Assembly (NCBI GenBank): GCA_028289605.1 | Contig: JANQON010000005.1 | Span: 62,001-126,000 of the forward strand | Reading direction: 5' to 3' | From: Hyphococcus sp. | GTDB lineage: Bacteria > Pseudomonadota > Alphaproteobacteria > Caulobacterales > Parvularculaceae | Length of the DNA: 64,000 nucleotides | In this document: piece by piece, positions 1 through 64,000 of the stretch | Layout of the letters: the number at the start of each line of letters is the position of its first letter | How positions within the stretch are numbered: the first letter of the stretch is position 1 | Made by a program: the position numbers and the translations under genes | The notes under the pieces: generated by a model | Told to the model about the DNA's origin: nothing | Databases searched by the model: none | What the model saw: only the letters and a program-made list of their open reading frames with translations

Positions 1-1029
1 TATCTGGAAATGGTCAACAGCGCCGGCAAGAACCTGCTTACCATTGTCAACGACATTCTTGACGTGTCGAAACTGGAGTCGGGCCGATTGATCATCGAGA
101 AAGCGCCGATGGACATTGGCGGCTGCATTCTGAATGTCGCAGAAATTTGGCGGAAGGCGGCGGAAGAAAAGGGCCTCAAATTCAACGTAGAAGTCGCCGA
201 TGACGGCAACTTCTTCATCTGCGACGGTCGGCTCATTCGGCAGGTCGTTTCCAATCTACTTTCCAATGCGGTCAAGTTCACCAAAGAAGGCGGCGTTACG
301 ATTCGGTATCGTCCCGCCGATGAAGGCGGCTTTCATATTGAAGTCTCTGATACCGGCGTCGGCATTGCTCCCGAAAAACGCGAAGAGATTTTTGACGCCT
401 TCAAACAAGCTGACGGGCATCTGCAGCGTGACTATGGCGGGACGGGGCTAGGCCTGGCGATCGTGCGTAAGATCGCTGAAGCGCTTGGGGGCAGCGTCGT
501 CCTGCAAAGCGAAGAGGGATTCGGATCGACATTTGCGGTTCTGATTCCCGCCGAGAAAGCCACGCTTGACCAACGCGAGGATTGCCGTGATCGAGACGCC
601 GAAGCCCGGAACAGCGCGGAAAACGCGCAAGCAGACTTGAGCGAAATGAAAGTCTTGATCGTTGAAAACAATGAAACAAATGCAGCGCTTATGCGCGCAT
701 TCTTGCAAGACGATGTCCGGGAGATTGAAATCGTGGAAAACGGCGCGCTCGCCGTCGACGCTGTGGAAGAGGGCTCGTTTGACGTTGTGTTGATGGACAA
801 GCAGATGCCCGTTATGGACGGCGTTGCGGCGACCAAGGCCATTCGCTCATTGCTCGGTCCGGTTCGGGATATCCCGATTATAGCGGTGACGGCGGAGGCC
901 TTTGATGATACCCGAAAGCAAGTCCTCGACTGCGGTATGGACGGGTTCGTTAGCAAGCCGCTAGATGCGCAAACGCTGAAGGACGCAATTCACGCGGCCT
1001 TTGCGGCGAAGATGCGTAGAGCAGCTTAA
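1..1029 (+). CDS. Hybrid sensor histidine kinase, 3' part
   Basis: The frame is open at base 1, so the sensor region and the phosphorylated His lie outside the window. What remains is the end of the HisKA helix (NDILDVSKLESG), a HATPase domain with N box (NLLSNAVKF), G1 box (DTGVGIAP) and G2 box (GGTGLGLAIV), and a C-terminal receiver domain from about base 640. The receiver keeps the phospho-acceptor Asp (bases 796-798, VLMDKQMP) and the conserved Lys (SKPL). Its usual acidic pair is Glu-Asn (bases 664-669) instead of two acidic residues. Such proteins autophosphorylate and pass phosphate to the fused receiver, then normally to a phosphotransfer protein. No partner is visible nearby and the signal is unknown. 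Confidence 0.93.
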   Translation, partial: YLEMVNSAGKNLLTIVNDILDVSKLESGRLIIEKAPMDIGGCILNVAEIWRKAAEEKGLKFNVEVADDGNFFICDGRLIRQVVSNLLSNAVKFTKEGGVTIRYRPADEGGFHIEVSDTGVGIAPEKREEIFDAFKQADGHLQRDYGGTGLGLAIVRKIAEALGGSVVLQSEEGFGSTFAVLIPAEKATLDQREDCRDRDAEARNSAENAQADLSEMKVLIVENNETNAALMRAFLQDDVREIEIVENGALAVDAVEEGSFDVVLMDKQMPVMDGVAATKAIRSLLGPVRDIPIIAVTAEAFDDTRKQVLDCGMDGFVSKPLDAQTLKDAIHAAFAAKMRRAA

Positions 1030-1055
1030 TCCAACATACCCGATCGTTCGCGCGC

Positions 1056-1781
1056 TCAGCGCTCCGCCGATGCATGGGTTTGCAGGCGCCGTTCTGCGCC
1101 GTCGCGTTCGCGTTCAACACCGGCGAATCCGCTTAGGAGCAACCAGTCGGGAAACTGTTTTGCTAAATGGCTTGGTCCTTCGACCGCGATCGCGCCGGCG
1201 GCGATATCGCCCCTCAGATCGCGAAAGCCGCGCCAGCATTCAATGAACCGCCGAAGATCTGCGCGGACGATGACGTCCACGTCAAATCCTGGATGCTTCA
1301 AGCACATGTCGACGCCGTTTTCGCTGTGCACCAGCCAGAACATACGGCACGTCGGCGGCGCGCCGGCGAACTGAAACTCGATCACGGTCCGCCCGGGCGG
1401 CATGGCGCGCGCGTTGATCCGCTGATGCATGCTGTAAACCAGAAACGCCGGATCGAGATCTTCCGTCGTCATGTCGCGCGCCCATTTCTGTCCCCAGACC
1501 GCCATATCGTCGATGAGGGGGCCCAGTTCGCGCCCGGCTTCGGTCAACTGATAGTCATGGCCCCGGCCGCCTTCCAACGGCGTGCGCGTCAAGAGGCCCG
1601 CCGCCTCCAGATCCTCCAGCCTGCGCGCCAACAGGGTTGCGGAGATCTTCGGCACGCCGCGGTGTATCTCCGAGAAACGCCGGCAACCGTCGACGAGCCG
1701 GCTCAAAATCAGCAGGTTCCAGCGCTCGCACAGCACCTCGGCCGCCAGCGCCAGGGGACAGTATTGGCCGTAACGTGACAT
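1056..1781 (-). CDS. HxlR-family transcriptional regulator with SCP2-like C-terminal domain
   Basis: The 241-residue protein starts at ATG 1781 (MSRYGQYCPLALA). The first ~110 residues are an HxlR winged helix with the conserved early Cys, the CERW motif and a wing ending in the TEAGREL segment. HxlR proteins are usually about 100-130 residues. Here a further ~120 residues resemble an SCP2/sterol-carrier fold (FQFAG, LKHPGFDVDVIVRADL, VEGPSHLAKQFPDWL), which probably binds a hydrophobic ligand. The frame is open upstream, but that sequence is low-quality coding and overlaps the divergent gene, so the shorter start was chosen. It faces the haloperoxidase-like gene across ~110 bases and is a candidate regulator of it. 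Confidence 0.85.
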   Translation of the reverse strand: MSRYGQYCPLALAAEVLCERWNLLILSRLVDGCRRFSEIHRGVPKISATLLARRLEDLEAAGLLTRTPLEGGRGHDYQLTEAGRELGPLIDDMAVWGQKWARDMTTEDLDPAFLVYSMHQRINARAMPPGRTVIEFQFAGAPPTCRMFWLVHSENGVDMCLKHPGFDVDVIVRADLRRFIECWRGFRDLRGDIAAGAIAVEGPSHLAKQFPDWLLLSGFAGVERERDGAERRLQTHASAER

Positions 1782-1893
1782 CGCCCCAGGATCGCTGAAC
1801 GGCGTTCCGAAAGCTACTCCAAAATTTACAGTAGATCGGCCGGGAGGCGCTCGGCAAAGTCGCGGCGGCCGACAGAAAAAGGAGGAGAGACCG

Positions 1894-3138
1894 ATGAGCC
1901 GCACCTTCAGACCCGTCACCGTCGCCGCAGCCCTGCTGTGTTTTTCAATCGTTGCGGCCTGCGCCGCATCCGGGCGCGCCGGCGCAGCCCCGCATAGCGT
2001 CAGCGACTGGATGGAGCTCACCGCTAAGCACCGGGTGGACCTGTTCCAGCGCACGGCGGAAACCGCGCGCACCGATGCGATGGTCGCCCTCGCCATGTTT
2101 GAAGCGGCGAACGCCATCGAACAGGCCTATCCGTCGCAACTGGGCGTAGAACCGATTGCGGACGCAGCCGGGGTTGATGTGGCGACGGCGGCCGCAGCGA
2201 CGGGGGTGTTGAGCGCGCTCTATCCGGAATCCGAAAGCGTGTTTCTGGACGCTTTTGAGAGCAGCGTCGGCGCCGCGCCGCGGGACGCCGCCTTCGCAGC
2301 CGCGCAGCGTCTGGGAAACGCAGCCGCAGAGGCTGCGATGCGACAGGGACAAACCTTCGGCGTCGAAAACCGAACGCCGTTCCGAACAACAACGCCGCCC
2401 GGCGCCTATATTCCAGAGGGCACGCCTTCGCTCATCACCGATTTCGATCTCGCGTTGAAGCCTTGGGCCCTGGACAGCCTCGATGCGGCGCGGCCGGGGC
2501 CGCCTGCGGCGCTGGGCTCGCCCGCCTACGCGCGCGATCTTGATGAGGTTCGACGTTTCGGCGGCAAGTCCGGCCATGAACGAACCGACGGTCAGACGGA
2601 AACAGCCAGGTTCTGGTTTCTTATCGACATGAACCCGATCCTGCGTCAGATCGCGGAAACGCCCGGGCGCAGCGCCACAGACAACGCCCGTCTCTACGCC
2701 ATGTTTTACATGGCCACCGACGATGCTTGGACGGCGTCGAGCGATGCGAAAACGCATTTTCAATTCTGGCGGCCTGTGACTGCGATCCGCAGCGCCGATC
2801 GCGATGGGAATGATCGAACCGACCGCGATCCCTATTGGGAGCCGTTCATGCCGACGCCGCCGCATCCGGAATATCCGTGTGCGCACTGCGTGCAGGCGTC
2901 TGCGCAGGCGGTTATTCTCGAAGCGGAAATCGGGGATCCGTCCAAAACATTCGTCATTCAAAGCTCCACGCTGCCCAATGCCGATCCCCGGCGGGTCACC
3001 TTGCGCGACTATGTGGAACAAACATCGTTGTCGCGAATCTATGCAGGGGCTCATTATCGGTTCTCCAATGACGCTGGAGAATCGACGGGGCGGTCGGTCG
3101 GCGAGGCGGTCTTGCAACGCTGGTCCGCTGAGGAGTGA
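1894..3138 (+). CDS. Vanadium haloperoxidase / PAP2-like lipoprotein
   Basis: This 414-residue exported protein has an N-terminal hydrophobic segment ending in a lipobox-like VAAC (around residue 22). The C-terminal half carries the three motifs of the vanadium haloperoxidase/PAP2 superfamily: K286-x6-R293-P294, a PxxH motif at 328-331 and SR-x5-H at 380-387. The middle motif reads PCAH instead of PSGH, and the third motif has Ser where haloperoxidases have Asp. The cofactor-pocket His and Arg residues remain. The reaction could be halide oxidation or phosphate-ester hydrolysis, and sequence alone does not decide. A ribosome site (aaggaggag) lies just upstream. The gene is divergent from the HxlR regulator and ends at a bidirectional terminator. 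Confidence 0.8.
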   Translation: MSRTFRPVTVAAALLCFSIVAACAASGRAGAAPHSVSDWMELTAKHRVDLFQRTAETARTDAMVALAMFEAANAIEQAYPSQLGVEPIADAAGVDVATAAAATGVLSALYPESESVFLDAFESSVGAAPRDAAFAAAQRLGNAAAEAAMRQGQTFGVENRTPFRTTTPPGAYIPEGTPSLITDFDLALKPWALDSLDAARPGPPAALGSPAYARDLDEVRRFGGKSGHERTDGQTETARFWFLIDMNPILRQIAETPGRSATDNARLYAMFYMATDDAWTASSDAKTHFQFWRPVTAIRSADRDGNDRTDRDPYWEPFMPTPPHPEYPCAHCVQASAQAVILEAEIGDPSKTFVIQSSTLPNADPRRVTLRDYVEQTSLSRIYAGAHYRFSNDAGESTGRSVGEAVLQRWSAEE

Positions 3139-3203
3139 GCGCCGCAGCTGGGTCGTCAAGCAACGCGGGCGACGCGCTGTCCAACAAGACGCCATCGACA
3201 AAA

Positions 3204-3240
3204 AAGGCCCGGCGCTGCGCCGGGCCTTCTTGTCTTTGGT
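3204..3240. terminator. Intrinsic terminator between convergent genes
   Basis: An 11-bp perfect stem (3204-3214 with 3218-3228, loop ctg) is followed by a T-rich run on the + strand and preceded by A residues, so it can work in both directions. It separates the haloperoxidase-like gene from the convergent PhoX-type gene. Confidence 0.85.
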
Positions 3241-3252
3241 CATGAGGGGCGT

Positions 3253-5166
3253 TTACGAGCCGACGATCCCGCCGTCCTTGCGCCGGATCACCAGCGTGCA
3301 GTCGCGCGGAATTGTGGTTCCGTCAAACGGCGCCGGGAAATTGGTGGACGCCGGATTGCCGTTGCCGGGATGTTGGATATTCGTGAACGCCGTTCGGAAA
3401 TCGGGTGTCACCGTCCAGCCGGTGATTTCGTCGCTGACGACGCCGGTGAGCAGGCGACAAGGCGTCGGCGTCTCCGCGGTCGTGTCGAACACCACAAGCT
3501 GATCCTGAAGACCATCCGGCTGGCCGCCGTCGGTGCCGATGAAGAGACGGCCGAAGGGGTCGGCGTACGCAGCGTCCGGATCGGTGAACACGTTCGGCGT
3601 CCCGCGAGTGGTCGATGCGAGAATATAGATTTCCCACGTGAAGGTATCGCCGAGATAGTTGTCGGAGTCCGTCGTGCGGATGATGTGGCCGTCGGAATTC
3701 GGCGCCTGCGGATTGGCGGCGTTCGGGACCGTCCGGTCGCTGTTGTTGGTGAGCGTCCAGTACACTTCTCCGTTCTTGCCGATAGTGGTCCATTCCGGCC
3801 GGTCCATGGGCGTGGCGCCCACAGCGTCGGCGGCGAGTCGCGTGTTGATGAGGATCTCTTCAATCGTCCAATTGGAAAGAACCGGATTGTTCGGCGATAG
3901 TTCCAGCCAGTCGCCGGTGTTGTCGTCGTTGAACCGCGCGACATAGAGCACGCCTTCGTCAAGGGGGCTTTCGCCGTTGCGCAGCGCGTCGCGCCACGAT
4001 TTGTCCGAGACGTATTTGTAACAATAGTCGAAGCGTTGGTCGTCGCCCATGTAAGCAGCGATACGACCGCCCCGGCTTTGCGCGATTGCGATCGCTTCGT
4101 GCTTGAAACGGCCAAGCGCGGTGCGCTTTACCGGTTTCTGGCTGGCGTCGTACGGGTCGATTTCGACAACCCAACCGAACCGGTTGGACTCATTGACGTA
4201 ATCCGGGTCTGACAAATCAAATCGGCGGTCAAACAAATGCCAGCCGTAATTGAAACCGTCGAAATCGAAACCGTAGCGCAGTTGCGCGTCGGTGCGTTGG
4301 TCGTTGAAGCTCTCTCCTTCGGATGAGCCGAAATAGCCGTTGAAGTTTTCCTCGCAGGTCAGATACGTACCCCAGGGCGTTGGGCCGGAACCGCAATTGT
4401 TGACGGTGCCGAGCGGGATGTTTCCGTTGGGGTTCTGCAGAAGCGGGGAGTCTTTCGCCGGACCGGAAAAACAAACCGGCGTGTTGGCTGTAATGCGCCG
4501 GCTGTTCGGGCTCTTGACCACGCGCCAGTCGCCGTAGCGGTTTTCAATCGCAACAACGGAAACCCCGTGCACGGCCTGCGAAAGGCGAACGTCGTCAAGA
4601 CTCTCCGGGTCGCTTTTGCCGAGCACATGCGCGTTCCGACCGAATTCGTGATTGATGCACAGGAATCCCTTGAACACGGCCGGCCCTTCGCCGCGGCGAT
4701 TGTAGCGGCCCCTGCGCTCCGGATAGAACCACATGCCGTCATGGCCGATGCCGATCTGCAATGCGGCCTGCTCAGGCGTCGGCCGGGTTGTCGGGTCGCC
4801 CGCATACTCTTCCGTAATGCCCGGTTCGATGGGCGTGCCCCAGGGAATCAGCACCTGGTATTCATATTCGTCTGCGATGCTGACGGTCGTTTGATCCTGG
4901 GTCGCCTGATCAATGGTCAGAGGAGTAAACTTTACCAACGGTCCTTTGCCGCCGCCGCCGGTTTCGCGGCTCTCAGCAAAGGCCGCAGGCGCGACGAAGG
5001 TTGCGGCGGCGCCGGCGAGCGTTCCGCTCAACACGTTTCGGCGCGAGGCGTTGGCGGCGAGGACGTCCTGAAAGCTGCGATTGTTTGTGGGGTTAGAAGG
5101 AATGTTTTCCTTCTCGTCGTGAAGTAGCGCATTGTCTTTTGGGCGTCCCGAAGGATCGTGAGCCAT
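3253..5166 (-). CDS. PhoX-family (DUF839) phosphatase, Tat-exported
   Basis: The 637-residue protein belongs to the PhoX/DUF839 family of calcium- and iron-dependent periplasmic alkaline phosphatases, which free phosphate from organic esters. The N-terminus has a twin-arginine signal (SRRNVLSG around residues 41-48, then a hydrophobic run ending in AFAES), as expected for a protein folded in the cytoplasm with its cofactors. Family signatures include the CEENFNGYFG segment, WVVEIDP and the GRFKHEA region. Length matches the family. An ATG at 5166 has a GGGAG site about 10 bases upstream. The gene probably responds to phosphate limitation, but no convincing PHO box could be found in the long upstream gap. 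Confidence 0.88.
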   Translation of the reverse strand: MAHDPSGRPKDNALLHDEKENIPSNPTNNRSFQDVLAANASRRNVLSGTLAGAAATFVAPAAFAESRETGGGGKGPLVKFTPLTIDQATQDQTTVSIADEYEYQVLIPWGTPIEPGITEEYAGDPTTRPTPEQAALQIGIGHDGMWFYPERRGRYNRRGEGPAVFKGFLCINHEFGRNAHVLGKSDPESLDDVRLSQAVHGVSVVAIENRYGDWRVVKSPNSRRITANTPVCFSGPAKDSPLLQNPNGNIPLGTVNNCGSGPTPWGTYLTCEENFNGYFGSSEGESFNDQRTDAQLRYGFDFDGFNYGWHLFDRRFDLSDPDYVNESNRFGWVVEIDPYDASQKPVKRTALGRFKHEAIAIAQSRGGRIAAYMGDDQRFDYCYKYVSDKSWRDALRNGESPLDEGVLYVARFNDDNTGDWLELSPNNPVLSNWTIEEILINTRLAADAVGATPMDRPEWTTIGKNGEVYWTLTNNSDRTVPNAANPQAPNSDGHIIRTTDSDNYLGDTFTWEIYILASTTRGTPNVFTDPDAAYADPFGRLFIGTDGGQPDGLQDQLVVFDTTAETPTPCRLLTGVVSDEITGWTVTPDFRTAFTNIQHPGNGNPASTNFPAPFDGTTIPRDCTLVIRRKDGGIVGS

Positions 5167-5781
5167 CTCGTTACATCTCCCATAGTTTAATGATGTAAAA
5201 GAGACGCTAGTTGGCTTCTGTGTCAGTGATATTGCAAATGTGCAAAGAGCGCGCTTGCTGTTTTTATTTATTATTACTGTAATAATTCAAGTATTATTGG
5301 ATAAAAGAAGAGGGCCGGCAAAAATCAGCAAGTTGCGCACCGCAGAGACTCGGCGGGCGCACTTTTTTGCTATCGGTTGCGGTCAACGAAAGTCGAAAAC
5401 GCGCGGTTGGCCTCACACTCTTGATGACGACGGCGAACGCTAATAGCACAGATCCGCAACAGGGCGCGGCCCGCCGCCATCCTTGCTCAACAACAATTTA
5501 CGCACTCCCGTTGTTCTGCGAACGCATCCCGTGCATACGCCGAAACAGCGGAAAACAGCCCTAACAGTCGTTTGACGCGAGCCGTGACGACGCCATGCAA
5601 GTTTGCAGATCGGATACGCGGCGCCGCAACGACCGATACTGACGCGGAGGCTTACAAATGTTCTACGACAAAATTGTTGCGCTTACGAGAAACAAACATG
5701 ACATAGTTTCCAAAAGCTTGGTATACGAATAAAAGTGCCGTCGACTGTTTGCTTTTCCGGCCGTTGAATAAAATCCAGTAA
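5167..5781. other. Long intergenic region between divergent phoX-like and BCCT genes
   Basis: This 615-base gap has no convincing gene. The part from about 5240 to 5300 is much more A+T-rich than its surroundings and contains a long palindrome. The rest is ordinary-looking sequence with short unconvincing open frames and an A+T-rich stretch just before the BCCT gene. It presumably holds the promoters of both flanking genes. No sigma-70 hexamer pair was clear enough to call. Confidence 0.6.
5270..5286. promoter_or_regulatory. 17-bp perfect palindrome, putative operator
   Basis: The arms ATTATTAC and GTAATAAT flank one central base. The palindrome sits in an A+T-rich island between the divergent phoX-like gene and the BCCT transporter. 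It could be a repressor or activator site. No cognate regulator is adjacent. Confidence 0.4.
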
Positions 5782-7446
5782 ATGGTTGATTTGGCTAATG
5801 GGTCCGGATGCGCTATGGCGTTGCGCCTTATGACCGCGACAGGAGCGCGCCAGATCTTCAATTTTCTACGGTATCGCACCAGGCCGCTTGTTTTTTGGCC
5901 GCCCGTGGCGCTGCTTCTGTCAGCGCTCGCTTACTCCGTTTTCGATTTTGACGGGTTTCACGCCGCCGTGACGACGGCGAACGCCTGGTTGCTTACGCGT
6001 TTTGACTGGCTTTTCTCCCTGGCGTCATTCGCCGCCGTGGCGCTCATCATCTGGGTGGCGATTTCCCCGCTCGGCGCGGTGCGCATCGGCGGCCCCGACG
6101 CCAAACCCATCCTGTCGCGCTGGAACTGGTTCGCGATCACGCTATGCACCACGGTCGCTATCGGCATCCTGTTCTGGGGCGCGGCCGAACCGATGTTTCA
6201 TGTGCAGGATCCGCCGGGTTTTTCCGGCGCTGAGCCGGGAAGCCGTGAAGCGGCCCAGTTCGCAGTGTCGACGTTATTCATGCACTGGACCGTGACGCCC
6301 TACGCGCTCTATTCGGTGCCGGCGCTGGCCTTCGCCATTGCGCACTATAATCTTGGCCGGCCTTATTCACTGAGCGGACCTCTGTCCCTGGTTTTCGGTC
6401 GCGCGGCGACGGGCCGCGGCGGCGCGCTCCTCGACGCGGTTGGACTTTACGCGCTGGTCGCCGGCGTCGCTGCATCCCTCGGCGTGGGGGTCATGACGTT
6501 GGCGGGGGGACTGGACCGGCTAACGGGGCTGAATGACGGTGCGCCGCTGCGTTTTGCGGTGACCGCGATGATTGTTCTTGTTTTCGTCGCGTCTTCGATT
6601 ACGGGGATCCAGCGCGGCATCAAAATTTTGTCCGACATCAATGTAAAATTCTTCTTCGCGCTCGCCGTATTCATTCTTGTCGCGGGACCGACCCTTGAGA
6701 TTCTTTCGCTGGGCGCTGCATCGCTTCAGCGTTACGTTACCGAGTTCATACCCGCGAGCCTTGCGCTGGGCGATCGCGCCGGCAGCCCGTGGATGCGGGA
6801 CTGGACAGTCTTCTACTTTGCCAACTGGCTTGCCTGGGCGCCGATTACAGCGTTGTTCCTGGGTCGGATTTCGGTCGGATATACGGTCCGCGAATTCCTT
6901 TTGTTCAATCTCGTCGGGCCCGCGGCGTTCGGGGGGCTTTGGATGACGATCTTTGGCGGCGCCGCGATCAATATAGACAGCGCCACCGGCGGCGCCCTTG
7001 CCGCTGCGCTCAATGATCGCGGCCCCGACGCGGTCATCTATGCGCTGTTCGACGCTTTTCCCTTCGCCGCGTTGATTGCAGGCGCGTTCGTCGTGCTCAC
7101 CTTCATTTCGTTTGTCACGGCGATGGATTCCAACACTCACTCTATCGCCGCAGTGTGTCTTAAGCCGAGCTCTCGCGAGCAAGACAGCCGGGCTCAGTCA
7201 TTTTCGGTCAAAATATTTTGGGGCGTGCTTGTGGGCGCCGTCGCCTGGGTGATGACATCGACAACTGGCATCGACGGCGTGCGGATGTTGTCCAATCTCG
7301 GCGGCGCGCCCGGACTCCTCATTCTGATTTCCATGGGTGCGGCGCTCATCATCATGCGCGCGCGCTGGCTGGATGAAGTCATAGCTGCGCGCCAGCCGCC
7401 GCCGCCGCAACCCTCAACCGAAACGGAAACCGGGCAGCAGCGTTGA
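5782..7446 (+). CDS. BCCT-family transporter
   Basis: This ~550-residue polytopic membrane protein has the betaine/carnitine/choline transporter signature in its second half (WTVFYFANWLAWAP followed by GRISVGYTVREF). The TM1' segment reads VAIGILFWGAAEPM, keeping the WGAAEP part of the family but not a full glycine-rich GxGxG. The substrate-box region reads NWLAW, where BetP has WWMSW, so the first Trp is replaced by Asn and the substrate may not be glycine betaine. Start choice is uncertain: ATG 5782, 5815 and 5830 are all in frame and none has a strong ribosome site. Its last 33 bases overlap the 3' end of the convergent pxpC. Confidence 0.88.
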   Translation: MVDLANGSGCAMALRLMTATGARQIFNFLRYRTRPLVFWPPVALLLSALAYSVFDFDGFHAAVTTANAWLLTRFDWLFSLASFAAVALIIWVAISPLGAVRIGGPDAKPILSRWNWFAITLCTTVAIGILFWGAAEPMFHVQDPPGFSGAEPGSREAAQFAVSTLFMHWTVTPYALYSVPALAFAIAHYNLGRPYSLSGPLSLVFGRAATGRGGALLDAVGLYALVAGVAASLGVGVMTLAGGLDRLTGLNDGAPLRFAVTAMIVLVFVASSITGIQRGIKILSDINVKFFFALAVFILVAGPTLEILSLGAASLQRYVTEFIPASLALGDRAGSPWMRDWTVFYFANWLAWAPITALFLGRISVGYTVREFLLFNLVGPAAFGGLWMTIFGGAAINIDSATGGALAAALNDRGPDAVIYALFDAFPFAALIAGAFVVLTFISFVTAMDSNTHSIAAVCLKPSSREQDSRAQSFSVKIFWGVLVGAVAWVMTSTTGIDGVRMLSNLGGAPGLLILISMGAALIIMRARWLDEVIAARQPPPPQPSTETETGQQR

Positions 7447-8355
7447 ATAGAGCGCGATGCGTTCGGCGGCGACGGCGCGCGCCTGTTCCGGCGAGATCTC
7501 GCGGAACCAGACGCGGTCTCCGGGCCGGATCTGCCCGGCGAGATGAAGGTCGACGTCGATCACTTGCGCTATGCGCGCATAGCCGCCGGTGGTTTGCGCA
7601 TCAGCGAGCAACAGGAACGGCGCGCCCGACGGCGGCGCCTGAACAGCGCCTGGGAAAATCGGGCTGGAGTTCATGGAAAAGTCGTCCGGCGGCGCAATCG
7701 ATGCGCCGTCGAGTTGCAGTCCCATACGATTGGCGCGCGCATTCGCGGTGAAGGGCTTTGCAAAAAAGCGCGCCCGCGTCGTTTCTTCAAACACGGCCGC
7801 TTCCGGCCCGGGCGTTGCGCGCAGTATCCAGTCATGACTCATGCGCGGCCGATATGGGGAAGGAATGTCAACGGGCGCTGCGTCCCTTGAAGGCTTCGTC
7901 GCAATGACGTCGCCCGCGCGCAACGGCCGCCCCTCAGCGCCGCCTAACCTGGCCGGAACAAGCGTGGAGACGCTTCGGAGAAAGCTTTCGCCGCTGAGCC
8001 CGCCGGCAAAAGCGATATAGGCTCGGGCGCCCATGCGCGCGGCCGAAAGCGTCAGCGTATTCCCAGCCTTGACGTCGCGCGCTGTGTACGGAGGAATGCG
8101 TTCGTTGTTGATGCGCGCATCCATATCTGCGCCGCTGACAGCGATCAGGGCGGGCTCCGCAAATTCCAAAACGGGCCCCGACATGGCGCATTCAAGCGCC
8201 GCTGCATCCCAGTCATTGCCGACCGCTCGGTTCGCAAGCGCGAGCGACAGTCTGTCTGCCGCCCCTGACTGAGGCACGCCGAGATGGCGCGCGCGCCCTC
8301 GGCCGCCGTCCTGAACCGTCGTCTGCACGCCGGGTTGGCGAACGCGGATCGTCAT
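7414..8355 (-). CDS. pxpC: 5-oxoprolinase subunit PxpC
   Basis: This 313-residue protein of the KipA / biotin-dependent carboxyltransferase-like family is the larger catalytic partner of PxpB. With PxpA the complex uses ATP to open 5-oxoproline (pyroglutamate) to glutamate in the cytoplasm. The N-terminal signature is complete (VQDGGRGRARHLGVPQSGAAD). The gene is the last of the operon, overlaps pxpB by 4 bases (ATGA junction) and overlaps the convergent BCCT gene by 33 bases at its 3' end. Length is normal for the family. Confidence 0.93.
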   Translation of the reverse strand: MTIRVRQPGVQTTVQDGGRGRARHLGVPQSGAADRLSLALANRAVGNDWDAAALECAMSGPVLEFAEPALIAVSGADMDARINNERIPPYTARDVKAGNTLTLSAARMGARAYIAFAGGLSGESFLRSVSTLVPARLGGAEGRPLRAGDVIATKPSRDAAPVDIPSPYRPRMSHDWILRATPGPEAAVFEETTRARFFAKPFTANARANRMGLQLDGASIAPPDDFSMNSSPIFPGAVQAPPSGAPFLLLADAQTTGGYARIAQVIDVDLHLAGQIRPGDRVWFREISPEQARAVAAERIALYSTLLPGFRFG

Positions 8356-9041
8356 GGCGTCCCCTTTAGCGTCTCAAACGCGTCGGCGTCGATCGGCGTG
8401 AAACGCACTTTGACGCCGGGCTTCAATACAAACGGCTCTTTGACGGAGGGGTCAAAAAGCGGCATCGCCGTGCGGCCGATGAGGCGCCAGCCGCCGGGAG
8501 ACGGCAGGGGGTAAACGCAGGTAAAGGCGCCCGCGACGCCGACGGACCCGGCGGGGACCTGCGTTCGCGGCGTGTCGCGCCGCTGCGTGCTCAGACGGTT
8601 GTCGAGCGGGCCGATATAGGCAAAGCCCGGTGCAAACCCGACCGCCGCCACCGTGTACTCAGCCTGCGAATGAATATCGATGACCGCGTCTTCTGAAAGG
8701 CCGCAGCGTTCGCTCAATGCAGCGAGATCGGGTCCATGTGCGCCGCCGTAGCAAACCGGAATAAGCACTGCTTCACGGGGCGATGCGTTCGGCGCGCACT
8801 GCGCGGCCCGGACGGTTTCGTGCAAGAGGCGCCGGGCCTGTTCGGCGCTCAGGCGCGCGGGATCAAACCGAACGGCAACGCTGTCGATCCCTGCGACCGC
8901 GTCCGTCACGCCGGGCGTTTCCCGGATTTGATCGGCGATCGCGCTGGCCGCGAGGCTGACGGATATGACATCGTCTGCGCCCGGCATACGGCAAAGCCAG
9001 CCGCGTTCTCCGTAAGGAATGATTTCCGGGTCCGCGCTCAT
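8352..9041 (-). CDS. pxpB: 5-oxoprolinase subunit PxpB
   Basis: This 229-residue KipI/allophanate-hydrolase subunit 1-like protein pairs with PxpC. The conserved core GFAPGFAYIG, the RRDTPRTQVPAGSV segment and the PLPSPGGW motif are all visible. The Bacillus homologue KipI was first described as a kinase inhibitor, but with pxpA and pxpC beside it the oxoprolinase role is more likely. Four-base overlaps with both neighbours imply translational coupling. Confidence 0.93.
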   Translation of the reverse strand: MSADPEIIPYGERGWLCRMPGADDVISVSLAASAIADQIRETPGVTDAVAGIDSVAVRFDPARLSAEQARRLLHETVRAAQCAPNASPREAVLIPVCYGGAHGPDLAALSERCGLSEDAVIDIHSQAEYTVAAVGFAPGFAYIGPLDNRLSTQRRDTPRTQVPAGSVGVAGAFTCVYPLPSPGGWRLIGRTAMPLFDPSVKEPFVLKPGVKVRFTPIDADAFETLKGTP

Positions 9042-9793
9042 TGAGGCTTGCGCGTAAAAGCGGCGACGGCGACGCTCGCTTCGGCGAGTGCGTCGCGCAC
9101 GGCGTTGGCCGTTTCAACGGCGCCGTCGGAGTCGCTGTGGATGCAAAGCGTATCCGCCGTCAGCGCGAGCGCTCCGCCGCTCGTTTCAATCGGACGCTTC
9201 AGAGCGATCGCCTGCGCCTGCGCCGCACGCGCCGCGATGCTCTCGATGACGGCGCCCGGTTCGTTGCGCGGCGTCAGCGATCCGTCGGCGCGATAGAGCC
9301 GGTCGACAAATCCTTCGGCGGCGAAGGGTTTTCCCGCACGCGCTGCAGCGCGCGCAAGCGCTGAGTTTGGCGGGCCGACTAAGATCGCGTCCGCGCACGC
9401 CTCCGCCACAATGTCGGCAAGGTCGTCGTCCTTGGCGGCGGCGTTGTAGAGGGCGCCGTGAGCTTTCACATGGGCGAGCGGCGCATGTTCGCAAAGCAGC
9501 ACGTCTTTCAAGTCATCGATCTGTGAGCGGAGGGACTGCAACAGCGCCGCATGGCTGATGTCCATAGGGCGGCGCCCAAACCCTTCGCGGTCCGGATAGG
9601 CGGGATGGGCGCCGACGCTGACGCTATGCGCCTTTGCAAGACGAACGGTGCGCAACATCGTGGCGGCGTCGCCCGCGTGGCCGCCGCAGGCGACCGAGCA
9701 TGAGGTTAAGAACGCCATCAAGTCCGCTTCGACCGTCGCCTGACGCTCGTCGGCGTATTCGCCCATATCCGCATTGAGATCGATGGTTTGCAT
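9038..9793 (-). CDS. pxpA: 5-oxoprolinase subunit PxpA (LamB/YcsF family)
   Basis: The 251-residue protein has the family landmarks LNADMGEY at the N-terminus, ACGGHAGD around residue 35 and GAHPAYPDREGFGRR around residue 62. PxpA opens the phosphorylated oxoproline ring in the PxpABC reaction. It starts 3 bases after the stop of the upstream Nramp-like gene and overlaps pxpB by 4 bases, so the four genes form one tight operon. The same association (ycsF, ycsG, kipI, kipA) is known from Bacillus subtilis. Confidence 0.94.
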   Translation of the reverse strand: MQTIDLNADMGEYADERQATVEADLMAFLTSCSVACGGHAGDAATMLRTVRLAKAHSVSVGAHPAYPDREGFGRRPMDISHAALLQSLRSQIDDLKDVLLCEHAPLAHVKAHGALYNAAAKDDDLADIVAEACADAILVGPPNSALARAAARAGKPFAAEGFVDRLYRADGSLTPRNEPGAVIESIAARAAQAQAIALKRPIETSGGALALTADTLCIHSDSDGAVETANAVRDALAEASVAVAAFTRKPQ

Positions 9794-9796
9794 GGC

Positions 9797-11011
9797 TCAC
9801 CAAACCCCCAACGCCCTCAGGATGGCGCGAAGGCCGAGGCCGGCCGTGATCACGACGACAACGCCGCCGGCGAGATTGGCGCGCCAGCCGTTTATATAAG
9901 CGCCGAGAATGGATTTGCGATTGGCCGTGAAAATGAGAAATCCGGCGATGATCGGCAACAGCAATCCGTTGGCGAACTGGGCGAACAAAATGATCTCGAC
10001 CGGCCGCGCCCCGGTAGCGGCCGCAGCGACGCCGATCAACACGACGGTCCCGGCGACCAGCCGAAAGGGCATTGTTTGCGGGTCGCTTTCGAAACCGAAC
10101 AGTTCGGCGGCGGCGAACCCTGTAGCCAGCGGCGCGGTGATCGCGGACGACAATCCGGCGGCGAACAGACCGACCGCAAGCAGCCATGTTGCGCCGGCGC
10201 CGAAGGCGGGCTCGAGCTGGCCGGCCATGTCTGCGGCGCTCGTGACGGTGAGGCCGGCGCCGAAAAGGCTCGCCGCCGCGGTCGACAAAACGAGCAGGGA
10301 CACAACGCCCCCGAGGCCGATGGAAAAGCGCGCGTCGAACTTGGCTTCGTCTATCTGTTCCGGCCCCGGCCAGCGCTTGCGCGCCGCGGCCGCGTGCAAA
10401 AAGAGGTTGTACGGAACAATCGTTGTGCCAATGAGGCCGATAGCGATGGGAAGCGCATCGAGCGTCAGCCGCGGTAGGGCGGCGCCGGCGGCGAGCGCGC
10501 CCCAGTCGGGCTTCACCACGATTAACGCCGCGGCGAAGGCGACAGTCATGACGAGAACAGCCCCGATCAGCGCCCGTTCAAGCAGCTTGTATCCGCCAAA
10601 CAGCAGAAAGCCCGCTGCGACGGCGCCAATGGCGACAGCGACCCCGGCGCGGGGCGCGTCCGGAAACGCCGCCTGAACGCCGAGGACAGCGCCGGCGATA
10701 TTGCCGCCTTCGTAAGCGGCGTTGCCGATAAACAGCGCGGCGACAATCAGCGCCACCGCGGCCCATCGAAACGCGGCGTTGCCGCCTGTCGCCGCCAGGA
10801 TCGCTTCTCCCAGGCCCATGCGTCCGGCGACGCCGAGGCGGGCGGCGGTTTCCTGCAGGACAATGGCCGCCAGCGTCGCGAAGACGAGCGTCCAGGCCAG
10901 CATATAGCCATAGGTCGCGCCGGCGACGGTTGCGGTGGTGACGGTGCCCGGGCCGATAAACGCCGCGGCGGCGAGTGCGCCGGGCCCGATCGCGCGCAGG
11001 CGCGTCAACAT
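9797..11011 (-). CDS. Nramp-family (YcsG-like) membrane transporter
   Basis: The 404-residue protein has about 11 membrane segments and belongs to the Nramp superfamily. In true Mn/Fe transporters TM1 carries DPGN and TM6 carries MPH, which bind the metal. Here TM1 reads G20-P-G-T23 and TM6 reads V199-P-Y201, so the Asp, Asn, Met and His ligands are all replaced. The gene opens the pxpABC operon, 3 bases before pxpA. The inference is that it imports an organic substrate tied to oxoproline, or a proton-coupled solute, not a divalent metal. Nramp relatives with altered motifs are known, so family membership is sure but the substrate is not. Confidence 0.85.
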   Translation of the reverse strand: MLTRLRAIGPGALAAAAFIGPGTVTTATVAGATYGYMLAWTLVFATLAAIVLQETAARLGVAGRMGLGEAILAATGGNAAFRWAAVALIVAALFIGNAAYEGGNIAGAVLGVQAAFPDAPRAGVAVAIGAVAAGFLLFGGYKLLERALIGAVLVMTVAFAAALIVVKPDWGALAAGAALPRLTLDALPIAIGLIGTTIVPYNLFLHAAAARKRWPGPEQIDEAKFDARFSIGLGGVVSLLVLSTAAASLFGAGLTVTSAADMAGQLEPAFGAGATWLLAVGLFAAGLSSAITAPLATGFAAAELFGFESDPQTMPFRLVAGTVVLIGVAAAATGARPVEIILFAQFANGLLLPIIAGFLIFTANRKSILGAYINGWRANLAGGVVVVITAGLGLRAILRALGVW

Positions 11012-11157
11012 GGGGCAGTCTGATGGAGCATAGCGGCCAAGTTTAGCCGAGGGCGACGGGAATGACTAATATCCGAGGTCAGAAATGCATGAGGGCCGCC
11101 CCGCCATCCGGCGAAGCGGCCCTGCGACGCAACAGCCGGGCTTTTCTGGTAAGGCGG

Positions 11158-12228
11158 TTATTCCTGTTCTGTCGGGGCGTCGGTCTCTTCTTCCGCCGAC
11201 GCATTCGTGACGGGCGCAGCGCCTAGCAGCGCGACGGGCGGTCCGTCTTCTTTGCGTTCCCCGTCCTCTTCCGGTTTCGGTTCTTCACGCAGCTCCGGAA
11301 GCGGCTCTGACTTTAGCGGCGCAGCAGGAACGTCGTCGAAAGTCGGAGCGTTGAAATCGCCGCCGGCGTACTCGTCCCAATAGGCCGGCTGATTCATCAG
11401 CTGGCGGAAGAAATCAATGTTGTTGTTGGCGACTTTCGGCGGCAGGTCTGAGCGGGCGAGACGTTCTGCGCCGGCCATGTCTCCGGACAGCGCCAGCACC
11501 AGCGCCAGATTTTGACGAATGCGCGCGTCGCCGCCGGCGCGGCTCGCCGCCTGAGACAGCGTCATGCGCGCTTTGGTCAGATCGCCGTCAAGCGCGTAGG
11601 AGAGGCCCTTGTTGTTGAGCACCGAGACGGCGCCGGGCGCCAGCGAAAGTGCGCGGTCGTAATGGACCCGGGCCTGGTCGTGCTCGCCAATCTGATCGAG
11701 GGCGACGCCGAAAGCAGAGAGCGCATTCCAGTCACGCGGCTTTTGCGCAAGCGCGTTTTCAATATGGCGTACCGCTTCAAAGGCGCGTCCGGACTCAGTC
11801 AGCACTTTCCCGTATTCCAGGCTTACCTCAGCGTTCGCCGGCGCCACTGCGTTCGCTTTCCGCATAACGCCGACCGCTTCATCCGTGGAGTTGATTTTGC
11901 GCAGCGCTTGGCTGAATTTAACCGCGACCGTTGGGTCGGACTGATTGGTATTGTATCGCGTTCCCCAGAAGGCGGCGGCCGCGACCGGGTCCATGCCGTC
12001 AGCGGCGGCGTTCGAATATACGCCAATGGCGTTTTTGTATTTGTTGCCGCTCTGCTTCTCGCCTTTGTCCTGGCGCCGGCCATTGTCGTCATAGGTTTCG
12101 GCGCTGTAGCCCGCGTCAAAGGCGCCTGCAGATTCAGTAGAGTCATAGCTGCTGCAGGCGGCGAGGCTGAGCGCGGCAAGTGACGCGACAAGGCGTGCGG
12201 CCGCTGGCGAATGGGTGCGAGAAATCAT
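11158..12228 (-). CDS. Tetratricopeptide-repeat lipoprotein (TadD-like)
   Basis: The 356-residue protein starts at ATG 12228 with a GAGG ribosome site 6 bases upstream. An upstream in-frame start was rejected because it would bury the signal peptide. A lipoprotein signal ends in LAAC-S (about residues 21-25). The middle, about residues 95-260, holds several TPR units (EVSLEYGKVL, DWNALSAFGVALDQIGEHDQARVHYDRAL, SVLNNKGLSYALDGDLTKA). The C-terminus is Pro/Glu-rich and acidic. The arrangement resembles TadD lipoproteins of type IV pilus (Tad) loci, but no tad genes are nearby, so a role in pilus assembly is only a possibility. Confidence 0.8.
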   Translation of the reverse strand: MISRTHSPAAARLVASLAALSLAACSSYDSTESAGAFDAGYSAETYDDNGRRQDKGEKQSGNKYKNAIGVYSNAAADGMDPVAAAAFWGTRYNTNQSDPTVAVKFSQALRKINSTDEAVGVMRKANAVAPANAEVSLEYGKVLTESGRAFEAVRHIENALAQKPRDWNALSAFGVALDQIGEHDQARVHYDRALSLAPGAVSVLNNKGLSYALDGDLTKARMTLSQAASRAGGDARIRQNLALVLALSGDMAGAERLARSDLPPKVANNNIDFFRQLMNQPAYWDEYAGGDFNAPTFDDVPAAPLKSEPLPELREEPKPEEDGERKEDGPPVALLGAAPVTNASAEEETDAPTEQE

Positions 12229-12339
12229 GATTTTCCTCGATCGTGCTGTAATTTCAGCGCGATCATGGAATAAGGAGTTCAAGAAAGGCTTAAGCACATG
12301 CTTAATGTCCAATCGAATTCATATGTTAACGGATGATTG

Positions 12340-13701
12340 ATGAGACCAGAGAATTTAAAACCGTTTGACGCGGACGCGGCGGCTGCCGCAACGCCGATTT
12401 TTCTTGTCGCCGAAAACGCCCTCGAACAGGCTGATATTCCTGAAAGCCTGAAGATGCTGGCGAAAGCGAATGGGTTTGGCGGCGAGGCGGGCGCGATCGT
12501 GGCCCACAAAGACGGTGTGCTATTCGGCGCGGGCGAAGGATCGGATGCGCTGTTCGCGGCGGGACTTTCAGACAAATTGCCGGAAGGCGTTTACCGTTTC
12601 GCAACGGCTCTGGACCCTGAAGCGGCGCAGCTGGCCTGTCTCGGCTGGATGATGGGAACGTATCGCTTTGATCGCTACAAGTCAGCGAAGGCGCCCGCCG
12701 GCGTCCTGATCGCGCCGGAAGGAACCGACACCGACGCTGTTTTGCGGGTCAGCCGCGCGACGGCCCTGACGCGCGATCTCGTCAACACGCCGGCCGGAGA
12801 CATGACCCCGGCAGCGTTGGAGACCGAAGCGCGCAATCTCGCCGGCGCTTATGATGCGCAGATCAACGTCATTGTCGGCGACGATCTTCTGCGCGAGAAC
12901 TTTCCCATGATCCACGCCGTCGGCCGGGCGGCTGCGATCGCGCCGCGACTGATCGATCTGACGTGGGGGCGCCCCGACGCGCCCAAGCTGACGCTGGTGG
13001 GCAAAGGCGTGACGTTTGATTCAGGCGGGCTAAACATCAAAGGCGCCTCCGGCATGGCGCTCATGAAAAAAGACATGGGCGGCGGCGCCCATGCGTTGGC
13101 GCTCGGCCAGATGGTGATGGACGCGAAGATCGACGTGCGGCTGCGGATCCTTGCGCCCGCTGTCGAGAACGCAATTTCCGGAAACGCCTTCCGCCCGGGA
13201 GACGTCCTGGCGAGCCGCAAAGGCCTGTCGGTTGAGATCGGGAATACCGATGCGGAAGGCCGTCTCATTCTCGCGGATGCGCTGGCGTTGGGCGCTGAGG
13301 AAAAGCCCGACCTGATGGTATCTCTTGCGACGCTGACGGGGGCCGCGCGAATCGCGCTTGGTCCTGACGTGGTGCCGTTCTACACCGATGACGACGCCCT
13401 GGCCGCGCGCCTTGCGGAAATGTCCTGCAGGACCGCCGATCCCATCTGGCGTATGCCGCTCTGGGGCGGCTATGACGCGATGATGTCGTCGTCCATCGCC
13501 GATCTCAATCACATTTCCGGAAACGCGTTTGCGGGATCGATCATCGCCGCCCTGTTTCTGAAGCGCTTTGTCGGCGACGGCCCTTGGGCGCATTTCGACA
13601 TCTATGCGTGGCGGCCCCGCGCGGCGCCCGGGCGCCCGGTCGGGGCGGAAGTCCAGGCGATTCGCGCGCTCTTCGCCGAGATTGCCGATCGCTACAGTTG
13701 A
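12340..13701 (+). CDS. Leucyl aminopeptidase family protein (M17)
   Basis: This 453-residue cytosolic metallopeptidase removes N-terminal residues from peptides. The M17 metal site is complete: GKGVTFDSGGLNIK, the KKDMGGGAHA segment and the signature NTDAEGRLILADAL. ATG 12340 was chosen as start; a TTG three bases earlier and an out-of-frame ATG at 12333 are alternatives. The N-terminal domain is variable, as is usual for PepA/PepB-type enzymes. It is divergent from the TPR lipoprotein gene and followed by a MarR-type regulator on the same strand. Confidence 0.92.
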   Translation: MRPENLKPFDADAAAAATPIFLVAENALEQADIPESLKMLAKANGFGGEAGAIVAHKDGVLFGAGEGSDALFAAGLSDKLPEGVYRFATALDPEAAQLACLGWMMGTYRFDRYKSAKAPAGVLIAPEGTDTDAVLRVSRATALTRDLVNTPAGDMTPAALETEARNLAGAYDAQINVIVGDDLLRENFPMIHAVGRAAAIAPRLIDLTWGRPDAPKLTLVGKGVTFDSGGLNIKGASGMALMKKDMGGGAHALALGQMVMDAKIDVRLRILAPAVENAISGNAFRPGDVLASRKGLSVEIGNTDAEGRLILADALALGAEEKPDLMVSLATLTGAARIALGPDVVPFYTDDDALAARLAEMSCRTADPIWRMPLWGGYDAMMSSSIADLNHISGNAFAGSIIAALFLKRFVGDGPWAHFDIYAWRPRAAPGRPVGAEVQAIRALFAEIADRYS

Positions 13702-13786
13702 TCTCGCTGGCCCTTGCCCTTTTCGGGCGAACAGTTGCATGCATGACGTTCGGAAAGGGCCCCGCCGAAGGCGGCGTAAAGGGAAT

Positions 13787-14143
13787 ATGGCGTCAATCGA
13801 CATTCTGACCAGCTGGCGGGAAGTCATGTGCGACGCCGTGCGCGCGGATGGGCCCGATCTTTCCATGCGCCAATGGGCGATTCTGCTCACCGTTTATCTC
13901 AATCCCGGTCCTCACACGGTGCGCGCGCTCGCCCGCGACCTTAACGTCCCCAAGCCGGCGATTTCGCGCGCGCTCGACGCGCTGTCGATTCTGGGATTTG
14001 TCAAACGGGTTCGGGACGCCCGCGACAAGCGCATCGTACTCGTCCAGAAAACGACCGAAGGCGCCATTTACGTGGACGAATTTGCGCGGATCGTATCGAC
14101 CCGAGCAGAGGACGAAGCGCCCCTCAACGCGCTCTACGGATGA
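13787..14143 (+). CDS. MarR-family winged-helix regulator
   Basis: This short 118-residue DNA-binding protein has a MarR-type winged helix (MRQWAILLTVY, then VRALARDLNVPKPAISRALDAL as the helix-turn-helix, and a DARDKR wing). ATG 13787 has an AAGGGA ribosome site at the right spacing; an upstream ATG would add a basic, poorly coding tail. It lies 85 bases after the aminopeptidase gene on the same strand and may be co-transcribed. The signal and targets are unknown. Confidence 0.8.
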   Translation: MASIDILTSWREVMCDAVRADGPDLSMRQWAILLTVYLNPGPHTVRALARDLNVPKPAISRALDALSILGFVKRVRDARDKRIVLVQKTTEGAIYVDEFARIVSTRAEDEAPLNALYG

Positions 14144-14150
14144 GCTGCGC

Positions 14151-14504
14151 TTAAACGTCCACCAGCGTTTCAAAACTCCCGAAAATCATCCGCATTCCAT
14201 CGAATGGCATGGGATTGTTTTCCGGCTGCATGCGCGGATCGGCCATACATTTTTCCATGCCGGCGTTGCGCGCTTCCTTTGACGGCCAAACGATCCAGGA
14301 AAACACGACCGTCTCGTCGTCCTGCTTCTTCACCGCCATCGGGAAGGATGTGGTTTCTCCGTCCGGCACGTCGTCGCCCCAGGTTTCGACCACTTGCAGG
14401 GCGCCGTGTTCCTTAAACACCGGCGCCGCTTCGGCGGCGTGCCTGCGGAACGCTTCCTTGTTCGCCGTCGGCACGGCCGCCACAAATCCGTCGATATACG
14501 TCAT
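14151..14504 (-). CDS. DUF1428 family protein
   Basis: This 117-residue cytoplasmic protein is recognisable as DUF1428 by its start (MTYIDGFVAAVPTANK), the WGDDVPDG motif and the DPRM...NPMPFDGMRMIFGGF-like end (here GSFETL). The family has a dimeric ferredoxin-like (alpha-beta barrel) fold and unknown function. It is convergent with the MarR gene, leaving 7 bases between stops. A purine-rich GGAGGAG ribosome site sits just upstream of ATG 14504. Confidence 0.88.
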   Translation of the reverse strand: MTYIDGFVAAVPTANKEAFRRHAAEAAPVFKEHGALQVVETWGDDVPDGETTSFPMAVKKQDDETVVFSWIVWPSKEARNAGMEKCMADPRMQPENNPMPFDGMRMIFGSFETLVDV

Positions 14505-14597
14505 CGGTCTCCTCCTCTTTTCGCCGCTTGGCGCGCCCGCACTATAGACGGTTTTCCGCGTCGGGTTTATCCGGCGCGGCAGCGGTTCGAAACGGCG

Positions 14598-15608
14598 TCA
14601 ATCGATAGGCGGCGAGGGGCGCGCGACGGCGGGAAGGTCGGCGATTTTGACGCCGGCGACGGAAGCTGCGCCGTCGCGCATTTCTATGGGCGCGTCGATG
14701 GCGCCGCCCTGGGCCATCGCCGCGAGAGCGAGGCCGGCGGCGGCGGCGTCGGCTTCATCCGGCGCAAGCGCGCCCGACATCGAAATGAGCGGGGCCAGCC
14801 CCACCGGTTTGGCGATGCGCGCATTGAGGCGGCCGTCCGGCCGCGACAGGATGTCGAGGCCGACCTCGCCGTGAACCGATATCTCAGCACCGTTCGCTTC
14901 TGCATTTAACCCGTACAATTTGACGACGCCGCCGGCGCCGCTCCATGCCGCCGGATCGCCGACCAACAACATCGCAGTTTCCGTGATCGCCAACGCGGTT
15001 TCCAGTTTTTGAATGTCTATCGTTTCGCCGCCTGCTTGATCGACGGCGAACCCCTCGCTGACGAGGCTTAGCGTCAGCGCATTCAGGTCTTCCGTATCAG
15101 GAGCAAAGTCAAAGACCAGACGACTGAGCCGCGCGGCGACGCCCGATGCGTTGCTGGCGCGCGCATTGTCGACATTCATGGAGAAAGCCCAGCCGCGCGC
15201 TCGGTCCTGCGCGATCGAAGCGCGCATGTCTTCTGCGGAAAGGCGCCATTCGCCGATATCGGGAGCGGCGATGGTCTGTGCGCCCGACGGCGAAAAGATG
15301 ATGCGGTTGAGATCGTAAGGCAGCGCGTCGAGATTTAGACGCTCAGCAGTCCATGCGTAGGTTCCCGGCGCGGCGATCTTGGGGGCGTCTATGCGTATGC
15401 GCAAGAAAAAGGGAAATCCTTCGCGCGTGACGGGGCCATGCTCGACGATAAGGCCCGCTTGACGCTGATCGTCGACCCATTGGCGCACGGCCATTTCGAT
15501 TTCGCCGGCGGCGTAGCGCCACAGCGCAAAATACGCAGCGACCACAAGCCCGGCGCCGATCCAGGCTGCATAGAGCCACGTGCGCGAGACTTTTTTCTGT
15601 TCAGCCAT
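14598..15608 (-). CDS. DUF2125 family membrane-anchored protein
   Basis: This 336-residue protein has one N-terminal membrane segment (about residues 10-30) followed by a long periplasmic region of beta-strand character, typical of DUF2125. The family is largely restricted to Alphaproteobacteria and has no known function. It overlaps the upstream plsC by 8 bases and ends the ftsE-ftsX-ydcF-plsC unit, suggesting an envelope role. Confidence 0.82.
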   Translation of the reverse strand: MAEQKKVSRTWLYAAWIGAGLVVAAYFALWRYAAGEIEMAVRQWVDDQRQAGLIVEHGPVTREGFPFFLRIRIDAPKIAAPGTYAWTAERLNLDALPYDLNRIIFSPSGAQTIAAPDIGEWRLSAEDMRASIAQDRARGWAFSMNVDNARASNASGVAARLSRLVFDFAPDTEDLNALTLSLVSEGFAVDQAGGETIDIQKLETALAITETAMLLVGDPAAWSGAGGVVKLYGLNAEANGAEISVHGEVGLDILSRPDGRLNARIAKPVGLAPLISMSGALAPDEADAAAAGLALAAMAQGGAIDAPIEMRDGAASVAGVKIADLPAVARPSPPID

Positions 15609-16341
15609 CGGCGGTTTCCAGAGTCTGTTTCGGGGCGTCGTCGCTGAGGTCAGGACGAGCGCCGTCGATCTTTTCCTTTATCACATTCTGAAAAGTTTTC
15701 CGGTCCATGCCCGCCGGAAGCGGCGCCAGGAAGCGAATCGTGATCGTACCCGGCGATAGCGCGCCGCCCAGCTTGCGCCAAAAGCGGCCGCTGTCATGGG
15801 CGACAGGATGGCATGGCGCGGACGCAGCGGCGTAGATGCCGGCGACGCCGGGCTGGTAGGGGCCGGTTTGCGCTGCTTTCATGCGCGTTCCTTCCGGAAA
15901 GATAACAACCTGAGCGCCCTCGGCGATGCGCCTGGCGGCTTCTTCGCGCATCTCGCGCAGCGCCCTGGCCCCGCCGCCGCGGTCAATGACAATGTTGCCG
16001 GCGGCCTTCACCCACATCCCGTAAATCGGTATACGGAGCAATTCCTTTTTGAGGACGATAACCGAGCATGGCAACAAAAGTTGAAACGCAATCGTTTCCC
16101 ATAATGATTGATGGTTAGAAACAATCAAAGCGCCGCCGGCGGGAATGTTTTCTCGGCCTTCGACGCGATAGTCGACACCGGTCAGAAGCTTCATCGCGCC
16201 AAGGGCGAAGCGCGACCAGACTTTGATTGTCCAGCGCACCGACTTTTCGCCCAAGAACAGGGTTGGTAAGAAAATGACCGTCATGGCGACGGCGACCAAT
16301 GCAATAAGGACCGTAAATACGATCGATCGCAAGCGATTCAT
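15601..16341 (-). CDS. plsC: 1-acyl-sn-glycerol-3-phosphate acyltransferase
   Basis: This 246-residue membrane enzyme makes phosphatidic acid from lysophosphatidic acid and acyl donor at the inner membrane. The N-terminal membrane segment spans about residues 8-30. The acyltransferase motifs are present: NHQSLWE (the catalytic HX4D with Glu in place of Asp, common in alphaproteobacterial PlsC) and FPEGTR. It starts 7 bases after ydcF and overlaps the DUF2125 gene, so they are likely co-transcribed. Confidence 0.92.
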   Translation of the reverse strand: MNRLRSIVFTVLIALVAVAMTVIFLPTLFLGEKSVRWTIKVWSRFALGAMKLLTGVDYRVEGRENIPAGGALIVSNHQSLWETIAFQLLLPCSVIVLKKELLRIPIYGMWVKAAGNIVIDRGGGARALREMREEAARRIAEGAQVVIFPEGTRMKAAQTGPYQPGVAGIYAAASAPCHPVAHDSGRFWRKLGGALSPGTITIRFLAPLPAGMDRKTFQNVIKEKIDGARPDLSDDAPKQTLETADG

Positions 16342-16348
16342 GAGGGCG

Positions 16349-16933
16349 CTATCGGCTGAACGAAGCGAAAAACCCGTTGGCTTTCGCTAGGAGAAATTTG
16401 GTGTACTCGCCGGCGAGTTGCTCCCACGCGTCGAGGGACAGCGGCCTGCCGTTTTCGTCCAGATAGCCGGACGGAACGACATAGGGCGTGATGGCTGCGC
16501 CCGGCATCTTGGCGCGGGTTTCCGCATAGGCGCGCGGCATATGATAATCCGACGTGACAAGGACAATGCGGTTGGCGTTGTGGGCGGCGGCCCATTTCGC
16601 TGCTTCGCTGGCGTTGCCGATGGTCGACCGCGCTTCCCGGCCGAGGTCGACGCAGCACTCGAACAGATCCGAATCGCCCTCCCACAGGCTCGCCATATTG
16701 GCGCGCGTGGTTTCCGGGTGCACGCCGGAAATCAGCATCCGTTCGCCGGCGCCGCCGGCGAAAAGCGCCATGGCCGATGAAATCCGCTTGCCGCCGCCGC
16801 CGGTGTACACAATGACCGCGTCATTATCGTCGAACGGGCCGCGCGTGGGTTCCGGCAGCGTCGTGACAAACGCCGCCAGTCCGACAAGCCAAACGCCGCC
16901 GGCCAGTGCAAGGCCCAGGATGATGCTTCTCAA
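16349..16933 (-). CDS. YdcF family protein (DUF218)
   Basis: This 194-residue protein has a single N-terminal membrane segment (about residues 3-25) and a DUF218 domain: DAVIVYTGGGGKR, MLISGVHPETT and the VTSDYHMPRA motif. The SanA/ElyC/YdcF family acts in envelope polysaccharide biology, with poorly defined chemistry. Its place between ftsX and plsC is a recurring alphaproteobacterial arrangement and suggests a cell-envelope role. Confidence 0.88.
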   Translation of the reverse strand: MRSIILGLALAGGVWLVGLAAFVTTLPEPTRGPFDDNDAVIVYTGGGGKRISSAMALFAGGAGERMLISGVHPETTRANMASLWEGDSDLFECCVDLGREARSTIGNASEAAKWAAAHNANRIVLVTSDYHMPRAYAETRAKMPGAAITPYVVPSGYLDENGRPLSLDAWEQLAGEYTKFLLAKANGFFASFSR

Positions 16934-17030
16934 ATATCGCTCCTTTCGGGCGTAATGGTCCCAGCCAGCGCAAATTTACCGAGTGCGCCGACGGCGGTCC
17001 AGTCATGGCGACACGGCCTGGTTCGAGCGC

Positions 17031-17996
17031 CTAATACTGCCGGCGCAAGGTTTTCAAAACGGTAAGGCGGGCCGTCACGGCCGTCACCAGGCAGGTCGCC
17101 AGCGGAACCGAAAACAGCCACAAGGCGTGCCATCCGCCCATGGAAAACTGGGGTAGAAACGAGTCTCTGCCGACGCCTGCGTTCAGCATCGCCGCGGCCC
17201 CGCCAAGGGCGGCGAACGCCGCGATGAGGCCTGTCATGGCGCCGCGCAGCCCGAGAACGAAAAAGCGGCGCTGGACCTCTGAAGCGATGAACTCATCGGT
17301 TGCGCCAACAAGATGCAAAACCGAAACGATGTCATGATTAGCGGCGAGGCCGGCGCGCGCTGCGAAAATAGAAATGGCGCACGCCGCCCCCATCACGAGC
17401 ACGAAAACCAAAAAGGCGAGCGCCTGGCCTGACTGCGCCGCCGTCGCAAGCCGGTCGTGCCACGTTGCATGATCATCCAGCGTCGCGCCCGGCGCGGCGG
17501 CGGCCAGCCGGTTGCGCAACAAATCCAGGTCATCGCGCAAGGTGGGTGAGACCTTCACTTCGATCAGGGCGGGAATGGTCAAAAACGCGACCGCATTGTT
17601 CTTGCCGAGCCATGGCTCCAGGAGCGCGGCGGCTTCCGCCTCGCTTTTCAGGGTCGCCTCCTCAACGCCTGGCGTTTCCCGCAGAACCCGCATGGCGGCG
17701 GACGCGCCCGCGGCGATTTCCGCAGCGGTTGCGCCCTTTACCTGCACGGTAATCTCTGAGCGCAGTTCGGCGGTCCATCTGCCTGCTGATTGATTAATAA
17801 TCAGGACGGCGGCCATTGACAGAACAGCGAGAAAGGACATCACCGCGATGACGGCCGTCAAAGGCGCGCCGCCGGCCCCCGCTTCCGGCAACAACGGTTC
17901 GTGGCGAAAGCGGCTGAAAAAACCGCGCTTGGGCGGCGCGCCTTGCGTTGCGCCTTCGTCGAAGCCGGGCGCGTCCATAGGATCGACAGTGCTCAT
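17031..17996 (-). CDS. ftsX: Cell division protein FtsX
   Basis: This 321-residue permease-like protein is the membrane partner of FtsE in the divisome complex that activates peptidoglycan hydrolases. A cytoplasmic N-terminal tail of ~45 residues is followed by one membrane segment (about 48-70), a periplasmic loop and three more segments in the last 150 residues. The periplasmic loop contains the FtsX-type residues around LRETPGVEEATL. It overlaps ftsE by 4 bases, the usual ftsEX coupling. Confidence 0.92.
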   Translation of the reverse strand: MSTVDPMDAPGFDEGATQGAPPKRGFFSRFRHEPLLPEAGAGGAPLTAVIAVMSFLAVLSMAAVLIINQSAGRWTAELRSEITVQVKGATAAEIAAGASAAMRVLRETPGVEEATLKSEAEAAALLEPWLGKNNAVAFLTIPALIEVKVSPTLRDDLDLLRNRLAAAAPGATLDDHATWHDRLATAAQSGQALAFLVFVLVMGAACAISIFAARAGLAANHDIVSVLHLVGATDEFIASEVQRRFFVLGLRGAMTGLIAAFAALGGAAAMLNAGVGRDSFLPQFSMGGWHALWLFSVPLATCLVTAVTARLTVLKTLRRQY

Positions 17997-18694
17997 CGTC
18001 CGCCGCCCCCGCCAGCGCCCGGCGCCCGGCTCACGCGCCCGTCGGCAATTCTTAACACAGGCTTACCTAGCGACTGAACGAGATGAAGATCGTGGGTGGC
18101 GACAATCACCGCGGCGCCCAATTTATTCAGTTCAACGAACAATTTCATAATTCGTTCACTCATCGCCGGATCCACATTGCCGGTGGGCTCGTCGGCGAGG
18201 ATGAGGTCAGGCTTTGAAACGAGCGCCCGCGCCAGTGCGACGCGCTGTTGTTCGCCGCCTGACAATGTCGCCGGTTTGGCGTCCATGCGGTGGCCCAGAC
18301 CGACCCAATTTAAGAGTTCGCTTACGTCTTCCCGATATTGATTTAGGTTAACGCCCGCGACCTTCATCGGCAGGGCGACATTGTCGAAAGCGGTTAAATG
18401 GTCGAGCAGACGAAATTCCTGAAAGACGACGCCGATGCGGCGGCGCAGCGGCGGCAGCGCCTCGCGCGGCGCGTTTGCAGCGTCTTCGCCGAACAGGAAG
18501 AACTTTCCGCGCGTCGGCCGCATCGCAAGATAGATCATCTTGAGCAGCGACGTTTTTCCGGCGCCCGATGGGCCGGTCAGAAATCGAAACTCGCCTTCGC
18601 CGAGGTCAATATTAACATCACTCAAGGTTTCGGCCGCGTCGCCATAGGCGAGGCCGGCGTCCTCGAACCGGAAAATCTGCGTTTTAACCGTCAT
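17993..18694 (-). CDS. ftsE: Cell division ATP-binding protein FtsE
   Basis: This 233-residue ABC ATPase energises FtsX. Walker A is GPSGAGKT (about residues 39-46), the signature is [15 protein letters not shown] and Walker B is [12 protein letters not shown]. It is the first gene of the leftward ftsE-ftsX-ydcF-plsC-DUF2125 unit and is divergent from the zinc-ribbon gene, with 75 bases between the starts. Confidence 0.95.
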
Positions 18695-18769
18695 CTCGGC
18701 AGGTTTATCCCTTTTCGCTCTCAGGTCGAGAGTCGCTCCTACAGATAGTAACAGGATTCTAGGCTCGCC

Positions 18770-20245
18770 ATGATTATCACCTGTCCCGATTGCGCAACGC
18801 GCTACGACCTGGATGAGGACCGGTTCCTGCCGAACGGACGCTCCGTGCGCTGCACCGCCTGTGGGGAAAGCTGGTTTGTGCCGGCGCCGGAGCCCATTGA
18901 GGCGCTGATTCGCCTTGACGAGCCGGCCGAGGCCCCGCGCCGGGCCGGGGAAAAATCTGACGGCGGGCGCAACGGACGCCGTCTCAATGTGCGCATGGAA
19001 TCGTCTGATCAGGACGACCTGTTGCCGCCGCGCGATGAAAAAGGCCGGTTCACCGCGCGCAAAGAGACCTCTGAAACGACCATGCGCTACGAAGATGCGG
19101 CGGAAATCGATGTCGATTTCGAGGACGGCGACGATACCCTGTTCGACGCGCCGCCTTCGTCTCGCCGGCGGGAACCGTCAGCGAGATCGGGCGCCGGCGA
19201 AGACGACGATGAGGTTCCGCCTAAAGGCTGGCGGCGCGGCAAGCAGTTTTTCGTAGAAGATGACGAGGCGGAGGAAAGAGGCCAGGCGCGCCAGGACGAT
19301 CCGCGCGGTTTTTTCGCTCGCCGCTTCGCCCGGAAAAACGCCATCCGCGAAGAGCTTGCGGACCGCGAGGAACGCGACGAACCGCGCGCAGAGACGCGAC
19401 GGCCGGCGCGGGACCGAATTCGGTTCGAAGAAGAAGAGAGAGCAGCGGCGGAAGATGCGTATAATGAAGATTACGACGACCGTGATCTTCGCAATCAGTA
19501 TGAAGATGACGACGCGGATCCTCGCGGCCACGCCGCCGTCGTAGACGCCGATTGGGAAGACGTCCCCGAAGATATTGGTCCCGGAAAGCATTTCGGCCGC
19601 AAAGTCCGGGAGGAACGCCGTCGCGCAACCGCCGTCGCCCGTATGGAAGACGTGCGCCGGTTCGATCCGGCGATGTTCGATGAAGAATTCTTCGCCAGCT
19701 TGCATGTGACGCCGCGGGAGCTTGAAAAGGCGGTCCGAAAAGCACGGCGCCGAGCTGAAGCCCGCGACAAAAACCGCTTAACGCCCTGGCGCGCCTTCGG
19801 ATGGTCCGCCTGGGTCGCCGCCGTCGCCGGGGCGGCCTACGCGGTTGTCGCTTATCGCGATGAGATTGTGAAAGTCGCGCCTTCCGCCGCCGATGCCTAT
19901 GCGGTGGTCGGGATTGAAACTGATCCTGCCGGATTAAAAATCGAGAATGTGCGCCACCGTTTGGCGATGTCGACGGGCGGGCCGATCATCGAGATTACCG
20001 GCTCGTTGCGCAATCAGGGCGTCGAAGCGATCGACGCGCCATTGCTGCAGGCCGAAGCGCTCGGCCCGCGCGGGGAGTTGCTCGCGCGATGGACCTTTAC
20101 GCCCGAGGAGCCGACGGTCAGCGGGGAAGGCGCCATCGAATTCATGACCCGCAACGAGGCCCCCGACGGCGTTGCTGAGGTCGCGTTGTCTTTCGCGCCG
20201 GCGCAGAGCGCCATCAGCGCGTTGACGGGGCGGGACGAAAACTAG
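18770..20245 (+). CDS. Zinc-ribbon membrane protein with DUF3426-like C-terminus
   Basis: The 491-residue protein starts with an MJ0042-type zinc ribbon (CPDC at residues 5-8 and CTAC at 28-31). Residues ~60-310 are highly charged, Arg/Asp/Glu-rich and probably disordered. One membrane segment follows (WSAWVAAVAGAAYAVVAY), then a ~125-residue extracytoplasmic domain resembling DUF3426 (GLKIENV, GSLRNQG, WTFTPEEP). Such proteins are common beside ftsE in Alphaproteobacteria, with unknown function. The long disordered linker is larger than usual. Confidence 0.82.
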   Translation: MIITCPDCATRYDLDEDRFLPNGRSVRCTACGESWFVPAPEPIEALIRLDEPAEAPRRAGEKSDGGRNGRRLNVRMESSDQDDLLPPRDEKGRFTARKETSETTMRYEDAAEIDVDFEDGDDTLFDAPPSSRRREPSARSGAGEDDDEVPPKGWRRGKQFFVEDDEAEERGQARQDDPRGFFARRFARKNAIREELADREERDEPRAETRRPARDRIRFEEEERAAAEDAYNEDYDDRDLRNQYEDDDADPRGHAAVVDADWEDVPEDIGPGKHFGRKVREERRRATAVARMEDVRRFDPAMFDEEFFASLHVTPRELEKAVRKARRRAEARDKNRLTPWRAFGWSAWVAAVAGAAYAVVAYRDEIVKVAPSAADAYAVVGIETDPAGLKIENVRHRLAMSTGGPIIEITGSLRNQGVEAIDAPLLQAEALGPRGELLARWTFTPEEPTVSGEGAIEFMTRNEAPDGVAEVALSFAPAQSAISALTGRDEN

Positions 20246-20336
20246 CGCGCAAATATCTGTCCAGCCGCCTTCGCGGCCGCCGGAGAATCCCCTATGAGAG
20301 TGGCTTCATTGAGGATGGACATCCGACGGAGCCCCT

Positions 20337-20849
20337 ATGCGCACGCTTTATGACGAAACTGCAATCGCCAACCGCATTGATGAAATGGCGCAGCGGATGA
20401 CGGATGATTTGCCGGCTGACTTTCTGATGGCGCCGGTGTTAACAGGCGCCTTCATCTTCGCAGCGGATCTGTTGCGGGCGCTCTACAAACACGGGGCGGA
20501 CCCGCTGGTGGATTTCGTGCAGTTGTCCTCCTATGGCGGCGCCAGGGCGTCCTCCGGCGTCGTCACCCTGCTCAAGGACTTTTCCGTCGATGTAAAAGGC
20601 CGGCATGTCCTGTTGGTGGACGACGTCCTCGACACCGGCCGCTCGTTGCATTTCGGAAAAGGCATGATTGAGGACCGCGGCGCCGCCGCGGTCAAAACCT
20701 GCGTGCTGGTCAAGAAACTGACCGGCCACGCGGAAGATCTGAGATGCGACTATATCGGCTTCGAAGCGGGCGCTGACGACTTTCTCATCGGCTACGGCAT
20801 GGACGACGATTCGCGAAAGCGCGGCGTTCCGTTTATCGGCGCGCCGTAG
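20337..20849 (+). CDS. hpt: Hypoxanthine phosphoribosyltransferase
   Basis: This 170-residue purine-salvage enzyme converts hypoxanthine (and often guanine) with PRPP to IMP/GMP. The PRPP loop VLLVDDVLDTGRSL, the early APVLTGAFIF segment and the flexible-loop SSYGG are all visible. Length is normal. It lies 91 bases downstream of the zinc-ribbon gene on the same strand. Confidence 0.93.
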   Translation: MRTLYDETAIANRIDEMAQRMTDDLPADFLMAPVLTGAFIFAADLLRALYKHGADPLVDFVQLSSYGGARASSGVVTLLKDFSVDVKGRHVLLVDDVLDTGRSLHFGKGMIEDRGAAAVKTCVLVKKLTGHAEDLRCDYIGFEAGADDFLIGYGMDDDSRKRGVPFIGAP

Positions 20850-21014
20850 GGGCGCCGTCGAACCCCTTGCGGCGGCGGCCCCCGCCGCCGTGAGCCCCGG
20901 GCGACATCAGGCCGATCACATCTGCAGCAGCGGCCCTGGTAATCGCCTTACGCAAGGCCTGCAACAGATCTATACTGCCTCGGAAACGCGTACGCCTATT
21001 GACGAGGTGCAATC

Positions 21015-21482
21015 ATGAAAATTTCTTTTGTTCTCAATGGCGAGGCGACGACGGTCGATGCGCCGTCGGATATGCCGCTGCTCTGGGTGCTGCGCGAAAA
21101 GCTTGAACTCACCGGCACGAAATTCGGTTGCGGCATCGCCGCCTGCGGCGCCTGCACCGTTCACGTTAACGGCGTCGCAACGCGCACCTGCGTCTTGCCG
21201 GCTTCCGTCATCGACGGCGCAGAAGTGAAGACGATTGAGGGCGTCGCATCGCCCTCGGGAGAAATGTCCGCGGTGCAGGCGGCCTGGATCGAGCATCAGG
21301 CGCCGCAATGCGGATATTGCCAGTCGGGGATGGTGATGGCCGCCGAGGCCTTGCTCGATGAAAATCCGGATCCGACTGACGAAGACATTGACAACGCGAT
21401 CACCAATATTTGCCGATGCGGCACCTATGAACGCGTTCGCACGGCGATCCACGCCGCGGCGCGCGCACGGCGGGAGGGCTAG
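21015..21482 (+). CDS. (2Fe-2S) subunit of an isoquinoline 1-oxidoreductase-type molybdenum hydroxylase
   Basis: This 155-residue protein carries two iron-sulfur clusters. The N-terminal plant-type site is GCGIAACGACTVHV with a later Cys at RTC; the C-terminal site is QCGYCQSGMVMAAEALL with NICRCGTY. It passes electrons from the molybdenum subunit encoded 3 bases downstream. No FAD subunit is present, as in IorAB-type and aldehyde dehydrogenases that reduce quinone or cytochrome. A good GAGG-type ribosome site precedes ATG 21015. Confidence 0.92.
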   Translation: MKISFVLNGEATTVDAPSDMPLLWVLREKLELTGTKFGCGIAACGACTVHVNGVATRTCVLPASVIDGAEVKTIEGVASPSGEMSAVQAAWIEHQAPQCGYCQSGMVMAAEALLDENPDPTDEDIDNAITNICRCGTYERVRTAIHAAARARREG

Positions 21483-21485
21483 GCC

Positions 21486-23705
21486 ATGAGCAGCGAGACA
21501 AAACCCGCTTCAGGCGTGGCCAAGATCGCTCGCCGGACATTTCTTGTTTCCGCCGGCGTTGTCGGCGGCGGCGTCGCGCTTGGTCTGGCGCTGTCGCCCA
21601 ACCGACTCAAAATGTACCGGGATGATGTCGCATCGGACGACGAAATCATCCTCAACACCTGGGTAAAACTGACGCCCGACAACCAACTTACTGTAATTAT
21701 TCCGCACTCGGAAATGGGCCAGGGCGTCGGCACCGGACTGGCGCAAATGCTCGCTGAAGAAATGGAAGCCGACTGGGAAACTGTTTCCATCGAACAGGCG
21801 CCGGCGAGCGACGATTACATCAACAGCGACCTTGGTCGCGGCTACATCGTCGGCGAAGGCGCGCGCATTCCCGCGTTCGCTTACCCGATGCTTGACTTCG
21901 CCTTTCTGCAGATCGCGAAAGGTCTCGTGGGTCAGATCACCGGCGGCAGCACCGCCATCCGGCTGACCGGTTATCACGGCATGCGCCGCGCCGGCGCCGC
22001 GGCCCGCGAAATGCTGACCCGCGCCGCCGCCAAAGAGTGGAATGTGCCGGTGAACGCGTTGCGTGCTGAGGCGAGCATGATTCATCACGACGCTTCCGGC
22101 CGGTCGGCGAGCTTTGGAACGTTCGCCGCCGCCGCCGCATCGTTCACGCCCAATCTCAAACCCGAACTGAAATCGGCGAAAGATTACAAGATCGTCGGTA
22201 CGCCGAAACCCCGGCTCGACATTCCTGAAAAAGTTACGGGCGAAGCGCAATTCGGCATGGACGTGATCGTTCCCGGCATGAAATACGCCGCGATTGCGCA
22301 AGCGCCGGTCTACGGCGCCGAGGCGGTTTCGATAGCGGACCCGACAAACGCCGCGCCGCAGATCGTCAATCTCGGCAATGCGGTGGTCGTCGTTGCGGAC
22401 AGCTATTGGGAGGCGTCCAACGCGCTGCGCCGGATTGAAATCGAATGGGACGGCGGCGACCCGTCGCTCACCAGCGACGCTCTGCGCGCGCTGCATAGCG
22501 CCCATCTGGAGGAAACCGACCACGAAGAGGTTATGGACAAAGCCGGCGACGCGCCGGCGAAACTGGCGTCGCCCGATACCCTTTCGGTCGAATACGCCGT
22601 TCCTTATCTCGCTCACGCGACGATGGAACCGATGAACTGCACCGCGTCGGTCCGCGACGGGAAATGCGAACTGTGGGTTGGCCACCAAAATCCAATCACC
22701 GCGCGTGACGACGCCGCCGAAGCCCTGGGTGTCAACAAAAGCGACGTCACCATTCACAATGTTTATCTCGGCGGCGGGTTCGGCAGGCGCGCCAGAACCG
22801 ACAATGTGATACAGGCGGCCCGCGTTGCGTCTGAAATCGGGGTCCCGGTCAAACTGATCTGGTCGCGCGAACAGGATATGAGCAACGACTTTTATCGTCC
22901 CGCCATCGTCTCGCGCATGAAAGGCCTGGTCGAAGACGGCAAAATCGCCGCCATGGATCATGCTTACATCTTTGCTGATGCGGGCATGCCGGATTCAGAG
23001 CGCCCCTATGCGTTTCAGTATGACGTGCAGAACAAGCGCATCGCTCGCCACCCGTATGAGAGTCCGATTCCGGTCGGGGCCTGGCGCAGCGTCGACTTTA
23101 CGCAGATGGGTTTTTTCAACGAAAGCTTCATGGACGAGATGGCGCATAGGGCCGGCGCCGACCCGCTGGCGTTCCGCATCGCGCACAAATCAGATCCGCG
23201 TTGCCGCGCCGTGCTGGAACGGCTCGCTGACGAAGCGCGATGGGGCCGTCCGCTGACGCTGGGCGCCGCGCAGGGCGTGGCGATCGTCGACAGTTTTGAA
23301 GCGATCGTCGGCCAGGTGGCGGAGCTCACCATCGAAGACGACAATCGCGTGCGGCTGCATCGCCTCACCTCGGTGGTCGACTGCGGGCAGGTGATCAATC
23401 CGGACTCGGCGGAAGCCCAGATCCACTCATCGGTCATCTTCGCTCTTTCAGCGGTTTTTTTCGGCGAAATCACGCTCGAAAACGGTCAAATCGTTCAGCA
23501 GAACTTCCCCGATTACGACATGGTCCGGCTCCGCAACGCGCCGGTGCAGGCCGTTCATTTCATCAAGAGCGACCATCCGCCGGGCGGTCTTGGCGAGCCG
23601 GGGACGCCCCCGGTGGCGCCGGCGCTGACCAATGCGATCTACGCCGCTACCGGAAAGCGAATCCGAGAGCTGCCGCTGACGCGGGCCGGGTTCAGCAGCG
23701 TTTAA
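21486..23705 (+). CDS. Molybdopterin-binding subunit of an isoquinoline 1-oxidoreductase-type enzyme
   Basis: This 739-residue catalytic subunit has a twin-arginine signal (ARRTFLVSAGVVGGG, about residues 14-28), so the complex is probably periplasmic and anchored or exported. Molybdopterin-contact segments include the GGGFGRRARTDN loop, and the catalytic Glu lies in the GLGEPGTPP motif near the C-terminus. The family oxidises N-heterocycles or aldehydes with water as oxygen donor; the substrate here is not known. It follows the 2Fe-2S gene by 3 bases. No maturation gene (XdhC/CoxI-like) or cytochrome is adjacent. Confidence 0.9.
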   Translation: MSSETKPASGVAKIARRTFLVSAGVVGGGVALGLALSPNRLKMYRDDVASDDEIILNTWVKLTPDNQLTVIIPHSEMGQGVGTGLAQMLAEEMEADWETVSIEQAPASDDYINSDLGRGYIVGEGARIPAFAYPMLDFAFLQIAKGLVGQITGGSTAIRLTGYHGMRRAGAAAREMLTRAAAKEWNVPVNALRAEASMIHHDASGRSASFGTFAAAAASFTPNLKPELKSAKDYKIVGTPKPRLDIPEKVTGEAQFGMDVIVPGMKYAAIAQAPVYGAEAVSIADPTNAAPQIVNLGNAVVVVADSYWEASNALRRIEIEWDGGDPSLTSDALRALHSAHLEETDHEEVMDKAGDAPAKLASPDTLSVEYAVPYLAHATMEPMNCTASVRDGKCELWVGHQNPITARDDAAEALGVNKSDVTIHNVYLGGGFGRRARTDNVIQAARVASEIGVPVKLIWSREQDMSNDFYRPAIVSRMKGLVEDGKIAAMDHAYIFADAGMPDSERPYAFQYDVQNKRIARHPYESPIPVGAWRSVDFTQMGFFNESFMDEMAHRAGADPLAFRIAHKSDPRCRAVLERLADEARWGRPLTLGAAQGVAIVDSFEAIVGQVAELTIEDDNRVRLHRLTSVVDCGQVINPDSAEAQIHSSVIFALSAVFFGEITLENGQIVQQNFPDYDMVRLRNAPVQAVHFIKSDHPPGGLGEPGTPPVAPALTNAIYAATGKRIRELPLTRAGFSSV

Positions 23706-23718
23706 GGAGCAGGGTCCT

Positions 23719-23964
23719 TTACGCTTCCAGCGCCGCCAGAAATGTCTGGAGTTTTTCCATTGCGGGGAACGAATTATCCCGCATGCGCTTCATGATCGCC
23801 TGTTTCTCAACATCGTCTTTGTCGATGCTGGCGACGAGCTTGCTGAAGCCGTCGAGACGATTGTTGCGCAACCAGGCGCGCAACTCCTTGTCTTGCCCCC
23901 AGTTATATTGGTTCATCATGAAGGCGGCGGTATAGCGCAAATAATCCGTGTCGTGATTGGGCAA
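23719..23964 (-). other. Possible separate small frame: C-terminal remnant of the flavin oxidoreductase
   Basis: An 81-codon frame would begin at a TTG and has no ribosome site. It sits in the same frame as the gene ahead of it and reads as that gene's C-terminal segment. It is best viewed as the part beyond the TAG, not an independent gene. Confidence 0.4.
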
Positions 23965-23997
23965 CGGGACGACGCCGCAAAGTCGGTTTTTCTCAGC

Positions 23998-25122
23998 CTA
24001 ATCGCTATAGGCCGCTTCGACATGGGCGATGAAAGCCGCGCTAAAGACCGGCTGATAGGAACGCACCATTTGCGGCGTGATCGTATCGCCGTCAAAGATC
24101 GGCTTTATTTCATCATTCGAAATCGCCCGCGCCGAGCAATCCACATGAATGTGATCCGGGCTGGTGGGGATTTCGCCGTCATCGAGGACGATTCGGTCCG
24201 GCTCAATGCGCTGAACCCGCCCCATGCGGACAATGTTCGGCTTCAGCCGGCGCAAGAGCTCCAACTCCAACGTGCTGATCGTGGCGCCGTGAAACATCGA
24301 GGGGCGCACGTCAGTATCGATGCGCACGAAATAGCCGCACGCTTCCAGCCGGTCGAACATGTCCTCAATGGACTCCGCCTGCGCAATCGCCTCCATCTGG
24401 CCCGCCTGGGCGCCCATCGCGTTCTCGAAAAACTCTTCGGTTGATTGCGTATTGGCGCGGTCGAGAAGCCAGGCGTCCCGCGGCATGATCCATTGGATCA
24501 TGTCCGGTTCGACCCCGTTCTCCAAAAGCCACAAACAAGCGTCGATGCCGGTTTTACCGGCGCCGACGATCACATAGCCGGCGGGCGCGCGCTCGACGCG
24601 CGGCAAGTCGTTGAGGGGCATGAAACGGACGTCGTCCTCGATTTTGAAATTCGGCGTGTGGGTGGACGGGACTGTGGTTTTCAAGAAAGTCGCATCAACA
24701 TATTTTTTTGCGGACACGCGGCGCTCTTTGCCGGAGGCCATCGACACGAAACGACCTTCGCCCTTGTAGTCCGACATCGGAAAATACTGGACGCGGCCGG
24801 ACGGCAGGAACTGATGGCGCATCACCGTATCGTAATAGGCCATGACCTCGTCGCCGGAGGCGAGATCGCCGAGACCCTTATTGAGGCCAACCTCGTCTTT
24901 GCGTCCTTTGCTCAGTTCCCGCGAGGAAACGCCGTAATAGGCGGAGGGCTGGTGCAGCGTCACGAACGGATAGGCGACATTCCAGTGCCCTCCCGGCTTT
25001 TGATAGCGGTCGACGATGATCATGGTGGCGTCGGTTTCGGTCAACAGAACGTCCGCGAACGCCATGCCCACTGCGCCCGAGCCGACGATCAGATAATCCG
25101 CCGTAAGATCTGGTTCACCCAT
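23998..25122 (-). CDS. FAD/NAD(P)-binding oxidoreductase, N-terminal 374 residues
   Basis: This is the part translated before the TAG. The Rossmann FAD site is ADYLIVGSGAVGMAFAD at the N-terminus and a second dinucleotide site reads YVIVGAGKTGIDAC (about residues 183-196). ATG 25122 was chosen because it has a GGAG site 6 bases upstream; a longer frame to 25197 would cover the operators. The gene is divergent from a TetR-type regulator across two operator-like palindromes. The substrate is unknown; many relatives are flavin monooxygenase-like or amine/ketone oxidases. Loss of the C-terminal ~80 residues could impair it. Confidence 0.75.
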   Translation of the reverse strand: MGEPDLTADYLIVGSGAVGMAFADVLLTETDATMIIVDRYQKPGGHWNVAYPFVTLHQPSAYYGVSSRELSKGRKDEVGLNKGLGDLASGDEVMAYYDTVMRHQFLPSGRVQYFPMSDYKGEGRFVSMASGKERRVSAKKYVDATFLKTTVPSTHTPNFKIEDDVRFMPLNDLPRVERAPAGYVIVGAGKTGIDACLWLLENGVEPDMIQWIMPRDAWLLDRANTQSTEEFFENAMGAQAGQMEAIAQAESIEDMFDRLEACGYFVRIDTDVRPSMFHGATISTLELELLRRLKPNIVRMGRVQRIEPDRIVLDDGEIPTSPDHIHVDCSARAISNDEIKPIFDGDTITPQMVRSYQPVFSAAFIAHVEAAYSD

Positions 25123-25190
25123 CTTAAGCTCCCGTTTCTCGTCGGTTTCGTCCGCTTCAAGTGTGCTGGACAGCCGGCGCAAAGCCAAAT

Positions 25191-25224
25191 ATAACACTGT
25201 TATGTTTTCGTATAACAGCGTTAT
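25191..25224. promoter_or_regulatory. Two tandem palindromic operators between flavoenzyme and TetR genes
   Basis: Site 1 (25191-25203) is ATAACA-C-TGTTAT and site 2 (25212-25224) is ATAAC-AGC-GTTAT. Their centres lie 21 bases apart, two helical turns, so two dimers could bind the same face. They lie directly upstream of both divergent starts, where a TetR repressor would autoregulate and control the oxidoreductase. Confidence 0.8.
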
Positions 25225-25248
25225 TTCACCGTCAAGAGCTTTTCCGGC

Positions 25249-25830
25249 ATGAGCGAAGCGAAAGATAAAATTTTAGGCGCTGCGTCAGATTTGTTCCTGG
25301 AAGGCGGGTCAGCGGCGTTGAGCGTGCGCGCTATCGCCAAATCGGCCGGCGTCTCCACTATGGGCGTCTACACGCATTTTAACGGCAAAGAAGGCATTCT
25401 TGACGCTCTCTATATCGAAGGTTTCGATAATGTGTTCGCCGCCATAGAGCTGCCGGAAACACGGCTTGGAACACGCGCAGCGGTGAAGCGGACGGTAAAG
25501 AATTATCTAAGCGTCGCGGAAAACTTTGAATCGCATTATCGACTGATTTTCGGCGAACGAGACGCTGATTACGAGCCCTCGCCGGAAGCCTATGAAGCCG
25601 GCGCGCGTGCATTTCATCGGCTTACGGATCTTGTCGCCGGCCTGTTGTCGCCGCGGGCGCCGCGCGCCCGCCAGCAGCGCGCCGCGCTGCAGCTTTGGGC
25701 CCTGGTGCACGGTCTGGTCAGCCTGCGCCATCACGCAGTGTCGGAACTTATCGAGATCAAAGACTGGAGGCAGCTGGTCCTGGACGCCGTCGACGCCCAT
25801 GTGGGCGCTGTTGAGCGAAAGATCCGCTGA
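25249..25830 (+). CDS. TetR-family transcriptional regulator
   Basis: The 193-residue protein has the TetR DNA-binding domain at residues ~6-50 (AASDLFLEGGSAALSVRAIAKSAGVSTMGVYTHFNGKEGILDAL), and a C-terminal ligand domain of WHG/TetR_C type with AALQLWALVHGLVSL. It is divergent from the flavin oxidoreductase and probably represses both through the two palindromes upstream. The inducer is unknown. It ends 3 bases from the convergent TIGR02302 gene. Confidence 0.9.
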   Translation: MSEAKDKILGAASDLFLEGGSAALSVRAIAKSAGVSTMGVYTHFNGKEGILDALYIEGFDNVFAAIELPETRLGTRAAVKRTVKNYLSVAENFESHYRLIFGERDADYEPSPEAYEAGARAFHRLTDLVAGLLSPRAPRARQQRAALQLWALVHGLVSLRHHAVSELIEIKDWRQLVLDAVDAHVGAVERKIR

Positions 25831-25833
25831 CGC

Positions 25834-28281
25834 CTAAAACCGCTCCAATAGTCGTTCAAGATAGTCGACTTCTTCCTCGTCGCGGCCCGGCTCGCCCAGT
25901 CGGCGACGAAGCTCCTGGATCACGGCCCGGGTGCGCGCGGCTTCTGTTTCCTCCGGCACTTCCGGACCCTGGCCATAGGCGTTGCCGGTGGGCCGGCCAA
26001 GCGGGTCGGTTCCCATGCCCCGTTCGCCGTCCTGTCGGCCTTCGCTGGCCTGGCGCATCTCCTCTCGGGCGAGGCCTTCGGCCCCTTCGCGCATCTGGGC
26101 GATGGCGCGCTCCATGGCGCTGGCGGCCGCGTCGAAATCGCCATTTCTGAGCGCCTGTTCAGCCTCGCGCATATTGTTGCGGGCTCTGCCCATGGCGCGC
26201 GCCGCATCGCCATTGGGATCCGCCTGATCGCCGGCGCCCTGCAGATCGTCAATCAGGTCATCCAGGTCTTCTCCAAGGCCAGCCTCGGCGTCGGCGAGAT
26301 CATCGGCGTTTTCGCCGGGCTCGCCGCCGCTGCGTCCGCGTTCGAACGCTTCGTCTGCAAGCTCGCGCTGGCGGCCGATCAAATCGCCGGCTTCGCCGGA
26401 GGGGCCAGCTTCGCCGGGCGCGCCTTGCCCCTGTCCGCTGCCGCCCGCGCCGCCCTGGGACAAACGAAGATTGTTCAGGATGTTCTCCAGGTCCGACAGC
26501 ATCTGGCGCGCGGCGTTGCCGGCGCCTGACTGGGCGAGATCGCGAATGGCGTCGAGCATTTCGTCCAGGTTGGACTTGTCAATTTGCTCGCCCTGGCCGC
26601 CGCCCTGCTGGTTTTGCGCCTGCCCCGACTGGGCGAGCGCGGCGAGGTAGTTGTCCATGGCCTGGCGCAGCTCTTCGGTGAGCCTGGCGATTTCTTCGTC
26701 GCTTGCGCCGCGTTCGATCGCCTCGCGTAACGCGTCTTCTGCAGCCTCCAGACGCTGGCGGGCGAGTTCCAACGCTTCGTCTTCGAGTTGCAGCGCCAGG
26801 GGCCAGAATTTTTCGACGGCGTCGCCAAATCCTTCGCCGTCCTGGCGCATCACCCGCCAGAAGGCCGCGCGCAAAAGGAGATAGTCCGTAGATCGATCAA
26901 AAAACACCTCCGGCGCCATAGTCACCGCATCGAAGCTGCGTCCGGCGCGGCGCCAGTCTTCGGGCGCGACGGCGAGGGTCTGGCGCTGTTCGACCACAGC
27001 GCGGGCGAGAGGATTAAAAAACGTCCGTGTCGGGAGGGTTACGGCGGCCTCTTCGGTCTCGCCGGTTTGGCCGGCGCCGTCAACGACGATGACTTTGGCG
27101 AAAACCGTCAGGCCGGCCCAGGGTTCGGCTTGCAAATCGAGGGTCAGCGCCTGCTCGCCGCCGCCGGCGCCCTCAAGGGCGATTACCCGGTTTTCCCCGA
27201 GCGCTGCGGTTTCCAGTACGGGCGCGTCCAGCGGGCGCTCCTGATCCGGATCAAGGCGCATTTCGAGGCGGGCCGAGACGATACCGTAGTCATCCTCTGC
27301 GATATAGGAGAACGCCAGCAGGTTGTTGTCGTTGGGCTCCGGTTCGTTTCCGTAAGAGACGAGCGGCGCAGCGTCCGGCGTCACGCTAATGGGCCAGCGC
27401 ACCGATCCCTGGCCGAGGCGCAATGACAAGACCCCGCTTTGGGTCAAGGTTAACTCGGCGCGAGCGGCGTTTTTCTCCCGCTCGAAATCTGCGCGGGTTT
27501 CCCTGCGCTCGTCGCTGAAGGCGAGTTTGCGCCGGCCGCGGCCGTTGACCTGCGCCACCACGCGCGCGCCTTGCGGCGCATTGATCTGGTCGAGAAGCCC
27601 GGATTTCTGGTCGCCGGCCCGCAAAAGATAGATCGGGGCCTTGCCGGTATAGGCGGGCGGTTCGATCCAGACATCGGCGACGAGCGGACCCGCGGCCCCG
27701 GCGCCCGGCGCGAACGCGCCGGCGAGCCGATCCCGCCATTCGCCGCCGCTGGCGATGAAGGCGATTGCAAGCCCGCCCATGACGACAAATCGAGCGCCGT
27801 ATGGATCTCTGGCGGTCGTCGTGTCGCGGGCGCCCTTTAACCTTGCCGCTTTCGCACGCGCTGCGCTGGCTTCCATATGCGCGCGCCACAAGGGATTGTC
27901 CCGTTTCGCGCCATGGGCGGGCCGATCGTCGAGGGATTGCAGCGGCGCGTGCGCCAGCTTTCCGTCGTCCTCAATCCGCGCCTGCGCCTCTCGCCGCGTC
28001 GGCAAGCGCAGCGGCCTTAAATCGCGCCAGGCGAAGCGGACGATCGCGCCGGCGGAGAACGCCAGGACGATCCAGTGCAGCCACGCCGGCGTTAACCGCC
28101 ACACATCCAGCAAACTGAAGATGGCGAGGACGGCGACCAGGCCGAGCGTCGGCAGCATTGCCGGCCACAGTCTCTCCGCGGTAAGGACAAAGCGAGCGAG
28201 AAAAACGCGCAGCCCGCGCTGAGCCTTGCGTCTTGCGTGGGGCGGGGCGTTTCGGGACTCGTCGGCCAACATGGTCGTCAT
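25834..28281 (-). CDS. TIGR02302 family (DUF4175) membrane protein
   Basis: This 815-residue protein is recognisable as the alphaproteobacterial TIGR02302/DUF4175 family. Membrane segments lie near the N-terminus (about residues 38-82) and at about 170-190. A beta-rich periplasmic region follows, then helical segments (LEDEALELARQRLEAAEDALREAIERG) and a C-terminal Gly/Gln/Glu-rich low-complexity stretch (about 580-620) typical of the family. The function is unknown. The family often sits near lysA and ftsE, as it does here. Confidence 0.85.
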   Translation of the reverse strand: MTTMLADESRNAPPHARRKAQRGLRVFLARFVLTAERLWPAMLPTLGLVAVLAIFSLLDVWRLTPAWLHWIVLAFSAGAIVRFAWRDLRPLRLPTRREAQARIEDDGKLAHAPLQSLDDRPAHGAKRDNPLWRAHMEASAARAKAARLKGARDTTTARDPYGARFVVMGGLAIAFIASGGEWRDRLAGAFAPGAGAAGPLVADVWIEPPAYTGKAPIYLLRAGDQKSGLLDQINAPQGARVVAQVNGRGRRKLAFSDERRETRADFEREKNAARAELTLTQSGVLSLRLGQGSVRWPISVTPDAAPLVSYGNEPEPNDNNLLAFSYIAEDDYGIVSARLEMRLDPDQERPLDAPVLETAALGENRVIALEGAGGGEQALTLDLQAEPWAGLTVFAKVIVVDGAGQTGETEEAAVTLPTRTFFNPLARAVVEQRQTLAVAPEDWRRAGRSFDAVTMAPEVFFDRSTDYLLLRAAFWRVMRQDGEGFGDAVEKFWPLALQLEDEALELARQRLEAAEDALREAIERGASDEEIARLTEELRQAMDNYLAALAQSGQAQNQQGGGQGEQIDKSNLDEMLDAIRDLAQSGAGNAARQMLSDLENILNNLRLSQGGAGGSGQGQGAPGEAGPSGEAGDLIGRQRELADEAFERGRSGGEPGENADDLADAEAGLGEDLDDLIDDLQGAGDQADPNGDAARAMGRARNNMREAEQALRNGDFDAAASAMERAIAQMREGAEGLAREEMRQASEGRQDGERGMGTDPLGRPTGNAYGQGPEVPEETEAARTRAVIQELRRRLGEPGRDEEEVDYLERLLERF

Positions 28282-28408
28282 ACTTCTTGCAGTCTATCGC
28301 TTCGGGCGCGCGGCGTCGATGCGCTGCGGGGTCCGATTGTCGCCATATGGGCTCGCACGGGCGCGCCTTACAAGAGGTTAAGGGTTAACACGCCCAGGGA
28401 GAGATTGT

Positions 28409-28783
28409 TTGGTCTGGTCGCTCGCCACCGTCGCCCGCCGTCGCCGATTGGCCCAGGACGCCGCGTCTTCGCGGGCCTCATGGGCAAGGCGCCTTGCCGC
28501 CGGGGTCGCCGTCGTCGTCTACAATGTCGTTGGGATCGCCGATATTTATTCGACCATCTATGCGATCGAATCCGGCGCCGGGACCGAGGCCAATCCTTTC
28601 ATTCGGGCGATGATGGACCATGCGGGGGATGGATGGGTGCTGGGCAAGCTCGCGCTGCAGGCGGTAATCAGCGCGATGGTGCTGTGGTTCCCACACTGGA
28701 TCGTGCTCGGATTTTTCAGCGTCGCCACCGTCGGCAATGCATGGATCGTTTATAACAATCTCGCGATCGCGGGCGTGGTTTAG
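28409..28783 (+). CDS. Small membrane protein, DUF5658-like
   Basis: The 124-residue frame uses a TTG start at 28409 with AGGGA 8 bases upstream; no in-frame ATG precedes the first membrane segment. About three membrane segments follow. The segment ADIYSTIYAI and the following EANPF motif resemble DUF5658 proteins, a family of unknown function. It is divergent from the TIGR02302 gene and lies in an accessory block. Confidence 0.6.
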   Translation: MVWSLATVARRRRLAQDAASSRASWARRLAAGVAVVVYNVVGIADIYSTIYAIESGAGTEANPFIRAMMDHAGDGWVLGKLALQAVISAMVLWFPHWIVLGFFSVATVGNAWIVYNNLAIAGVV

Positions 28784-28822
28784 GGGCTTTTGAATAGCGC
28801 CGGTTTCGGCTGGTTCATGCGG

Positions 28823-28954
28823 CCGCTCATCCCCGCGAAAGCGGGGATCCAGAAACACCGTAAATGTGACTTTCTATTGGTAGATTCCCGCCCGACCGCG
28901 AAGCGGTCAAATTGTAGCTAGCGCGCCTTCGCGCGCGGGCGCGGGAATGAGCGG
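28823..28954. repeat. Palindromic repeat element with CCGCTCAT ends, copy 1
   Basis: The 132-base intergenic element begins CCGCTCAT and ends ATGAGCGG. Inside are further hairpins: CCCCGC-gaaa-GCGGGG at 28831-28846, GACCGC-gaa-GCGGTC and GCGCGCcttcGCGCGC. Shorter elements with the same ends and a CGAAAG loop occur at 31846-31930 and 42148-42179, so this is a small dispersed family, REP- or MITE-like. Confidence 0.65.
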
Positions 28955-28992
28955 TAAAACGAAATATTGAACTTGCGGCCTCCAAAAAATCG

Positions 28993-29787
28993 CTACGCAC
29001 TGAGCCCTTCAAAAAAACCTCGCGTCTCCTCGTCTTCCGGAAACATCAGTTCGATGCGGATGTCGCTGGCGGCGACCTCCTGAACCGTGCTGAACGAAGC
29101 GATGGTTGAAAACAGCGTCAGCTGCGCGCCGTCGATCGTGAAAATCGTCGGGATAACGGCGCGGCTGTAATCGGGCGCCCCGCCGTTTCGCTCGCGCGCG
29201 CGCAGCCGGGCGTCGAGCAATTCAATCCGCTTACTGAGCGCATCGTCGCCGCCGAGCGATATCGCCTCGGCGCGCAACCGCGCCAGCGTGAGGTCGGCAA
29301 TCTCGTCCCAGTTGCCGATGAAGCCTGCATCTTCGGCGGCGATGAACGCGTCTATCAAATTGGGCGTTGCGTCGGGCGAGGCCGCGGGGCCTTGGGCGAA
29401 CAGAAACATTGCGGCCCTGTTGGCGGCGAGAACGTTCCAATGGCGGTCGATGGCGATCCCGGGAAACGGGTCATGGCTGGCCAGCATCATGTCGACCGCC
29501 CGACGTACCGGGGCGAGGGCGGGCGCGTCCGCGTCGAGGGCCGGAAAAACCGGCGCGAACCCGGCCGCGTTCAGCGCCTGATTAGCCGCTTCCTTGGGCA
29601 TGGCGAGCGCGTCGGCGAGGCGCAGCACCATGTCTCGGCTCGGCCGGGCCCGGCCGGATTCCAGAAAGCTCAAATGCCGCGACGAGATGTCGGCGATGAG
29701 GCTCAGGGAAAGCTGGCTATGGCGGCGCAAATTGCGCCAATGGCGCAGATGCGCGCCGAACGGATCGGCTGTGGCGGTCATGGTCAT
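28993..29787 (-). CDS. XRE-family regulator with MmyB-like ligand-binding domain
   Basis: The 264-residue protein has an N-terminal helix-turn-helix (HLRHWRNLRRHSQLSLSLIAD, then SSRHLSFLESGRARPSRDMVLRLADAL) and an MmyB-type C-terminal domain (IDRHWNVLAANRAAMFLF) with a pocket that binds a fatty-acid-like molecule in a related structure. These regulators usually control an adjacent divergent gene; here that is the membrane-protein gene at 29895, with a 15-base palindrome between them. Confidence 0.9.
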   Translation of the reverse strand: MTMTATADPFGAHLRHWRNLRRHSQLSLSLIADISSRHLSFLESGRARPSRDMVLRLADALAMPKEAANQALNAAGFAPVFPALDADAPALAPVRRAVDMMLASHDPFPGIAIDRHWNVLAANRAAMFLFAQGPAASPDATPNLIDAFIAAEDAGFIGNWDEIADLTLARLRAEAISLGGDDALSKRIELLDARLRARERNGGAPDYSRAVIPTIFTIDGAQLTLFSTIASFSTVQEVAASDIRIELMFPEDEETRGFFEGLSA

Positions 29788-29823
29788 AGGGGCAAGGGTA
29801 CCACAGCGCCGCGCCCACGGCGC

Positions 29824-29838
29824 TTACCTCAGAGGTAA
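29824..29838. promoter_or_regulatory. 15-bp palindrome, putative MmyB-family operator
   Basis: TTACCTC-A-GAGGTAA is a perfect palindrome around one central base. It lies in the 107-base gap between the divergent XRE/MmyB gene and the membrane-protein gene, 57 bases upstream of the latter's start, where a dimeric regulator would be expected to bind. Confidence 0.75.
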
Positions 29839-29894
29839 TTGTCGCGCGTCAGCCGAGGCGCGACTATCGCCAAAAGAGAGAAAAGGAGCCCCCG

Positions 29895-30326
29895 ATGTCA
29901 CCGACCGCCGCCGCCAACATGACCCGCCTTGTCGCCATCGGTTTTTTTCCAACGGCGCTGATCCTTGCATCCAGCGCCTTTGCTTCGGTCGACGGCGTGT
30001 CCGTCTGGCTGCACGATTTTCTGGATTTCCCGCTCGACGGCGATTTCACCTTTACCCCGGAATCGCGCTGGATCGCCGCCATCGCCGGCGGCGTCTTCGC
30101 CGCGCTGTTGGTACTGTTCCATCAGGTCGTCGCCCCGGCCCTCGAGGAAGGCGACGAACGGGTGCGGCGCGGCGCGATCCTCGCCATGCTGTTCTGGTTC
30201 CCGATCGACAGCATCGGCTCCATCGCCGCGGGCGCGCCGGCGAACGCCGCCTTTAACGTTTTGTTCCTGGCGTTGTTTTTAACCCCGCTGGTGGCGGTGC
30301 GCCGTCCGGTTGCGGCGAGCGCCTAG
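29895..30326 (+). CDS. Small polytopic membrane protein of unknown function
   Basis: The 143-residue protein has about four membrane segments (near residues 10-30, 60-80, 92-112 and 117-137). No family is recognised. A good AAAAGGAGCC ribosome site precedes ATG 29895. It is divergent from the XRE/MmyB regulator, which is probably its controller, and its last 4 bases overlap the 3' end of convergent lysA. Confidence 0.65.
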   Translation: MSPTAAANMTRLVAIGFFPTALILASSAFASVDGVSVWLHDFLDFPLDGDFTFTPESRWIAAIAGGVFAALLVLFHQVVAPALEEGDERVRRGAILAMLFWFPIDSIGSIAAGAPANAAFNVLFLALFLTPLVAVRRPVAASA

Positions 30327-31579
30327 AGCCAATCCGGCGCCGCTTCGAGCGACACCATGTCGTCGAAGGTCGGGCGCCGGCGAATGACCGCATACTGATC
30401 GCCACGGACGAGGACTTCAGGAACAAGCGCGCGGGTGTTGTACTGAGACGACTGAACCGCGCCATAAGCGCCGGCGGACATGACAGCGACAAGATCGCCC
30501 GCCTGCATCGGCTCCAGCGGCCGGTCTTTTGCGAAGCGATCGCTTGATTCGCATACCGGTCCGACAACGTCGTAAGGGACTTTGTCGCCTGTCCGCGCCG
30601 CTACCGGACGAATATCGTGGTGCGCGTCATACATCGCCGGGCGCACCAGGTCGTTCATGCCGGCGTCGATGATCAAAAAGCGCTTTTCTTCGCCCTCTTT
30701 GACATAGACGACTCGCGACAAAAGAACGCCTGCGTTGCCGGCGATCATGCGGCCCGGCTCGAAGATGAGCTTGACGTCGAGCGGAGCCGTGACGCGTTTG
30801 ATCATCGCCGCATAATCGTCCGGATGCGGCGGAATGGCGCCTTCGCCGTAAGGAATGCCGAGGCCGCCGCCAAGGTCCAGGGTGTCGATCTCGCATCCGT
30901 CGGCGCGCAAGTCATTGATGAGGGATGCGACCTTCGAGAAAGCCGCTTCAAACGGCGCAAGATCGTCGATCTGCGAACCGATATGAACATCGACGCCTTT
31001 AACCGCAACGCCGTCAAGGGCGCGCGCTTCGGCGTAGAGCGCCCGGGCCGCGGACCAGGGCACGCCGAATTTATCTTCCTTTTTGCCGGTGGAGATTTTT
31101 TCATGCCCGCCGGCGGCGACGTCCGGATTGACCCTGAGGGCGATCGGCGCGCGCGCGCCAGCGGCTGCGGCGACGTCGTTGATCAGATGCAGCTCCGGCG
31201 CAGATTCCACGTTGAACTGCAAAATGCCGGCGTCCAGCGCCGCCGCAATTTCGTCGCGTGTTTTACCGACGCCGGAAAAGACGATGCGTTTCAGCGCAAT
31301 GCCCGCTTTCATCGCGCGGTGGAGTTCGCCCGCGGAGACCACGTCAGCGCCGGCGCCCTCGTCGGCGAGAACTTTCAAAACGGCGATGTTCGAATTGGCC
31401 TTCACCGAATAGGCGACGAGCGTTTCCGTTTCTGCAAAAGCATCCGCAAACACCCGGAAATGCCGCCGCAGGGTTGCTTCGGAGTAAACATAGACAGGCG
31501 TGCCGACGTCAGCGGCGAGCGCCGACAAGTCGACATCTTCAGCGAACAAGCGTCCGCCGCGATCGGTGAAGTGATGCAT
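30323..31579 (-). CDS. lysA: Diaminopimelate decarboxylase
   Basis: This 418-residue PLP enzyme catalyses the last step of lysine synthesis, from meso-diaminopimelate. The PLP lysine is in YSVKANSN (about residue 60), the phosphate-binding glycine motif in LGGGLGIPYGEG, the EPGRMIAGNAG motif follows, and the active-site CESSDRFAKDR is present near residue 345. Length matches the family. lptM lies 134 bases upstream on the same strand, beyond an inverted-repeat region. Confidence 0.95.
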   Translation of the reverse strand: MHHFTDRGGRLFAEDVDLSALAADVGTPVYVYSEATLRRHFRVFADAFAETETLVAYSVKANSNIAVLKVLADEGAGADVVSAGELHRAMKAGIALKRIVFSGVGKTRDEIAAALDAGILQFNVESAPELHLINDVAAAAGARAPIALRVNPDVAAGGHEKISTGKKEDKFGVPWSAARALYAEARALDGVAVKGVDVHIGSQIDDLAPFEAAFSKVASLINDLRADGCEIDTLDLGGGLGIPYGEGAIPPHPDDYAAMIKRVTAPLDVKLIFEPGRMIAGNAGVLLSRVVYVKEGEEKRFLIIDAGMNDLVRPAMYDAHHDIRPVAARTGDKVPYDVVGPVCESSDRFAKDRPLEPMQAGDLVAVMSAGAYGAVQSSQYNTRALVPEVLVRGDQYAVIRRRPTFDDMVSLEAAPDWL

Positions 31580-31619
31580 AGCTTCTTTTTTCTTCGTTCG
31601 CGCTTCGTCCTTCGAGACG

Positions 31620-31694
31620 AAATTTTTCCTTCATCCTGAGGAGGACCGAAGGTCCGTCACGAAGGGCGAAGGAAAAATTTCTCCTCAGGATGAA
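31620..31694. repeat. Nested inverted repeats between lysA and lptM
   Basis: Two pairs of arms interleave. AAATTTTTCCTTC (31620-31632) pairs with GAAGGAAAAATTT (31668-31680), and TTCATCCTGAGGAG (31630-31643) pairs with CTCCTCAGGATGAA (31681-31694). The CCTCAGGATGAA unit is a common dispersed palindrome in Alphaproteobacteria. In the leftward transcript this would form alternative hairpins upstream of lysA. Confidence 0.6.
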
Positions 31695-31713
31695 GCGCCC
31701 TGATACATCGCGC

Positions 31714-31830
31714 CTAGCCTCGAAAGGCCTGGCCCTGTTCGTCCGGCTCCTCCGGCGGCCGCAGCGGCGCTTTCTTGCCGCAGGCGGAGAGGAACAGGGC
31801 GAAGGCGAGAATGGTCAGTAGAATTTTCAT
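31714..31830 (-). CDS. lptM: LPS translocon maturation chaperone LptM
   Basis: This 38-residue lipoprotein, too short for most gene finders, reads MKILLTILAFALFLSACGKK, then a Pro/Glu-rich tail (APLRPPEEPDEQGQ). The lipobox LSAC puts the lipidated Cys at residue 17. LptM (YifL) helps oxidise LptD so that LPS can be moved to the outer membrane. The argH-lptM-lysA order is typical. No strong ribosome site is visible, but the lipobox and position make the call firm. Confidence 0.85.
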   Translation of the reverse strand: MKILLTILAFALFLSACGKKAPLRPPEEPDEQGQAFRG

Positions 31831-31845
31831 GTCACATCCGTGTTT

Positions 31846-31930
31846 CGCTCATCCCGGCGAAAGCCGGGACCTGGCGACGTTATCGCCTGAGCTTGCCGGC
31901 AAAGATACCGGCCTGGCGCCGGTATGAGCG
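31846..31930. repeat. Palindromic repeat element with CGCTCAT ends, copy 2
   Basis: The 85-base element between argH and lptM begins CGCTCAT and ends ATGAGCG. Internal hairpins include CCCGGC-gaaa-GCCGGG and a CCGGC/GCCGG pair. It shares the ends and the CGAAAG loop with the element at 28823-28954. Confidence 0.6.
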
Positions 31931-31938
31931 GAATTTGA

Positions 31939-33354
31939 TCAGCTTCCCAGGTGCTTCAACCATTTTTCTGCTTCCCGCTTCACATTCTCCGGCGCGGTTC
32001 CGCCGAAGGATGTTCGCGACGCAATGGACGCATCAACCGATAGAACGGAAAAGACATCATCGGTGATGCGCGGTTCAACCTGCTGCATGTCGGCGAGACT
32101 GAGTTCGTGGAGCATCACGCCCGTGTTGTCGGCCTGCGCCACAATTGCGCCAGTGACGTGATGGGCGTCGCGAAACGGCATATTTAGCTTCCGGACGAGC
32201 CAGTCGGCGAGATCGGTCGCTGTCGAGAAACCGTCGCCCGCCGCGCTCTTCATGGCCCCGCGATTGACCGACAGGTCCTCGATCATGCCGGTCATGGCGA
32301 CGAGCCCCAACCCCAGCGCTTCGAAACACTCAAATGTCGCCGCTTTGTCTTCCTGCATGTCCTTGGCGTAGGCCATGGGCAGGCCCTTCATGACGATCAT
32401 CAACGCGTTCATGGACGCGATGATCCGGCCGGCTTTGGCGCGAACGAGTTCAGCGGCGTCCGGATTGCGCTTCTGGGGCATGATCGACGAGCCCGTCGAA
32501 AACGCGTCCGACAGTTTGACAAAATCGAACTGCGCCGACGTCCAGATAACAAGTTCTTCGCCAAGGCGGGAAAGATGCGTCGCCGTGATTGACGCTGCCG
32601 CCATCGCTTCCATGGCGAAGTCCCGCGATGAAACCGCGTCGAGAGAATTCGCACACGGACGATCAAATCCGAGGGCTTTGGCGGTTTGTTCGCGATCAAT
32701 GGGAAAGGACGTGCCGGCGAGCGCCGCGGCGCCGAGCGGGCATTCGTTCATTCGCTGCGCGGCGTCGTCGAAGCGCGCGGCGTCGCGGGCGAACATCTCC
32801 ACATAGGCCAACAGATGATGGCCGAACGTCACCGGCTGCGCGGTCTGGAGATGGGTAAAGCCCGGCATCACGGCGTCCGCGTTCGCCGCCGCTTTCGACG
32901 CCAATGCCCTGCACAACGCCCGCAGAGATGCTGCGGCGTCGGCGCAGGATTGTCGCACCCACAAGCGAAAATCCGTCGCGACCTGGTCATTGCGGGAGCG
33001 CGCCGTATGCAGCCTGCCGGCGGGCTCTCCGACCAGCTCTTTCAGGCGCGCTTCGATATTCATGTGGATATCTTCAAGCGCCTTTGAAAACGGGAATTCG
33101 CCGCGCTCGATCTCGCCCGCGATGGCGTCGAGGCCTTTCTGGATCGCTGCGTTGTCTTCGTCGGAAATAATCCCCGTCGACGCGAGCATGTCGGCATGCG
33201 CCTTTGAGCCGGTGATGTCTTCCCGCCACAGGCGCCGGTCGACGTCGATCGATGCGTTGATGTCTTCCATCACGGAAGCGGGACCGCCTGCGAATCGCCC
33301 GCCCCACATCTGGTTTTCTGTTTTGTTTTCACTATTTGTCATGACGTCGGACAT
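31939..33354 (-). CDS. argH: Argininosuccinate lyase
   Basis: This 471-residue enzyme is the last step of arginine synthesis, splitting argininosuccinate to arginine and fumarate. The fumarase/aspartase signature [12 protein letters not shown] is complete, with [13 protein letters not shown] in the substrate-binding region and [10 protein letters not shown] nearby. ATG 33354 or ATG 33342 could be the start. The start overlaps that of the divergent tlpA. Confidence 0.95.
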
Positions 33355-33376
33355 TGTGGCGGAAGGAAGAGATATT

Positions 33377-33985
33377 GTGGAGGCCCTAAAAGGTCCGAGA
33401 TTCTGGCTTGTGGCGGCGCTCGCCGTCGGCGCTCTCGGTCTCGTCTACGTTATTGTCGCCGCCAGCGTCCAGCCGGCGTCTGAAAAAGACGGCCCTTCGG
33501 CGCTGAACATGGATCGATCGCTTCTGGTCGGCGAGATGGCAGATTTTGAGTATGCGTTTCCGCCGCGGGGCGCGCCTCAGATTCCATTCGATTACAACGG
33601 GCGTTCCGTCGCCCTCGATGACTTCAAGGGGCGCGCGGTCCTTGTTAATTTCTGGGCGACCTGGTGCGCGCCGTGTCTCAAAGAGCTGCCCTCGCTCGAT
33701 TCGCTGCAGGGGCGCCTGGGCGGGCGTCGCTTTGAGGTTGTCGCGATCGCCGCCGATCCGCGAGGGCCGGAAACAGCCCAGGCCTTCCTGGATCGGTTGG
33801 AAATCAAGAATCTCAAGCTCTACGCCGACCCGCGCCTGGCGATGGCGACGTCTATCGGCGGCGCCGACGTCTTGCCTGTAAGCATTCTTTATGACGCCAA
33901 GGGGCGTGAGGTCGGACGGCTGGTGGGCGAGGCCGACTGGACAAGCCCGGAAGCGGTGCGCCTGGTTGAATCTGTTATCCCCTGA
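33377..33985 (+). CDS. tlpA: TlpA-family thiol:disulfide oxidoreductase
   Basis: This ~202-residue membrane-anchored thioredoxin-like protein faces the periplasm. One N-terminal membrane segment ([20 protein letters not shown]) is followed by a thioredoxin domain with the redox site WCAPC ([12 protein letters not shown]). Start is uncertain: GTG 33377 has GGAAGGAAGAG just upstream and is preferred, but ATG 33341 and GTG 33356 are in frame; ATG 33341 would overlap argH. Such proteins keep cytochrome or other exported cysteines reduced. Confidence 0.85.
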
Positions 33986-34059
33986 CAGTTGCGTCAGGGG
34001 GCCAAGCGCGCCTATTGCCTGTTGGACATTTCGGCTGCGGGCTGTTCTTGAGGGAGATC

Positions 34060-35739
34060 ATGATGAGACATGCAAACATTTTACTGACGGGTGCGGCGGC
34101 GTTGGCGCTTGCCGCCTGCGGCGGCGGCGATGACGGAAGCGCGCCGGCCACGAAGGCGAGCGCCCAGGCGACGAAATTATCATCCGCCTCGCCGCTCGAC
34201 GCCAAGTTCACGCTGAAAAACGCCGAGGAACTGGACTTCGACAGCTTCCTGGCGCTGCTGCCGGAAGACAGCCGGCCAACCTATGACAGCGTTGAGTTTG
34301 ACAGCGGATTGGGCGCAACGGTCGTCTCCAACCTTCGCTTCGCCGACGAGGAAGACGGCGAAGGGATCATTGTCGCCCGCGCTGAATTTTTCGGCGTCGA
34401 CTCCGAAGCGATCGAGCGCATTGAAAGCGCAACAGACGCCGGCGCGGACGCCCCTTTCGAAACAGTGTTTCAAAAAGTTCGCCTGTTGAACGTTACGAGC
34501 GAAGGATTTGACAATGCCGAAACCGGCGAGGCCGCGGACATCACCATTGGCGGCGTTGAGTTCGACACCTTGAAAGTGCGCCAGGGCGGACTGGAGGGCA
34601 ATCCGGATGGAGAAGATGGCGCGAATTTTCTAAATGCGGTCAGTCTCGGCGGCCTCTATTTCAAAGACATCGACGTTAAGGCCATAGTCGATGAAGGCCA
34701 GGACGTTTCGCTGTCGGCGCCGGATCTGCGCTTCGTCGGTATGGCCGGCGGCAAACTGAGCGCCATTATCGCAAAGGATCTCGCCTACGATATCGCACAA
34801 GGCGCGGAAGTGCGCGACGCCATGCGCGAGGCCATGGGCCCGCAGGCCAGCGTTCTGCTGGACGGTCCGCTTGGCGGCCTGATCGCCCCCGACAGCCAGC
34901 AGGCGAGCATCGGTTCGCTGGAATGGCGCGATCTGGACGCCTCCGGACTCGTGGAATATGGCGTGAAAGGCGAAGAGCCGCCGGCGACTGAGCGCGACCT
35001 CCTCGATTTGGGTTCGCTTAAGGTCAAGGATATGACGAATTTCATCAACGACCGGAAAGTGGCGAGCATCGGCGAGTTTTCCGTTCCTGTGATGGAGTTT
35101 GCGTGGCTGATCCCGTCCAATATTCAGTTCGAAATGAAAGATTCCGTCGCCGACTACACCGCCTATGTTCCGGATACGGAAAGCCCGGCTTATGCGATCC
35201 TGAAGGAGCGCGGCCTCGATAATGTCGAAGGCGAGGGCTCGGCGAGCTGGAAATGGAACCCAGACAAAGGCGACGGTGATTTCGAATACGAAGCGCTGAC
35301 GCCGTCGCTCGCGGATATGTCGATCCAGTTTTCCATCGCCGGCGCGACGCTGAAAGAGATTGCAAGCGCCCAGGAAGCCGGCGCGGAAAACCCATTTGCG
35401 GAAAACGCAAAGCTGAAATCGCTATCGCTCAAGCTTGACGACGAAACAGCGCTGGATACCATTTTTGCGCTGTCAGCGCTGCAGATGGGCGGCACCGGCG
35501 ATGATCTGCGTCAGTCGGCGCCGGCCTTGATACGCCTCTCCGGCGCCCAGGTCGCTCAGATGAATCCGCGTTTTTCCGACTACGTCGACGCTTTCGCCGA
35601 CTTTGTCTCCAAGGGCGGTTCGCTTGAGATCTCCGCGAGCCCTGAGGAGCCTTTCGGCGCCGCGGCGCTGCAGAACGGCCAGGTGGCGCCGCAGACGCTG
35701 CCCGACGTTTTGAACCTGACCGTGACGCACGCCGAATAG
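34060..35739 (+). CDS. Unknown lipoprotein
   Basis: This 559-residue exported protein starts at ATG 34060, with AGGGAG 3-8 bases before it. The signal peptide ends in LAAC-GGGDDG, so lipidation is at residue ~20. The mature part is acidic and made of repeated strand-like segments (ITIGGVEFDTLKV, VSLGGLYFKDIDVKAI, LSAPDLRFVGM, LDLGSLKVKDM), suggesting a beta-rich, repeat-built fold. No family is recognised. It follows tlpA on the same strand and ends at a strong terminator. Confidence 0.75.
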   Translation: MMRHANILLTGAAALALAACGGGDDGSAPATKASAQATKLSSASPLDAKFTLKNAEELDFDSFLALLPEDSRPTYDSVEFDSGLGATVVSNLRFADEEDGEGIIVARAEFFGVDSEAIERIESATDAGADAPFETVFQKVRLLNVTSEGFDNAETGEAADITIGGVEFDTLKVRQGGLEGNPDGEDGANFLNAVSLGGLYFKDIDVKAIVDEGQDVSLSAPDLRFVGMAGGKLSAIIAKDLAYDIAQGAEVRDAMREAMGPQASVLLDGPLGGLIAPDSQQASIGSLEWRDLDASGLVEYGVKGEEPPATERDLLDLGSLKVKDMTNFINDRKVASIGEFSVPVMEFAWLIPSNIQFEMKDSVADYTAYVPDTESPAYAILKERGLDNVEGEGSASWKWNPDKGDGDFEYEALTPSLADMSIQFSIAGATLKEIASAQEAGAENPFAENAKLKSLSLKLDDETALDTIFALSALQMGGTGDDLRQSAPALIRLSGAQVAQMNPRFSDYVDAFADFVSKGGSLEISASPEEPFGAAALQNGQVAPQTLPDVLNLTVTHAE

Positions 35740-35760
35740 CGGCGGCGCCGAACGAAAAAG

Positions 35761-35792
35761 AAAGAGCCGCCCCCGGGGCGGCTCTTTTTTTT
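35761..35792. terminator. Strong intrinsic terminator
   Basis: The GC-rich stem AAAGAGCCGCC pairs with GGCGGCTCTTT and is followed by a run of eight Ts on the + strand. The run of As ahead of it makes it usable for the convergent dodecin gene too. Confidence 0.92.
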
Positions 35793-35800
35793 GGCGTCGC

Positions 35801-36007
35801 CTAGTCTTTCAGAATGAACGTGATCTTCAGGATGACGCGGTATTCCTTGATCTTGCCGTTGTCCAGAACAAGCGACTGATCCTTGACCCAGGCGCCTTCA
35901 ACATTGGAAAGGGTTTTATTAGCGCGCTCAATGCCCTGTTCTATCGCGTCGTGAAAGCTTCTCTTTGAGCTGCAAATGATCTCGGTCACCCGGGCGATGG
36001 ACATCAT
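35801..36007 (-). CDS. Dodecin family flavin-binding protein
   Basis: This 68-residue cytoplasmic protein assembles as a dodecamer and buffers flavins. The family start (SIARVTEIICSSKRSFHDAI), the EGAWVKDQ segment and the final strand (YRVILKITFIL) are present. An AAGGAGA ribosome site lies at the right spacing from ATG 36007. It may be read on its own. Confidence 0.9.
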   Translation of the reverse strand: MMSIARVTEIICSSKRSFHDAIEQGIERANKTLSNVEGAWVKDQSLVLDNGKIKEYRVILKITFILKD

Positions 36008-36116
36008 CGGTCTCCTTTTCGTTGCCCTGTCGGATAATTAAATCAAGTCGTCCGATCAAAGGCAAACCGGTCAACGTTGTTGAACGCCGGCGGCGCTGTG
36101 TGATTCGCAGACGCCG

Positions 36117-36995
36117 CTATCGCGTCGGCGCCGGCGCATCGCCGGAATAGTCATAAAAGCCGCGCCCGGTCTTGCGGCCGAGCCAGCCGGCCTCAACGTA
36201 TTTTACGAGCAGCGGACACGGACGGTATTTTGAGTCCGCCAGGCCTTCGTAAAGCACCTGCATGATCGCAAGACAGGTGTCGAGGCCGATAAAGTCGGCG
36301 AGCGCCAGCGGGCCCATGGGGTGATTGGCGCCGAGCTTGAGCCCGGTGTCGATCGCTTCGACGGAACCGACGCCCTCATAGAGCGTGTAGATCGCCTCGT
36401 TGATCATCGGCATCAGCACGCGGTTGACGATAAAGGCGGGGAAGTCTTCCGACACCGCCATCACTTTACCAAGTCGCTCGATGAGCGCTTTGGTGATTTC
36501 GAACGTTTCCTTCGACGTGGCGATACCGCGTATGACTTCGACAAGTTTCATCAGCGGCACCGGGTTCATGAAATGAATGCCGATGAAGCGGTCCGGGCGG
36601 TCAGATGATGCGGCCAGTCCTGTGATCGACATGGACGACGTATTTGACGCCATGATCGCATCTTTTTTCAGCACCTTTGACAGTGCGCCGATGATTTCTT
36701 TCTTCAGCTCCATATTCTCGCTGGCGGACTCGATGACGAGATCGCATTCGGCGAGGTCGGCCAGATCCGGCGCGGCCTTGATGCGGGCGAGGGCGCCGGT
36801 CGCGTCCGCCGCGGCGATCTGTTCTTTGGCGACCTGCCGGGCGAGGTTTTTGTCGATGGTGGCGAGGGCGGCTTCTATTTTGGCTTTATCGATGTCGTTC
36901 AGCAGAACATTGAAGCCGGCCGCCGCAAAAACATGGGCGATGCCGTTACCCATCTGACCGGCGCCGATCACGCCGACGGTGTTAATCTCGTTCAT
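36117..36995 (-). CDS. hbd: 3-hydroxybutyryl-CoA dehydrogenase
   Basis: This 292-residue NAD(P)-dependent enzyme interconverts 3-hydroxyacyl-CoA and acetoacyl-CoA in butanoate/PHB and fatty-acid metabolism. The N-terminal Rossmann site is GVIGAGQMGNGIAHVFAAAG, and the SSMSITGLAA and GIHFMNPVPLMKLVE motifs include the catalytic His. ATG 36995 was chosen over a longer frame without conserved sequence. In many Alphaproteobacteria hbd lies directly after etfA; here ~2.9 kb of other genes separates them. Confidence 0.93.
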   Translation of the reverse strand: MNEINTVGVIGAGQMGNGIAHVFAAAGFNVLLNDIDKAKIEAALATIDKNLARQVAKEQIAAADATGALARIKAAPDLADLAECDLVIESASENMELKKEIIGALSKVLKKDAIMASNTSSMSITGLAASSDRPDRFIGIHFMNPVPLMKLVEVIRGIATSKETFEITKALIERLGKVMAVSEDFPAFIVNRVLMPMINEAIYTLYEGVGSVEAIDTGLKLGANHPMGPLALADFIGLDTCLAIMQVLYEGLADSKYRPCPLLVKYVEAGWLGRKTGRGFYDYSGDAPAPTR

Positions 36996-37141
36996 GTCGC
37001 CTCGACCTTTTTTCTTTTGCGACGGGGATGATACGCCCGGTTTTTGTTGCAACGCAACATCACCGTGTTGTTGCGGGACTTTTCCAGGACCCCCGTGCTA
37101 GGGAGCGCCCCAATCAAGCGCAAAAAAAGGAGAATTCGGCG

Positions 37142-37909
37142 ATGATCAAAAACCTGTTCACCCGCGGATCCGGCCATGCCGACGACGGCGCGCGCGTCCG
37201 CTATGACGATCTCTCAGCGTTGTTCGTCAACTGCACCCTGAAAAAGTCTCCGGAAGTCTCCCATACCGATACCCTGATGGACGTCAGCCGGGCGATCATG
37301 AGGGACGCAGGCGTTACGGTCGACAGCGTCCGGCTGGTCGATCACGCCGTCGCGGCCGGGGTTTATCCGGACATGCGCGAACATGGCTGGGACAATGACG
37401 ATTGGCCGGCGATCTGGCCCAAAGTGCGGAGCGCCGACATTCTCGTCGTCGGCACGCCCATCTGGCTCGGCCAGCATGCTTCAGAATGCACTAAACTGAT
37501 CGAGCGGCTCTACGCCCATTCCGGGGAAGAAAACGACAAGGGCCAGTACATCTATTACGGCAAGACCGCCGGCTGCGTGATTACGGGCAATGAGGACGGG
37601 GTCAAGCATGTCGCCATGAGCGTCCTCTATTCGCTGCAGCATGTGGGCTATGCGGTCCCGCCCCAGGCCGACTGCGGATGGATCGGAGAGGCGGGACCCG
37701 GACCGTCCTACGGTGATGAAAAGGAAGGCGGCGGCCGCGTTGGGTTTGATAATGACTTTACGAACCGCAACACGACCTTCATGACGTGGAACCTGATCCA
37801 CACCGCGCGGATGCTGAAAGATCATGGCGGCCTTCCCGCCCATGGCAACGTCAAGGCTGACTGGAAGGACGCTTTTGCGCCGGGCAGTCCGAACCCTGAA
37901 TATCGCTAG
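37142..37909 (+). CDS. Flavodoxin-family NAD(P)H-dependent FMN oxidoreductase
   Basis: This 255-residue flavodoxin-like protein starts at ATG 37142 with AAGGAG 9 bases upstream. Visible landmarks are the N-terminal strand SALFVNCTLKKSPEVSHT and the flavin-loop region ILVVGTPIWLGQHASECT. Its exact substrate is unknown. It is divergent from hbd and its last 4 bases overlap the convergent DUF1203 gene. Confidence 0.82.
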   Translation: MIKNLFTRGSGHADDGARVRYDDLSALFVNCTLKKSPEVSHTDTLMDVSRAIMRDAGVTVDSVRLVDHAVAAGVYPDMREHGWDNDDWPAIWPKVRSADILVVGTPIWLGQHASECTKLIERLYAHSGEENDKGQYIYYGKTAGCVITGNEDGVKHVAMSVLYSLQHVGYAVPPQADCGWIGEAGPGPSYGDEKEGGGRVGFDNDFTNRNTTFMTWNLIHTARMLKDHGGLPAHGNVKADWKDAFAPGSPNPEYR

Positions 37910-38388
37910 ACGCCGTTCGCCGCCGCCGGCCTGATCTCGGCGGCGAAACAGCCATGCATGGCGTTATGGGCGTGCAGATAGGCCGCGCCTGGACGGGCGA
38001 GGGCGGCTTCAATTTTGGCCTTCAGTTCCCCGTTCAGCCCCATGTCTGCGCCGATGAGCATGCCGTCTGCGTTAAAGATGCGCAGCGCGATCGGCCGGTT
38101 CTGAAACACCGGCGGTAGCTCGTTGTGAAAACGCGCGGGCGCGTTCTCGCCGTCGCGCACGTAAATGGCGTATGAGGACCGATACGGCGTCGCCGCCTTG
38201 TGGCTTTCATAGTTGAACAGGAGGATCGTTTCGCCGGGCTCGGCGTCTTCCAGACTGACGCGGCAGGGAAAACCTGGCTTGCAGTCCGCGGTCTTGCGAA
38301 TGACGCCGCGCGCGGCGAGGTCTTCGTCAGACAGGGCGAACATTGGTTGGAACGGGTCGGGGTCAAGACCGGTGATGGTGAACGCCAT
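37906..38388 (-). CDS. DUF1203 family protein
   Basis: This 160-residue protein is of a family with no known role. Family landmarks are PCRVSLEDAEPGE, LLFNYESH and the C-terminal HAHNAMHGCFAAEI. It lies between the flavodoxin-like gene and the A+T-rich AIPR gene, and is divergent from the latter. Confidence 0.85.
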   Translation of the reverse strand: MAFTITGLDPDPFQPMFALSDEDLAARGVIRKTADCKPGFPCRVSLEDAEPGETILLFNYESHKAATPYRSSYAIYVRDGENAPARFHNELPPVFQNRPIALRIFNADGMLIGADMGLNGELKAKIEAALARPGAAYLHAHNAMHGCFAAEIRPAAANGV

Positions 38389-38492
38389 GAAGGTTGCTCC
38401 TTAACTGCTGGAGCGAGGATGGTGCGGCGAACGATGGAAGGCGACCCGGTTCTTGCGGGGGGTAACTGTAAACGCTCTGAGTCGGCAATTAC

Positions 38493-38521
38493 TTGACTTT
38501 TACTTACACCTGTGTTATGTT
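38493..38521 (+). promoter_or_regulatory. Near-consensus sigma-70 promoter for the AIPR gene
   Basis: TTGACT at 38493-38498 and TATGTT at 38516-38521 are separated by 17 bases. The predicted start near 38528 gives a ~70-base leader before an AAGGAG site and ATG 38600. Such an E. coli-like promoter stands out in this high-G+C neighbourhood. Confidence 0.7.
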
Positions 38522-38599
38522 TTTTACATCGACTGTGCTCGGTCGCGGCAGGTGCCGCGTGCCGATTGTCGCCAGCGATGAAGAAAAAAGGAGCCAGAA

Positions 38600-39796
38600 A
38601 TGGCTAAAGACACGCACGTAAACGATTCTGATATCGTTAAAATACACTACCATACAATTCGAAATTTGACGTCGCCTGAAGAAAAAGAAAACGGCGTCCA
38701 AACGCATTTTGCGAACGTTCGAGCTGAAAATGTTCTTCAGCTCAGTACGCGAGATAATCTGAGGTCGTACATCGCCGAACACAATCCGAAGAAGCGAAAT
38801 AAGGTTCATCAGGCAATTGAACGAACAATAGTTGAGTATCCCGACAGGTTTATTAATCGCAATTCTGGGCTCACCGTTACATGTTCGAAAATCCAAGTCG
38901 ATGACAACAGCAAAGTTGCACGCTTAACAGACGCAAGCATCATTAATGGCGCGCAAACCCAAGGCGAAATCAAACGTGTTTTCGACGAGCTCCAAGAATA
39001 CGAAGAGGATAGTGGGGATCTGGGATTTCATGTACGCCTAGAAATCAATGTCGATCCGGATCATCAGTCGGTTGTTGAAACTGCGATAGCAAGAAATACA
39101 GCCACTACAGTTACGAATATTTCTCAGGCCGGTGCTCGCGGTCATCTGGATGACCTTAAGAAGGCATTGGAAAAGGCGCGTCCAGATACGACAATCAGGG
39201 TTTCAGAAACTGATCAAGGTGTCTTGGAGACCAAGGAAATCTTACAATATGCTCGGCTACTTATGCCGGAATCATTGTTAGGTGAAAAATCTGCCTCGGA
39301 AAAATACCGTGTGCACAAATATAGCGGACAGGTACTAGCCGATTTTTCAGAGTGGTATGAGAACCAAAACCTAGATGAGAAAGCGCGGGAAAAGTATGAG
39401 TTTACCGTTGCTATCGCGTCTCAAGCGCTCGACGAATACGAATACTGGCGCTCACATGAGGGTTGGAACGGAAACAGGCTACACGAAAAACCTAAAAAGG
39501 GTGGTCGCCCTGTACGCCGCGACAAAAAAAGTGGAAAAATTACCTGGGTGGCACCTGGAATTTTGTTCCCACTATTCGGTGCTCTAAGTGCCTTTGTCCG
39601 AAAAGACTCTAAAAATGGTTGGATAATCGATAAGCCATCAATTTTCGATGAAAAGGAGCTAATCAAGCGTGCTGTAAATCAATTTCGCGCTCTAGATCGC
39701 GATGTGTCGCTTATGGGAAGAAGTGAAGCAGCATACGATGCTCTAAGCATATACCCTGAAACGATAATCAAGGTTATGCAGTCGGCAAAAGAATAA
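38600..39796 (+). CDS. AIPR-family protein, possible phage-defence gene
   Basis: The 398-residue protein has the AIPR (abortive infection phage resistance) core: NVRAENVLQL (residues 39-48), YPDRFINRNSGLTV (80-93) and DASIINGAQTQGEI (111-124). Known AIPR proteins usually carry about 200 further residues before this core, so this is a short version. The later part is basic and helical, with no obvious second domain. The gene is clearly more A+T-rich by eye than its neighbours, uses rarer codons, has its own promoter and ends in a hairpin. It sits between etfA and hbd, which are usually adjacent, so recent acquisition is likely. AIPR proteins are tied to phage resistance, but a direct mechanism is not established here. 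Confidence 0.75.
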   Translation: MAKDTHVNDSDIVKIHYHTIRNLTSPEEKENGVQTHFANVRAENVLQLSTRDNLRSYIAEHNPKKRNKVHQAIERTIVEYPDRFINRNSGLTVTCSKIQVDDNSKVARLTDASIINGAQTQGEIKRVFDELQEYEEDSGDLGFHVRLEINVDPDHQSVVETAIARNTATTVTNISQAGARGHLDDLKKALEKARPDTTIRVSETDQGVLETKEILQYARLLMPESLLGEKSASEKYRVHKYSGQVLADFSEWYENQNLDEKAREKYEFTVAIASQALDEYEYWRSHEGWNGNRLHEKPKKGGRPVRRDKKSGKITWVAPGILFPLFGALSAFVRKDSKNGWIIDKPSIFDEKELIKRAVNQFRALDRDVSLMGRSEAAYDALSIYPETIIKVMQSAKE

Positions 39797-39817
39797 ACTA
39801 TAACCGGCTAACGATCG

Positions 39818-39850
39818 AAACGCCGCTTGCTCTTCAAGCAAGCGGCGTTT
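39818..39850. terminator. Hairpin between convergent AIPR and etfA genes
   Basis: A 13-bp perfect stem (AAACGCCGCTTGC at 39818-39830 with GCAAGCGGCGTTT at 39838-39850) has a 7-base loop. T runs are short, so it is a moderate bidirectional terminator. Confidence 0.6.
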
Positions 39851-39883
39851 CTACAAGCCGAGTTCCTGCCAATACCTCTGTTC

Positions 39884-40816
39884 CTACCCCAGCGCCTCCG
39901 TCAGCTCGGGCACGGCCTTGAAGAGATCCGCAACGAGGCCGTAATCGGCGACCTGGAAGATGGGCGCTTCTTCGTCCTTGTTGATGGCGACGATAACTTT
40001 GGAGTCCTTCATGCCGGCGAGGTGCTGGATGGCGCCGGAGATGCCGATCGCGATGTAGAGCTCCGGGGCGACGACCTTGCCGGTCTGGCCGACCTGATAA
40101 TCGTTGGGCACGTATCCGGCGTCGACGGCGGCGCGCGATGCGCCGACCGCAGCGCCCAACTTGTCCGCCAGCGGAAAGATCACCTCTTCGAATTCCTTCG
40201 AGCCGCCGAGCGCGCGGCCGCCGGAGACAACGATCTTGGCGCCCGTCAGTTCAGGCCGGTCGGACTTGGTGAGTTCCTCGCCGACGAATTCGGAAATCCC
40301 CGGATTGCCAGCCGCATCGATGGTCTCAACAGCGGCCGAGCCGCCTTCCTCCGCCGCTTTGAAAGCGGTGGCCCGCACGGTGATGACCTTTTTCGCGTCG
40401 CTTGACTTCACCGTCTGCATGGCGTTGCCGGCGTAGATCGGACGGGTGAACGTGTCCGGCGCGACGACGTCGACGATTTCGGAAATCTGCATCACGTCGA
40501 GCAGCGCGGCGACCCGGGGCATGACGTTTTTGCCGGTCGTGGCTGCGGCTTTGAGAATGGCGTCATAGTCGGCCGCAACTTTGACGATTAAATCGGCGTA
40601 GGGCTCGGCCAGGCGATTGGCGTAAGCCGGATCGTCAGCGTGCAGCACTTTGCGAACGCCGGCGATCTTGGCGGCGGCGGCCGCCGCCTCGCCAGCGCCC
40701 TCGCCGGCGACAAGGATGTCGACGTCGCCGCCGATCGCCTGCGCGGCGGTCACTGTCTTGTGGGTGGAGTCGTCAATGGAATTGCCGTGGACGTCGGCGA
40801 TCACGAGAACAGCCAT
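39884..40816 (-). CDS. etfA: Electron transfer flavoprotein subunit alpha
   Basis: This 310-residue FAD-binding subunit of ETF passes electrons from acyl-CoA dehydrogenases to ETF:quinone oxidoreductase. The C-terminal FAD domain has [42 protein letters not shown] and the final [15 protein letters not shown]. It starts one base away from the end of etfB, as the usual co-transcribed pair. The arrangement predicts co-expression. Confidence 0.95.
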
Positions 40817-41565
40817 TAGATCACTCCTGCTTCATTTTTTAGTTTCTCGACAAGGTCCGCGACGCTTTCGACTTTGACGCCGGCTTCGCGTTTCGGCGGT
40901 TCGGTGACTTTCACCACTTCCAGGCGCGGCGCGACATCGACGCCGTAGTCGGCGACGTCTTTGACGTCGAGAGGTTTTTTCTTCGCCTTCATGATGTTGG
41001 GCAGCGACGCATAACGCGGCTCGTTGAGGCGCAGATCCGTCGTTACCACCGCCGGCAGGTTGATCTTGATCGTCTGCAGGCCGCCGTCGATTTCGCGCGT
41101 GACATTCAAAGACCCGTCGCCTTTTTCCACTTCTGAGGCGAACGTGCCCTGGGGCCAACCCAGCAGTGCGGCCAGCATCTGACCGGTCTGGTTGGAATCA
41201 TCGTCAATCGCCTGCTTGCCGAGAATGACAAGATCGGGCTTTTCCTCATCGACGACTTTCTGAAGCAGCTTGGCTACGCCAAGGGGCTCCACCGTTTCGT
41301 CGGTCTTGATGAGAATGCCGCGGTCGGCGCCCATGGCGAGCGCCTGGCGAATCTGGTCCTGGGCCTTTTCCGGGCCGATGGAAACCGCGACGATTTCCTC
41401 AGCGTTGCCGGCCTCTTTCAGGCGGATCGCTTCTTCGACGGCAATTTCGTCGAACGGGTTCATGGACATTTTGACATTGGCGAGGTCGACGCCGGTCTCA
41501 TCAGACTTGACGCGGACTTTGACGTTGTAGTCGATCACGCGCTTGACGGGCACAAGGATTTTCAT
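40816..41565 (-). CDS. etfB: Electron transfer flavoprotein subunit beta
   Basis: This 249-residue AMP-binding partner of EtfA starts [17 protein letters not shown] and contains [16 protein letters not shown] and the [16 protein letters not shown] loop that contacts the nucleotide. It overlaps etfA by one base. Length is normal. Confidence 0.95.
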
Positions 41566-41708
41566 CGGTTGCTCCTGGCGGGGTGAGGGTCGGGCGGGAA
41601 AACGCGCCCACTGGAATTTCGCGGCGCACCATAGCGATGCGGTCAGTACGCATCAATGCGTTACGGCGCCTTGCGCTGCATCATTTAGAATAAGGTTCTA
41701 ATCGCGCT

Positions 41709-41918
41709 TCAGCCGCCCGGGCCTTTGCCGATGAGGAACAGGAACAAAAACATCAGCGCGATGGTGACCGCTTGGGCCGCGACGCGCAGGCGCATCAGTT
41801 TGTTGGAGTTTTCCTTGGCGAAAGCGCCCCCTTTGGCGAGGGAGTAAATGCCGACGCCGAGCACAATCAGGGTGGCGGCGAGACCGATAGGAATGAGGAA
41901 GAAAACAAATCCGCTCAT
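41709..41918 (-). CDS. Twin-transmembrane / HIG1-like small protein
   Basis: The 69-residue protein has two membrane segments (about residues 5-28 and 45-65) separated by a short loop with KENSNKLMRLRVAAQA. Such proteins are often encoded just upstream of etfB or cobalamin genes in Alphaproteobacteria. The function is unknown; the HIG1 resemblance hints at a respiratory link. It precedes etfB on the same strand by 143 bases. Confidence 0.8.
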   Translation of the reverse strand: MSGFVFFLIPIGLAATLIVLGVGIYSLAKGGAFAKENSNKLMRLRVAAQAVTIALMFLFLFLIGKGPGG

Positions 41919-42245
41919 AATTCTCTTTGTCCTTTCCGCGGCAATATAGGCCTTTTGCCGCTGCGCGCTACGCCGCCTCCCGCAGAATTCATGGGCTTTT
42001 TGACGCGTCGGACCCGCCCGCTGCGCATTGCCGGCGCTTCATGAACAGTATACGCGCTTTTTGCCGATTCAGATCCGGAAATGGACGGTATCGGGACTGA
42101 AAAGGCGGGGTCACACCGGGAGGCCCGTTCTCGTGAGTTGTTCAGCACCGCTCATTCCCGCGAAAGCGAGAGTGAGCGGAAAAAAGACGTACATTACGCC
42201 GGATTAGCTTTCTAAGCTGCGGCTTACCGATGAGCCCGCCAGGCC
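41919..42245. other. Intergenic region holding a palindromic repeat
   Basis: This 327-base gap contains the short repeat copy at 42148-42179 and no convincing gene. A 77-codon leftward frame covers part of it but resembles nothing and has no clear ribosome site. It presumably holds the promoter of the small twin-TM protein and the 3' end of the secreted-protein transcript. Confidence 0.5.
42148..42179. repeat. Palindromic repeat element with CCGCTCA ends, copy 3
   Basis: This 32-base hairpin has ends CCGCTCA and TGAGCGG and loop GAAA. Two positions pair as G-U. It is the shortest member of the family seen at 28823 and 31846. Confidence 0.55.
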
Positions 42246-44015
42246 TTATTCGCCCTCGACCCAGCTCACCGGAACCAGGCGGCCCTCGACTTCATAGGAC
42301 GCGCTGACATAGCCGCCCTGGAGGCGCGCGATATAGGCGCGGATGTCCGCATCGGCCGGCGCGTCGACGCCGAGGCCGCCCTCTTCCGGCGCCGCCGTCA
42401 TGGGCGGCTTCAACTCAGTCAGCCCGAAATCCATGCGCACGTCATAAGTCCGTTCCGCCTGATAGCGCAGAAAGCGCAGGGCGTTGTGCCAGCGGCGTTT
42501 GACATCGTCATCCGTGCACGTCTCAAGCTCCATGCCGCGTGCGCCCCAGCGCCGCTCCGGGCACATGTAGGGATTGAATGAAAGATCGAAGAGGCGCTCC
42601 ATCACATGGGCGAGATTGAGGCGCATGCGGGTCTTGTCGGACCGCCAATAGGTAAAGGCGCAAGCTTCTTTTTCTTCCTCAAAAGCCGCGGCGAGATCGC
42701 CGGCGAGGTCGTCGCCGTCATAGCGGACGCCGGGCGCGCCGGCCTCAACGTCTTCAACAAGGTGCTGCAGTTCCCGGCGCAGCTCGATAAAACTCACTTT
42801 CAGCCGCGCATCTCGGGACGGCGTAGAATACTCCTCCCACTCGCCGAAGGTGCCGTAAATGTTAGGCGGCAGCTTTTGCGGATGCGGTTTTAAGTGAATG
42901 CGGGCGGTCACTGCATGGTCGACCGCGACCTTGCGCGCCTTAATCGACGTGCAGATCGTCTGCAGCCCGTGCCGCAACTCTTCAACCGGATCATATCGAA
43001 ATCCAGGCGCCGCCAGGGCGCGCCGGACATAGTCGTAATAGCGCAGGGTGCGGCCGCGAAAATGGAACTCGCCCTGATGCCAGACCCCGGACTCGGCCGG
43101 GACGTTGCCGATATACTGTTCCATGGAGAACCCGGGCAGATCTTCGTTTTTCGCCGCTTGCAGCGTTCCGCCTTCCAATGATCCGTCTGCGGAAACTTGT
43201 GCGCCTTCGACGCGGATGGGCCGCCAGGCCTTCAGGCCGGCGCCAAGTTCAGGGGGCGACCGCATGAAGTTGGGGCCGTAGGTCGACCGGGTCACCGTAT
43301 TGTCCGGGTGGGAGGCGACGACCATGACGCGGCCGTCGTCAAGGACGTCGTAGACAATCCCCACATGGCCGAAAATATCATAGGCGATAACGCCGGGCCG
43401 CACGGTTTCGCGGCTGATTTTCACGGGATAAAAATCGTCATGGCTGCGTCCGCCGCCGGTTTCCGGGTGGGTTCGGAACATCGCGGTCGACACTTCCCAG
43501 CCGATCCGGCGCAGAAACGCCGGGGCGTTGGTTACGTAGTTTCGGATCTGGCGGCGCCCGGCGACGATGTTTCCCTTGGTCGAATAGCGGATGTCTTCGC
43601 GGCGGGTCTGATTGAGCGCCATGGCGTTCTGATAGGAAAAGGGCAGACCGTTCTTCCAGGCGTAATAGGCGCGCAACACATAGGCCATGTCGGCGCAGTC
43701 GCCGGGGATGGTGGGATCAACGTCCGAACGATAGGGATTGGCGTCGGATTTCAGACACGCGGCGAGGGAGCCGCAGTCCGACCGGCCGATCGCTTGCACG
43801 AAGGCGGCGTATCCGTCCTCGTCGGCGGGGCTCCATTCGGATTTGTAGACTTCCCAGGCTTTGCCGGTGTTGACCGCGGCGGGAATGTCCGACGCCGCCG
43901 CGCGCGCGCACAAAAGCGCCGCCAAACTCATCGCCAAAAGACCCCATGCGAGCGGGCCTCTCGGGAAAACCTTGGCGGCGGCTGGCGGAAGCGATTTCGA
44001 CCCGACATGCCCCAT
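42246..44015 (-). CDS. Secreted protein with a Cys/His peptidase-like core
   Basis: The 589-residue protein has an N-terminal signal (hydrophobic segment around residues 22-42). A segment GDCADMAYVLRAYYAW places Cys at 107, and PGVIAYDIFGHVGIVYDV places a His at 217. Cys near a helix start with a later GH-V-strand motif is the layout of NlpC/P60-, CHAP- or transglutaminase-like enzymes. The C-terminal half (about 330-560) is a separate helical domain that is not recognised. It could act on peptidoglycan or peptides in the periplasm. It begins ~236 bases from the divergent SPFH gene. Confidence 0.6.
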   Translation of the reverse strand: MGHVGSKSLPPAAAKVFPRGPLAWGLLAMSLAALLCARAAASDIPAAVNTGKAWEVYKSEWSPADEDGYAAFVQAIGRSDCGSLAACLKSDANPYRSDVDPTIPGDCADMAYVLRAYYAWKNGLPFSYQNAMALNQTRREDIRYSTKGNIVAGRRQIRNYVTNAPAFLRRIGWEVSTAMFRTHPETGGGRSHDDFYPVKISRETVRPGVIAYDIFGHVGIVYDVLDDGRVMVVASHPDNTVTRSTYGPNFMRSPPELGAGLKAWRPIRVEGAQVSADGSLEGGTLQAAKNEDLPGFSMEQYIGNVPAESGVWHQGEFHFRGRTLRYYDYVRRALAAPGFRYDPVEELRHGLQTICTSIKARKVAVDHAVTARIHLKPHPQKLPPNIYGTFGEWEEYSTPSRDARLKVSFIELRRELQHLVEDVEAGAPGVRYDGDDLAGDLAAAFEEEKEACAFTYWRSDKTRMRLNLAHVMERLFDLSFNPYMCPERRWGARGMELETCTDDDVKRRWHNALRFLRYQAERTYDVRMDFGLTELKPPMTAAPEEGGLGVDAPADADIRAYIARLQGGYVSASYEVEGRLVPVSWVEGE

Positions 44016-44251
44016 CCGGATAATTTAACGCCTGGTTAACCGGTTTGGGTAGGCCTCTTTCGCGTCGGCGGGCAAAAATCGGCGCCGCCCGTTGCGCCAG
44101 GGCATCGCGTCCGCGGCGCCGCTGTTTCCGGATAAATGCCGGCAAAAACGCTGTATTTTCAGTCAACTAGTGCAAAAAATCGGATTTTCAAGTCTGGCGC
44201 CGCCGCATCGCCGCCACAATCTCGATGGGGGCAAGACGAGGGAGGTGAAGA

Positions 44252-45205
44252 ATGGCGTTTCAGGTATTTATCGCGGCGATGGTGGTCCTCGCCATTTTTG
44301 TCATGTTTTCGGCGGTCAAAGTGGTGCCGCAGGGATTTGAATTCACGGTCGAGCGTTTCGGGCGCTACACCAAAACCATAAAGCCGGGCCTGCATCTGAT
44401 CGTCCCATTCATCGACCGGGTCGGCCGGCGCATGAATATGATGGAGCAGGTGCTCGATATTCCCGCGCAAGAAGTGATCACCCGGGACAATGCGCAGGTC
44501 TCCACAGACGCGGTCGCGTTTATCCAGGTCATGGACGCGCCCGCCGCGGCCTATGAAGTCGCCAATTTAACCCGCGCGATTTCAAACCTGTCGATGACCA
44601 ATATCCGGACGGTGATCGGTTCGCTCGATCTCGACGAGGTTTTGTCGAACCGCGACGATATCAATGAACGCCTGTTGAAGGTGATCGATGCGGCGACGCA
44701 GCCTTGGGGCGTGAAAGTCACCCGCGTCGAGATCAAGGATCTGGAGCCGCCTGCGGACATCACCGAAGCCATGGCCCGCCAGATGAAAGCGGAAAGGTTG
44801 AAGCGCGCGGAGATCCTCACCGCGGAAGGCGAGAAACAATCGGCCATTTTGCGCGCCGAAGGCGAGAAGCAGTCAGCCGTCCTGGAAGCGGAAGGGCGCA
44901 AGGAAGCCGCCTTTCGCGACGCCGAAGCGCGCGAACGCGAGGCCGAGGCTGAAGCCAAGGCGACCCAGATGGTGTCTAACGCGATTGCCGAAGGCGACGT
45001 GCAGGCGATCAACTACTTCGTCGCCCAGGATTACGTCAAAGCCTTTGAAAAGCTTGCGATCTCGCCGCAACAAAAGACGCTTATTCTGCCTGCGGACATG
45101 TCGTCGCTCGCCGGGACCATCGCCGGCGTCGCAGAGATTGCGCGCGAGAGCTTCGGCAATGACCGCCCGCCGCGGCCTAACGGGTCTGTGCCGAAGTCGT
45201 CATAA
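44252..45205 (+). CDS. qmcA: SPFH/band-7 protein, QmcA-like
   Basis: This 317-residue membrane-associated stomatin/prohibitin-type protein has one N-terminal membrane segment (about residues 3-22), the band-7 domain (VPQGFEFTVERFGRY, GLHLIVPFIDRV, ISNLSMTNIRTVIGSLDLDEVLSNRD) and a coiled C-terminal stretch rich in Glu/Ala/Lys (about 190-240). Partnering with an NfeD protein in membrane microdomains is typical, and the next gene encodes one. A GGAGGTGAAG ribosome site precedes ATG 44252. Confidence 0.92.
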   Translation: MAFQVFIAAMVVLAIFVMFSAVKVVPQGFEFTVERFGRYTKTIKPGLHLIVPFIDRVGRRMNMMEQVLDIPAQEVITRDNAQVSTDAVAFIQVMDAPAAAYEVANLTRAISNLSMTNIRTVIGSLDLDEVLSNRDDINERLLKVIDAATQPWGVKVTRVEIKDLEPPADITEAMARQMKAERLKRAEILTAEGEKQSAILRAEGEKQSAVLEAEGRKEAAFRDAEAREREAEAEAKATQMVSNAIAEGDVQAINYFVAQDYVKAFEKLAISPQQKTLILPADMSSLAGTIAGVAEIARESFGNDRPPRPNGSVPKSS

Positions 45206-45292
45206 AGATTGCGCCGCGGAAGATCCGGCGGGCGCGACAAAAGGGAAGGAGCGCGTCCGCCGGCGGCAAGAAGATCAGTAAGGGGAACGAAC

Positions 45293-45766
45293 ATGCAAGC
45301 CTTGATTGAATTTCTGACCACGATGCCGTTCTGGTATTGGTGGGTGTTCGCGGCGCTTTTGTTGGTAATCGAACTGTCCACGGGCTCGACTTACTTTCTG
45401 TGGCCGGCTATCGCCGCTGTCATTGTCGGCCTGTTTTCGCTGAGTCCGGTGGGCGCCTTCTGGCAAATGCAGCTCCTGCTGTTCGCCGCAACCACCGTCG
45501 GCCTGTCCTTTTTCGCGCCGCCCTACGTGAAGCCGTGGCTGCAACGCTCGCAGGCCGATCACCAGATGCTGAATGACCGCGGCGCGCAGAAGATTGGACG
45601 TCGCGCCAGCGTCGACGAAGACTTTGTCGACGGCGCCGGTAAGGTGCGTCTGGGCGATACGTTGTGGCTTGCGGAATCAGAAGACGGTGAAAATTTCGCC
45701 GCCGGCGTGTCGGTGGTCGTCACCCGGGTTGACGGCGTGAAACTCTTTGTGCGGGGCGCCGGCTGA
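45293..45766 (+). CDS. NfeD family membrane protein
   Basis: The 157-residue protein has three or four membrane segments in its first half (MPFWYWWVFAALLLVIEL and onward) and a C-terminal OB-fold typical of NfeD (residues ~95-155). ATG 45293 has AAGGGG upstream; a longer frame to 45209 is less likely. It partners with the SPFH protein encoded 87 bases upstream and may affect membrane quality control. Confidence 0.88.
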   Translation: MQALIEFLTTMPFWYWWVFAALLLVIELSTGSTYFLWPAIAAVIVGLFSLSPVGAFWQMQLLLFAATTVGLSFFAPPYVKPWLQRSQADHQMLNDRGAQKIGRRASVDEDFVDGAGKVRLGDTLWLAESEDGENFAAGVSVVVTRVDGVKLFVRGAG

Positions 45767-45927
45767 ACTGCGGTCGGCGGCAACAAGGGGCTGGCGATTG
45801 TTGCTCGGGCGCGTGTCGCGTCCGGCGAAAATGGTTGGCGGGCCGTTAACCAGCATTTCATAAAATTGCAGATAAGGTGGCGATGACGGCGTTGCCGTCA
45901 ATGCTTGCATATGAGGGGAACGCCGCA

Positions 45928-46191
45928 ATGAGCGCAAAATCGATCACCATTCGCAATGTCCCTGAGCCGGTTCATCGTCACTGGCGCGTACGCGCCGCCA
46001 AAAACGGACGATCGCTCGAGGCTGAGTTGCGCGCCATGCTGAATGCGTTCGCGCGCCAGAAGCGCTCTGCAAAGTCGAGCGCGGCGGGCGACCCCATGGA
46101 ACTGGCGCTTACCGCCGCCGACAGCGCGCCCGTTGGCGAAGATGCGATGCGCCGCGTGCGCGATATCCTGCGCAAAGAACCGGCCGAGTAA
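45928..46191 (+). CDS. FitA-like ribbon-helix-helix antitoxin, orphan
   Basis: The 87-residue protein starts at ATG 45928 with GAGGGG upstream. The N-terminal ribbon-helix-helix is clear: ITIRNVPEPVHRHWRVRAAKNGRSLEAELRAML. FitA-type antitoxins normally sit directly before a FitB-like PIN-domain toxin. Here the next ~360 bases hold no PIN frame, and the next gene is trpA. So the toxin seems lost, or the protein now acts as a lone regulator. The C-terminal ~40 residues, where toxin binding usually occurs, are present. Confidence 0.75.
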   Translation: MSAKSITIRNVPEPVHRHWRVRAAKNGRSLEAELRAMLNAFARQKRSAKSSAAGDPMELALTAADSAPVGEDAMRRVRDILRKEPAE

Positions 46192-46232
46192 ATTCGCCTT
46201 CTTGCCGCTGGGTTTCCAAAAATCAGTATACA

Positions 46233-46249
46233 TATAATCTGCACAGATT
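46233..46249. promoter_or_regulatory. TATAAT overlapping an AATCTG palindrome
   Basis: TATAAT (46233-46238) overlaps AATCTG-ca-CAGATT (46236-46249). A repressor bound here would block the -10 box. No good -35 match is visible at 16-18 bases, so the promoter call is weak. Confidence 0.4.
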
Positions 46250-46285
46250 CTGCATAATAATCTGTGTAGTGAATACTGTTGTTTC

Positions 46286-46305
46286 GCCCCGCCCTTGGGG
46301 CTTTT
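46286..46305 (+). terminator. Weak terminator-like hairpin
   Basis: A 5-bp GC stem (GCCCC at 46286-46290 with GGGGC at 46297-46301) is followed by four Ts. It may end the antitoxin transcript before trpA or act as a leader hairpin. Confidence 0.4.
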
Positions 46306-46553
46306 GTTGTTGCGCCGGATTGCGTCTTGCCCGGCCGATTGCGGGCTTTGTCAATGATACGCGCCGTTGGGTCGGCGCTTGCGCCGGTCTCCGAGCTGAT
46401 GCAACGGCGGCGCGCCGCCGATTTCGAAGGGCGCCTGCGCCGCCTCCATTGCCTGCAGTGCAAGCATTGCCGGCAATCGCAGCAGAGCAGTATATTCCGG
46501 CGCTGACAGCCATCGGGCTTGCATTTTTGCACGGCCGGGCTAGGAGCCGTTAA

Positions 46554-47381
46554 ATGTCTCGCATCACAGCCCGCTTCGACGCCCTCCGGGCGAAAAACCG
46601 CGCCGCCTTCATTCCCTTCGTCATGGCCGGCGATCCGGACGAGGCCGCCTCGCTCGCCCTCTTGAAGGGACTGCCGGGCGCCGGCGCCGACATCATCGAG
46701 CTGGGCGTTGCGTTTACTGATCCGATGGCGGACGGGCCGTCGATCCAGGCCGCAGCGTCCCGGGCGCTCAGGAGCGGTCAAACGCTTTCCAAAACCCTCA
46801 AGCTGGTGCGCGCCTTTCGTGAAACCGATCAAGAAACGCCGATCGTGCTGATGGGCTATTACAATCCGGTCTACGCCTACGGCGTCGACGCCTTCTTGGA
46901 AGACGCCCTGGCCGCCGGCGTGGACGGCCTCATCATTGTGGATTTGCCGCCGGAGGAGGACGCCGAACTGTGCCTGCCGGCGCGCGCCGCGGGGATCGAC
47001 TTCATCAGGTTGGCGACGCCCACGACCGATGATGCGCGCCTTCCCAGCGTCGTCAAAAACACGTCAGGATTCGTCTATTACGTCTCCGTCGCCGGCATAA
47101 CCGGCAAGGGCGTGGGGGAAAACCAATCGGTCAGAGACGCGCTTCAGCGCGTGCAGGACGCATCGGGACTGCCCGCCGCGGTGGGCTTCGGGATCAAAAC
47201 CCCGGAAAAAGCAAAGGAATTTGCAACTTTCGCAGATGCGGTGGTGGTCGGATCCGCTCTGGTCGATGCGCTTGCCGGCGCCCTTGAAGAAGCGCCCGGC
47301 GACGCCGATAATGCCATTAACGCCGTATTGAAACTCGCAAGCGATATTGGGACTGCGGTCCATTCTGCGCGAGAGGAGTAA
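46554..47381 (+). CDS. trpA: Tryptophan synthase alpha subunit
   Basis: This 275-residue subunit cleaves indole-3-glycerol phosphate to indole. The catalytic Glu49 and Asp60 fall exactly at these positions in [15 protein letters not shown]. The phosphate-binding end ([11 protein letters not shown] and [10 protein letters not shown]) is present. It heads trpA-accD-folC. The usual upstream trpB and trpF are missing from this locus. Confidence 0.96.
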
Positions 47382-47387
47382 CCGCAC

Positions 47388-48329
47388 ATGAGCTGGCTAT
47401 CGAACATTCCTCCGGGGATCAAAAACATATTCAAGCGGGAAGATGACGGTTCGGACAAACTCTGGGTGAAATGTCCCGGATGCGGGGAAATGATCTTCCA
47501 GAAAGATCTGGACGCCGCCCACCAGGTCTGCCCTTCCTGTTCGCATCATCTGCCGATCGAGCCCGCTGATCGTTTCGCCCTGGTGTTCGACGACGGCGCT
47601 TTTGAGGCGATCGAGATCCCCGAGCCGGTGCAGGATCCGCTCAAGTTCCGCGACGAAAAGAAATACGTCGATCGCCTGAGAGAGAATCGAAAAAAGACCG
47701 GACAGCAGGACGCCATGCAGATTGGCGCCGGCAAAATCGACGGCGCCGAAGCGGTGGTTGCGATTCAGAATTTCAAGTTCATGGGCGGCTCCATGGGCAT
47801 GGCCCTCGGCGAGGCGATGATCCGCGCCGCAGAAGAAGCCGTCAAACGTCATGCGCCGCTGATCGTGTTCGCCGCATCCGGCGGCGCGCGCATGCAGGAG
47901 GGCATTCTTTCCCTCATGCAAATGCCGCGTACGACGATCGCTGTTGAAATGGTCAAGGAAGCCGGGCTCGCCTACATCGTCGTGTTGACCAACCCGACAA
48001 CCGGCGGCGTCACGGCGTCCTTCGCCATGCTCGGCGACGTTCATCTCGCCGAACCCGGCGCCTTGATCGGTTTCGCCGGTCCCCGCGTGATTGAACAGAC
48101 GATCCGTGAAAAATTGCCTGAAGGTTTTCAGCGGGCCGAATTTCTGGTCGAAAAAGGCATGGTCGATCTCGTCGTGCATCGCGCCGAGACCAAGTCCGTT
48201 TTGTCAAAGCTCATCCGGACGCTCATTAAGGACCGTCGCCGGCCGACGAAATCGCAACCGTCGAATGTGACGGAACTGCCGACCCCGTCCACAGCTGAAC
48301 CCATCGCCCTAGACAAGGCGGCGGAATAA
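47388..48329 (+). CDS. accD: Acetyl-CoA carboxylase carboxyltransferase subunit beta
   Basis: This 313-residue subunit transfers CO2 from biotin to acetyl-CoA with AccA. The N-terminal zinc ribbon is CPGC...CPSC (residues ~25-48), and the carboxyltransferase core shows [19 protein letters not shown] and [16 protein letters not shown]. The Pro/Lys-rich C-terminal tail is unconserved. It lies 6 bases after trpA. Confidence 0.96.
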
Positions 48330-48350
48330 TCCTCTGAAGGAACCATCTGC

Positions 48351-49652
48351 GTGAGCGATATTCAGGCGGCGCTTGATCGCATTGCGGCGCGTCGCCCGCG
48401 AATTATCGACCTTTCTCTTGATCGCGTATTTCGGGCGCTCGACGCCCTCGGCGCTCCCCATTCAGCGACTCCGCCGGTTTTTCATGTCGCCGGCACCAAC
48501 GGCAAGGGATCGACCGTTGCCTTTCTGAGAGCGATTCTGGAAGCGGCGGGAAAATCCGTTCACGTCTATACATCGCCCCATCTCGTGCGATTCAACGAGC
48601 GGATCCTTCTCGCCGGCGAGGAGATCGGGGATGCGGCCCTGATCACCGCGCTTGAACGCGTGGACGAGGTCGTGGGCGATGACAAACTCACATATTTTGA
48701 GACCATTACCTGCGCCGCATTCGTCGCTTTTGCCGAGACGCCGGCGGACTTTCTGTTGCTTGAAGTGGGCCTCGGCGGTCGCCTGGACGCCACGAATGTT
48801 CTGAAGCGCCCGCTCGTCACCGTCGCGGCGCCGGTAGATTTCGATCATCAGAAGTTTCTCGGCGACACGCTCGCGCTGATTGCAGCGGAAAAAGCGGGCG
48901 TGTTTCGCGCCGGCGTTCCCGCTGTCATCGGCCGGCAGGATCCGGAGGCTCTGCAGGTGTTGATTGCACACGCGGAGGAAATCGGGGCCGTCGCTTACGC
49001 CATGGGACGGGACTGGGACGTTTACGCCGAACGCGGACGTCTGATTTTTCAGGATGAAGACGGGTTGTTGGATCTTGATCCGCCGCGCATGGCTGGCGCC
49101 CATCAGATGGAGAATGCAGGGCTCGCGGTCGCCGCTCTTCGGGCGGCGGGGCTCACGATCGATAGCGACAACTTGTCTGCGGGGATCGCCGCGGCGCGTT
49201 GGCCGGGGCGGTTGCAGCGCCTGACGCGGGGGCCGCTAGTGGATAGCGCGGCTTTGCTCATGGGCGAGGCGCCGGAAATCTGGCTCGACGGCGGCCACAA
49301 TCCCCATGCGGCGCGCGCGTTGGCGCGCGCCATGGCCGATATGGAAGCGCGCCGCCCGCGCCCGCTCGTGCTGATTGCCGGCATGCAGGCGAACAAGGAC
49401 GCTGCGGGATTTTTCGACGCTTTCAACGGGCTTGCGCGCTGCGTCTTGACGGTCGCCGCATCGGACACTGCCGCGGCTTCGGCGGCAGACACCGCCGCCG
49501 CCGCCGAAGCGGCAGGTCTTCGGGCCAGGCCTTGCGAAAGCATCGACAAAGCCGTCCGCGCCGCCTGCGCCGATATGGAAGGCGAGCCGCCGAGGCTATT
49601 GATCTGCGGCTCGCTCTATCTCGCCGGAGAGGTTTTGAAAGAGAACGCTTAG
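48351..49652 (+). CDS. folC: Folylpolyglutamate synthase / dihydrofolate synthase
   Basis: This 433-residue Mur-ligase-like enzyme adds glutamates to folates. The P-loop is HVAGTNGKGST (about residues 45-55), and TSPHLVRFNERILL and LLEVGLGGRLDATN follow. It starts with GTG at 48351, with GAAGGAAC upstream, 21 bases after accD. Its last 4 bases overlap the convergent trxA. Confidence 0.94.
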   Translation: MSDIQAALDRIAARRPRIIDLSLDRVFRALDALGAPHSATPPVFHVAGTNGKGSTVAFLRAILEAAGKSVHVYTSPHLVRFNERILLAGEEIGDAALITALERVDEVVGDDKLTYFETITCAAFVAFAETPADFLLLEVGLGGRLDATNVLKRPLVTVAAPVDFDHQKFLGDTLALIAAEKAGVFRAGVPAVIGRQDPEALQVLIAHAEEIGAVAYAMGRDWDVYAERGRLIFQDEDGLLDLDPPRMAGAHQMENAGLAVAALRAAGLTIDSDNLSAGIAAARWPGRLQRLTRGPLVDSAALLMGEAPEIWLDGGHNPHAARALARAMADMEARRPRPLVLIAGMQANKDAAGFFDAFNGLARCVLTVAASDTAAASAADTAAAAEAAGLRARPCESIDKAVRAACADMEGEPPRLLICGSLYLAGEVLKENA

Positions 49653-49984
49653 GCCGCAGCTTCTTTCAGTACACTGTCTATCCACGCCTGCAGTTGGCCT
49701 TTCGGCTTGGCGCCCACATGGGTGGAGGCAAGTTCACCGTCATGAAAAATCATCAGCGTCGGAATTCCGCGTACACCGTATTTGCCGGGCGTCAGCGGAT
49801 TTTCATCGATATTGATCTTGGTAATGGTCAGGCGATCGCCATAGTCGGCGGAAAGTTCCTCGAGAGCCGGGCCTATCTGTTTACACGGACCGCACCATTC
49901 CGCCCAGAAATCAACCAGAACGGGTCCGCTGGCGTTGATGACATCCGCATCGAAACTGGCGTCGGTGACAGGTTTGGTGGCCAT
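49649..49984 (-). CDS. trxA: Thioredoxin
   Basis: This 111-residue redox protein has the active site WCGPCK (FWAEWCGPCKQIGP) and the cis-Pro region GIPTLMIFHDGE. It is the main disulfide reductase partner in the cytoplasm. It is convergent with folC and lies 64 bases after addA on the same strand. Confidence 0.96.
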   Translation of the reverse strand: MATKPVTDASFDADVINASGPVLVDFWAEWCGPCKQIGPALEELSADYGDRLTITKINIDENPLTPGKYGVRGIPTLMIFHDGELASTHVGAKPKGQLQAWIDSVLKEAAA

Positions 49985-50048
49985 GGGTTATCTCCTATGG
50001 GGCGCAACTGGCGTTCGGCGCGTGAAGATAGGGCTGTTGGCGGGAAGT

Positions 50049-53000
50049 TCAACCCGGCGCCAGCCAACGGCGACGCGCCGCTTCGAGTAACGATTGCGGG
50101 AGCGGGGTAAGGCGCGCCTCAAACGTCCACAACAGCGCGCACTCAATCTTATGCTGAGGATAGATTTCCTGCAGCAGGCTTTGATACGCGGCCATCTGTG
50201 CGAGATAGGAGGGCGCGGTTTCCGCCGCCGTTTTCGGCGGCGGCCGGTTGGTTTTGTAGTCGACGACAAAAATGGTGTCTGATTTGACGACAAGGCGGTC
50301 AATCTGTCCGTTGACGACGGCGCCGCCGACCTCGCCGGCGACGGCGACTTCAGCGCGCGACTGCGGACCGAAAACCTCGCAAAAGGTCGGATCGTTCAGC
50401 ACCTGCATCACTTCTGAGCGCCAGTCTTCATGCGTGGCCCGCGAAAGGTCGGGCGCCAGCCGCAGCAGCAGCTGCATCGCCGCCTCGTCGCGTTTCGCGG
50501 GCTCGACGTCAGGCAGCAGTTCAAGAAGCTTATGCAAAACGGTTCCGCGAAAATATCTGTCGGCGCCGGTGGGCGACTGCGCCGCGCCCGAAATCGGCGT
50601 CGCCGCATCCGCCTCCTCTTCATCGGCGAGCCGCGACGGCGCGACGCGCCGTTTGGCGGTTTCATGAGCCGCGGGCGACCACAGCCATGCCGGGATTTCG
50701 GCCGTCTCTTCCGCAGCTGGCCTCGTCATTGCCTCAGGCGCGCGTTTCTGCGCGCTCAACAGGCGCTGAACCGGCTCGTCGCTGTCGGGCCAGAACGGGG
50801 CTTTGTCGATCTCGGTCCGGTCGCTGAGCCGGTCAAAGGCGTCGGCGGCGAGCGCATGCCAGGACTTTTCGGCGGTCGCCTTTAGTCGCGGGTCTTTGAC
50901 ATTGCCGCGCTGGACGCCAGCGATGTAGAGCCGGTCCCGGGCCCGGGTCGCGGCCACATAGAATAACCGTCTGTACTCCTCGTAAATGCGGCGTTTCTTC
51001 TCCTGCCGGGCCGCGGCGCTGAAGGCGGTGTCGGCGCCCTTGCCGCCGACGAGCAGGCGCGCACGTCCCGACTGCGCCAGGCCGTCCTGTCGATCATCCA
51101 GCTCCAGGGGAAACCCAATGTCTTTTTCGTTGGGCGGGCGATGGGCGTCGACCAGGAACACAATCTCGCCTTCCAGGCCCTTGGCGCTGTGCACCGTCAT
51201 CACACGGACGGTATCCTGACCGCGGTCCATTTCGCGTTTGATGACGCCGGCGTTTTCCGAAAACCAGTTGATAAACGCGCGCAAAGATCTCGGATGCGAT
51301 CGTTCAAAGATAAGAGCCTGCCGCAGCATCTCATCAAGGCTTTCCCGGGAAGCCGTAGTGAGGCGGCGGTAAAAGCGCTGGCGTCCGGAACGGCCTTCGC
51401 GGTCCTTCGCCGTTTCGAGCACATGGGACAGGAACGCAAACGGCCCCTCGCGAAGAGCAATCGCGCGGGCGCAAGCGATTTCTTCCGCGGCGGCGTCCCA
51501 ATGCGTATGCTTGCTGCGGCGGCGCAGCAGCGATCGCCACAGACTGTCTTTCGTCGCCCGGGCGTATGCGAGCGGGAAAAGATCATGGTCGTCATCGAAA
51601 TCATAGAGCGGACTCTTCAGCGTTTCGGCGAGCGACAGGTCGTCTTCCGTCAGAACGCAGAACCGCGCAAAGGACATCAGATCCTCAACGGCGGGGTCCT
51701 CCATGAGTTTCAGTCGGTCCGCCCCCGCAACAGGAACGCCGTGTTGCGCCAACGCGCCGAGCACCTCATCGAACAAGCGCCCCCTGCTCTGCACAAGGAT
51801 CAATACGTCGCCGGGCGTTATGGGCCGCCCCGCCGAAGGAAGCGTTTCGCCCTTGTCGAGCCAGCCCCGAATGGTTTGAGCAATCCGGCCGCTTAAAACC
51901 CGCACAGGATCATTCGGCGCCGGGGAGTCCACCGGCTTGTCCCAGGCGCTCGCTTTTTCCAGCTCGGGACGCGGAGTGAGCGGCCACAGTTCAACAAGGC
52001 CGGCGTCGTCGGCGCGATTTGAGATATGCGAAGGCGCGCCCTCCCGGCCCAGCCCTTCGGCCGCCGCCGTATCGCTGAAAGCGGCGTCGACGAATTCAAG
52101 CACCGGCGCCGTTGTGCGGAACGACACATCCATGGCGAGATTGTGATAGCCGCCGATGGCAACGCGCTCGTGATAGGCGGCGAGAGACTTGCCGAACGCT
52201 TCTTCTTTCGCCTGAAAGACGTCTGCGTCCGCGCCCTGAAATGAATAGATGGATTGCTTGACGTCGCCCACGGCGAAAAACGTGCGTCGCTTCGCGTCAG
52301 CGCCGGCGCCGCTCAGATAATCGTCCGCCAGCGCCGCAATGACGCGCCATTGTTCCGGGCTCGTATCCTGGGTTTCGTCGACGAGAATGTGATCGATCCC
52401 GAAATCGAGCTTGTAGCGGACCCAGGCGGCGGCCTCATTTTCGAGGAGCGCAATGGCTCTGGCGATAAGGTCGTCGAAATCGAGGGCTGCGACGCCGGCC
52501 TTGGCGGCTTCATAGCTCTCGCGCAGTCCCGCAACAGTTCGGTAATAGGCTGCTGTGTCCGCGAAGATGGTCAACGCTTTGAGCCGCCCGACGGCGTCGA
52601 CAAAGGTCGCCTGCAGGTGGGTAAGGAACGCGTGCGTTTCGGGATCGCTTTTCCGGATCGGCTTTGTTGCGATCTCTTTGCGCGGTTCGCCCTTGTCCGT
52701 CAGCAACAGACGGGCGAGGGCGGCCCACTTTTCGCGTTGGTCGCGCGCGGCGAAGAAGGCTGTGATATCGGCGGCGCGTTTTTTCGGGTTGGCTGTGCCC
52801 TGAGCGAGGGCGTCGTGGGCGCGATGGAGCGCGCCCGCGTCAATCGATGAGATCAGGCTCGCTTGAACGGCCGCGTCATTATCGTTCGGATCGACCTCCA
52901 GTTCGGCCGCCAACGCACGAACCGCGCCGGCGACGCCGTCATGTCCTTCAAACATCCGCCGCATGGTGAGGCCGGCGCGCATCTCCTTGTCGAGAAAGGC

Positions 53001-53576
53001 GCGCAAGTCCTTTTCGGCGCGAATTGCCGAAAGGCGGTCGATGTCCGCGGCGATTTGCGCGTCCGCCTCCGCCGACCGGGCGAGTGCGTCGATCGCGCTC
53101 GCGGCGAGACGCGTCGCTTCGGCGTCCTCGATGACGGAAAAGCCCGGCGCGACGCCCGCCTCCAACGGAAAGCGCCGCAACAGGCTCTCGCAAAATGAGT
53201 GGATGGTCTGGACTTTCAGGCCGCCCGGCGTTTCGAGGGCTCTGGCGAAAAGCCGGCGCACCTCGGCGAGATCGTCCGCAGACCGAGGGGCGGCGTCTCC
53301 TTCCAGATCGATCAGCGAGGACCGCAGCGCGTCTTCGTCCATCAGCGCCCAGCCGCCGAGGGTCGAAAACAGGCGGTCGGCCATTTCCGCCGCCGCCGCC
53401 TTGGTGAACGTGATACACAGGATCTGTTGCGGGTCGATCCGGCGCAGCAGCAATCGGGCGACGCGGTCGGTCAACACTCGCGTCTTGCCTGCGCCCGCAT
53501 TCGCCATCACGAAAGCGGAGTTGTCCGGCGCCGCGCCGCGCCGTTGGATCTGCGTCGCGCGTTCTCCGGGGGTCAC
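50049..53576 (-). CDS. addA: Double-strand break repair helicase-nuclease AddA
   Basis: This 1175-residue UvrD-like helicase has a C-terminal RecB-family nuclease. Walker A is NAGAGKT (about residues 26-33), the helicase motif VDETQDTSPEQW is present, and the nuclease motifs GQIDRLVV and VVDYKTNRPP lie near 1090-1115. With AddB it processes DNA ends for RecA loading (alphaproteobacterial counterpart of RecBCD). The start is GTG 53576, overlapping addB by 4 bases. Confidence 0.95.
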   Translation of the reverse strand: MTPGERATQIQRRGAAPDNSAFVMANAGAGKTRVLTDRVARLLLRRIDPQQILCITFTKAAAAEMADRLFSTLGGWALMDEDALRSSLIDLEGDAAPRSADDLAEVRRLFARALETPGGLKVQTIHSFCESLLRRFPLEAGVAPGFSVIEDAEATRLAASAIDALARSAEADAQIAADIDRLSAIRAEKDLRAFLDKEMRAGLTMRRMFEGHDGVAGAVRALAAELEVDPNDNDAAVQASLISSIDAGALHRAHDALAQGTANPKKRAADITAFFAARDQREKWAALARLLLTDKGEPRKEIATKPIRKSDPETHAFLTHLQATFVDAVGRLKALTIFADTAAYYRTVAGLRESYEAAKAGVAALDFDDLIARAIALLENEAAAWVRYKLDFGIDHILVDETQDTSPEQWRVIAALADDYLSGAGADAKRRTFFAVGDVKQSIYSFQGADADVFQAKEEAFGKSLAAYHERVAIGGYHNLAMDVSFRTTAPVLEFVDAAFSDTAAAEGLGREGAPSHISNRADDAGLVELWPLTPRPELEKASAWDKPVDSPAPNDPVRVLSGRIAQTIRGWLDKGETLPSAGRPITPGDVLILVQSRGRLFDEVLGALAQHGVPVAGADRLKLMEDPAVEDLMSFARFCVLTEDDLSLAETLKSPLYDFDDDHDLFPLAYARATKDSLWRSLLRRRSKHTHWDAAAEEIACARAIALREGPFAFLSHVLETAKDREGRSGRQRFYRRLTTASRESLDEMLRQALIFERSHPRSLRAFINWFSENAGVIKREMDRGQDTVRVMTVHSAKGLEGEIVFLVDAHRPPNEKDIGFPLELDDRQDGLAQSGRARLLVGGKGADTAFSAAARQEKKRRIYEEYRRLFYVAATRARDRLYIAGVQRGNVKDPRLKATAEKSWHALAADAFDRLSDRTEIDKAPFWPDSDEPVQRLLSAQKRAPEAMTRPAAEETAEIPAWLWSPAAHETAKRRVAPSRLADEEEADAATPISGAAQSPTGADRYFRGTVLHKLLELLPDVEPAKRDEAAMQLLLRLAPDLSRATHEDWRSEVMQVLNDPTFCEVFGPQSRAEVAVAGEVGGAVVNGQIDRLVVKSDTIFVVDYKTNRPPPKTAAETAPSYLAQMAAYQSLLQEIYPQHKIECALLWTFEARLTPLPQSLLEAARRRWLAPG

Positions 53577-56542
53577 GGCTCATCCTCCCGGGCGCGGCGC
53601 TCGCGCCGCCGCGCAAGATGATCATAGTCGCCATAGTCGTCGACAAACTGTGCCCGCGGCTGCGACGGGTAAGGCGATTGCGGGTCCTGGAAGTGGGTCA
53701 ACAGCTCGAACAGGCCGACGCGGGCTTCCTCGATGCGATCGCGGCACCGATCGCCCGACGCGCCGGAATGGTCTTTCCCGTCATTCTTCCGTCCAAGGAC
53801 TTTTACATACTCAAACCGTGAGATCTCAACCGCCCCCAGATCTTCGAAGCCGCCCTGTTGCGCGATTAGTCCGGTCAGGGCGAGCTGCGGGCTGAATTTA
53901 GTCTGTTGCGCGTCTGTAGGCGGCGGCGCGCCGGTCTTGTAGTCAAAAATCGCCGCTGAACCGTCATGGAGGCGATCAATTCGGTCCGCTTTTGCGTTGA
54001 GCGCAAAGCGTCGGCCGTCAAGATCGAAGGCATAAGCGCCCGCGCCTTCGATCACCGCAGGCGCGCCCTCGACGCGCCGTTCGCCGTCCCAGGTCGCGAA
54101 CCAGTCGAAAGCCGCGCCGGCGCGCGCACGCCAAAAGGCGAGATGGTCTTCGCCGAGACCGAACCGCGCAGCGCTGGCGTTGAAAATCTCATGCAGGCGC
54201 GACAGGCGCGCGTCATGCGCCGCGGGCGGATCGTCCTTGACGTATTGCTCAAAGACGCTGTGGAAGAGATTGCCGATATGACGCAGATCAACGGGCTCAT
54301 TGAGCTCGCCGAGCTTTCTGACGCCGAGGATGGAGCGCGCATAGACCGCGTAAGGATCGCGCAGCAGCGTCTCGATGCGGGTTACTGAAAATGCCGTAGG
54401 CCGCGCATCAACGGGGGGGCGCGGCGCGGGCGCCGCGATGGTCGTCGGTTCGGCGTCATCGAGGCATTGGGCGAACGACTGGTATCGCCGCGTCCGGTCT
54501 ACGACAGCCAGGCAGCCCGCGCCTTCCAACATATTCTTCAGACGGACGACCCATCGCGACGGCGTCGCCGGGTTGCCGCCGGTCTTTTTGGCTCGCGTCA
54601 GCATAACCGACGGCGCGCCCGTCAATTGCGCGAAGTCGTGGGCGGCGAGTCCGATGCGTCGCTCCGGAGACGGCAAACCGATGTCCGAGCGCATGCCCCG
54701 CGACAGGAACGGATCGATCGCCGCGTCTCTCGGCCACACGCCCTCGTTGAGCCCGCCCAGTATCATAACGTCAGCATGCTGCAGGCGCGCCTCGAGCGGC
54801 CCGAATATGGAAATGCGCGGATGCGCCGGCGCGCTGCGGCGTACGGAGACGCCAGCGATCAGCTGGTCGAATATATCGGGATACTCTGCCTGCTGATCAA
54901 TAGAGATAGCTCCCGACGCCGGCTGAATCTGCGCCAGACTGGAAGCGCCCGCTTCGCCGTCGTCGCCGCGCCACAGCCTGTCGGCGCCGGGTTGATTTTC
55001 CCTTGCCGCCAACCGTTCGCTGACGGCGAGATGAAAGGCGAAATGCGCCGCAAAAGGGTCGCTGGCCTGGGGCGCCGCCTGCAGCAGCGCGTCGAGGCGC
55101 GTCAACAACGCCTGGGCGCTTTCGTCTGCGCGTCCATTTGCGAGACCGGAGAGATTCTCGTAGGCGGGCAGGCCGCGCAGCGCCATGTCGGCGCCGTCGA
55201 CGGCGCGCCTGCGGTCCTGGTCATTGAGGCTGCCGCCGAAGAGGGGGTGACGCAACATGGCCACAAGCGCGACCGCATCCGTCGGCGCCGCGATCCATCG
55301 CGCCGTAAGACGCAAGAACCCGCCGCTGGGGGTGTTGGCGAACGGCACGCCGCCGCTATCGTCAACGACAATGTTCCAACGGCGCAGTTTCATCGACACG
55401 CGGCGGGCGAGATCGCGGTCCGGCGTCGTCAGCGCGACCGTTTTGCCGGGTTGCTCAATCGTTTCGCGGATCTTTAGCGCGACCGCGTCGGCTTCGCGTT
55501 CCTCGTTTTCCGCCTCGACAAGCTCCAGGTTCTCAATGGCTGACCCGCCGCCGGCGTTGAACGCGGAAGTCCAGGCGAGCCAACTGTCGGAGGCCGCGGC
55601 CGGGCGCAAGGCGACCGCAATCATGTCATCGCGCTTGCCGCGCGCCGGCGCCGTTCCCGGCCAGGGCTGAACGGCGCTGCGGTCAAGGCCGAGGCCGACC
55701 TCAATCAGGTGTTTCAGACCGCTTTGCGGATGAGGGTCGTCAACGACCCGCCAGTAGCCATCGTCCATGGCCAAGTCGACGCCCGGCAAGACGACGCCGC
55801 CCAGGGGAAGCGCCATCACCGCCTGCATCAGCCGCGCAACGGACGGGGTTGAACCGGTCGATCCGGCGACGATGACAGGGCGCCGAGGCGGGTGTGCGCG
55901 ATAGGCCTTCGCGCGCCGATCGATCAGCTTGGCCCGGCGGTCGGCGGGATCCATGCGGTTGACGGCCTCGAGATGCGCGGGCCAGGCTTCGATCACGATA
56001 TCCAGAAACGCCAGGCTGCGCGCCCAATGTCCGGCAAGCTCATCGGCCGCAAGCGTCTTCAGGGCGCGGGGGCTGATTTCCTCCGTATAGAAAGAATCAA
56101 GCAGCAGGCCCAGCTGATCGGCTGCGGCGAGGGCGCCGGCCCATCGTTCCTGGCCGGAAAATGCGCGATCTTTCGCCGCCACGAGCCGCGCCAGCGTCAT
56201 CCGGCGCTCGACAGGAGAGACCGCCGGCGGCAGGTCGATTTCGTCCTCAGCGTCGCCTGAAAACAGTGTGAATTCGTCTTCGTCGGTGTCGCCCACTGCT
56301 CTGATGGTCGGCAGGAGGGAGGCGCCCGTCGGGGCATTTTCTAAAAATGCGTCGGCGAGAACGCGGGCAGCCCGGCGCGTCGGCAGATAGATGACCGAGT
56401 CGGCGATGTCGGCGCCGTCGAGCGCCGCAACGCCGTCACGCACGCCCTGCGCAAGCGTCTGAAGAAACGGCAGATGCGCGGGTATCGTGTAAAGGCGCGC
56501 GCCGGAGCTGTTGAATAAGGTCGATTTTGAGCGGGCGGTCAC
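53573..56542 (-). CDS. addB: Double-strand break repair protein AddB
   Basis: This 989-residue AddA partner starts at GTG 56542, which overlaps the murU stop by 4 bases; an upstream frame to 56662 is poor coding sequence. It has an inactivated helicase-like N-terminal half and a PD-(D/E)XK nuclease near the end (FALNAKADRIDRL and AIFDYKTGAPP). It forms part of the murU-addB-addA-trxA run found in many Alphaproteobacteria. Confidence 0.93.
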   Translation of the reverse strand: MTARSKSTLFNSSGARLYTIPAHLPFLQTLAQGVRDGVAALDGADIADSVIYLPTRRAARVLADAFLENAPTGASLLPTIRAVGDTDEDEFTLFSGDAEDEIDLPPAVSPVERRMTLARLVAAKDRAFSGQERWAGALAAADQLGLLLDSFYTEEISPRALKTLAADELAGHWARSLAFLDIVIEAWPAHLEAVNRMDPADRRAKLIDRRAKAYRAHPPRRPVIVAGSTGSTPSVARLMQAVMALPLGGVVLPGVDLAMDDGYWRVVDDPHPQSGLKHLIEVGLGLDRSAVQPWPGTAPARGKRDDMIAVALRPAAASDSWLAWTSAFNAGGGSAIENLELVEAENEEREADAVALKIRETIEQPGKTVALTTPDRDLARRVSMKLRRWNIVVDDSGGVPFANTPSGGFLRLTARWIAAPTDAVALVAMLRHPLFGGSLNDQDRRRAVDGADMALRGLPAYENLSGLANGRADESAQALLTRLDALLQAAPQASDPFAAHFAFHLAVSERLAARENQPGADRLWRGDDGEAGASSLAQIQPASGAISIDQQAEYPDIFDQLIAGVSVRRSAPAHPRISIFGPLEARLQHADVMILGGLNEGVWPRDAAIDPFLSRGMRSDIGLPSPERRIGLAAHDFAQLTGAPSVMLTRAKKTGGNPATPSRWVVRLKNMLEGAGCLAVVDRTRRYQSFAQCLDDAEPTTIAAPAPRPPVDARPTAFSVTRIETLLRDPYAVYARSILGVRKLGELNEPVDLRHIGNLFHSVFEQYVKDDPPAAHDARLSRLHEIFNASAARFGLGEDHLAFWRARAGAAFDWFATWDGERRVEGAPAVIEGAGAYAFDLDGRRFALNAKADRIDRLHDGSAAIFDYKTGAPPPTDAQQTKFSPQLALTGLIAQQGGFEDLGAVEISRFEYVKVLGRKNDGKDHSGASGDRCRDRIEEARVGLFELLTHFQDPQSPYPSQPRAQFVDDYGDYDHLARRRERRAREDEP

Positions 56543-57264
56543 GGCCGCGCGTCTCGCAGCCGCGCCTCCGCCGCCGCCAACCCTTCCGGGTCGCCCACAT
56601 GCAGCCAGGATCCCTCGTGTACGACGCCGAACAATCGGCCGCGGGCGAGCGCGTCGTCCCACAGGATTTTTGTCGAAAAGGCGCCGCCCGGCCCTTTGTC
56701 GATGAGCGCCGGCGTGATGATTTGCAAGCCTGTGAAGACAAAGGGCGCGCGCGCGCCGGATCGGAATGCGATGCGACCGTCCTCGGTGCGGTCGAAATCG
56801 CCGGCGCCGTCATAGCCGCTGGCGCGATCGCCGGGGACAAGCAACAACAATGCGTCCATTTTGTCCGCATCCCAATGGTCCGCCAGCGTCCCGCAGGGCT
56901 CCTGTCCGCCCTCGTCGATCAGGATGGCGTCGGTATTGGTGCAGTAGATCGGCGCACCATAAAAATGGGGTCGCGCCTTCATCAGTCCGCCGCCGGTCTC
57001 CAGCAGCGAGTCGCGCTCGTCGGAGATGATGATTTCGGGATTGGCGCGAGGGTTGAGATGCGCCTCCACCTGATCCGCCAAATAGTGAACGTTGACGATT
57101 GCCCTTTTGACGCCCGCGTCGACGAAGCGGTCGAGCGCATAATCGATGAGCGCCTTACCCGCGACAGGGATGAGCGGTTTCGGTGTATCATCCGTTAACG
57201 GACGCATTCGCTTGCCAAAGCCGGCGGCCAACACCATCGCGGTTTCGGGAACTTTCTTGGTCAC
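56539..57264 (-). CDS. murU: N-acetylmuramate-1-phosphate uridylyltransferase MurU
   Basis: This 241-residue nucleotidyltransferase has the family start MVLAAGFGKRMRPLTDDTPKPLIPV. With AmgK, encoded just upstream, it recycles MurNAc to UDP-MurNAc. It starts with GTG 57264 and overlaps amgK and addB by 4 bases each. The assignment leans on the neighbour, since the domain alone fits several sugar nucleotidyltransferases. Confidence 0.88.
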   Translation of the reverse strand: MTKKVPETAMVLAAGFGKRMRPLTDDTPKPLIPVAGKALIDYALDRFVDAGVKRAIVNVHYLADQVEAHLNPRANPEIIISDERDSLLETGGGLMKARPHFYGAPIYCTNTDAILIDEGGQEPCGTLADHWDADKMDALLLLVPGDRASGYDGAGDFDRTEDGRIAFRSGARAPFVFTGLQIITPALIDKGPGGAFSTKILWDDALARGRLFGVVHEGSWLHVGDPEGLAAAEARLRDARP

Positions 57265-58347
57265 GCGACAAGCTCCGGCATGTGCTTTGAAAAGAACGCT
57301 CTCAACGTCGCCGCTTGCGGGCGCGCCAGGTCGCGGCGGAACAAGTTTTCGACGCGCGGGATGAAATCCAGATATCGCGTTTTTCCATCCCTGTTCGCCA
57401 GGCGTGCGAAAATACCAAGGATTTTGGCGTTCCGCTGCGGCGCCAAAATGGCGTAGTCGGCAAGAAACTGTTGCTTGTCAAATTGCGGGTCGTCTTCGGA
57501 ACGGGCGCAGTAGCGTGCAATCATCGCGTCGGCGAGGTCAGGATCAACGTCCCGTCGCGCGTCCTCAAGAAGCGACGCCAGATCGTAGGCTGGCGAGCCG
57601 ACCAGCCCGTCCTGAAAGTCAATCACCCCGACCCGTCGCACGCCCTCCCGATCGGGCAGCCACAACAGGTTTTCCGCATGAAAATCGCGCAGGACCATGG
57701 TCTGCGGCGGCGAAAGATCGCGCAAGTGCGTCGCCACGGCGGCGGCGTATTCGGCGTGCATCTCGTCAGTTGCGGCTGCGCCTTTTTTGAGCGGCCAGTA
57801 CCATTCGATCAGCAACGCCATTTCCGCCTTCATCGCAACATCGTCATAGTCAAGCATTTCGTATGCGGAGGATACCGGATGCGTCGGGCCCTGAAGGCGC
57901 AGTTGGATGAGCGCATCAACAGCAGCGGCGTAGAGCATGGCCTCGTCGATGCGCCCGGCGACCCGCGCAAACAGGTCGTCGCCGAGATCTTCGATAAGCG
58001 CAAATCCTTTGGCGGCGTTTGCTGAGAACACCTGCGGGGCCGACAGTCCGGCGCGGCGCAAGGCGTCCGCGATCAGCAGAAACGCCGACAGATTCGGTCC
58101 GGCCAGCCGGGCCTTGGCGTTATAGCCGAGTGCGGCGCGCTCTTCCGCCGTTGCGCCGGGTGGGCAGGCGGCCTTTTCCGCATGGGGCGGCGCAATCATC
58201 AGCACGGCGACGTCGCCGTTGCGGCGCGCGCGCATATAGGTCCTTGACGATGCGTCTCCGGCAAGCGGCGCGAGCGTTGCGTCGGCCCAGCCGGCGGCGT
58301 CCATGAATTCAAGGATAGCGGGATCTGCAATGGCGCGGGACGGGGAC

Positions 58348-58355
<8 letters not shown>
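57261..58355 (-). CDS. amgK: N-acetylmuramate/N-acetylglucosamine kinase AmgK
   Basis: This 364-residue aminoglycoside-phosphotransferase-fold kinase phosphorylates the anomeric position of MurNAc/GlcNAc. The catalytic LRDFHAENLL and the metal site VIDFQDGLVG are visible. It overlaps tsaE by 8 bases and murU by 4 bases. The gene pair defines the cell-wall recycling branch that bypasses de novo synthesis. Confidence 0.9.
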
Positions 58356-59321
<966 letters not shown>

Positions 59322-59363
59322 GCTTTTCTCGCGCTTGACGATGACGCGCCGTCGCGCTTTCAT

Positions 59364-59378
59364 GAACAAATGCAGAAC
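59364..59378. promoter_or_regulatory. LexA box (GAAC-N7-GAAC) over the mmcB start
   Basis: GAAC at 59364-59367 and GAAC at 59375-59378 are separated by exactly 7 bases, the alphaproteobacterial LexA consensus (GTTC-N7-GTTC on the other strand). It overlaps the ATG at 59370, so LexA would block transcription or early elongation. mmcB is a known SOS gene in Caulobacter. Confidence 0.85.
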
Positions 59379-59822
59379 GAATTGGCGGCGACGCGATCGC
59401 GGCCGGACCAGACCTCGATCCTGACAAGGGGCGTTTCCCGGCTGTTCATCGACATGGGCCTGTGCCCGTTGGAGGAGTTTCGCCTCGCCAACGGCCGACG
59501 CGCCGACGTCGCCGGCATCGACCGGGCGGGTTTGGTGACGATCGTCGAGGTGAAATCATGCCGCGCCGATTTTGAGACAGACGGCAAGTGGGAGGAGTAT
59601 CTTGGCTTTTGCGACCGCTTCTTTTTCGCCGTCGACGAAGCGTTTCCCACCGAGCTACTGCCGCAGGACGAGGGGCTGATCCTGGCCGACCGATATGGCG
59701 CCGCGATCCGCAGGCCTTCTCTGGAGCGCAAGCTGGTTCCGGCGCGCCGCAAGGCCGTGACCTTGCGGTTTGCCCGACAGGCCGCGCTCAGGCTCGCCGG
59801 CGGGCAGCCTACTCTGGCGTGA
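59370..59822 (+). CDS. mmcB: MmcB family DNA repair protein
   Basis: This 150-residue PD-(D/E)XK-type nuclease-like protein is linked to mitomycin C tolerance. Core residues lie in RADVAGIDRAGLVTIVEVKSC and DRFFFAVDEAFP. Its start is overlapped by a LexA box. It ends 14 bases inside the convergent sugar dehydrogenase gene. Confidence 0.9.
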   Translation: MQNELAATRSRPDQTSILTRGVSRLFIDMGLCPLEEFRLANGRRADVAGIDRAGLVTIVEVKSCRADFETDGKWEEYLGFCDRFFFAVDEAFPTELLPQDEGLILADRYGAAIRRPSLERKLVPARRKAVTLRFARQAALRLAGGQPTLA

Positions 59823-61014
59823 CCCGCAGGATTTTGCCGACAGGCGCGCCGCGGCGCTCTTCCGTGGCGACATAAATGGCGCCGTCCGGGCCGACGCGAA
59901 CTTCGCGAATGCGCTCGCCGACAAGATAGCGTTCTTCGCCGGCTTCCTGATCGCCGTCCAGAATGACGCGATGCAGGGCCGCGCCGGCCAGAGCGCCGAT
60001 CAACAGGTCGCCGTCCCATTCGGCGAACAGTTCGCCGCGATAGACGGCGAGGCCCGAAGGCGCGATCGACGGCGTCCAGTATTTGAAAGGCTGCACCGTT
60101 CCTTCATACTCCGTAAACGGTGTAATGCGCGCGCCGTTATAGTCGACGCCGTAGGAAGCCGCCGGCCAGCCATAGTTGGCGCCGGGCTCGATAATGTTGA
60201 GTTCGTCGCCGCCGCGCGGGCCGTGCTCATGTTCCCAGAATATGTCGCGTTCCGCATCATAGGCGAAGCCCTGGGCGTTGCGATGGCCCTTTGAGTACAA
60301 CTCGGGCAGGGCGCCGTCGCCGAAGTCCGGATTGTCGTCCGGTATCGAGCCGTCTTCGTTGATGCGGATGACCGACCCGAAGCTTGACGCCATATCCTGG
60401 GCTTTTTCCTTGTATCGCGAGCCTTCTCCGATGGTGATGTAAAGCTTGTCGTCCGGTCCCCAGACGATGCGGCCGCCGAAATGGTGGCCCGTGTCTTTTA
60501 AAGGCTTCGCGTCGTAGATCACTTCGAGTGCGCTGATCGCCGCGCCGTCGAACTGCGCGCGGGCCACCCGCAATGCGTTTTCGTCCTGGCTGCCATGGGC
60601 GTAGGCGATGAAAATGACCCCGTTTTCCTCATAGTCTGGGTGCGGAAGAATATCGAAAAGGCCGCCCTGGTTGAACGATAGGACCGGCGGGACGCCCGGA
60701 ATGGGATCCGGCGACAAAACCCCGTTGCGAATGGCGCGCACGCGGCCCGGCCGCTCGGCAACCAGGATCAGATTGTCCGGAAAAAACGAGATTGACCACG
60801 GATTGACCAGCCCCTCTCCAAGCGTTTCCACAGAAAGCGCAAGCGCGCCCTCCGGCGCCGGATCGGCCTGCGTTGTCTGCAGCGATCTGTCGCCGCTGCC
60901 GCCGCCCGCCGGCAGGGAAGACGCCGCCGCGGGCGCCGATCCGCCGTCGCCGCATCCGGCAAGCGCGACCGCGAAGGCGGAAAACAGCAATGGTTTGGCA
61001 TGAAGCTGGATCAT
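59809..61014 (-). CDS. PQQ-dependent sugar dehydrogenase (GSDH-like) lipoprotein
   Basis: The 401-residue exported protein has a lipobox LAGC (residue ~21) followed by a six-bladed beta-propeller of the glucose/sorbosone dehydrogenase family. Visible segments are GGRIVWGPDDKLYITIGEGSR, EHGPRGGDELNIIE and GANYGWP. It would oxidise aldose sugars in the periplasm and pass electrons to the respiratory chain via PQQ. It is convergent with mmcB and divergent from the next membrane-protein gene. Confidence 0.88.
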   Translation of the reverse strand: MIQLHAKPLLFSAFAVALAGCGDGGSAPAAASSLPAGGGSGDRSLQTTQADPAPEGALALSVETLGEGLVNPWSISFFPDNLILVAERPGRVRAIRNGVLSPDPIPGVPPVLSFNQGGLFDILPHPDYEENGVIFIAYAHGSQDENALRVARAQFDGAAISALEVIYDAKPLKDTGHHFGGRIVWGPDDKLYITIGEGSRYKEKAQDMASSFGSVIRINEDGSIPDDNPDFGDGALPELYSKGHRNAQGFAYDAERDIFWEHEHGPRGGDELNIIEPGANYGWPAASYGVDYNGARITPFTEYEGTVQPFKYWTPSIAPSGLAVYRGELFAEWDGDLLIGALAGAALHRVILDGDQEAGEERYLVGERIREVRVGPDGAIYVATEERRGAPVGKILRVTPE

Positions 61015-61132
61015 GGCGGGGGGCTCCTCACAAGTTTGCGGTCAGCTAAGGGTGATAGCGTGCGCGCGTCAATGACGCTATCCTGGCGCCGGGCGGCGCG
61101 ATCACAAAAACGACAGATGGAGCGTAACGGGG

Positions 61133-61564
61133 ATGAGGATATTGAGGACGATTGCAGCCTTTACTGCGTCAGTCGCGACGACATACGTCCTCGCATCGTT
61201 CTTTTACACGACGCGGATTTTGCAGGAGCGGGCGGCTTTCGCCCCGTCGACGCCGGCGCAGCAGGCGGAGGCCTATTTCGCCGACTTCATCGGGCTGTGG
61301 ATCTACGGGGCGATGATCGCGATTGCGCTGTTAGTTGCTTTCGCTGTCGCCTGGGGCGTCAAGCGGGTCCTGAAGCCGCTTGCGCCATTGGCGTATCCTG
61401 TTGCGGGGGCGGCGGCGATCTTTGTGATGTTGACGCTGGTCGAAGCTCAGCTGGGCGGCGGCGCCGGCGTTATCGGCGGCGCAAGGACCGCCTTCGGCGT
61501 CGCGCTGCAATGCCTTGCCGGGTGTCTCGGCGGGGCGGTCTTCGCCATGGTCCGTCCGCGCTAG
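61133..61564 (+). CDS. Small membrane protein of unknown function
   Basis: The 143-residue protein has about four membrane segments (near residues 5-25, 52-75, 83-103 and 115-138). No family is recognised. It lies 59 bases before phoR on the same strand, so co-expression is possible, but nothing ties it to phosphate control. Confidence 0.6.
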   Translation: MRILRTIAAFTASVATTYVLASFFYTTRILQERAAFAPSTPAQQAEAYFADFIGLWIYGAMIAIALLVAFAVAWGVKRVLKPLAPLAYPVAGAAAIFVMLTLVEAQLGGGAGVIGGARTAFGVALQCLAGCLGGAVFAMVRPR

Positions 61565-61623
61565 AAAGAATGAACCGACGACGCCGGTTTGAAATTTCCA
61601 CATCCGGCGCATAGGGTCCGCCG

Positions 61624-63072
61624 ATGCAGGAAGAAATCGCCACCATGATCCGAAAGACCGCGTCCCAAGTGCGCGCGCGGGACTTTCTCTGGGCCGCCGG
61701 CATCAGCGCCGGGGTCGGCGGCGTGACGTTGATCGGGACGGGCGCCGACTGGCGCATCGGTTTGTTCACCTGGTTCGCGTTTCTCGCGGCTCTGGCGGTG
61801 CGGTACCGTTTTTCGTCGGGGCGCGCCTGGGCGCAACCGGTGCAGCGGGCAGTGGAGATCGAACTCGGGGCGCAGACGGCGGAACTCGCCAATTTGCGTA
61901 TCGCTCGCGGCGTCGCCCAGGCCCTGCCCGAACCGCTGTTTATTCTTGATGCTGACGGCATCATCGAGCACGCCAATCCGGCGGCGGAAGAGCTCGCGGG
62001 CTCCAAGCAGGTTGAGGGACGCCACTTCGCCTCGGTGCTGCGCGCGCCGGACGTATTCGAAGCCGCCGAAGTTGTCAGCCATTCCCATGAGGCCATGACG
62101 GTCGACTTTGTCACGACAGGCTCGGTAGAGCGGTCCTGCCGCGCTTTTGTCGCGCCATTGCGGACAGATGACGGCGCCGCGTCAGGAGCCCGGTCGCGGT
62201 CGTTGGTCTTTATCCGCGATCTCACCAGCGAACGGCGCCTGGAACAGATGCGCGCCGACTTTATCGCCAGCGCCAGTCACGAGCTGCGCACGCCGCTCGC
62301 CTCGCTGCTGGGATTCATTGAAACCCTGCGCGGCCATGCGCGCGCCGATCCGGACGCCCAGGAAAAGTTTTTGTCGATTATGCAGTCGCAGGCCGAACGC
62401 ATGCAGCGCCTGGTCGCAGATCTGATGTCGCTGTCTCGGATTGAGCTCAACGAACACGTCCCGCCGAAGACGCTTGTGCGACTCGATGAGATCGCCGGCG
62501 ACGTCGTCGACAGTTTCGAGCCCCTGTTCGAGCAGGGCGGTTCGATCGTCGATTTGATGATCGAGGACGGCGTCAACGCCAGGATCGTCGGCGACCGCGA
62601 TGAGATCTTTCAGGCGATCCAGAACCTGCTCGACAACGCGGTGAAGTATGGCGGCGATCCGGCGCTGATCAAAGCGCGCATCGGCAACGGGCCGGCGCCG
62701 GCGCTCACTGCCGAAGGCGAGCCCGGCTACCGCGCCGGCGATTCCGCGGCGCAAATCGCAGCCCGCCTGGGAATGTCCGTGAACGATCTTGTTTATGTGC
62801 AGATCCGCGACTTCGGACCGGGCATTGAGCGCTCCGTTCTGCCGCGGCTGACAGAGCGCTTCTATCGGGTCAATGTCGAGCGCAGCCGCAAGAGCGGCGG
62901 CACGGGACTTGGTCTCGCCATTGTCAAACATATCATGAATCGCCATCAGGGCGGGTTTCAGATCGAAAGCCGGCTGGCCGGGGGCACGGCGTTTAACTGT
63001 TATTTCGCCACCTCCGGCGCGCCGGCTTCGGCGCAGACGGACGAATTGGCGCCGGCGCACGAATTGCGCTAA
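61624..63072 (+). CDS. phoR: Phosphate-regulon sensor kinase PhoR
   Basis: This 482-residue histidine kinase has N-terminal membrane segments (about 20-65), a PAS-like domain (LPEPLFILDADGIIEHANPAAEEL), an H box SHELRTPLASLLGF, N box NLLDNAVKYGG and G2 box GGTGLGLAIVKH. PhoU and PhoB are encoded directly downstream, which makes the PhoR assignment firm. A Pst transporter would normally lie between phoR and phoU. Confidence 0.9.
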   Translation: MQEEIATMIRKTASQVRARDFLWAAGISAGVGGVTLIGTGADWRIGLFTWFAFLAALAVRYRFSSGRAWAQPVQRAVEIELGAQTAELANLRIARGVAQALPEPLFILDADGIIEHANPAAEELAGSKQVEGRHFASVLRAPDVFEAAEVVSHSHEAMTVDFVTTGSVERSCRAFVAPLRTDDGAASGARSRSLVFIRDLTSERRLEQMRADFIASASHELRTPLASLLGFIETLRGHARADPDAQEKFLSIMQSQAERMQRLVADLMSLSRIELNEHVPPKTLVRLDEIAGDVVDSFEPLFEQGGSIVDLMIEDGVNARIVGDRDEIFQAIQNLLDNAVKYGGDPALIKARIGNGPAPALTAEGEPGYRAGDSAAQIAARLGMSVNDLVYVQIRDFGPGIERSVLPRLTERFYRVNVERSRKSGGTGLGLAIVKHIMNRHQGGFQIESRLAGGTAFNCYFATSGAPASAQTDELAPAHELR

Positions 63073-63150
63073 AAAGCAAACAGACAAGAATGTGTCACAA
63101 AGACCTGCAAGTAACCGGAGGTCATATCGTTTGACCACTGAGATCCACTT

Positions 63151-63864
63151 ATGGCGGCCCCTGCGCTTGAGACGGCGTTCCCACAATTGCGCCAGTTAGA
63201 AACAGAATTGTCGCGCATGGCGGCCCTTGTGGAAACACAGCTGCAAGGGGCGATCGCCGCATTTGAGCGCCGCGACATCTCAGCCGCCGAGCAATTGATC
63301 GAGGCCGACGCCCGCATCGATGAATATGACCGGGACATAGAAACTCAGGTGATGTCTGTTCTCGCCAGCCAGAAACTGAGCCTGGAAGCGGTGCGTGAAG
63401 CCACCACCATCATGAAGCTGTCGGGCGAGCTGGAGCGGGTCGGCGATCTGGCCAAAAACGTCGCCAAGCGCACGCTGGTGATCAGCCTGGAAGCGCCGAC
63501 CCGGCCTATTCTCGGCGTCGTCCGCATGGGCCGCGCGAGCTTGCGGCAGTTTTCAGATATCCTGAACGCCTATGCGGACCGCAATCTTCAGGCCGCGCAG
63601 GCGGTGTGGCGTGGCGACGATGAACTTGACGAACTTTATAACTCGGTCTTTCAGGAAATCCTGGTGGCGATGATGGAGGATCCGATGCGCGTTAACGCCT
63701 GCACGCATCTGGTTTTCACGGCGAAAAACTTTGAACGCGTGGGCGATCACGCCACCAACATCGCCGAGGCGATCCATTTTCTGGTCACCGGCGCCATGAT
63801 GGTTGACCCAAGGCCGAAAGGGGATGAAACGTCCACTACCGTTGTCAAGCCGCCGTCGGCGTGA
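63151..63864 (+). CDS. phoU: Phosphate-specific transport system regulator PhoU
   Basis: This 237-residue protein is made of two three-helix PhoU domains with metal-binding stretches (TIMKLSGELERVGDLAKN and VFTAKNFERVGDHATNIAEA). It represses the PhoR-PhoB pair when phosphate is plentiful, through the Pst transporter. It lies 78 bases after phoR and 38 bases before phoB. Confidence 0.93.
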   Translation: MAAPALETAFPQLRQLETELSRMAALVETQLQGAIAAFERRDISAAEQLIEADARIDEYDRDIETQVMSVLASQKLSLEAVREATTIMKLSGELERVGDLAKNVAKRTLVISLEAPTRPILGVVRMGRASLRQFSDILNAYADRNLQAAQAVWRGDDELDELYNSVFQEILVAMMEDPMRVNACTHLVFTAKNFERVGDHATNIAEAIHFLVTGAMMVDPRPKGDETSTTVVKPPSA

Positions 63865-63902
63865 TGGGGCCGTCGACCCGCGCAAAGCAGAGTGTGTAGA
63901 CT

Positions 63903-64000
63903 ATGGCTGAAACACGCATACTGATCGTTGAAGACGAAGAAGCGCTTGCGACGCTTCTGGAGTACAATCTCGCCAAGGAGAGTTTCGAGGTCGCCGTCGC
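63903..64000 (+). CDS. phoB: Phosphate-regulon response regulator PhoB, 5' end
   Basis: Only the first ~32 codons fit in the window. The receiver start RILIVEDEEALATLLEYNL has the acidic pair (Glu-Asp), and the position after phoU makes PhoB the clear call. The rest, with the phospho-acceptor and the DNA-binding domain, lies beyond base 64000. Confidence 0.9.
   Translation, partial: MAETRILIVEDEEALATLLEYNLAKESFEVAV

Follow-up and report, generated by a model that had tools for sequence, protein, structure and literature searches.

A conserved structured leader RNA ahead of short AIPR genes suggests a possible one-gene RNA-protein module

Abortive-infection-type genes that follow a conserved structured RNA have a described precedent. 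In the part of the AbiF report at hand (PMC12373285), an RNA with abiF motifs precedes, restrains and binds the toxic AbiF protein, and such genes are placed in phage lysis regions. The type III toxin-antitoxins (ToxIN, CptIN, TenpIN) are likewise laterally spreading modules of a small RNA and a protein gene, with the RNA first. For the AIPR/AbiU/MzaE proteins (PF10592), N-terminal domains have been described; as far as the sections at hand go, the AIPR protein of PMC9708380 is a PoNe nuclease joined to AIPR, and PMC3506569 reports an N-terminal HEPN domain in AIPR-family proteins. A literature search, with most subscription journals beyond its scope, returned no structured RNA linked to AIPR. 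The gene described here lies in a 64,000-nucleotide stretch of a Hyphococcus genome (the window), and by the shared arrangement of RNA and gene, AbiF would be its nearest analogue in print.

A first-pass annotation had read the gene as a one-gene phage-defense islet, a reading that as a whole is partly supported. The 398-residue open reading frame and its AIPR core are confirmed; the motifs NVRAENVLQL, NRNSGLTV and IINGAQTQ are all found, and the Pfam AIPR profile (PF10592) matches residues 53–191 with an E value of 6.8e-14 and 52.7 bits against a cutoff of 25, over profile positions 4–137 of 308 only. AIPR is the sole Pfam family above cutoff in the protein, and the absence of Abi_2 sets it apart from AbiF. 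The PADLOC AbiU model matches in part rather than over its whole length (31 bits, profile positions 232–349 of 537 only), the score with the MzaE equivalog is 16.2 bits against a cutoff of 1050, and PHROGs assigns the protein to an "Abi alpha-like" family. A PDB sequence search gave nothing useful, and no nuclease or RNase domain was recognized by the Pfam, PADLOC, PHROGs and PDB sequence searches. The host genome has no AIPR match besides this gene. The N-terminal region had been noted as missing, and indeed the core begins near residue 34–53 with neither the AIPR_N nor the nuclease-like domain of the long proteins ahead of it, whereas L003 and L004, long AIPR proteins from this genus, carry AIPR_N, a separate Pfam domain, at this end.

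Table 1. Features of the short AIPR locus, in window coordinates
Feature	Position	Strand	Basis and remarks
Acquired single-gene islet	38458..39860	.	In other genomes of the genus the etfA-DUF1203 interval is empty or holds other sequence; A+T-rich; right edge approximate
Sigma-70-type promoter TTGACT-N17-TATGTT (predicted)	38493..38521	+	Promoter scans; 9/12 consensus bases, TG before second hexamer
Conserved leader RNA, predicted 5'-terminal	38528..38579	+	P1a-bulge-P1b-internal loop-P2-bulge-P3-AGGU loop closed by C-G; covariance models, pair statistics, folding; misses strict free-fold form
AAGGAG ribosome-binding site	38588..38593	+	Sequence; inside 20-nt hairpin-AUG spacer of conserved length
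Short AIPR protein gene	38600..39796	+	398 aa, ATG start; ORF translation, profile and family comparisons
Stable 15-bp hairpin between AIPR gene and convergent etfA	39817..39851	.	-27.8 kcal/mol, z -8.3

The short form is not peculiar to the window. A homologue search returned 760 proteins at E ≤ 0.001; of these, 119 were listed in addition to the query, all of 375–425 residues, and the family length among them is mostly 380–405. At least three full-length homologous clades can be told apart: A, to which the window protein belongs; B, for which 1276 proteins pass among 8000 candidates scored with a Tritonibacter query (L051), some of them perhaps from outside the clade; and C, with 98 proteins including the query, which comes from phage contig L019. 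By hhalign, clade A can be aligned to B and to C along almost all of its length (Prob 100 in both cases), while the short family aligns with five long AIPR proteins over residues 34–158 only (Prob 97.4). The kinship with AIPR/AbiU/MzaE thus lies in this core, and the short family differs in having a C-terminal half of its own, not common to the long proteins, a structured leader and, in the window, no restriction-modification partner alongside. Twenty residues, among them N53, R55, H70, F84, G90, S113, N116, G117, Q119 and N166, do not vary in the 28 members compared, 22 of which match the PADLOC AbiU model, and the gene is the sole AIPR match in 13 of 14 records (that of L019 included). By these comparisons the short AIPR proteins are a true subfamily, often solitary, as had been surmised. 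We dropped a HEPN RNase reading, as H286, invariant in clade A, is not shared by most clade-C members. A link to DndB/DGQHR (PF14072) is unsupported as well; the portion of PMC3506569 at hand counts the N-terminus of DndB among the AbiU1/AIPR proteins, but hhalign against nine PF14072 proteins gave Prob 6.

The gene stands out from its surroundings, as had been claimed. Its G+C content of 0.446 and third-position G+C of 0.414 are both the lowest of 52 window ORFs (non-overlapping, at least 150 residues, chosen by a simple script, so that some may not be genes), the next-lowest G+C being 0.551 and the medians 0.627 and 0.730 at third positions. Neither is it fixed in the genus. It is absent from all 27 other same-genus genomes (completeness 76–100%), and among 60 kin genomes (G000 included) G009 alone matched besides its own, weakly and at two places, both of them long AIPR frames. 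Samples of the class and the phylum gave one match in 385 genomes, its own, and two in 398, the second at 35% identity. The two outcomes that the first-pass annotation had named as counting against it, no AIPR profile match and a fixed gene of native composition, were therefore both absent.

The site itself was read in other genomes through the neighboring etfA, which is convergent to the AIPR gene, at 27 loci besides its own, of which 24 offer 1.5 kb of sequence past etfA. None of the 27 has the AIPR gene there. DUF1203 is visible behind etfA in 12 of them, starting ~125–245 bp off in eight; in L046 it matches by its C-terminal part only, close to etfA, and in L032, L039 and L040 the gap is occupied by 0.8–1.3 kb of other sequence. 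The corresponding gap in the window is 1495 bp, and the left edge of the islet directly follows the genus-conserved TTCTTGCG at 38450–38457. The etfA-DUF1203 interval is a small variable spot of the genus, and the gene was, by this comparison, gained laterally and recently within the genus as a single gene. Some observations on the interval stand apart from this. Other small ORFs lie in it in L032 (2430–3244), L039 (241–1501, TetR-like by eye) and L040 (384–1501). An FMN-reductase-like gene (37028–37909) separates DUF1203 from hbd in the window; the two adjoin in several same-genus genomes, and this gene is possibly a second small insertion. A CGACCCGGTTCTTGCG-like stretch conserved upstream of DUF1203 in the genus (window 38442–38457, L026–L046) is possibly a promoter or leader element of DUF1203.

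The neighbors by Pfam are hbd, the FMN-reductase-like gene, DUF1203 and etfA/etfB, with no restriction-modification genes immediately beside the AIPR gene. Its solitary standing, free of other defense genes, accordingly holds for the immediate neighborhood in the window but not for some relatives, which lie near an MT-A70 or D12 methyltransferase. Outside the window, clade A is represented by 13 distinct loci, which belong to Pseudomonadota, Acidobacteria, Planctomycetota, one actinomycete or a virus contig, and in all 13 the G+C content of the gene is below that of the locus. Neighbors, examined in part (19 proteins and 10 proteins), are in many cases housekeeping genes (ettA, aspS, serA-like, FTCD, carboxyl transferase). 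Phage genes occur as well, namely terminase (L007, L100), integrase (L017, L102) and a holin next to L019, the last recalling the phage lysis regions described for AbiF in the same part of PMC12373285. Possible conflict-system neighbors are MT-A70 (L007, L016), AAA proteins (L016), Fic (L009), CHAT (L008) and ORF6N (L013). An MT-A70 adenine methyltransferase gene adjoins the short AIPR gene in two unrelated loci (L007 7138–7788, L016 4873–5823), a D12 adenine methyltransferase gene is found near L102, and these MT-A70/D12 cases are in phage-like loci.

Three short AIPR genes lie behind ettA, directly in L006 and L014 and ~0.2 kb off in L015. Methylocystis sp. B8 provides a second case of an acquired islet: its gene is behind ettA, and none of 29 other same-genus genomes has it within 1.5 kb behind ettA (30 of 38 ettA loci read, B8 included). 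In Silicimonas (L015, region 9690–9850) an intact ettA, with its end at 9701, is followed just before the AIPR promoter by another stretch that encodes the same last 12 residues, EPKRLKYKKFTR, and the stop in other codons. To judge by this repeat, it looks as if the L015 islet had arrived with the tail of the donor's ettA. These loci suggest that ettA is a recurrent landing site, or that the gene travels along with an ettA tail (L006, L014, L015). Two copies depart from the rest: Knoellia L016 has an in-frame TAG at codon 10 after leader and ATG (5942–5971), and is either decayed or translated from a later start, and in L013 (4714–4807) the leader and the first ~38 codons are missing, with a non-homologous start in their place.

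The upstream sequences of these loci are alike in shape and unlike in letters. From 5' to 3', the plan consists of P1a (~4 bp), one bulged base, P1b (5), a 2 × 5 internal loop, P2 (4), a single 3'-side bulge, P3 (6) and a four-base loop, mostly AGNN, whose closing C-G pair is invariant in 13 leaders. Of the 14 clade-A loci, the window counted, all but L013 have this fold ahead of the gene. A scan for the 15-pair plan with 18 loop-size variants found perfect 15/15 matches in the 160-nt leader of 12 of 17 loci and five matches elsewhere on both strands of 323.7 kb, though the scan is partly circular, plan and loop sizes having been derived from the same leaders; L011 and L019 reach 14/15, L013 gives none, and the clade-B loci L051 and L022 fall outside these loop sizes. 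Under the single commonest geometry, 15/15 pairs form in eight of 15 leaders (p 0.0005 each) and 13 in that of the window (p 0.036), whereas the other six fall short of significance. The remaining tests (scoring of unseen leaders, covariation, promoter distance, AUG spacing, free folding) are less circular, with the reservation that the 13-leader alignment was fitted to the structure.

When 13 clade-A leaders are aligned by covariance model, the paired fraction of cells is 96.8%, against 61.6% when shuffled. Two-sided changes are seen in 17 of 19 pairs, as they are in a 10-leader alignment, and 89 such cells compare with 27.3 ± 3.9 in shuffled alignments, none of 500 shuffles being as high. 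This alignment excludes L013 and L019 (below threshold). Two others were set aside: one at E ≤ 1, which had picked up a spurious antisense piece of L081, and, for the counts, a plain MAFFT alignment of 14 leaders, which did not follow the structure. The model was built stepwise, and structure-fitted alignments lean toward the structure they were fitted to. A first model, R1, made from five leaders of alphaproteobacterial or unclassified proteobacterial origin, proved too narrow, missing the window's own leader in longer sequence. Its successor, R2, recognized three of five unseen leaders (L008, L011, L012) at 26.7–29.1 bits, with E ≤ 8e-6 in 2 kb, while L019 scored 8.3 bits (E 0.53) and L013 gave no score. 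When the pairing partners are slid by 1–3 columns, the covariation score is 0.067–0.215 versus 0.989 unmoved; this control and the three unseen leaders argue against structure fitting as the cause of the covariation.

Unconstrained folding adds to this. The plan appears in 12 of 20 leaders versus two of 6000 shuffles, and the full plan with the P1 bulge in 10 of 20 versus none of 6000. The strict form is failed by the window, whose free fold pairs slightly off the consensus, and by L007, L009, L015, L017, L100, L102 and L013. Three of five clade-B leaders pass (L051, L085, L101), L100 and L102 forming similar but not identical hairpins, and clade C is represented by one locus only, L019, which passes. 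(L018 duplicates L007 and was dropped; L022 and L101 share a clade-B gene and leader, and L101 alone was counted for spacing and folding.) The stability of single leaders is mostly unremarkable, with z from +0.3 to -3.6 in ten leaders, the L016 stretch having missed its hairpin. Taken together, the leader is a conserved structured RNA whose fold is kept while its sequence diverges. It belongs to the compact transferable unit, which had been described as promoter and gene; the single-gene transfer implied by that description stands.

The leader also keeps to its gene. Whole-genome searches with R2 succeeded in 10 of 15 records, every one a training member, each with a single strong match that lies ahead of the AIPR gene. 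L008, L011 and L012, the unseen leaders that R2 recognizes, were found only in short leader stretches, and their scores are just above the highest other whole-genome score, 25.9 bits. In the 27 same-genus genomes without the gene the best score is 23.3 bits, compared with 46.3 bits in the window. No leader match precedes the long AIPR genes L003, L004, L021 and L054, where the best chance score, 15.7 bits, lies inside the L004 gene (L020 starts at a contig end and was left out of this comparison). Searches of Rfam with the window region and 14 leader stretches gave no meaningful match, and none to the abiF RNA (RF03085). A structured 5' leader adjoining a ribosome-binding site might in principle be a riboswitch for a metabolite or signal, or a thermometer. 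This is extremely unlikely in our estimation, considering that the loop sequences, the internal loop included, are not kept across the family as a ligand pocket would demand, and that Rfam is silent. Since the gene has been gained as one unit at different places, the fold might instead act in the DNA, as an operator or a folded single-stranded attC-like recombination site that moves the cassette. We regard this as very improbable: G-U pairs are common among the kept pairs, the hairpin sits ~70 nt inside the left edge and within the predicted transcript, and no exact 7–12 base repeat is common to both islet edges. An attC-like or insertion-sequence-like end was ranked low for the same position, well within the islet and behind the promoter.

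A near-consensus promoter had been claimed. The two hexamers are there, but the match is incomplete (Table 1), and as a region this large would hold 2.0 equally good sites by chance, the window promoter proves nothing on its own. Across the family, 15 of the 16 loci scanned (80-nt search; exception L016) have their best sigma-70-like promoter ending 5–9 nt ahead of the first pair of the hairpin, with the proviso that some -10 boxes are poor (e.g., L006) and that L100–L102 were outside the scan. The predicted mRNA would therefore begin with the hairpin. Hairpins at an mRNA 5' end can guard against 5'-dependent decay, and a hairpin beginning at the predicted +1 could be a mere mRNA stabilizer or translation enhancer with no protein partner. 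We find this quite unlikely, as distant relatives within one gene family retain the inner plan of bulge, asymmetric loop and bulge, which would be needless for such a role. The distance from hairpin to AUG is 17–26 nt in 18 of 19 loci (median 20), L102 having 10; the value for L051, 17 nt, is taken from the homology-supported start at 6010 rather than from the earlier ATG chosen by the script. The AAGGAG site is present as annotated and is not buried in the leader fold, so that repression would need a bound factor. At the other end of the gene, the hairpin that had been noted after the stop is confirmed. It lacks a strong T run and was not flagged by a T-run terminator scan; it is a possible two-way terminator.

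The main rival is a system of type III kind, in which the hairpin would be cut from the mRNA to serve as a trans-acting RNA antitoxin against a toxic AIPR protein. An RNA directly before a protein gene, a fold kept despite sequence divergence and the carriage of short AIPR genes on phages would all suit it, as does the account, in the part of PMC12373285 at hand, that AbiF works with the RNA preceding it and copurifies with that RNA. The tandem repeats and the terminator that stand before a type III toxin gene were, however, not seen: a single hairpin with one strong match per genome is found in 10 of 15 records, and the window has no T run between RNA and gene. Moreover, no nuclease domain was found, and a near-constant hairpin-AUG spacing fits action in cis. 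We thus consider it unlikely. The arrangement also differs from that of AbiF, the RNA here being a single leader at the 5' end of the same predicted transcript.

A kept shape with free sequence, a near-fixed distance to the AUG and a tie to one protein family resemble a protein-bound translational operator and suggest that protein and leader RNA act as a pair. At roughly even odds (about 0.5), we favor a one-gene RNA-protein module: by binding the leader of its own mRNA, the short AIPR protein would restrain its synthesis or activity. Against this reading counts the unconserved sequence of the internal loop across the family, which leaves a protein no evident letters to recognize. The sequence comparisons show a structured and covarying RNA that goes with the short AIPR gene, the spacing of this RNA from promoter and AUG, and the lateral gain as a single gene. 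Transcription would begin at the base of the ~51-nt hairpin, giving an mRNA headed by it, with its 3' end ~20 nt before the AUG, at the border of the ribosome landing zone. The short AIPR protein most likely would recognize the shape of the hairpin and so repress its own translation, and the hairpin perhaps also keeps the protein inactive. A disturbance, for example phage takeover of transcription or RNA decay, might then lift the restraint and let an abortive-infection-type effector act. The start of transcription, the binding, the repression, the toxicity and the phage defense are what we infer, the last from the family name, the phage carriage and the analogues AbiF and type III toxin-antitoxins. 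A broader proposal, that short AIPR genes are RNA-gated one-gene immune modules whose own protein binds the hairpin, the pair having co-evolved across several phyla and phages, with loss of this contact in infection as the trigger, is offered tentatively, at less than even odds.

With promoter, leader, gene and terminator within ~1.4 kb, binding, repression, toxicity and phage protection are directly testable. For the "abortive infection phage resistance" family, the leader is a concrete candidate for a working part, an RNA element. If the pairing is true, further abortive-infection proteins would be tied to structured RNA, after AbiF and the type III systems.
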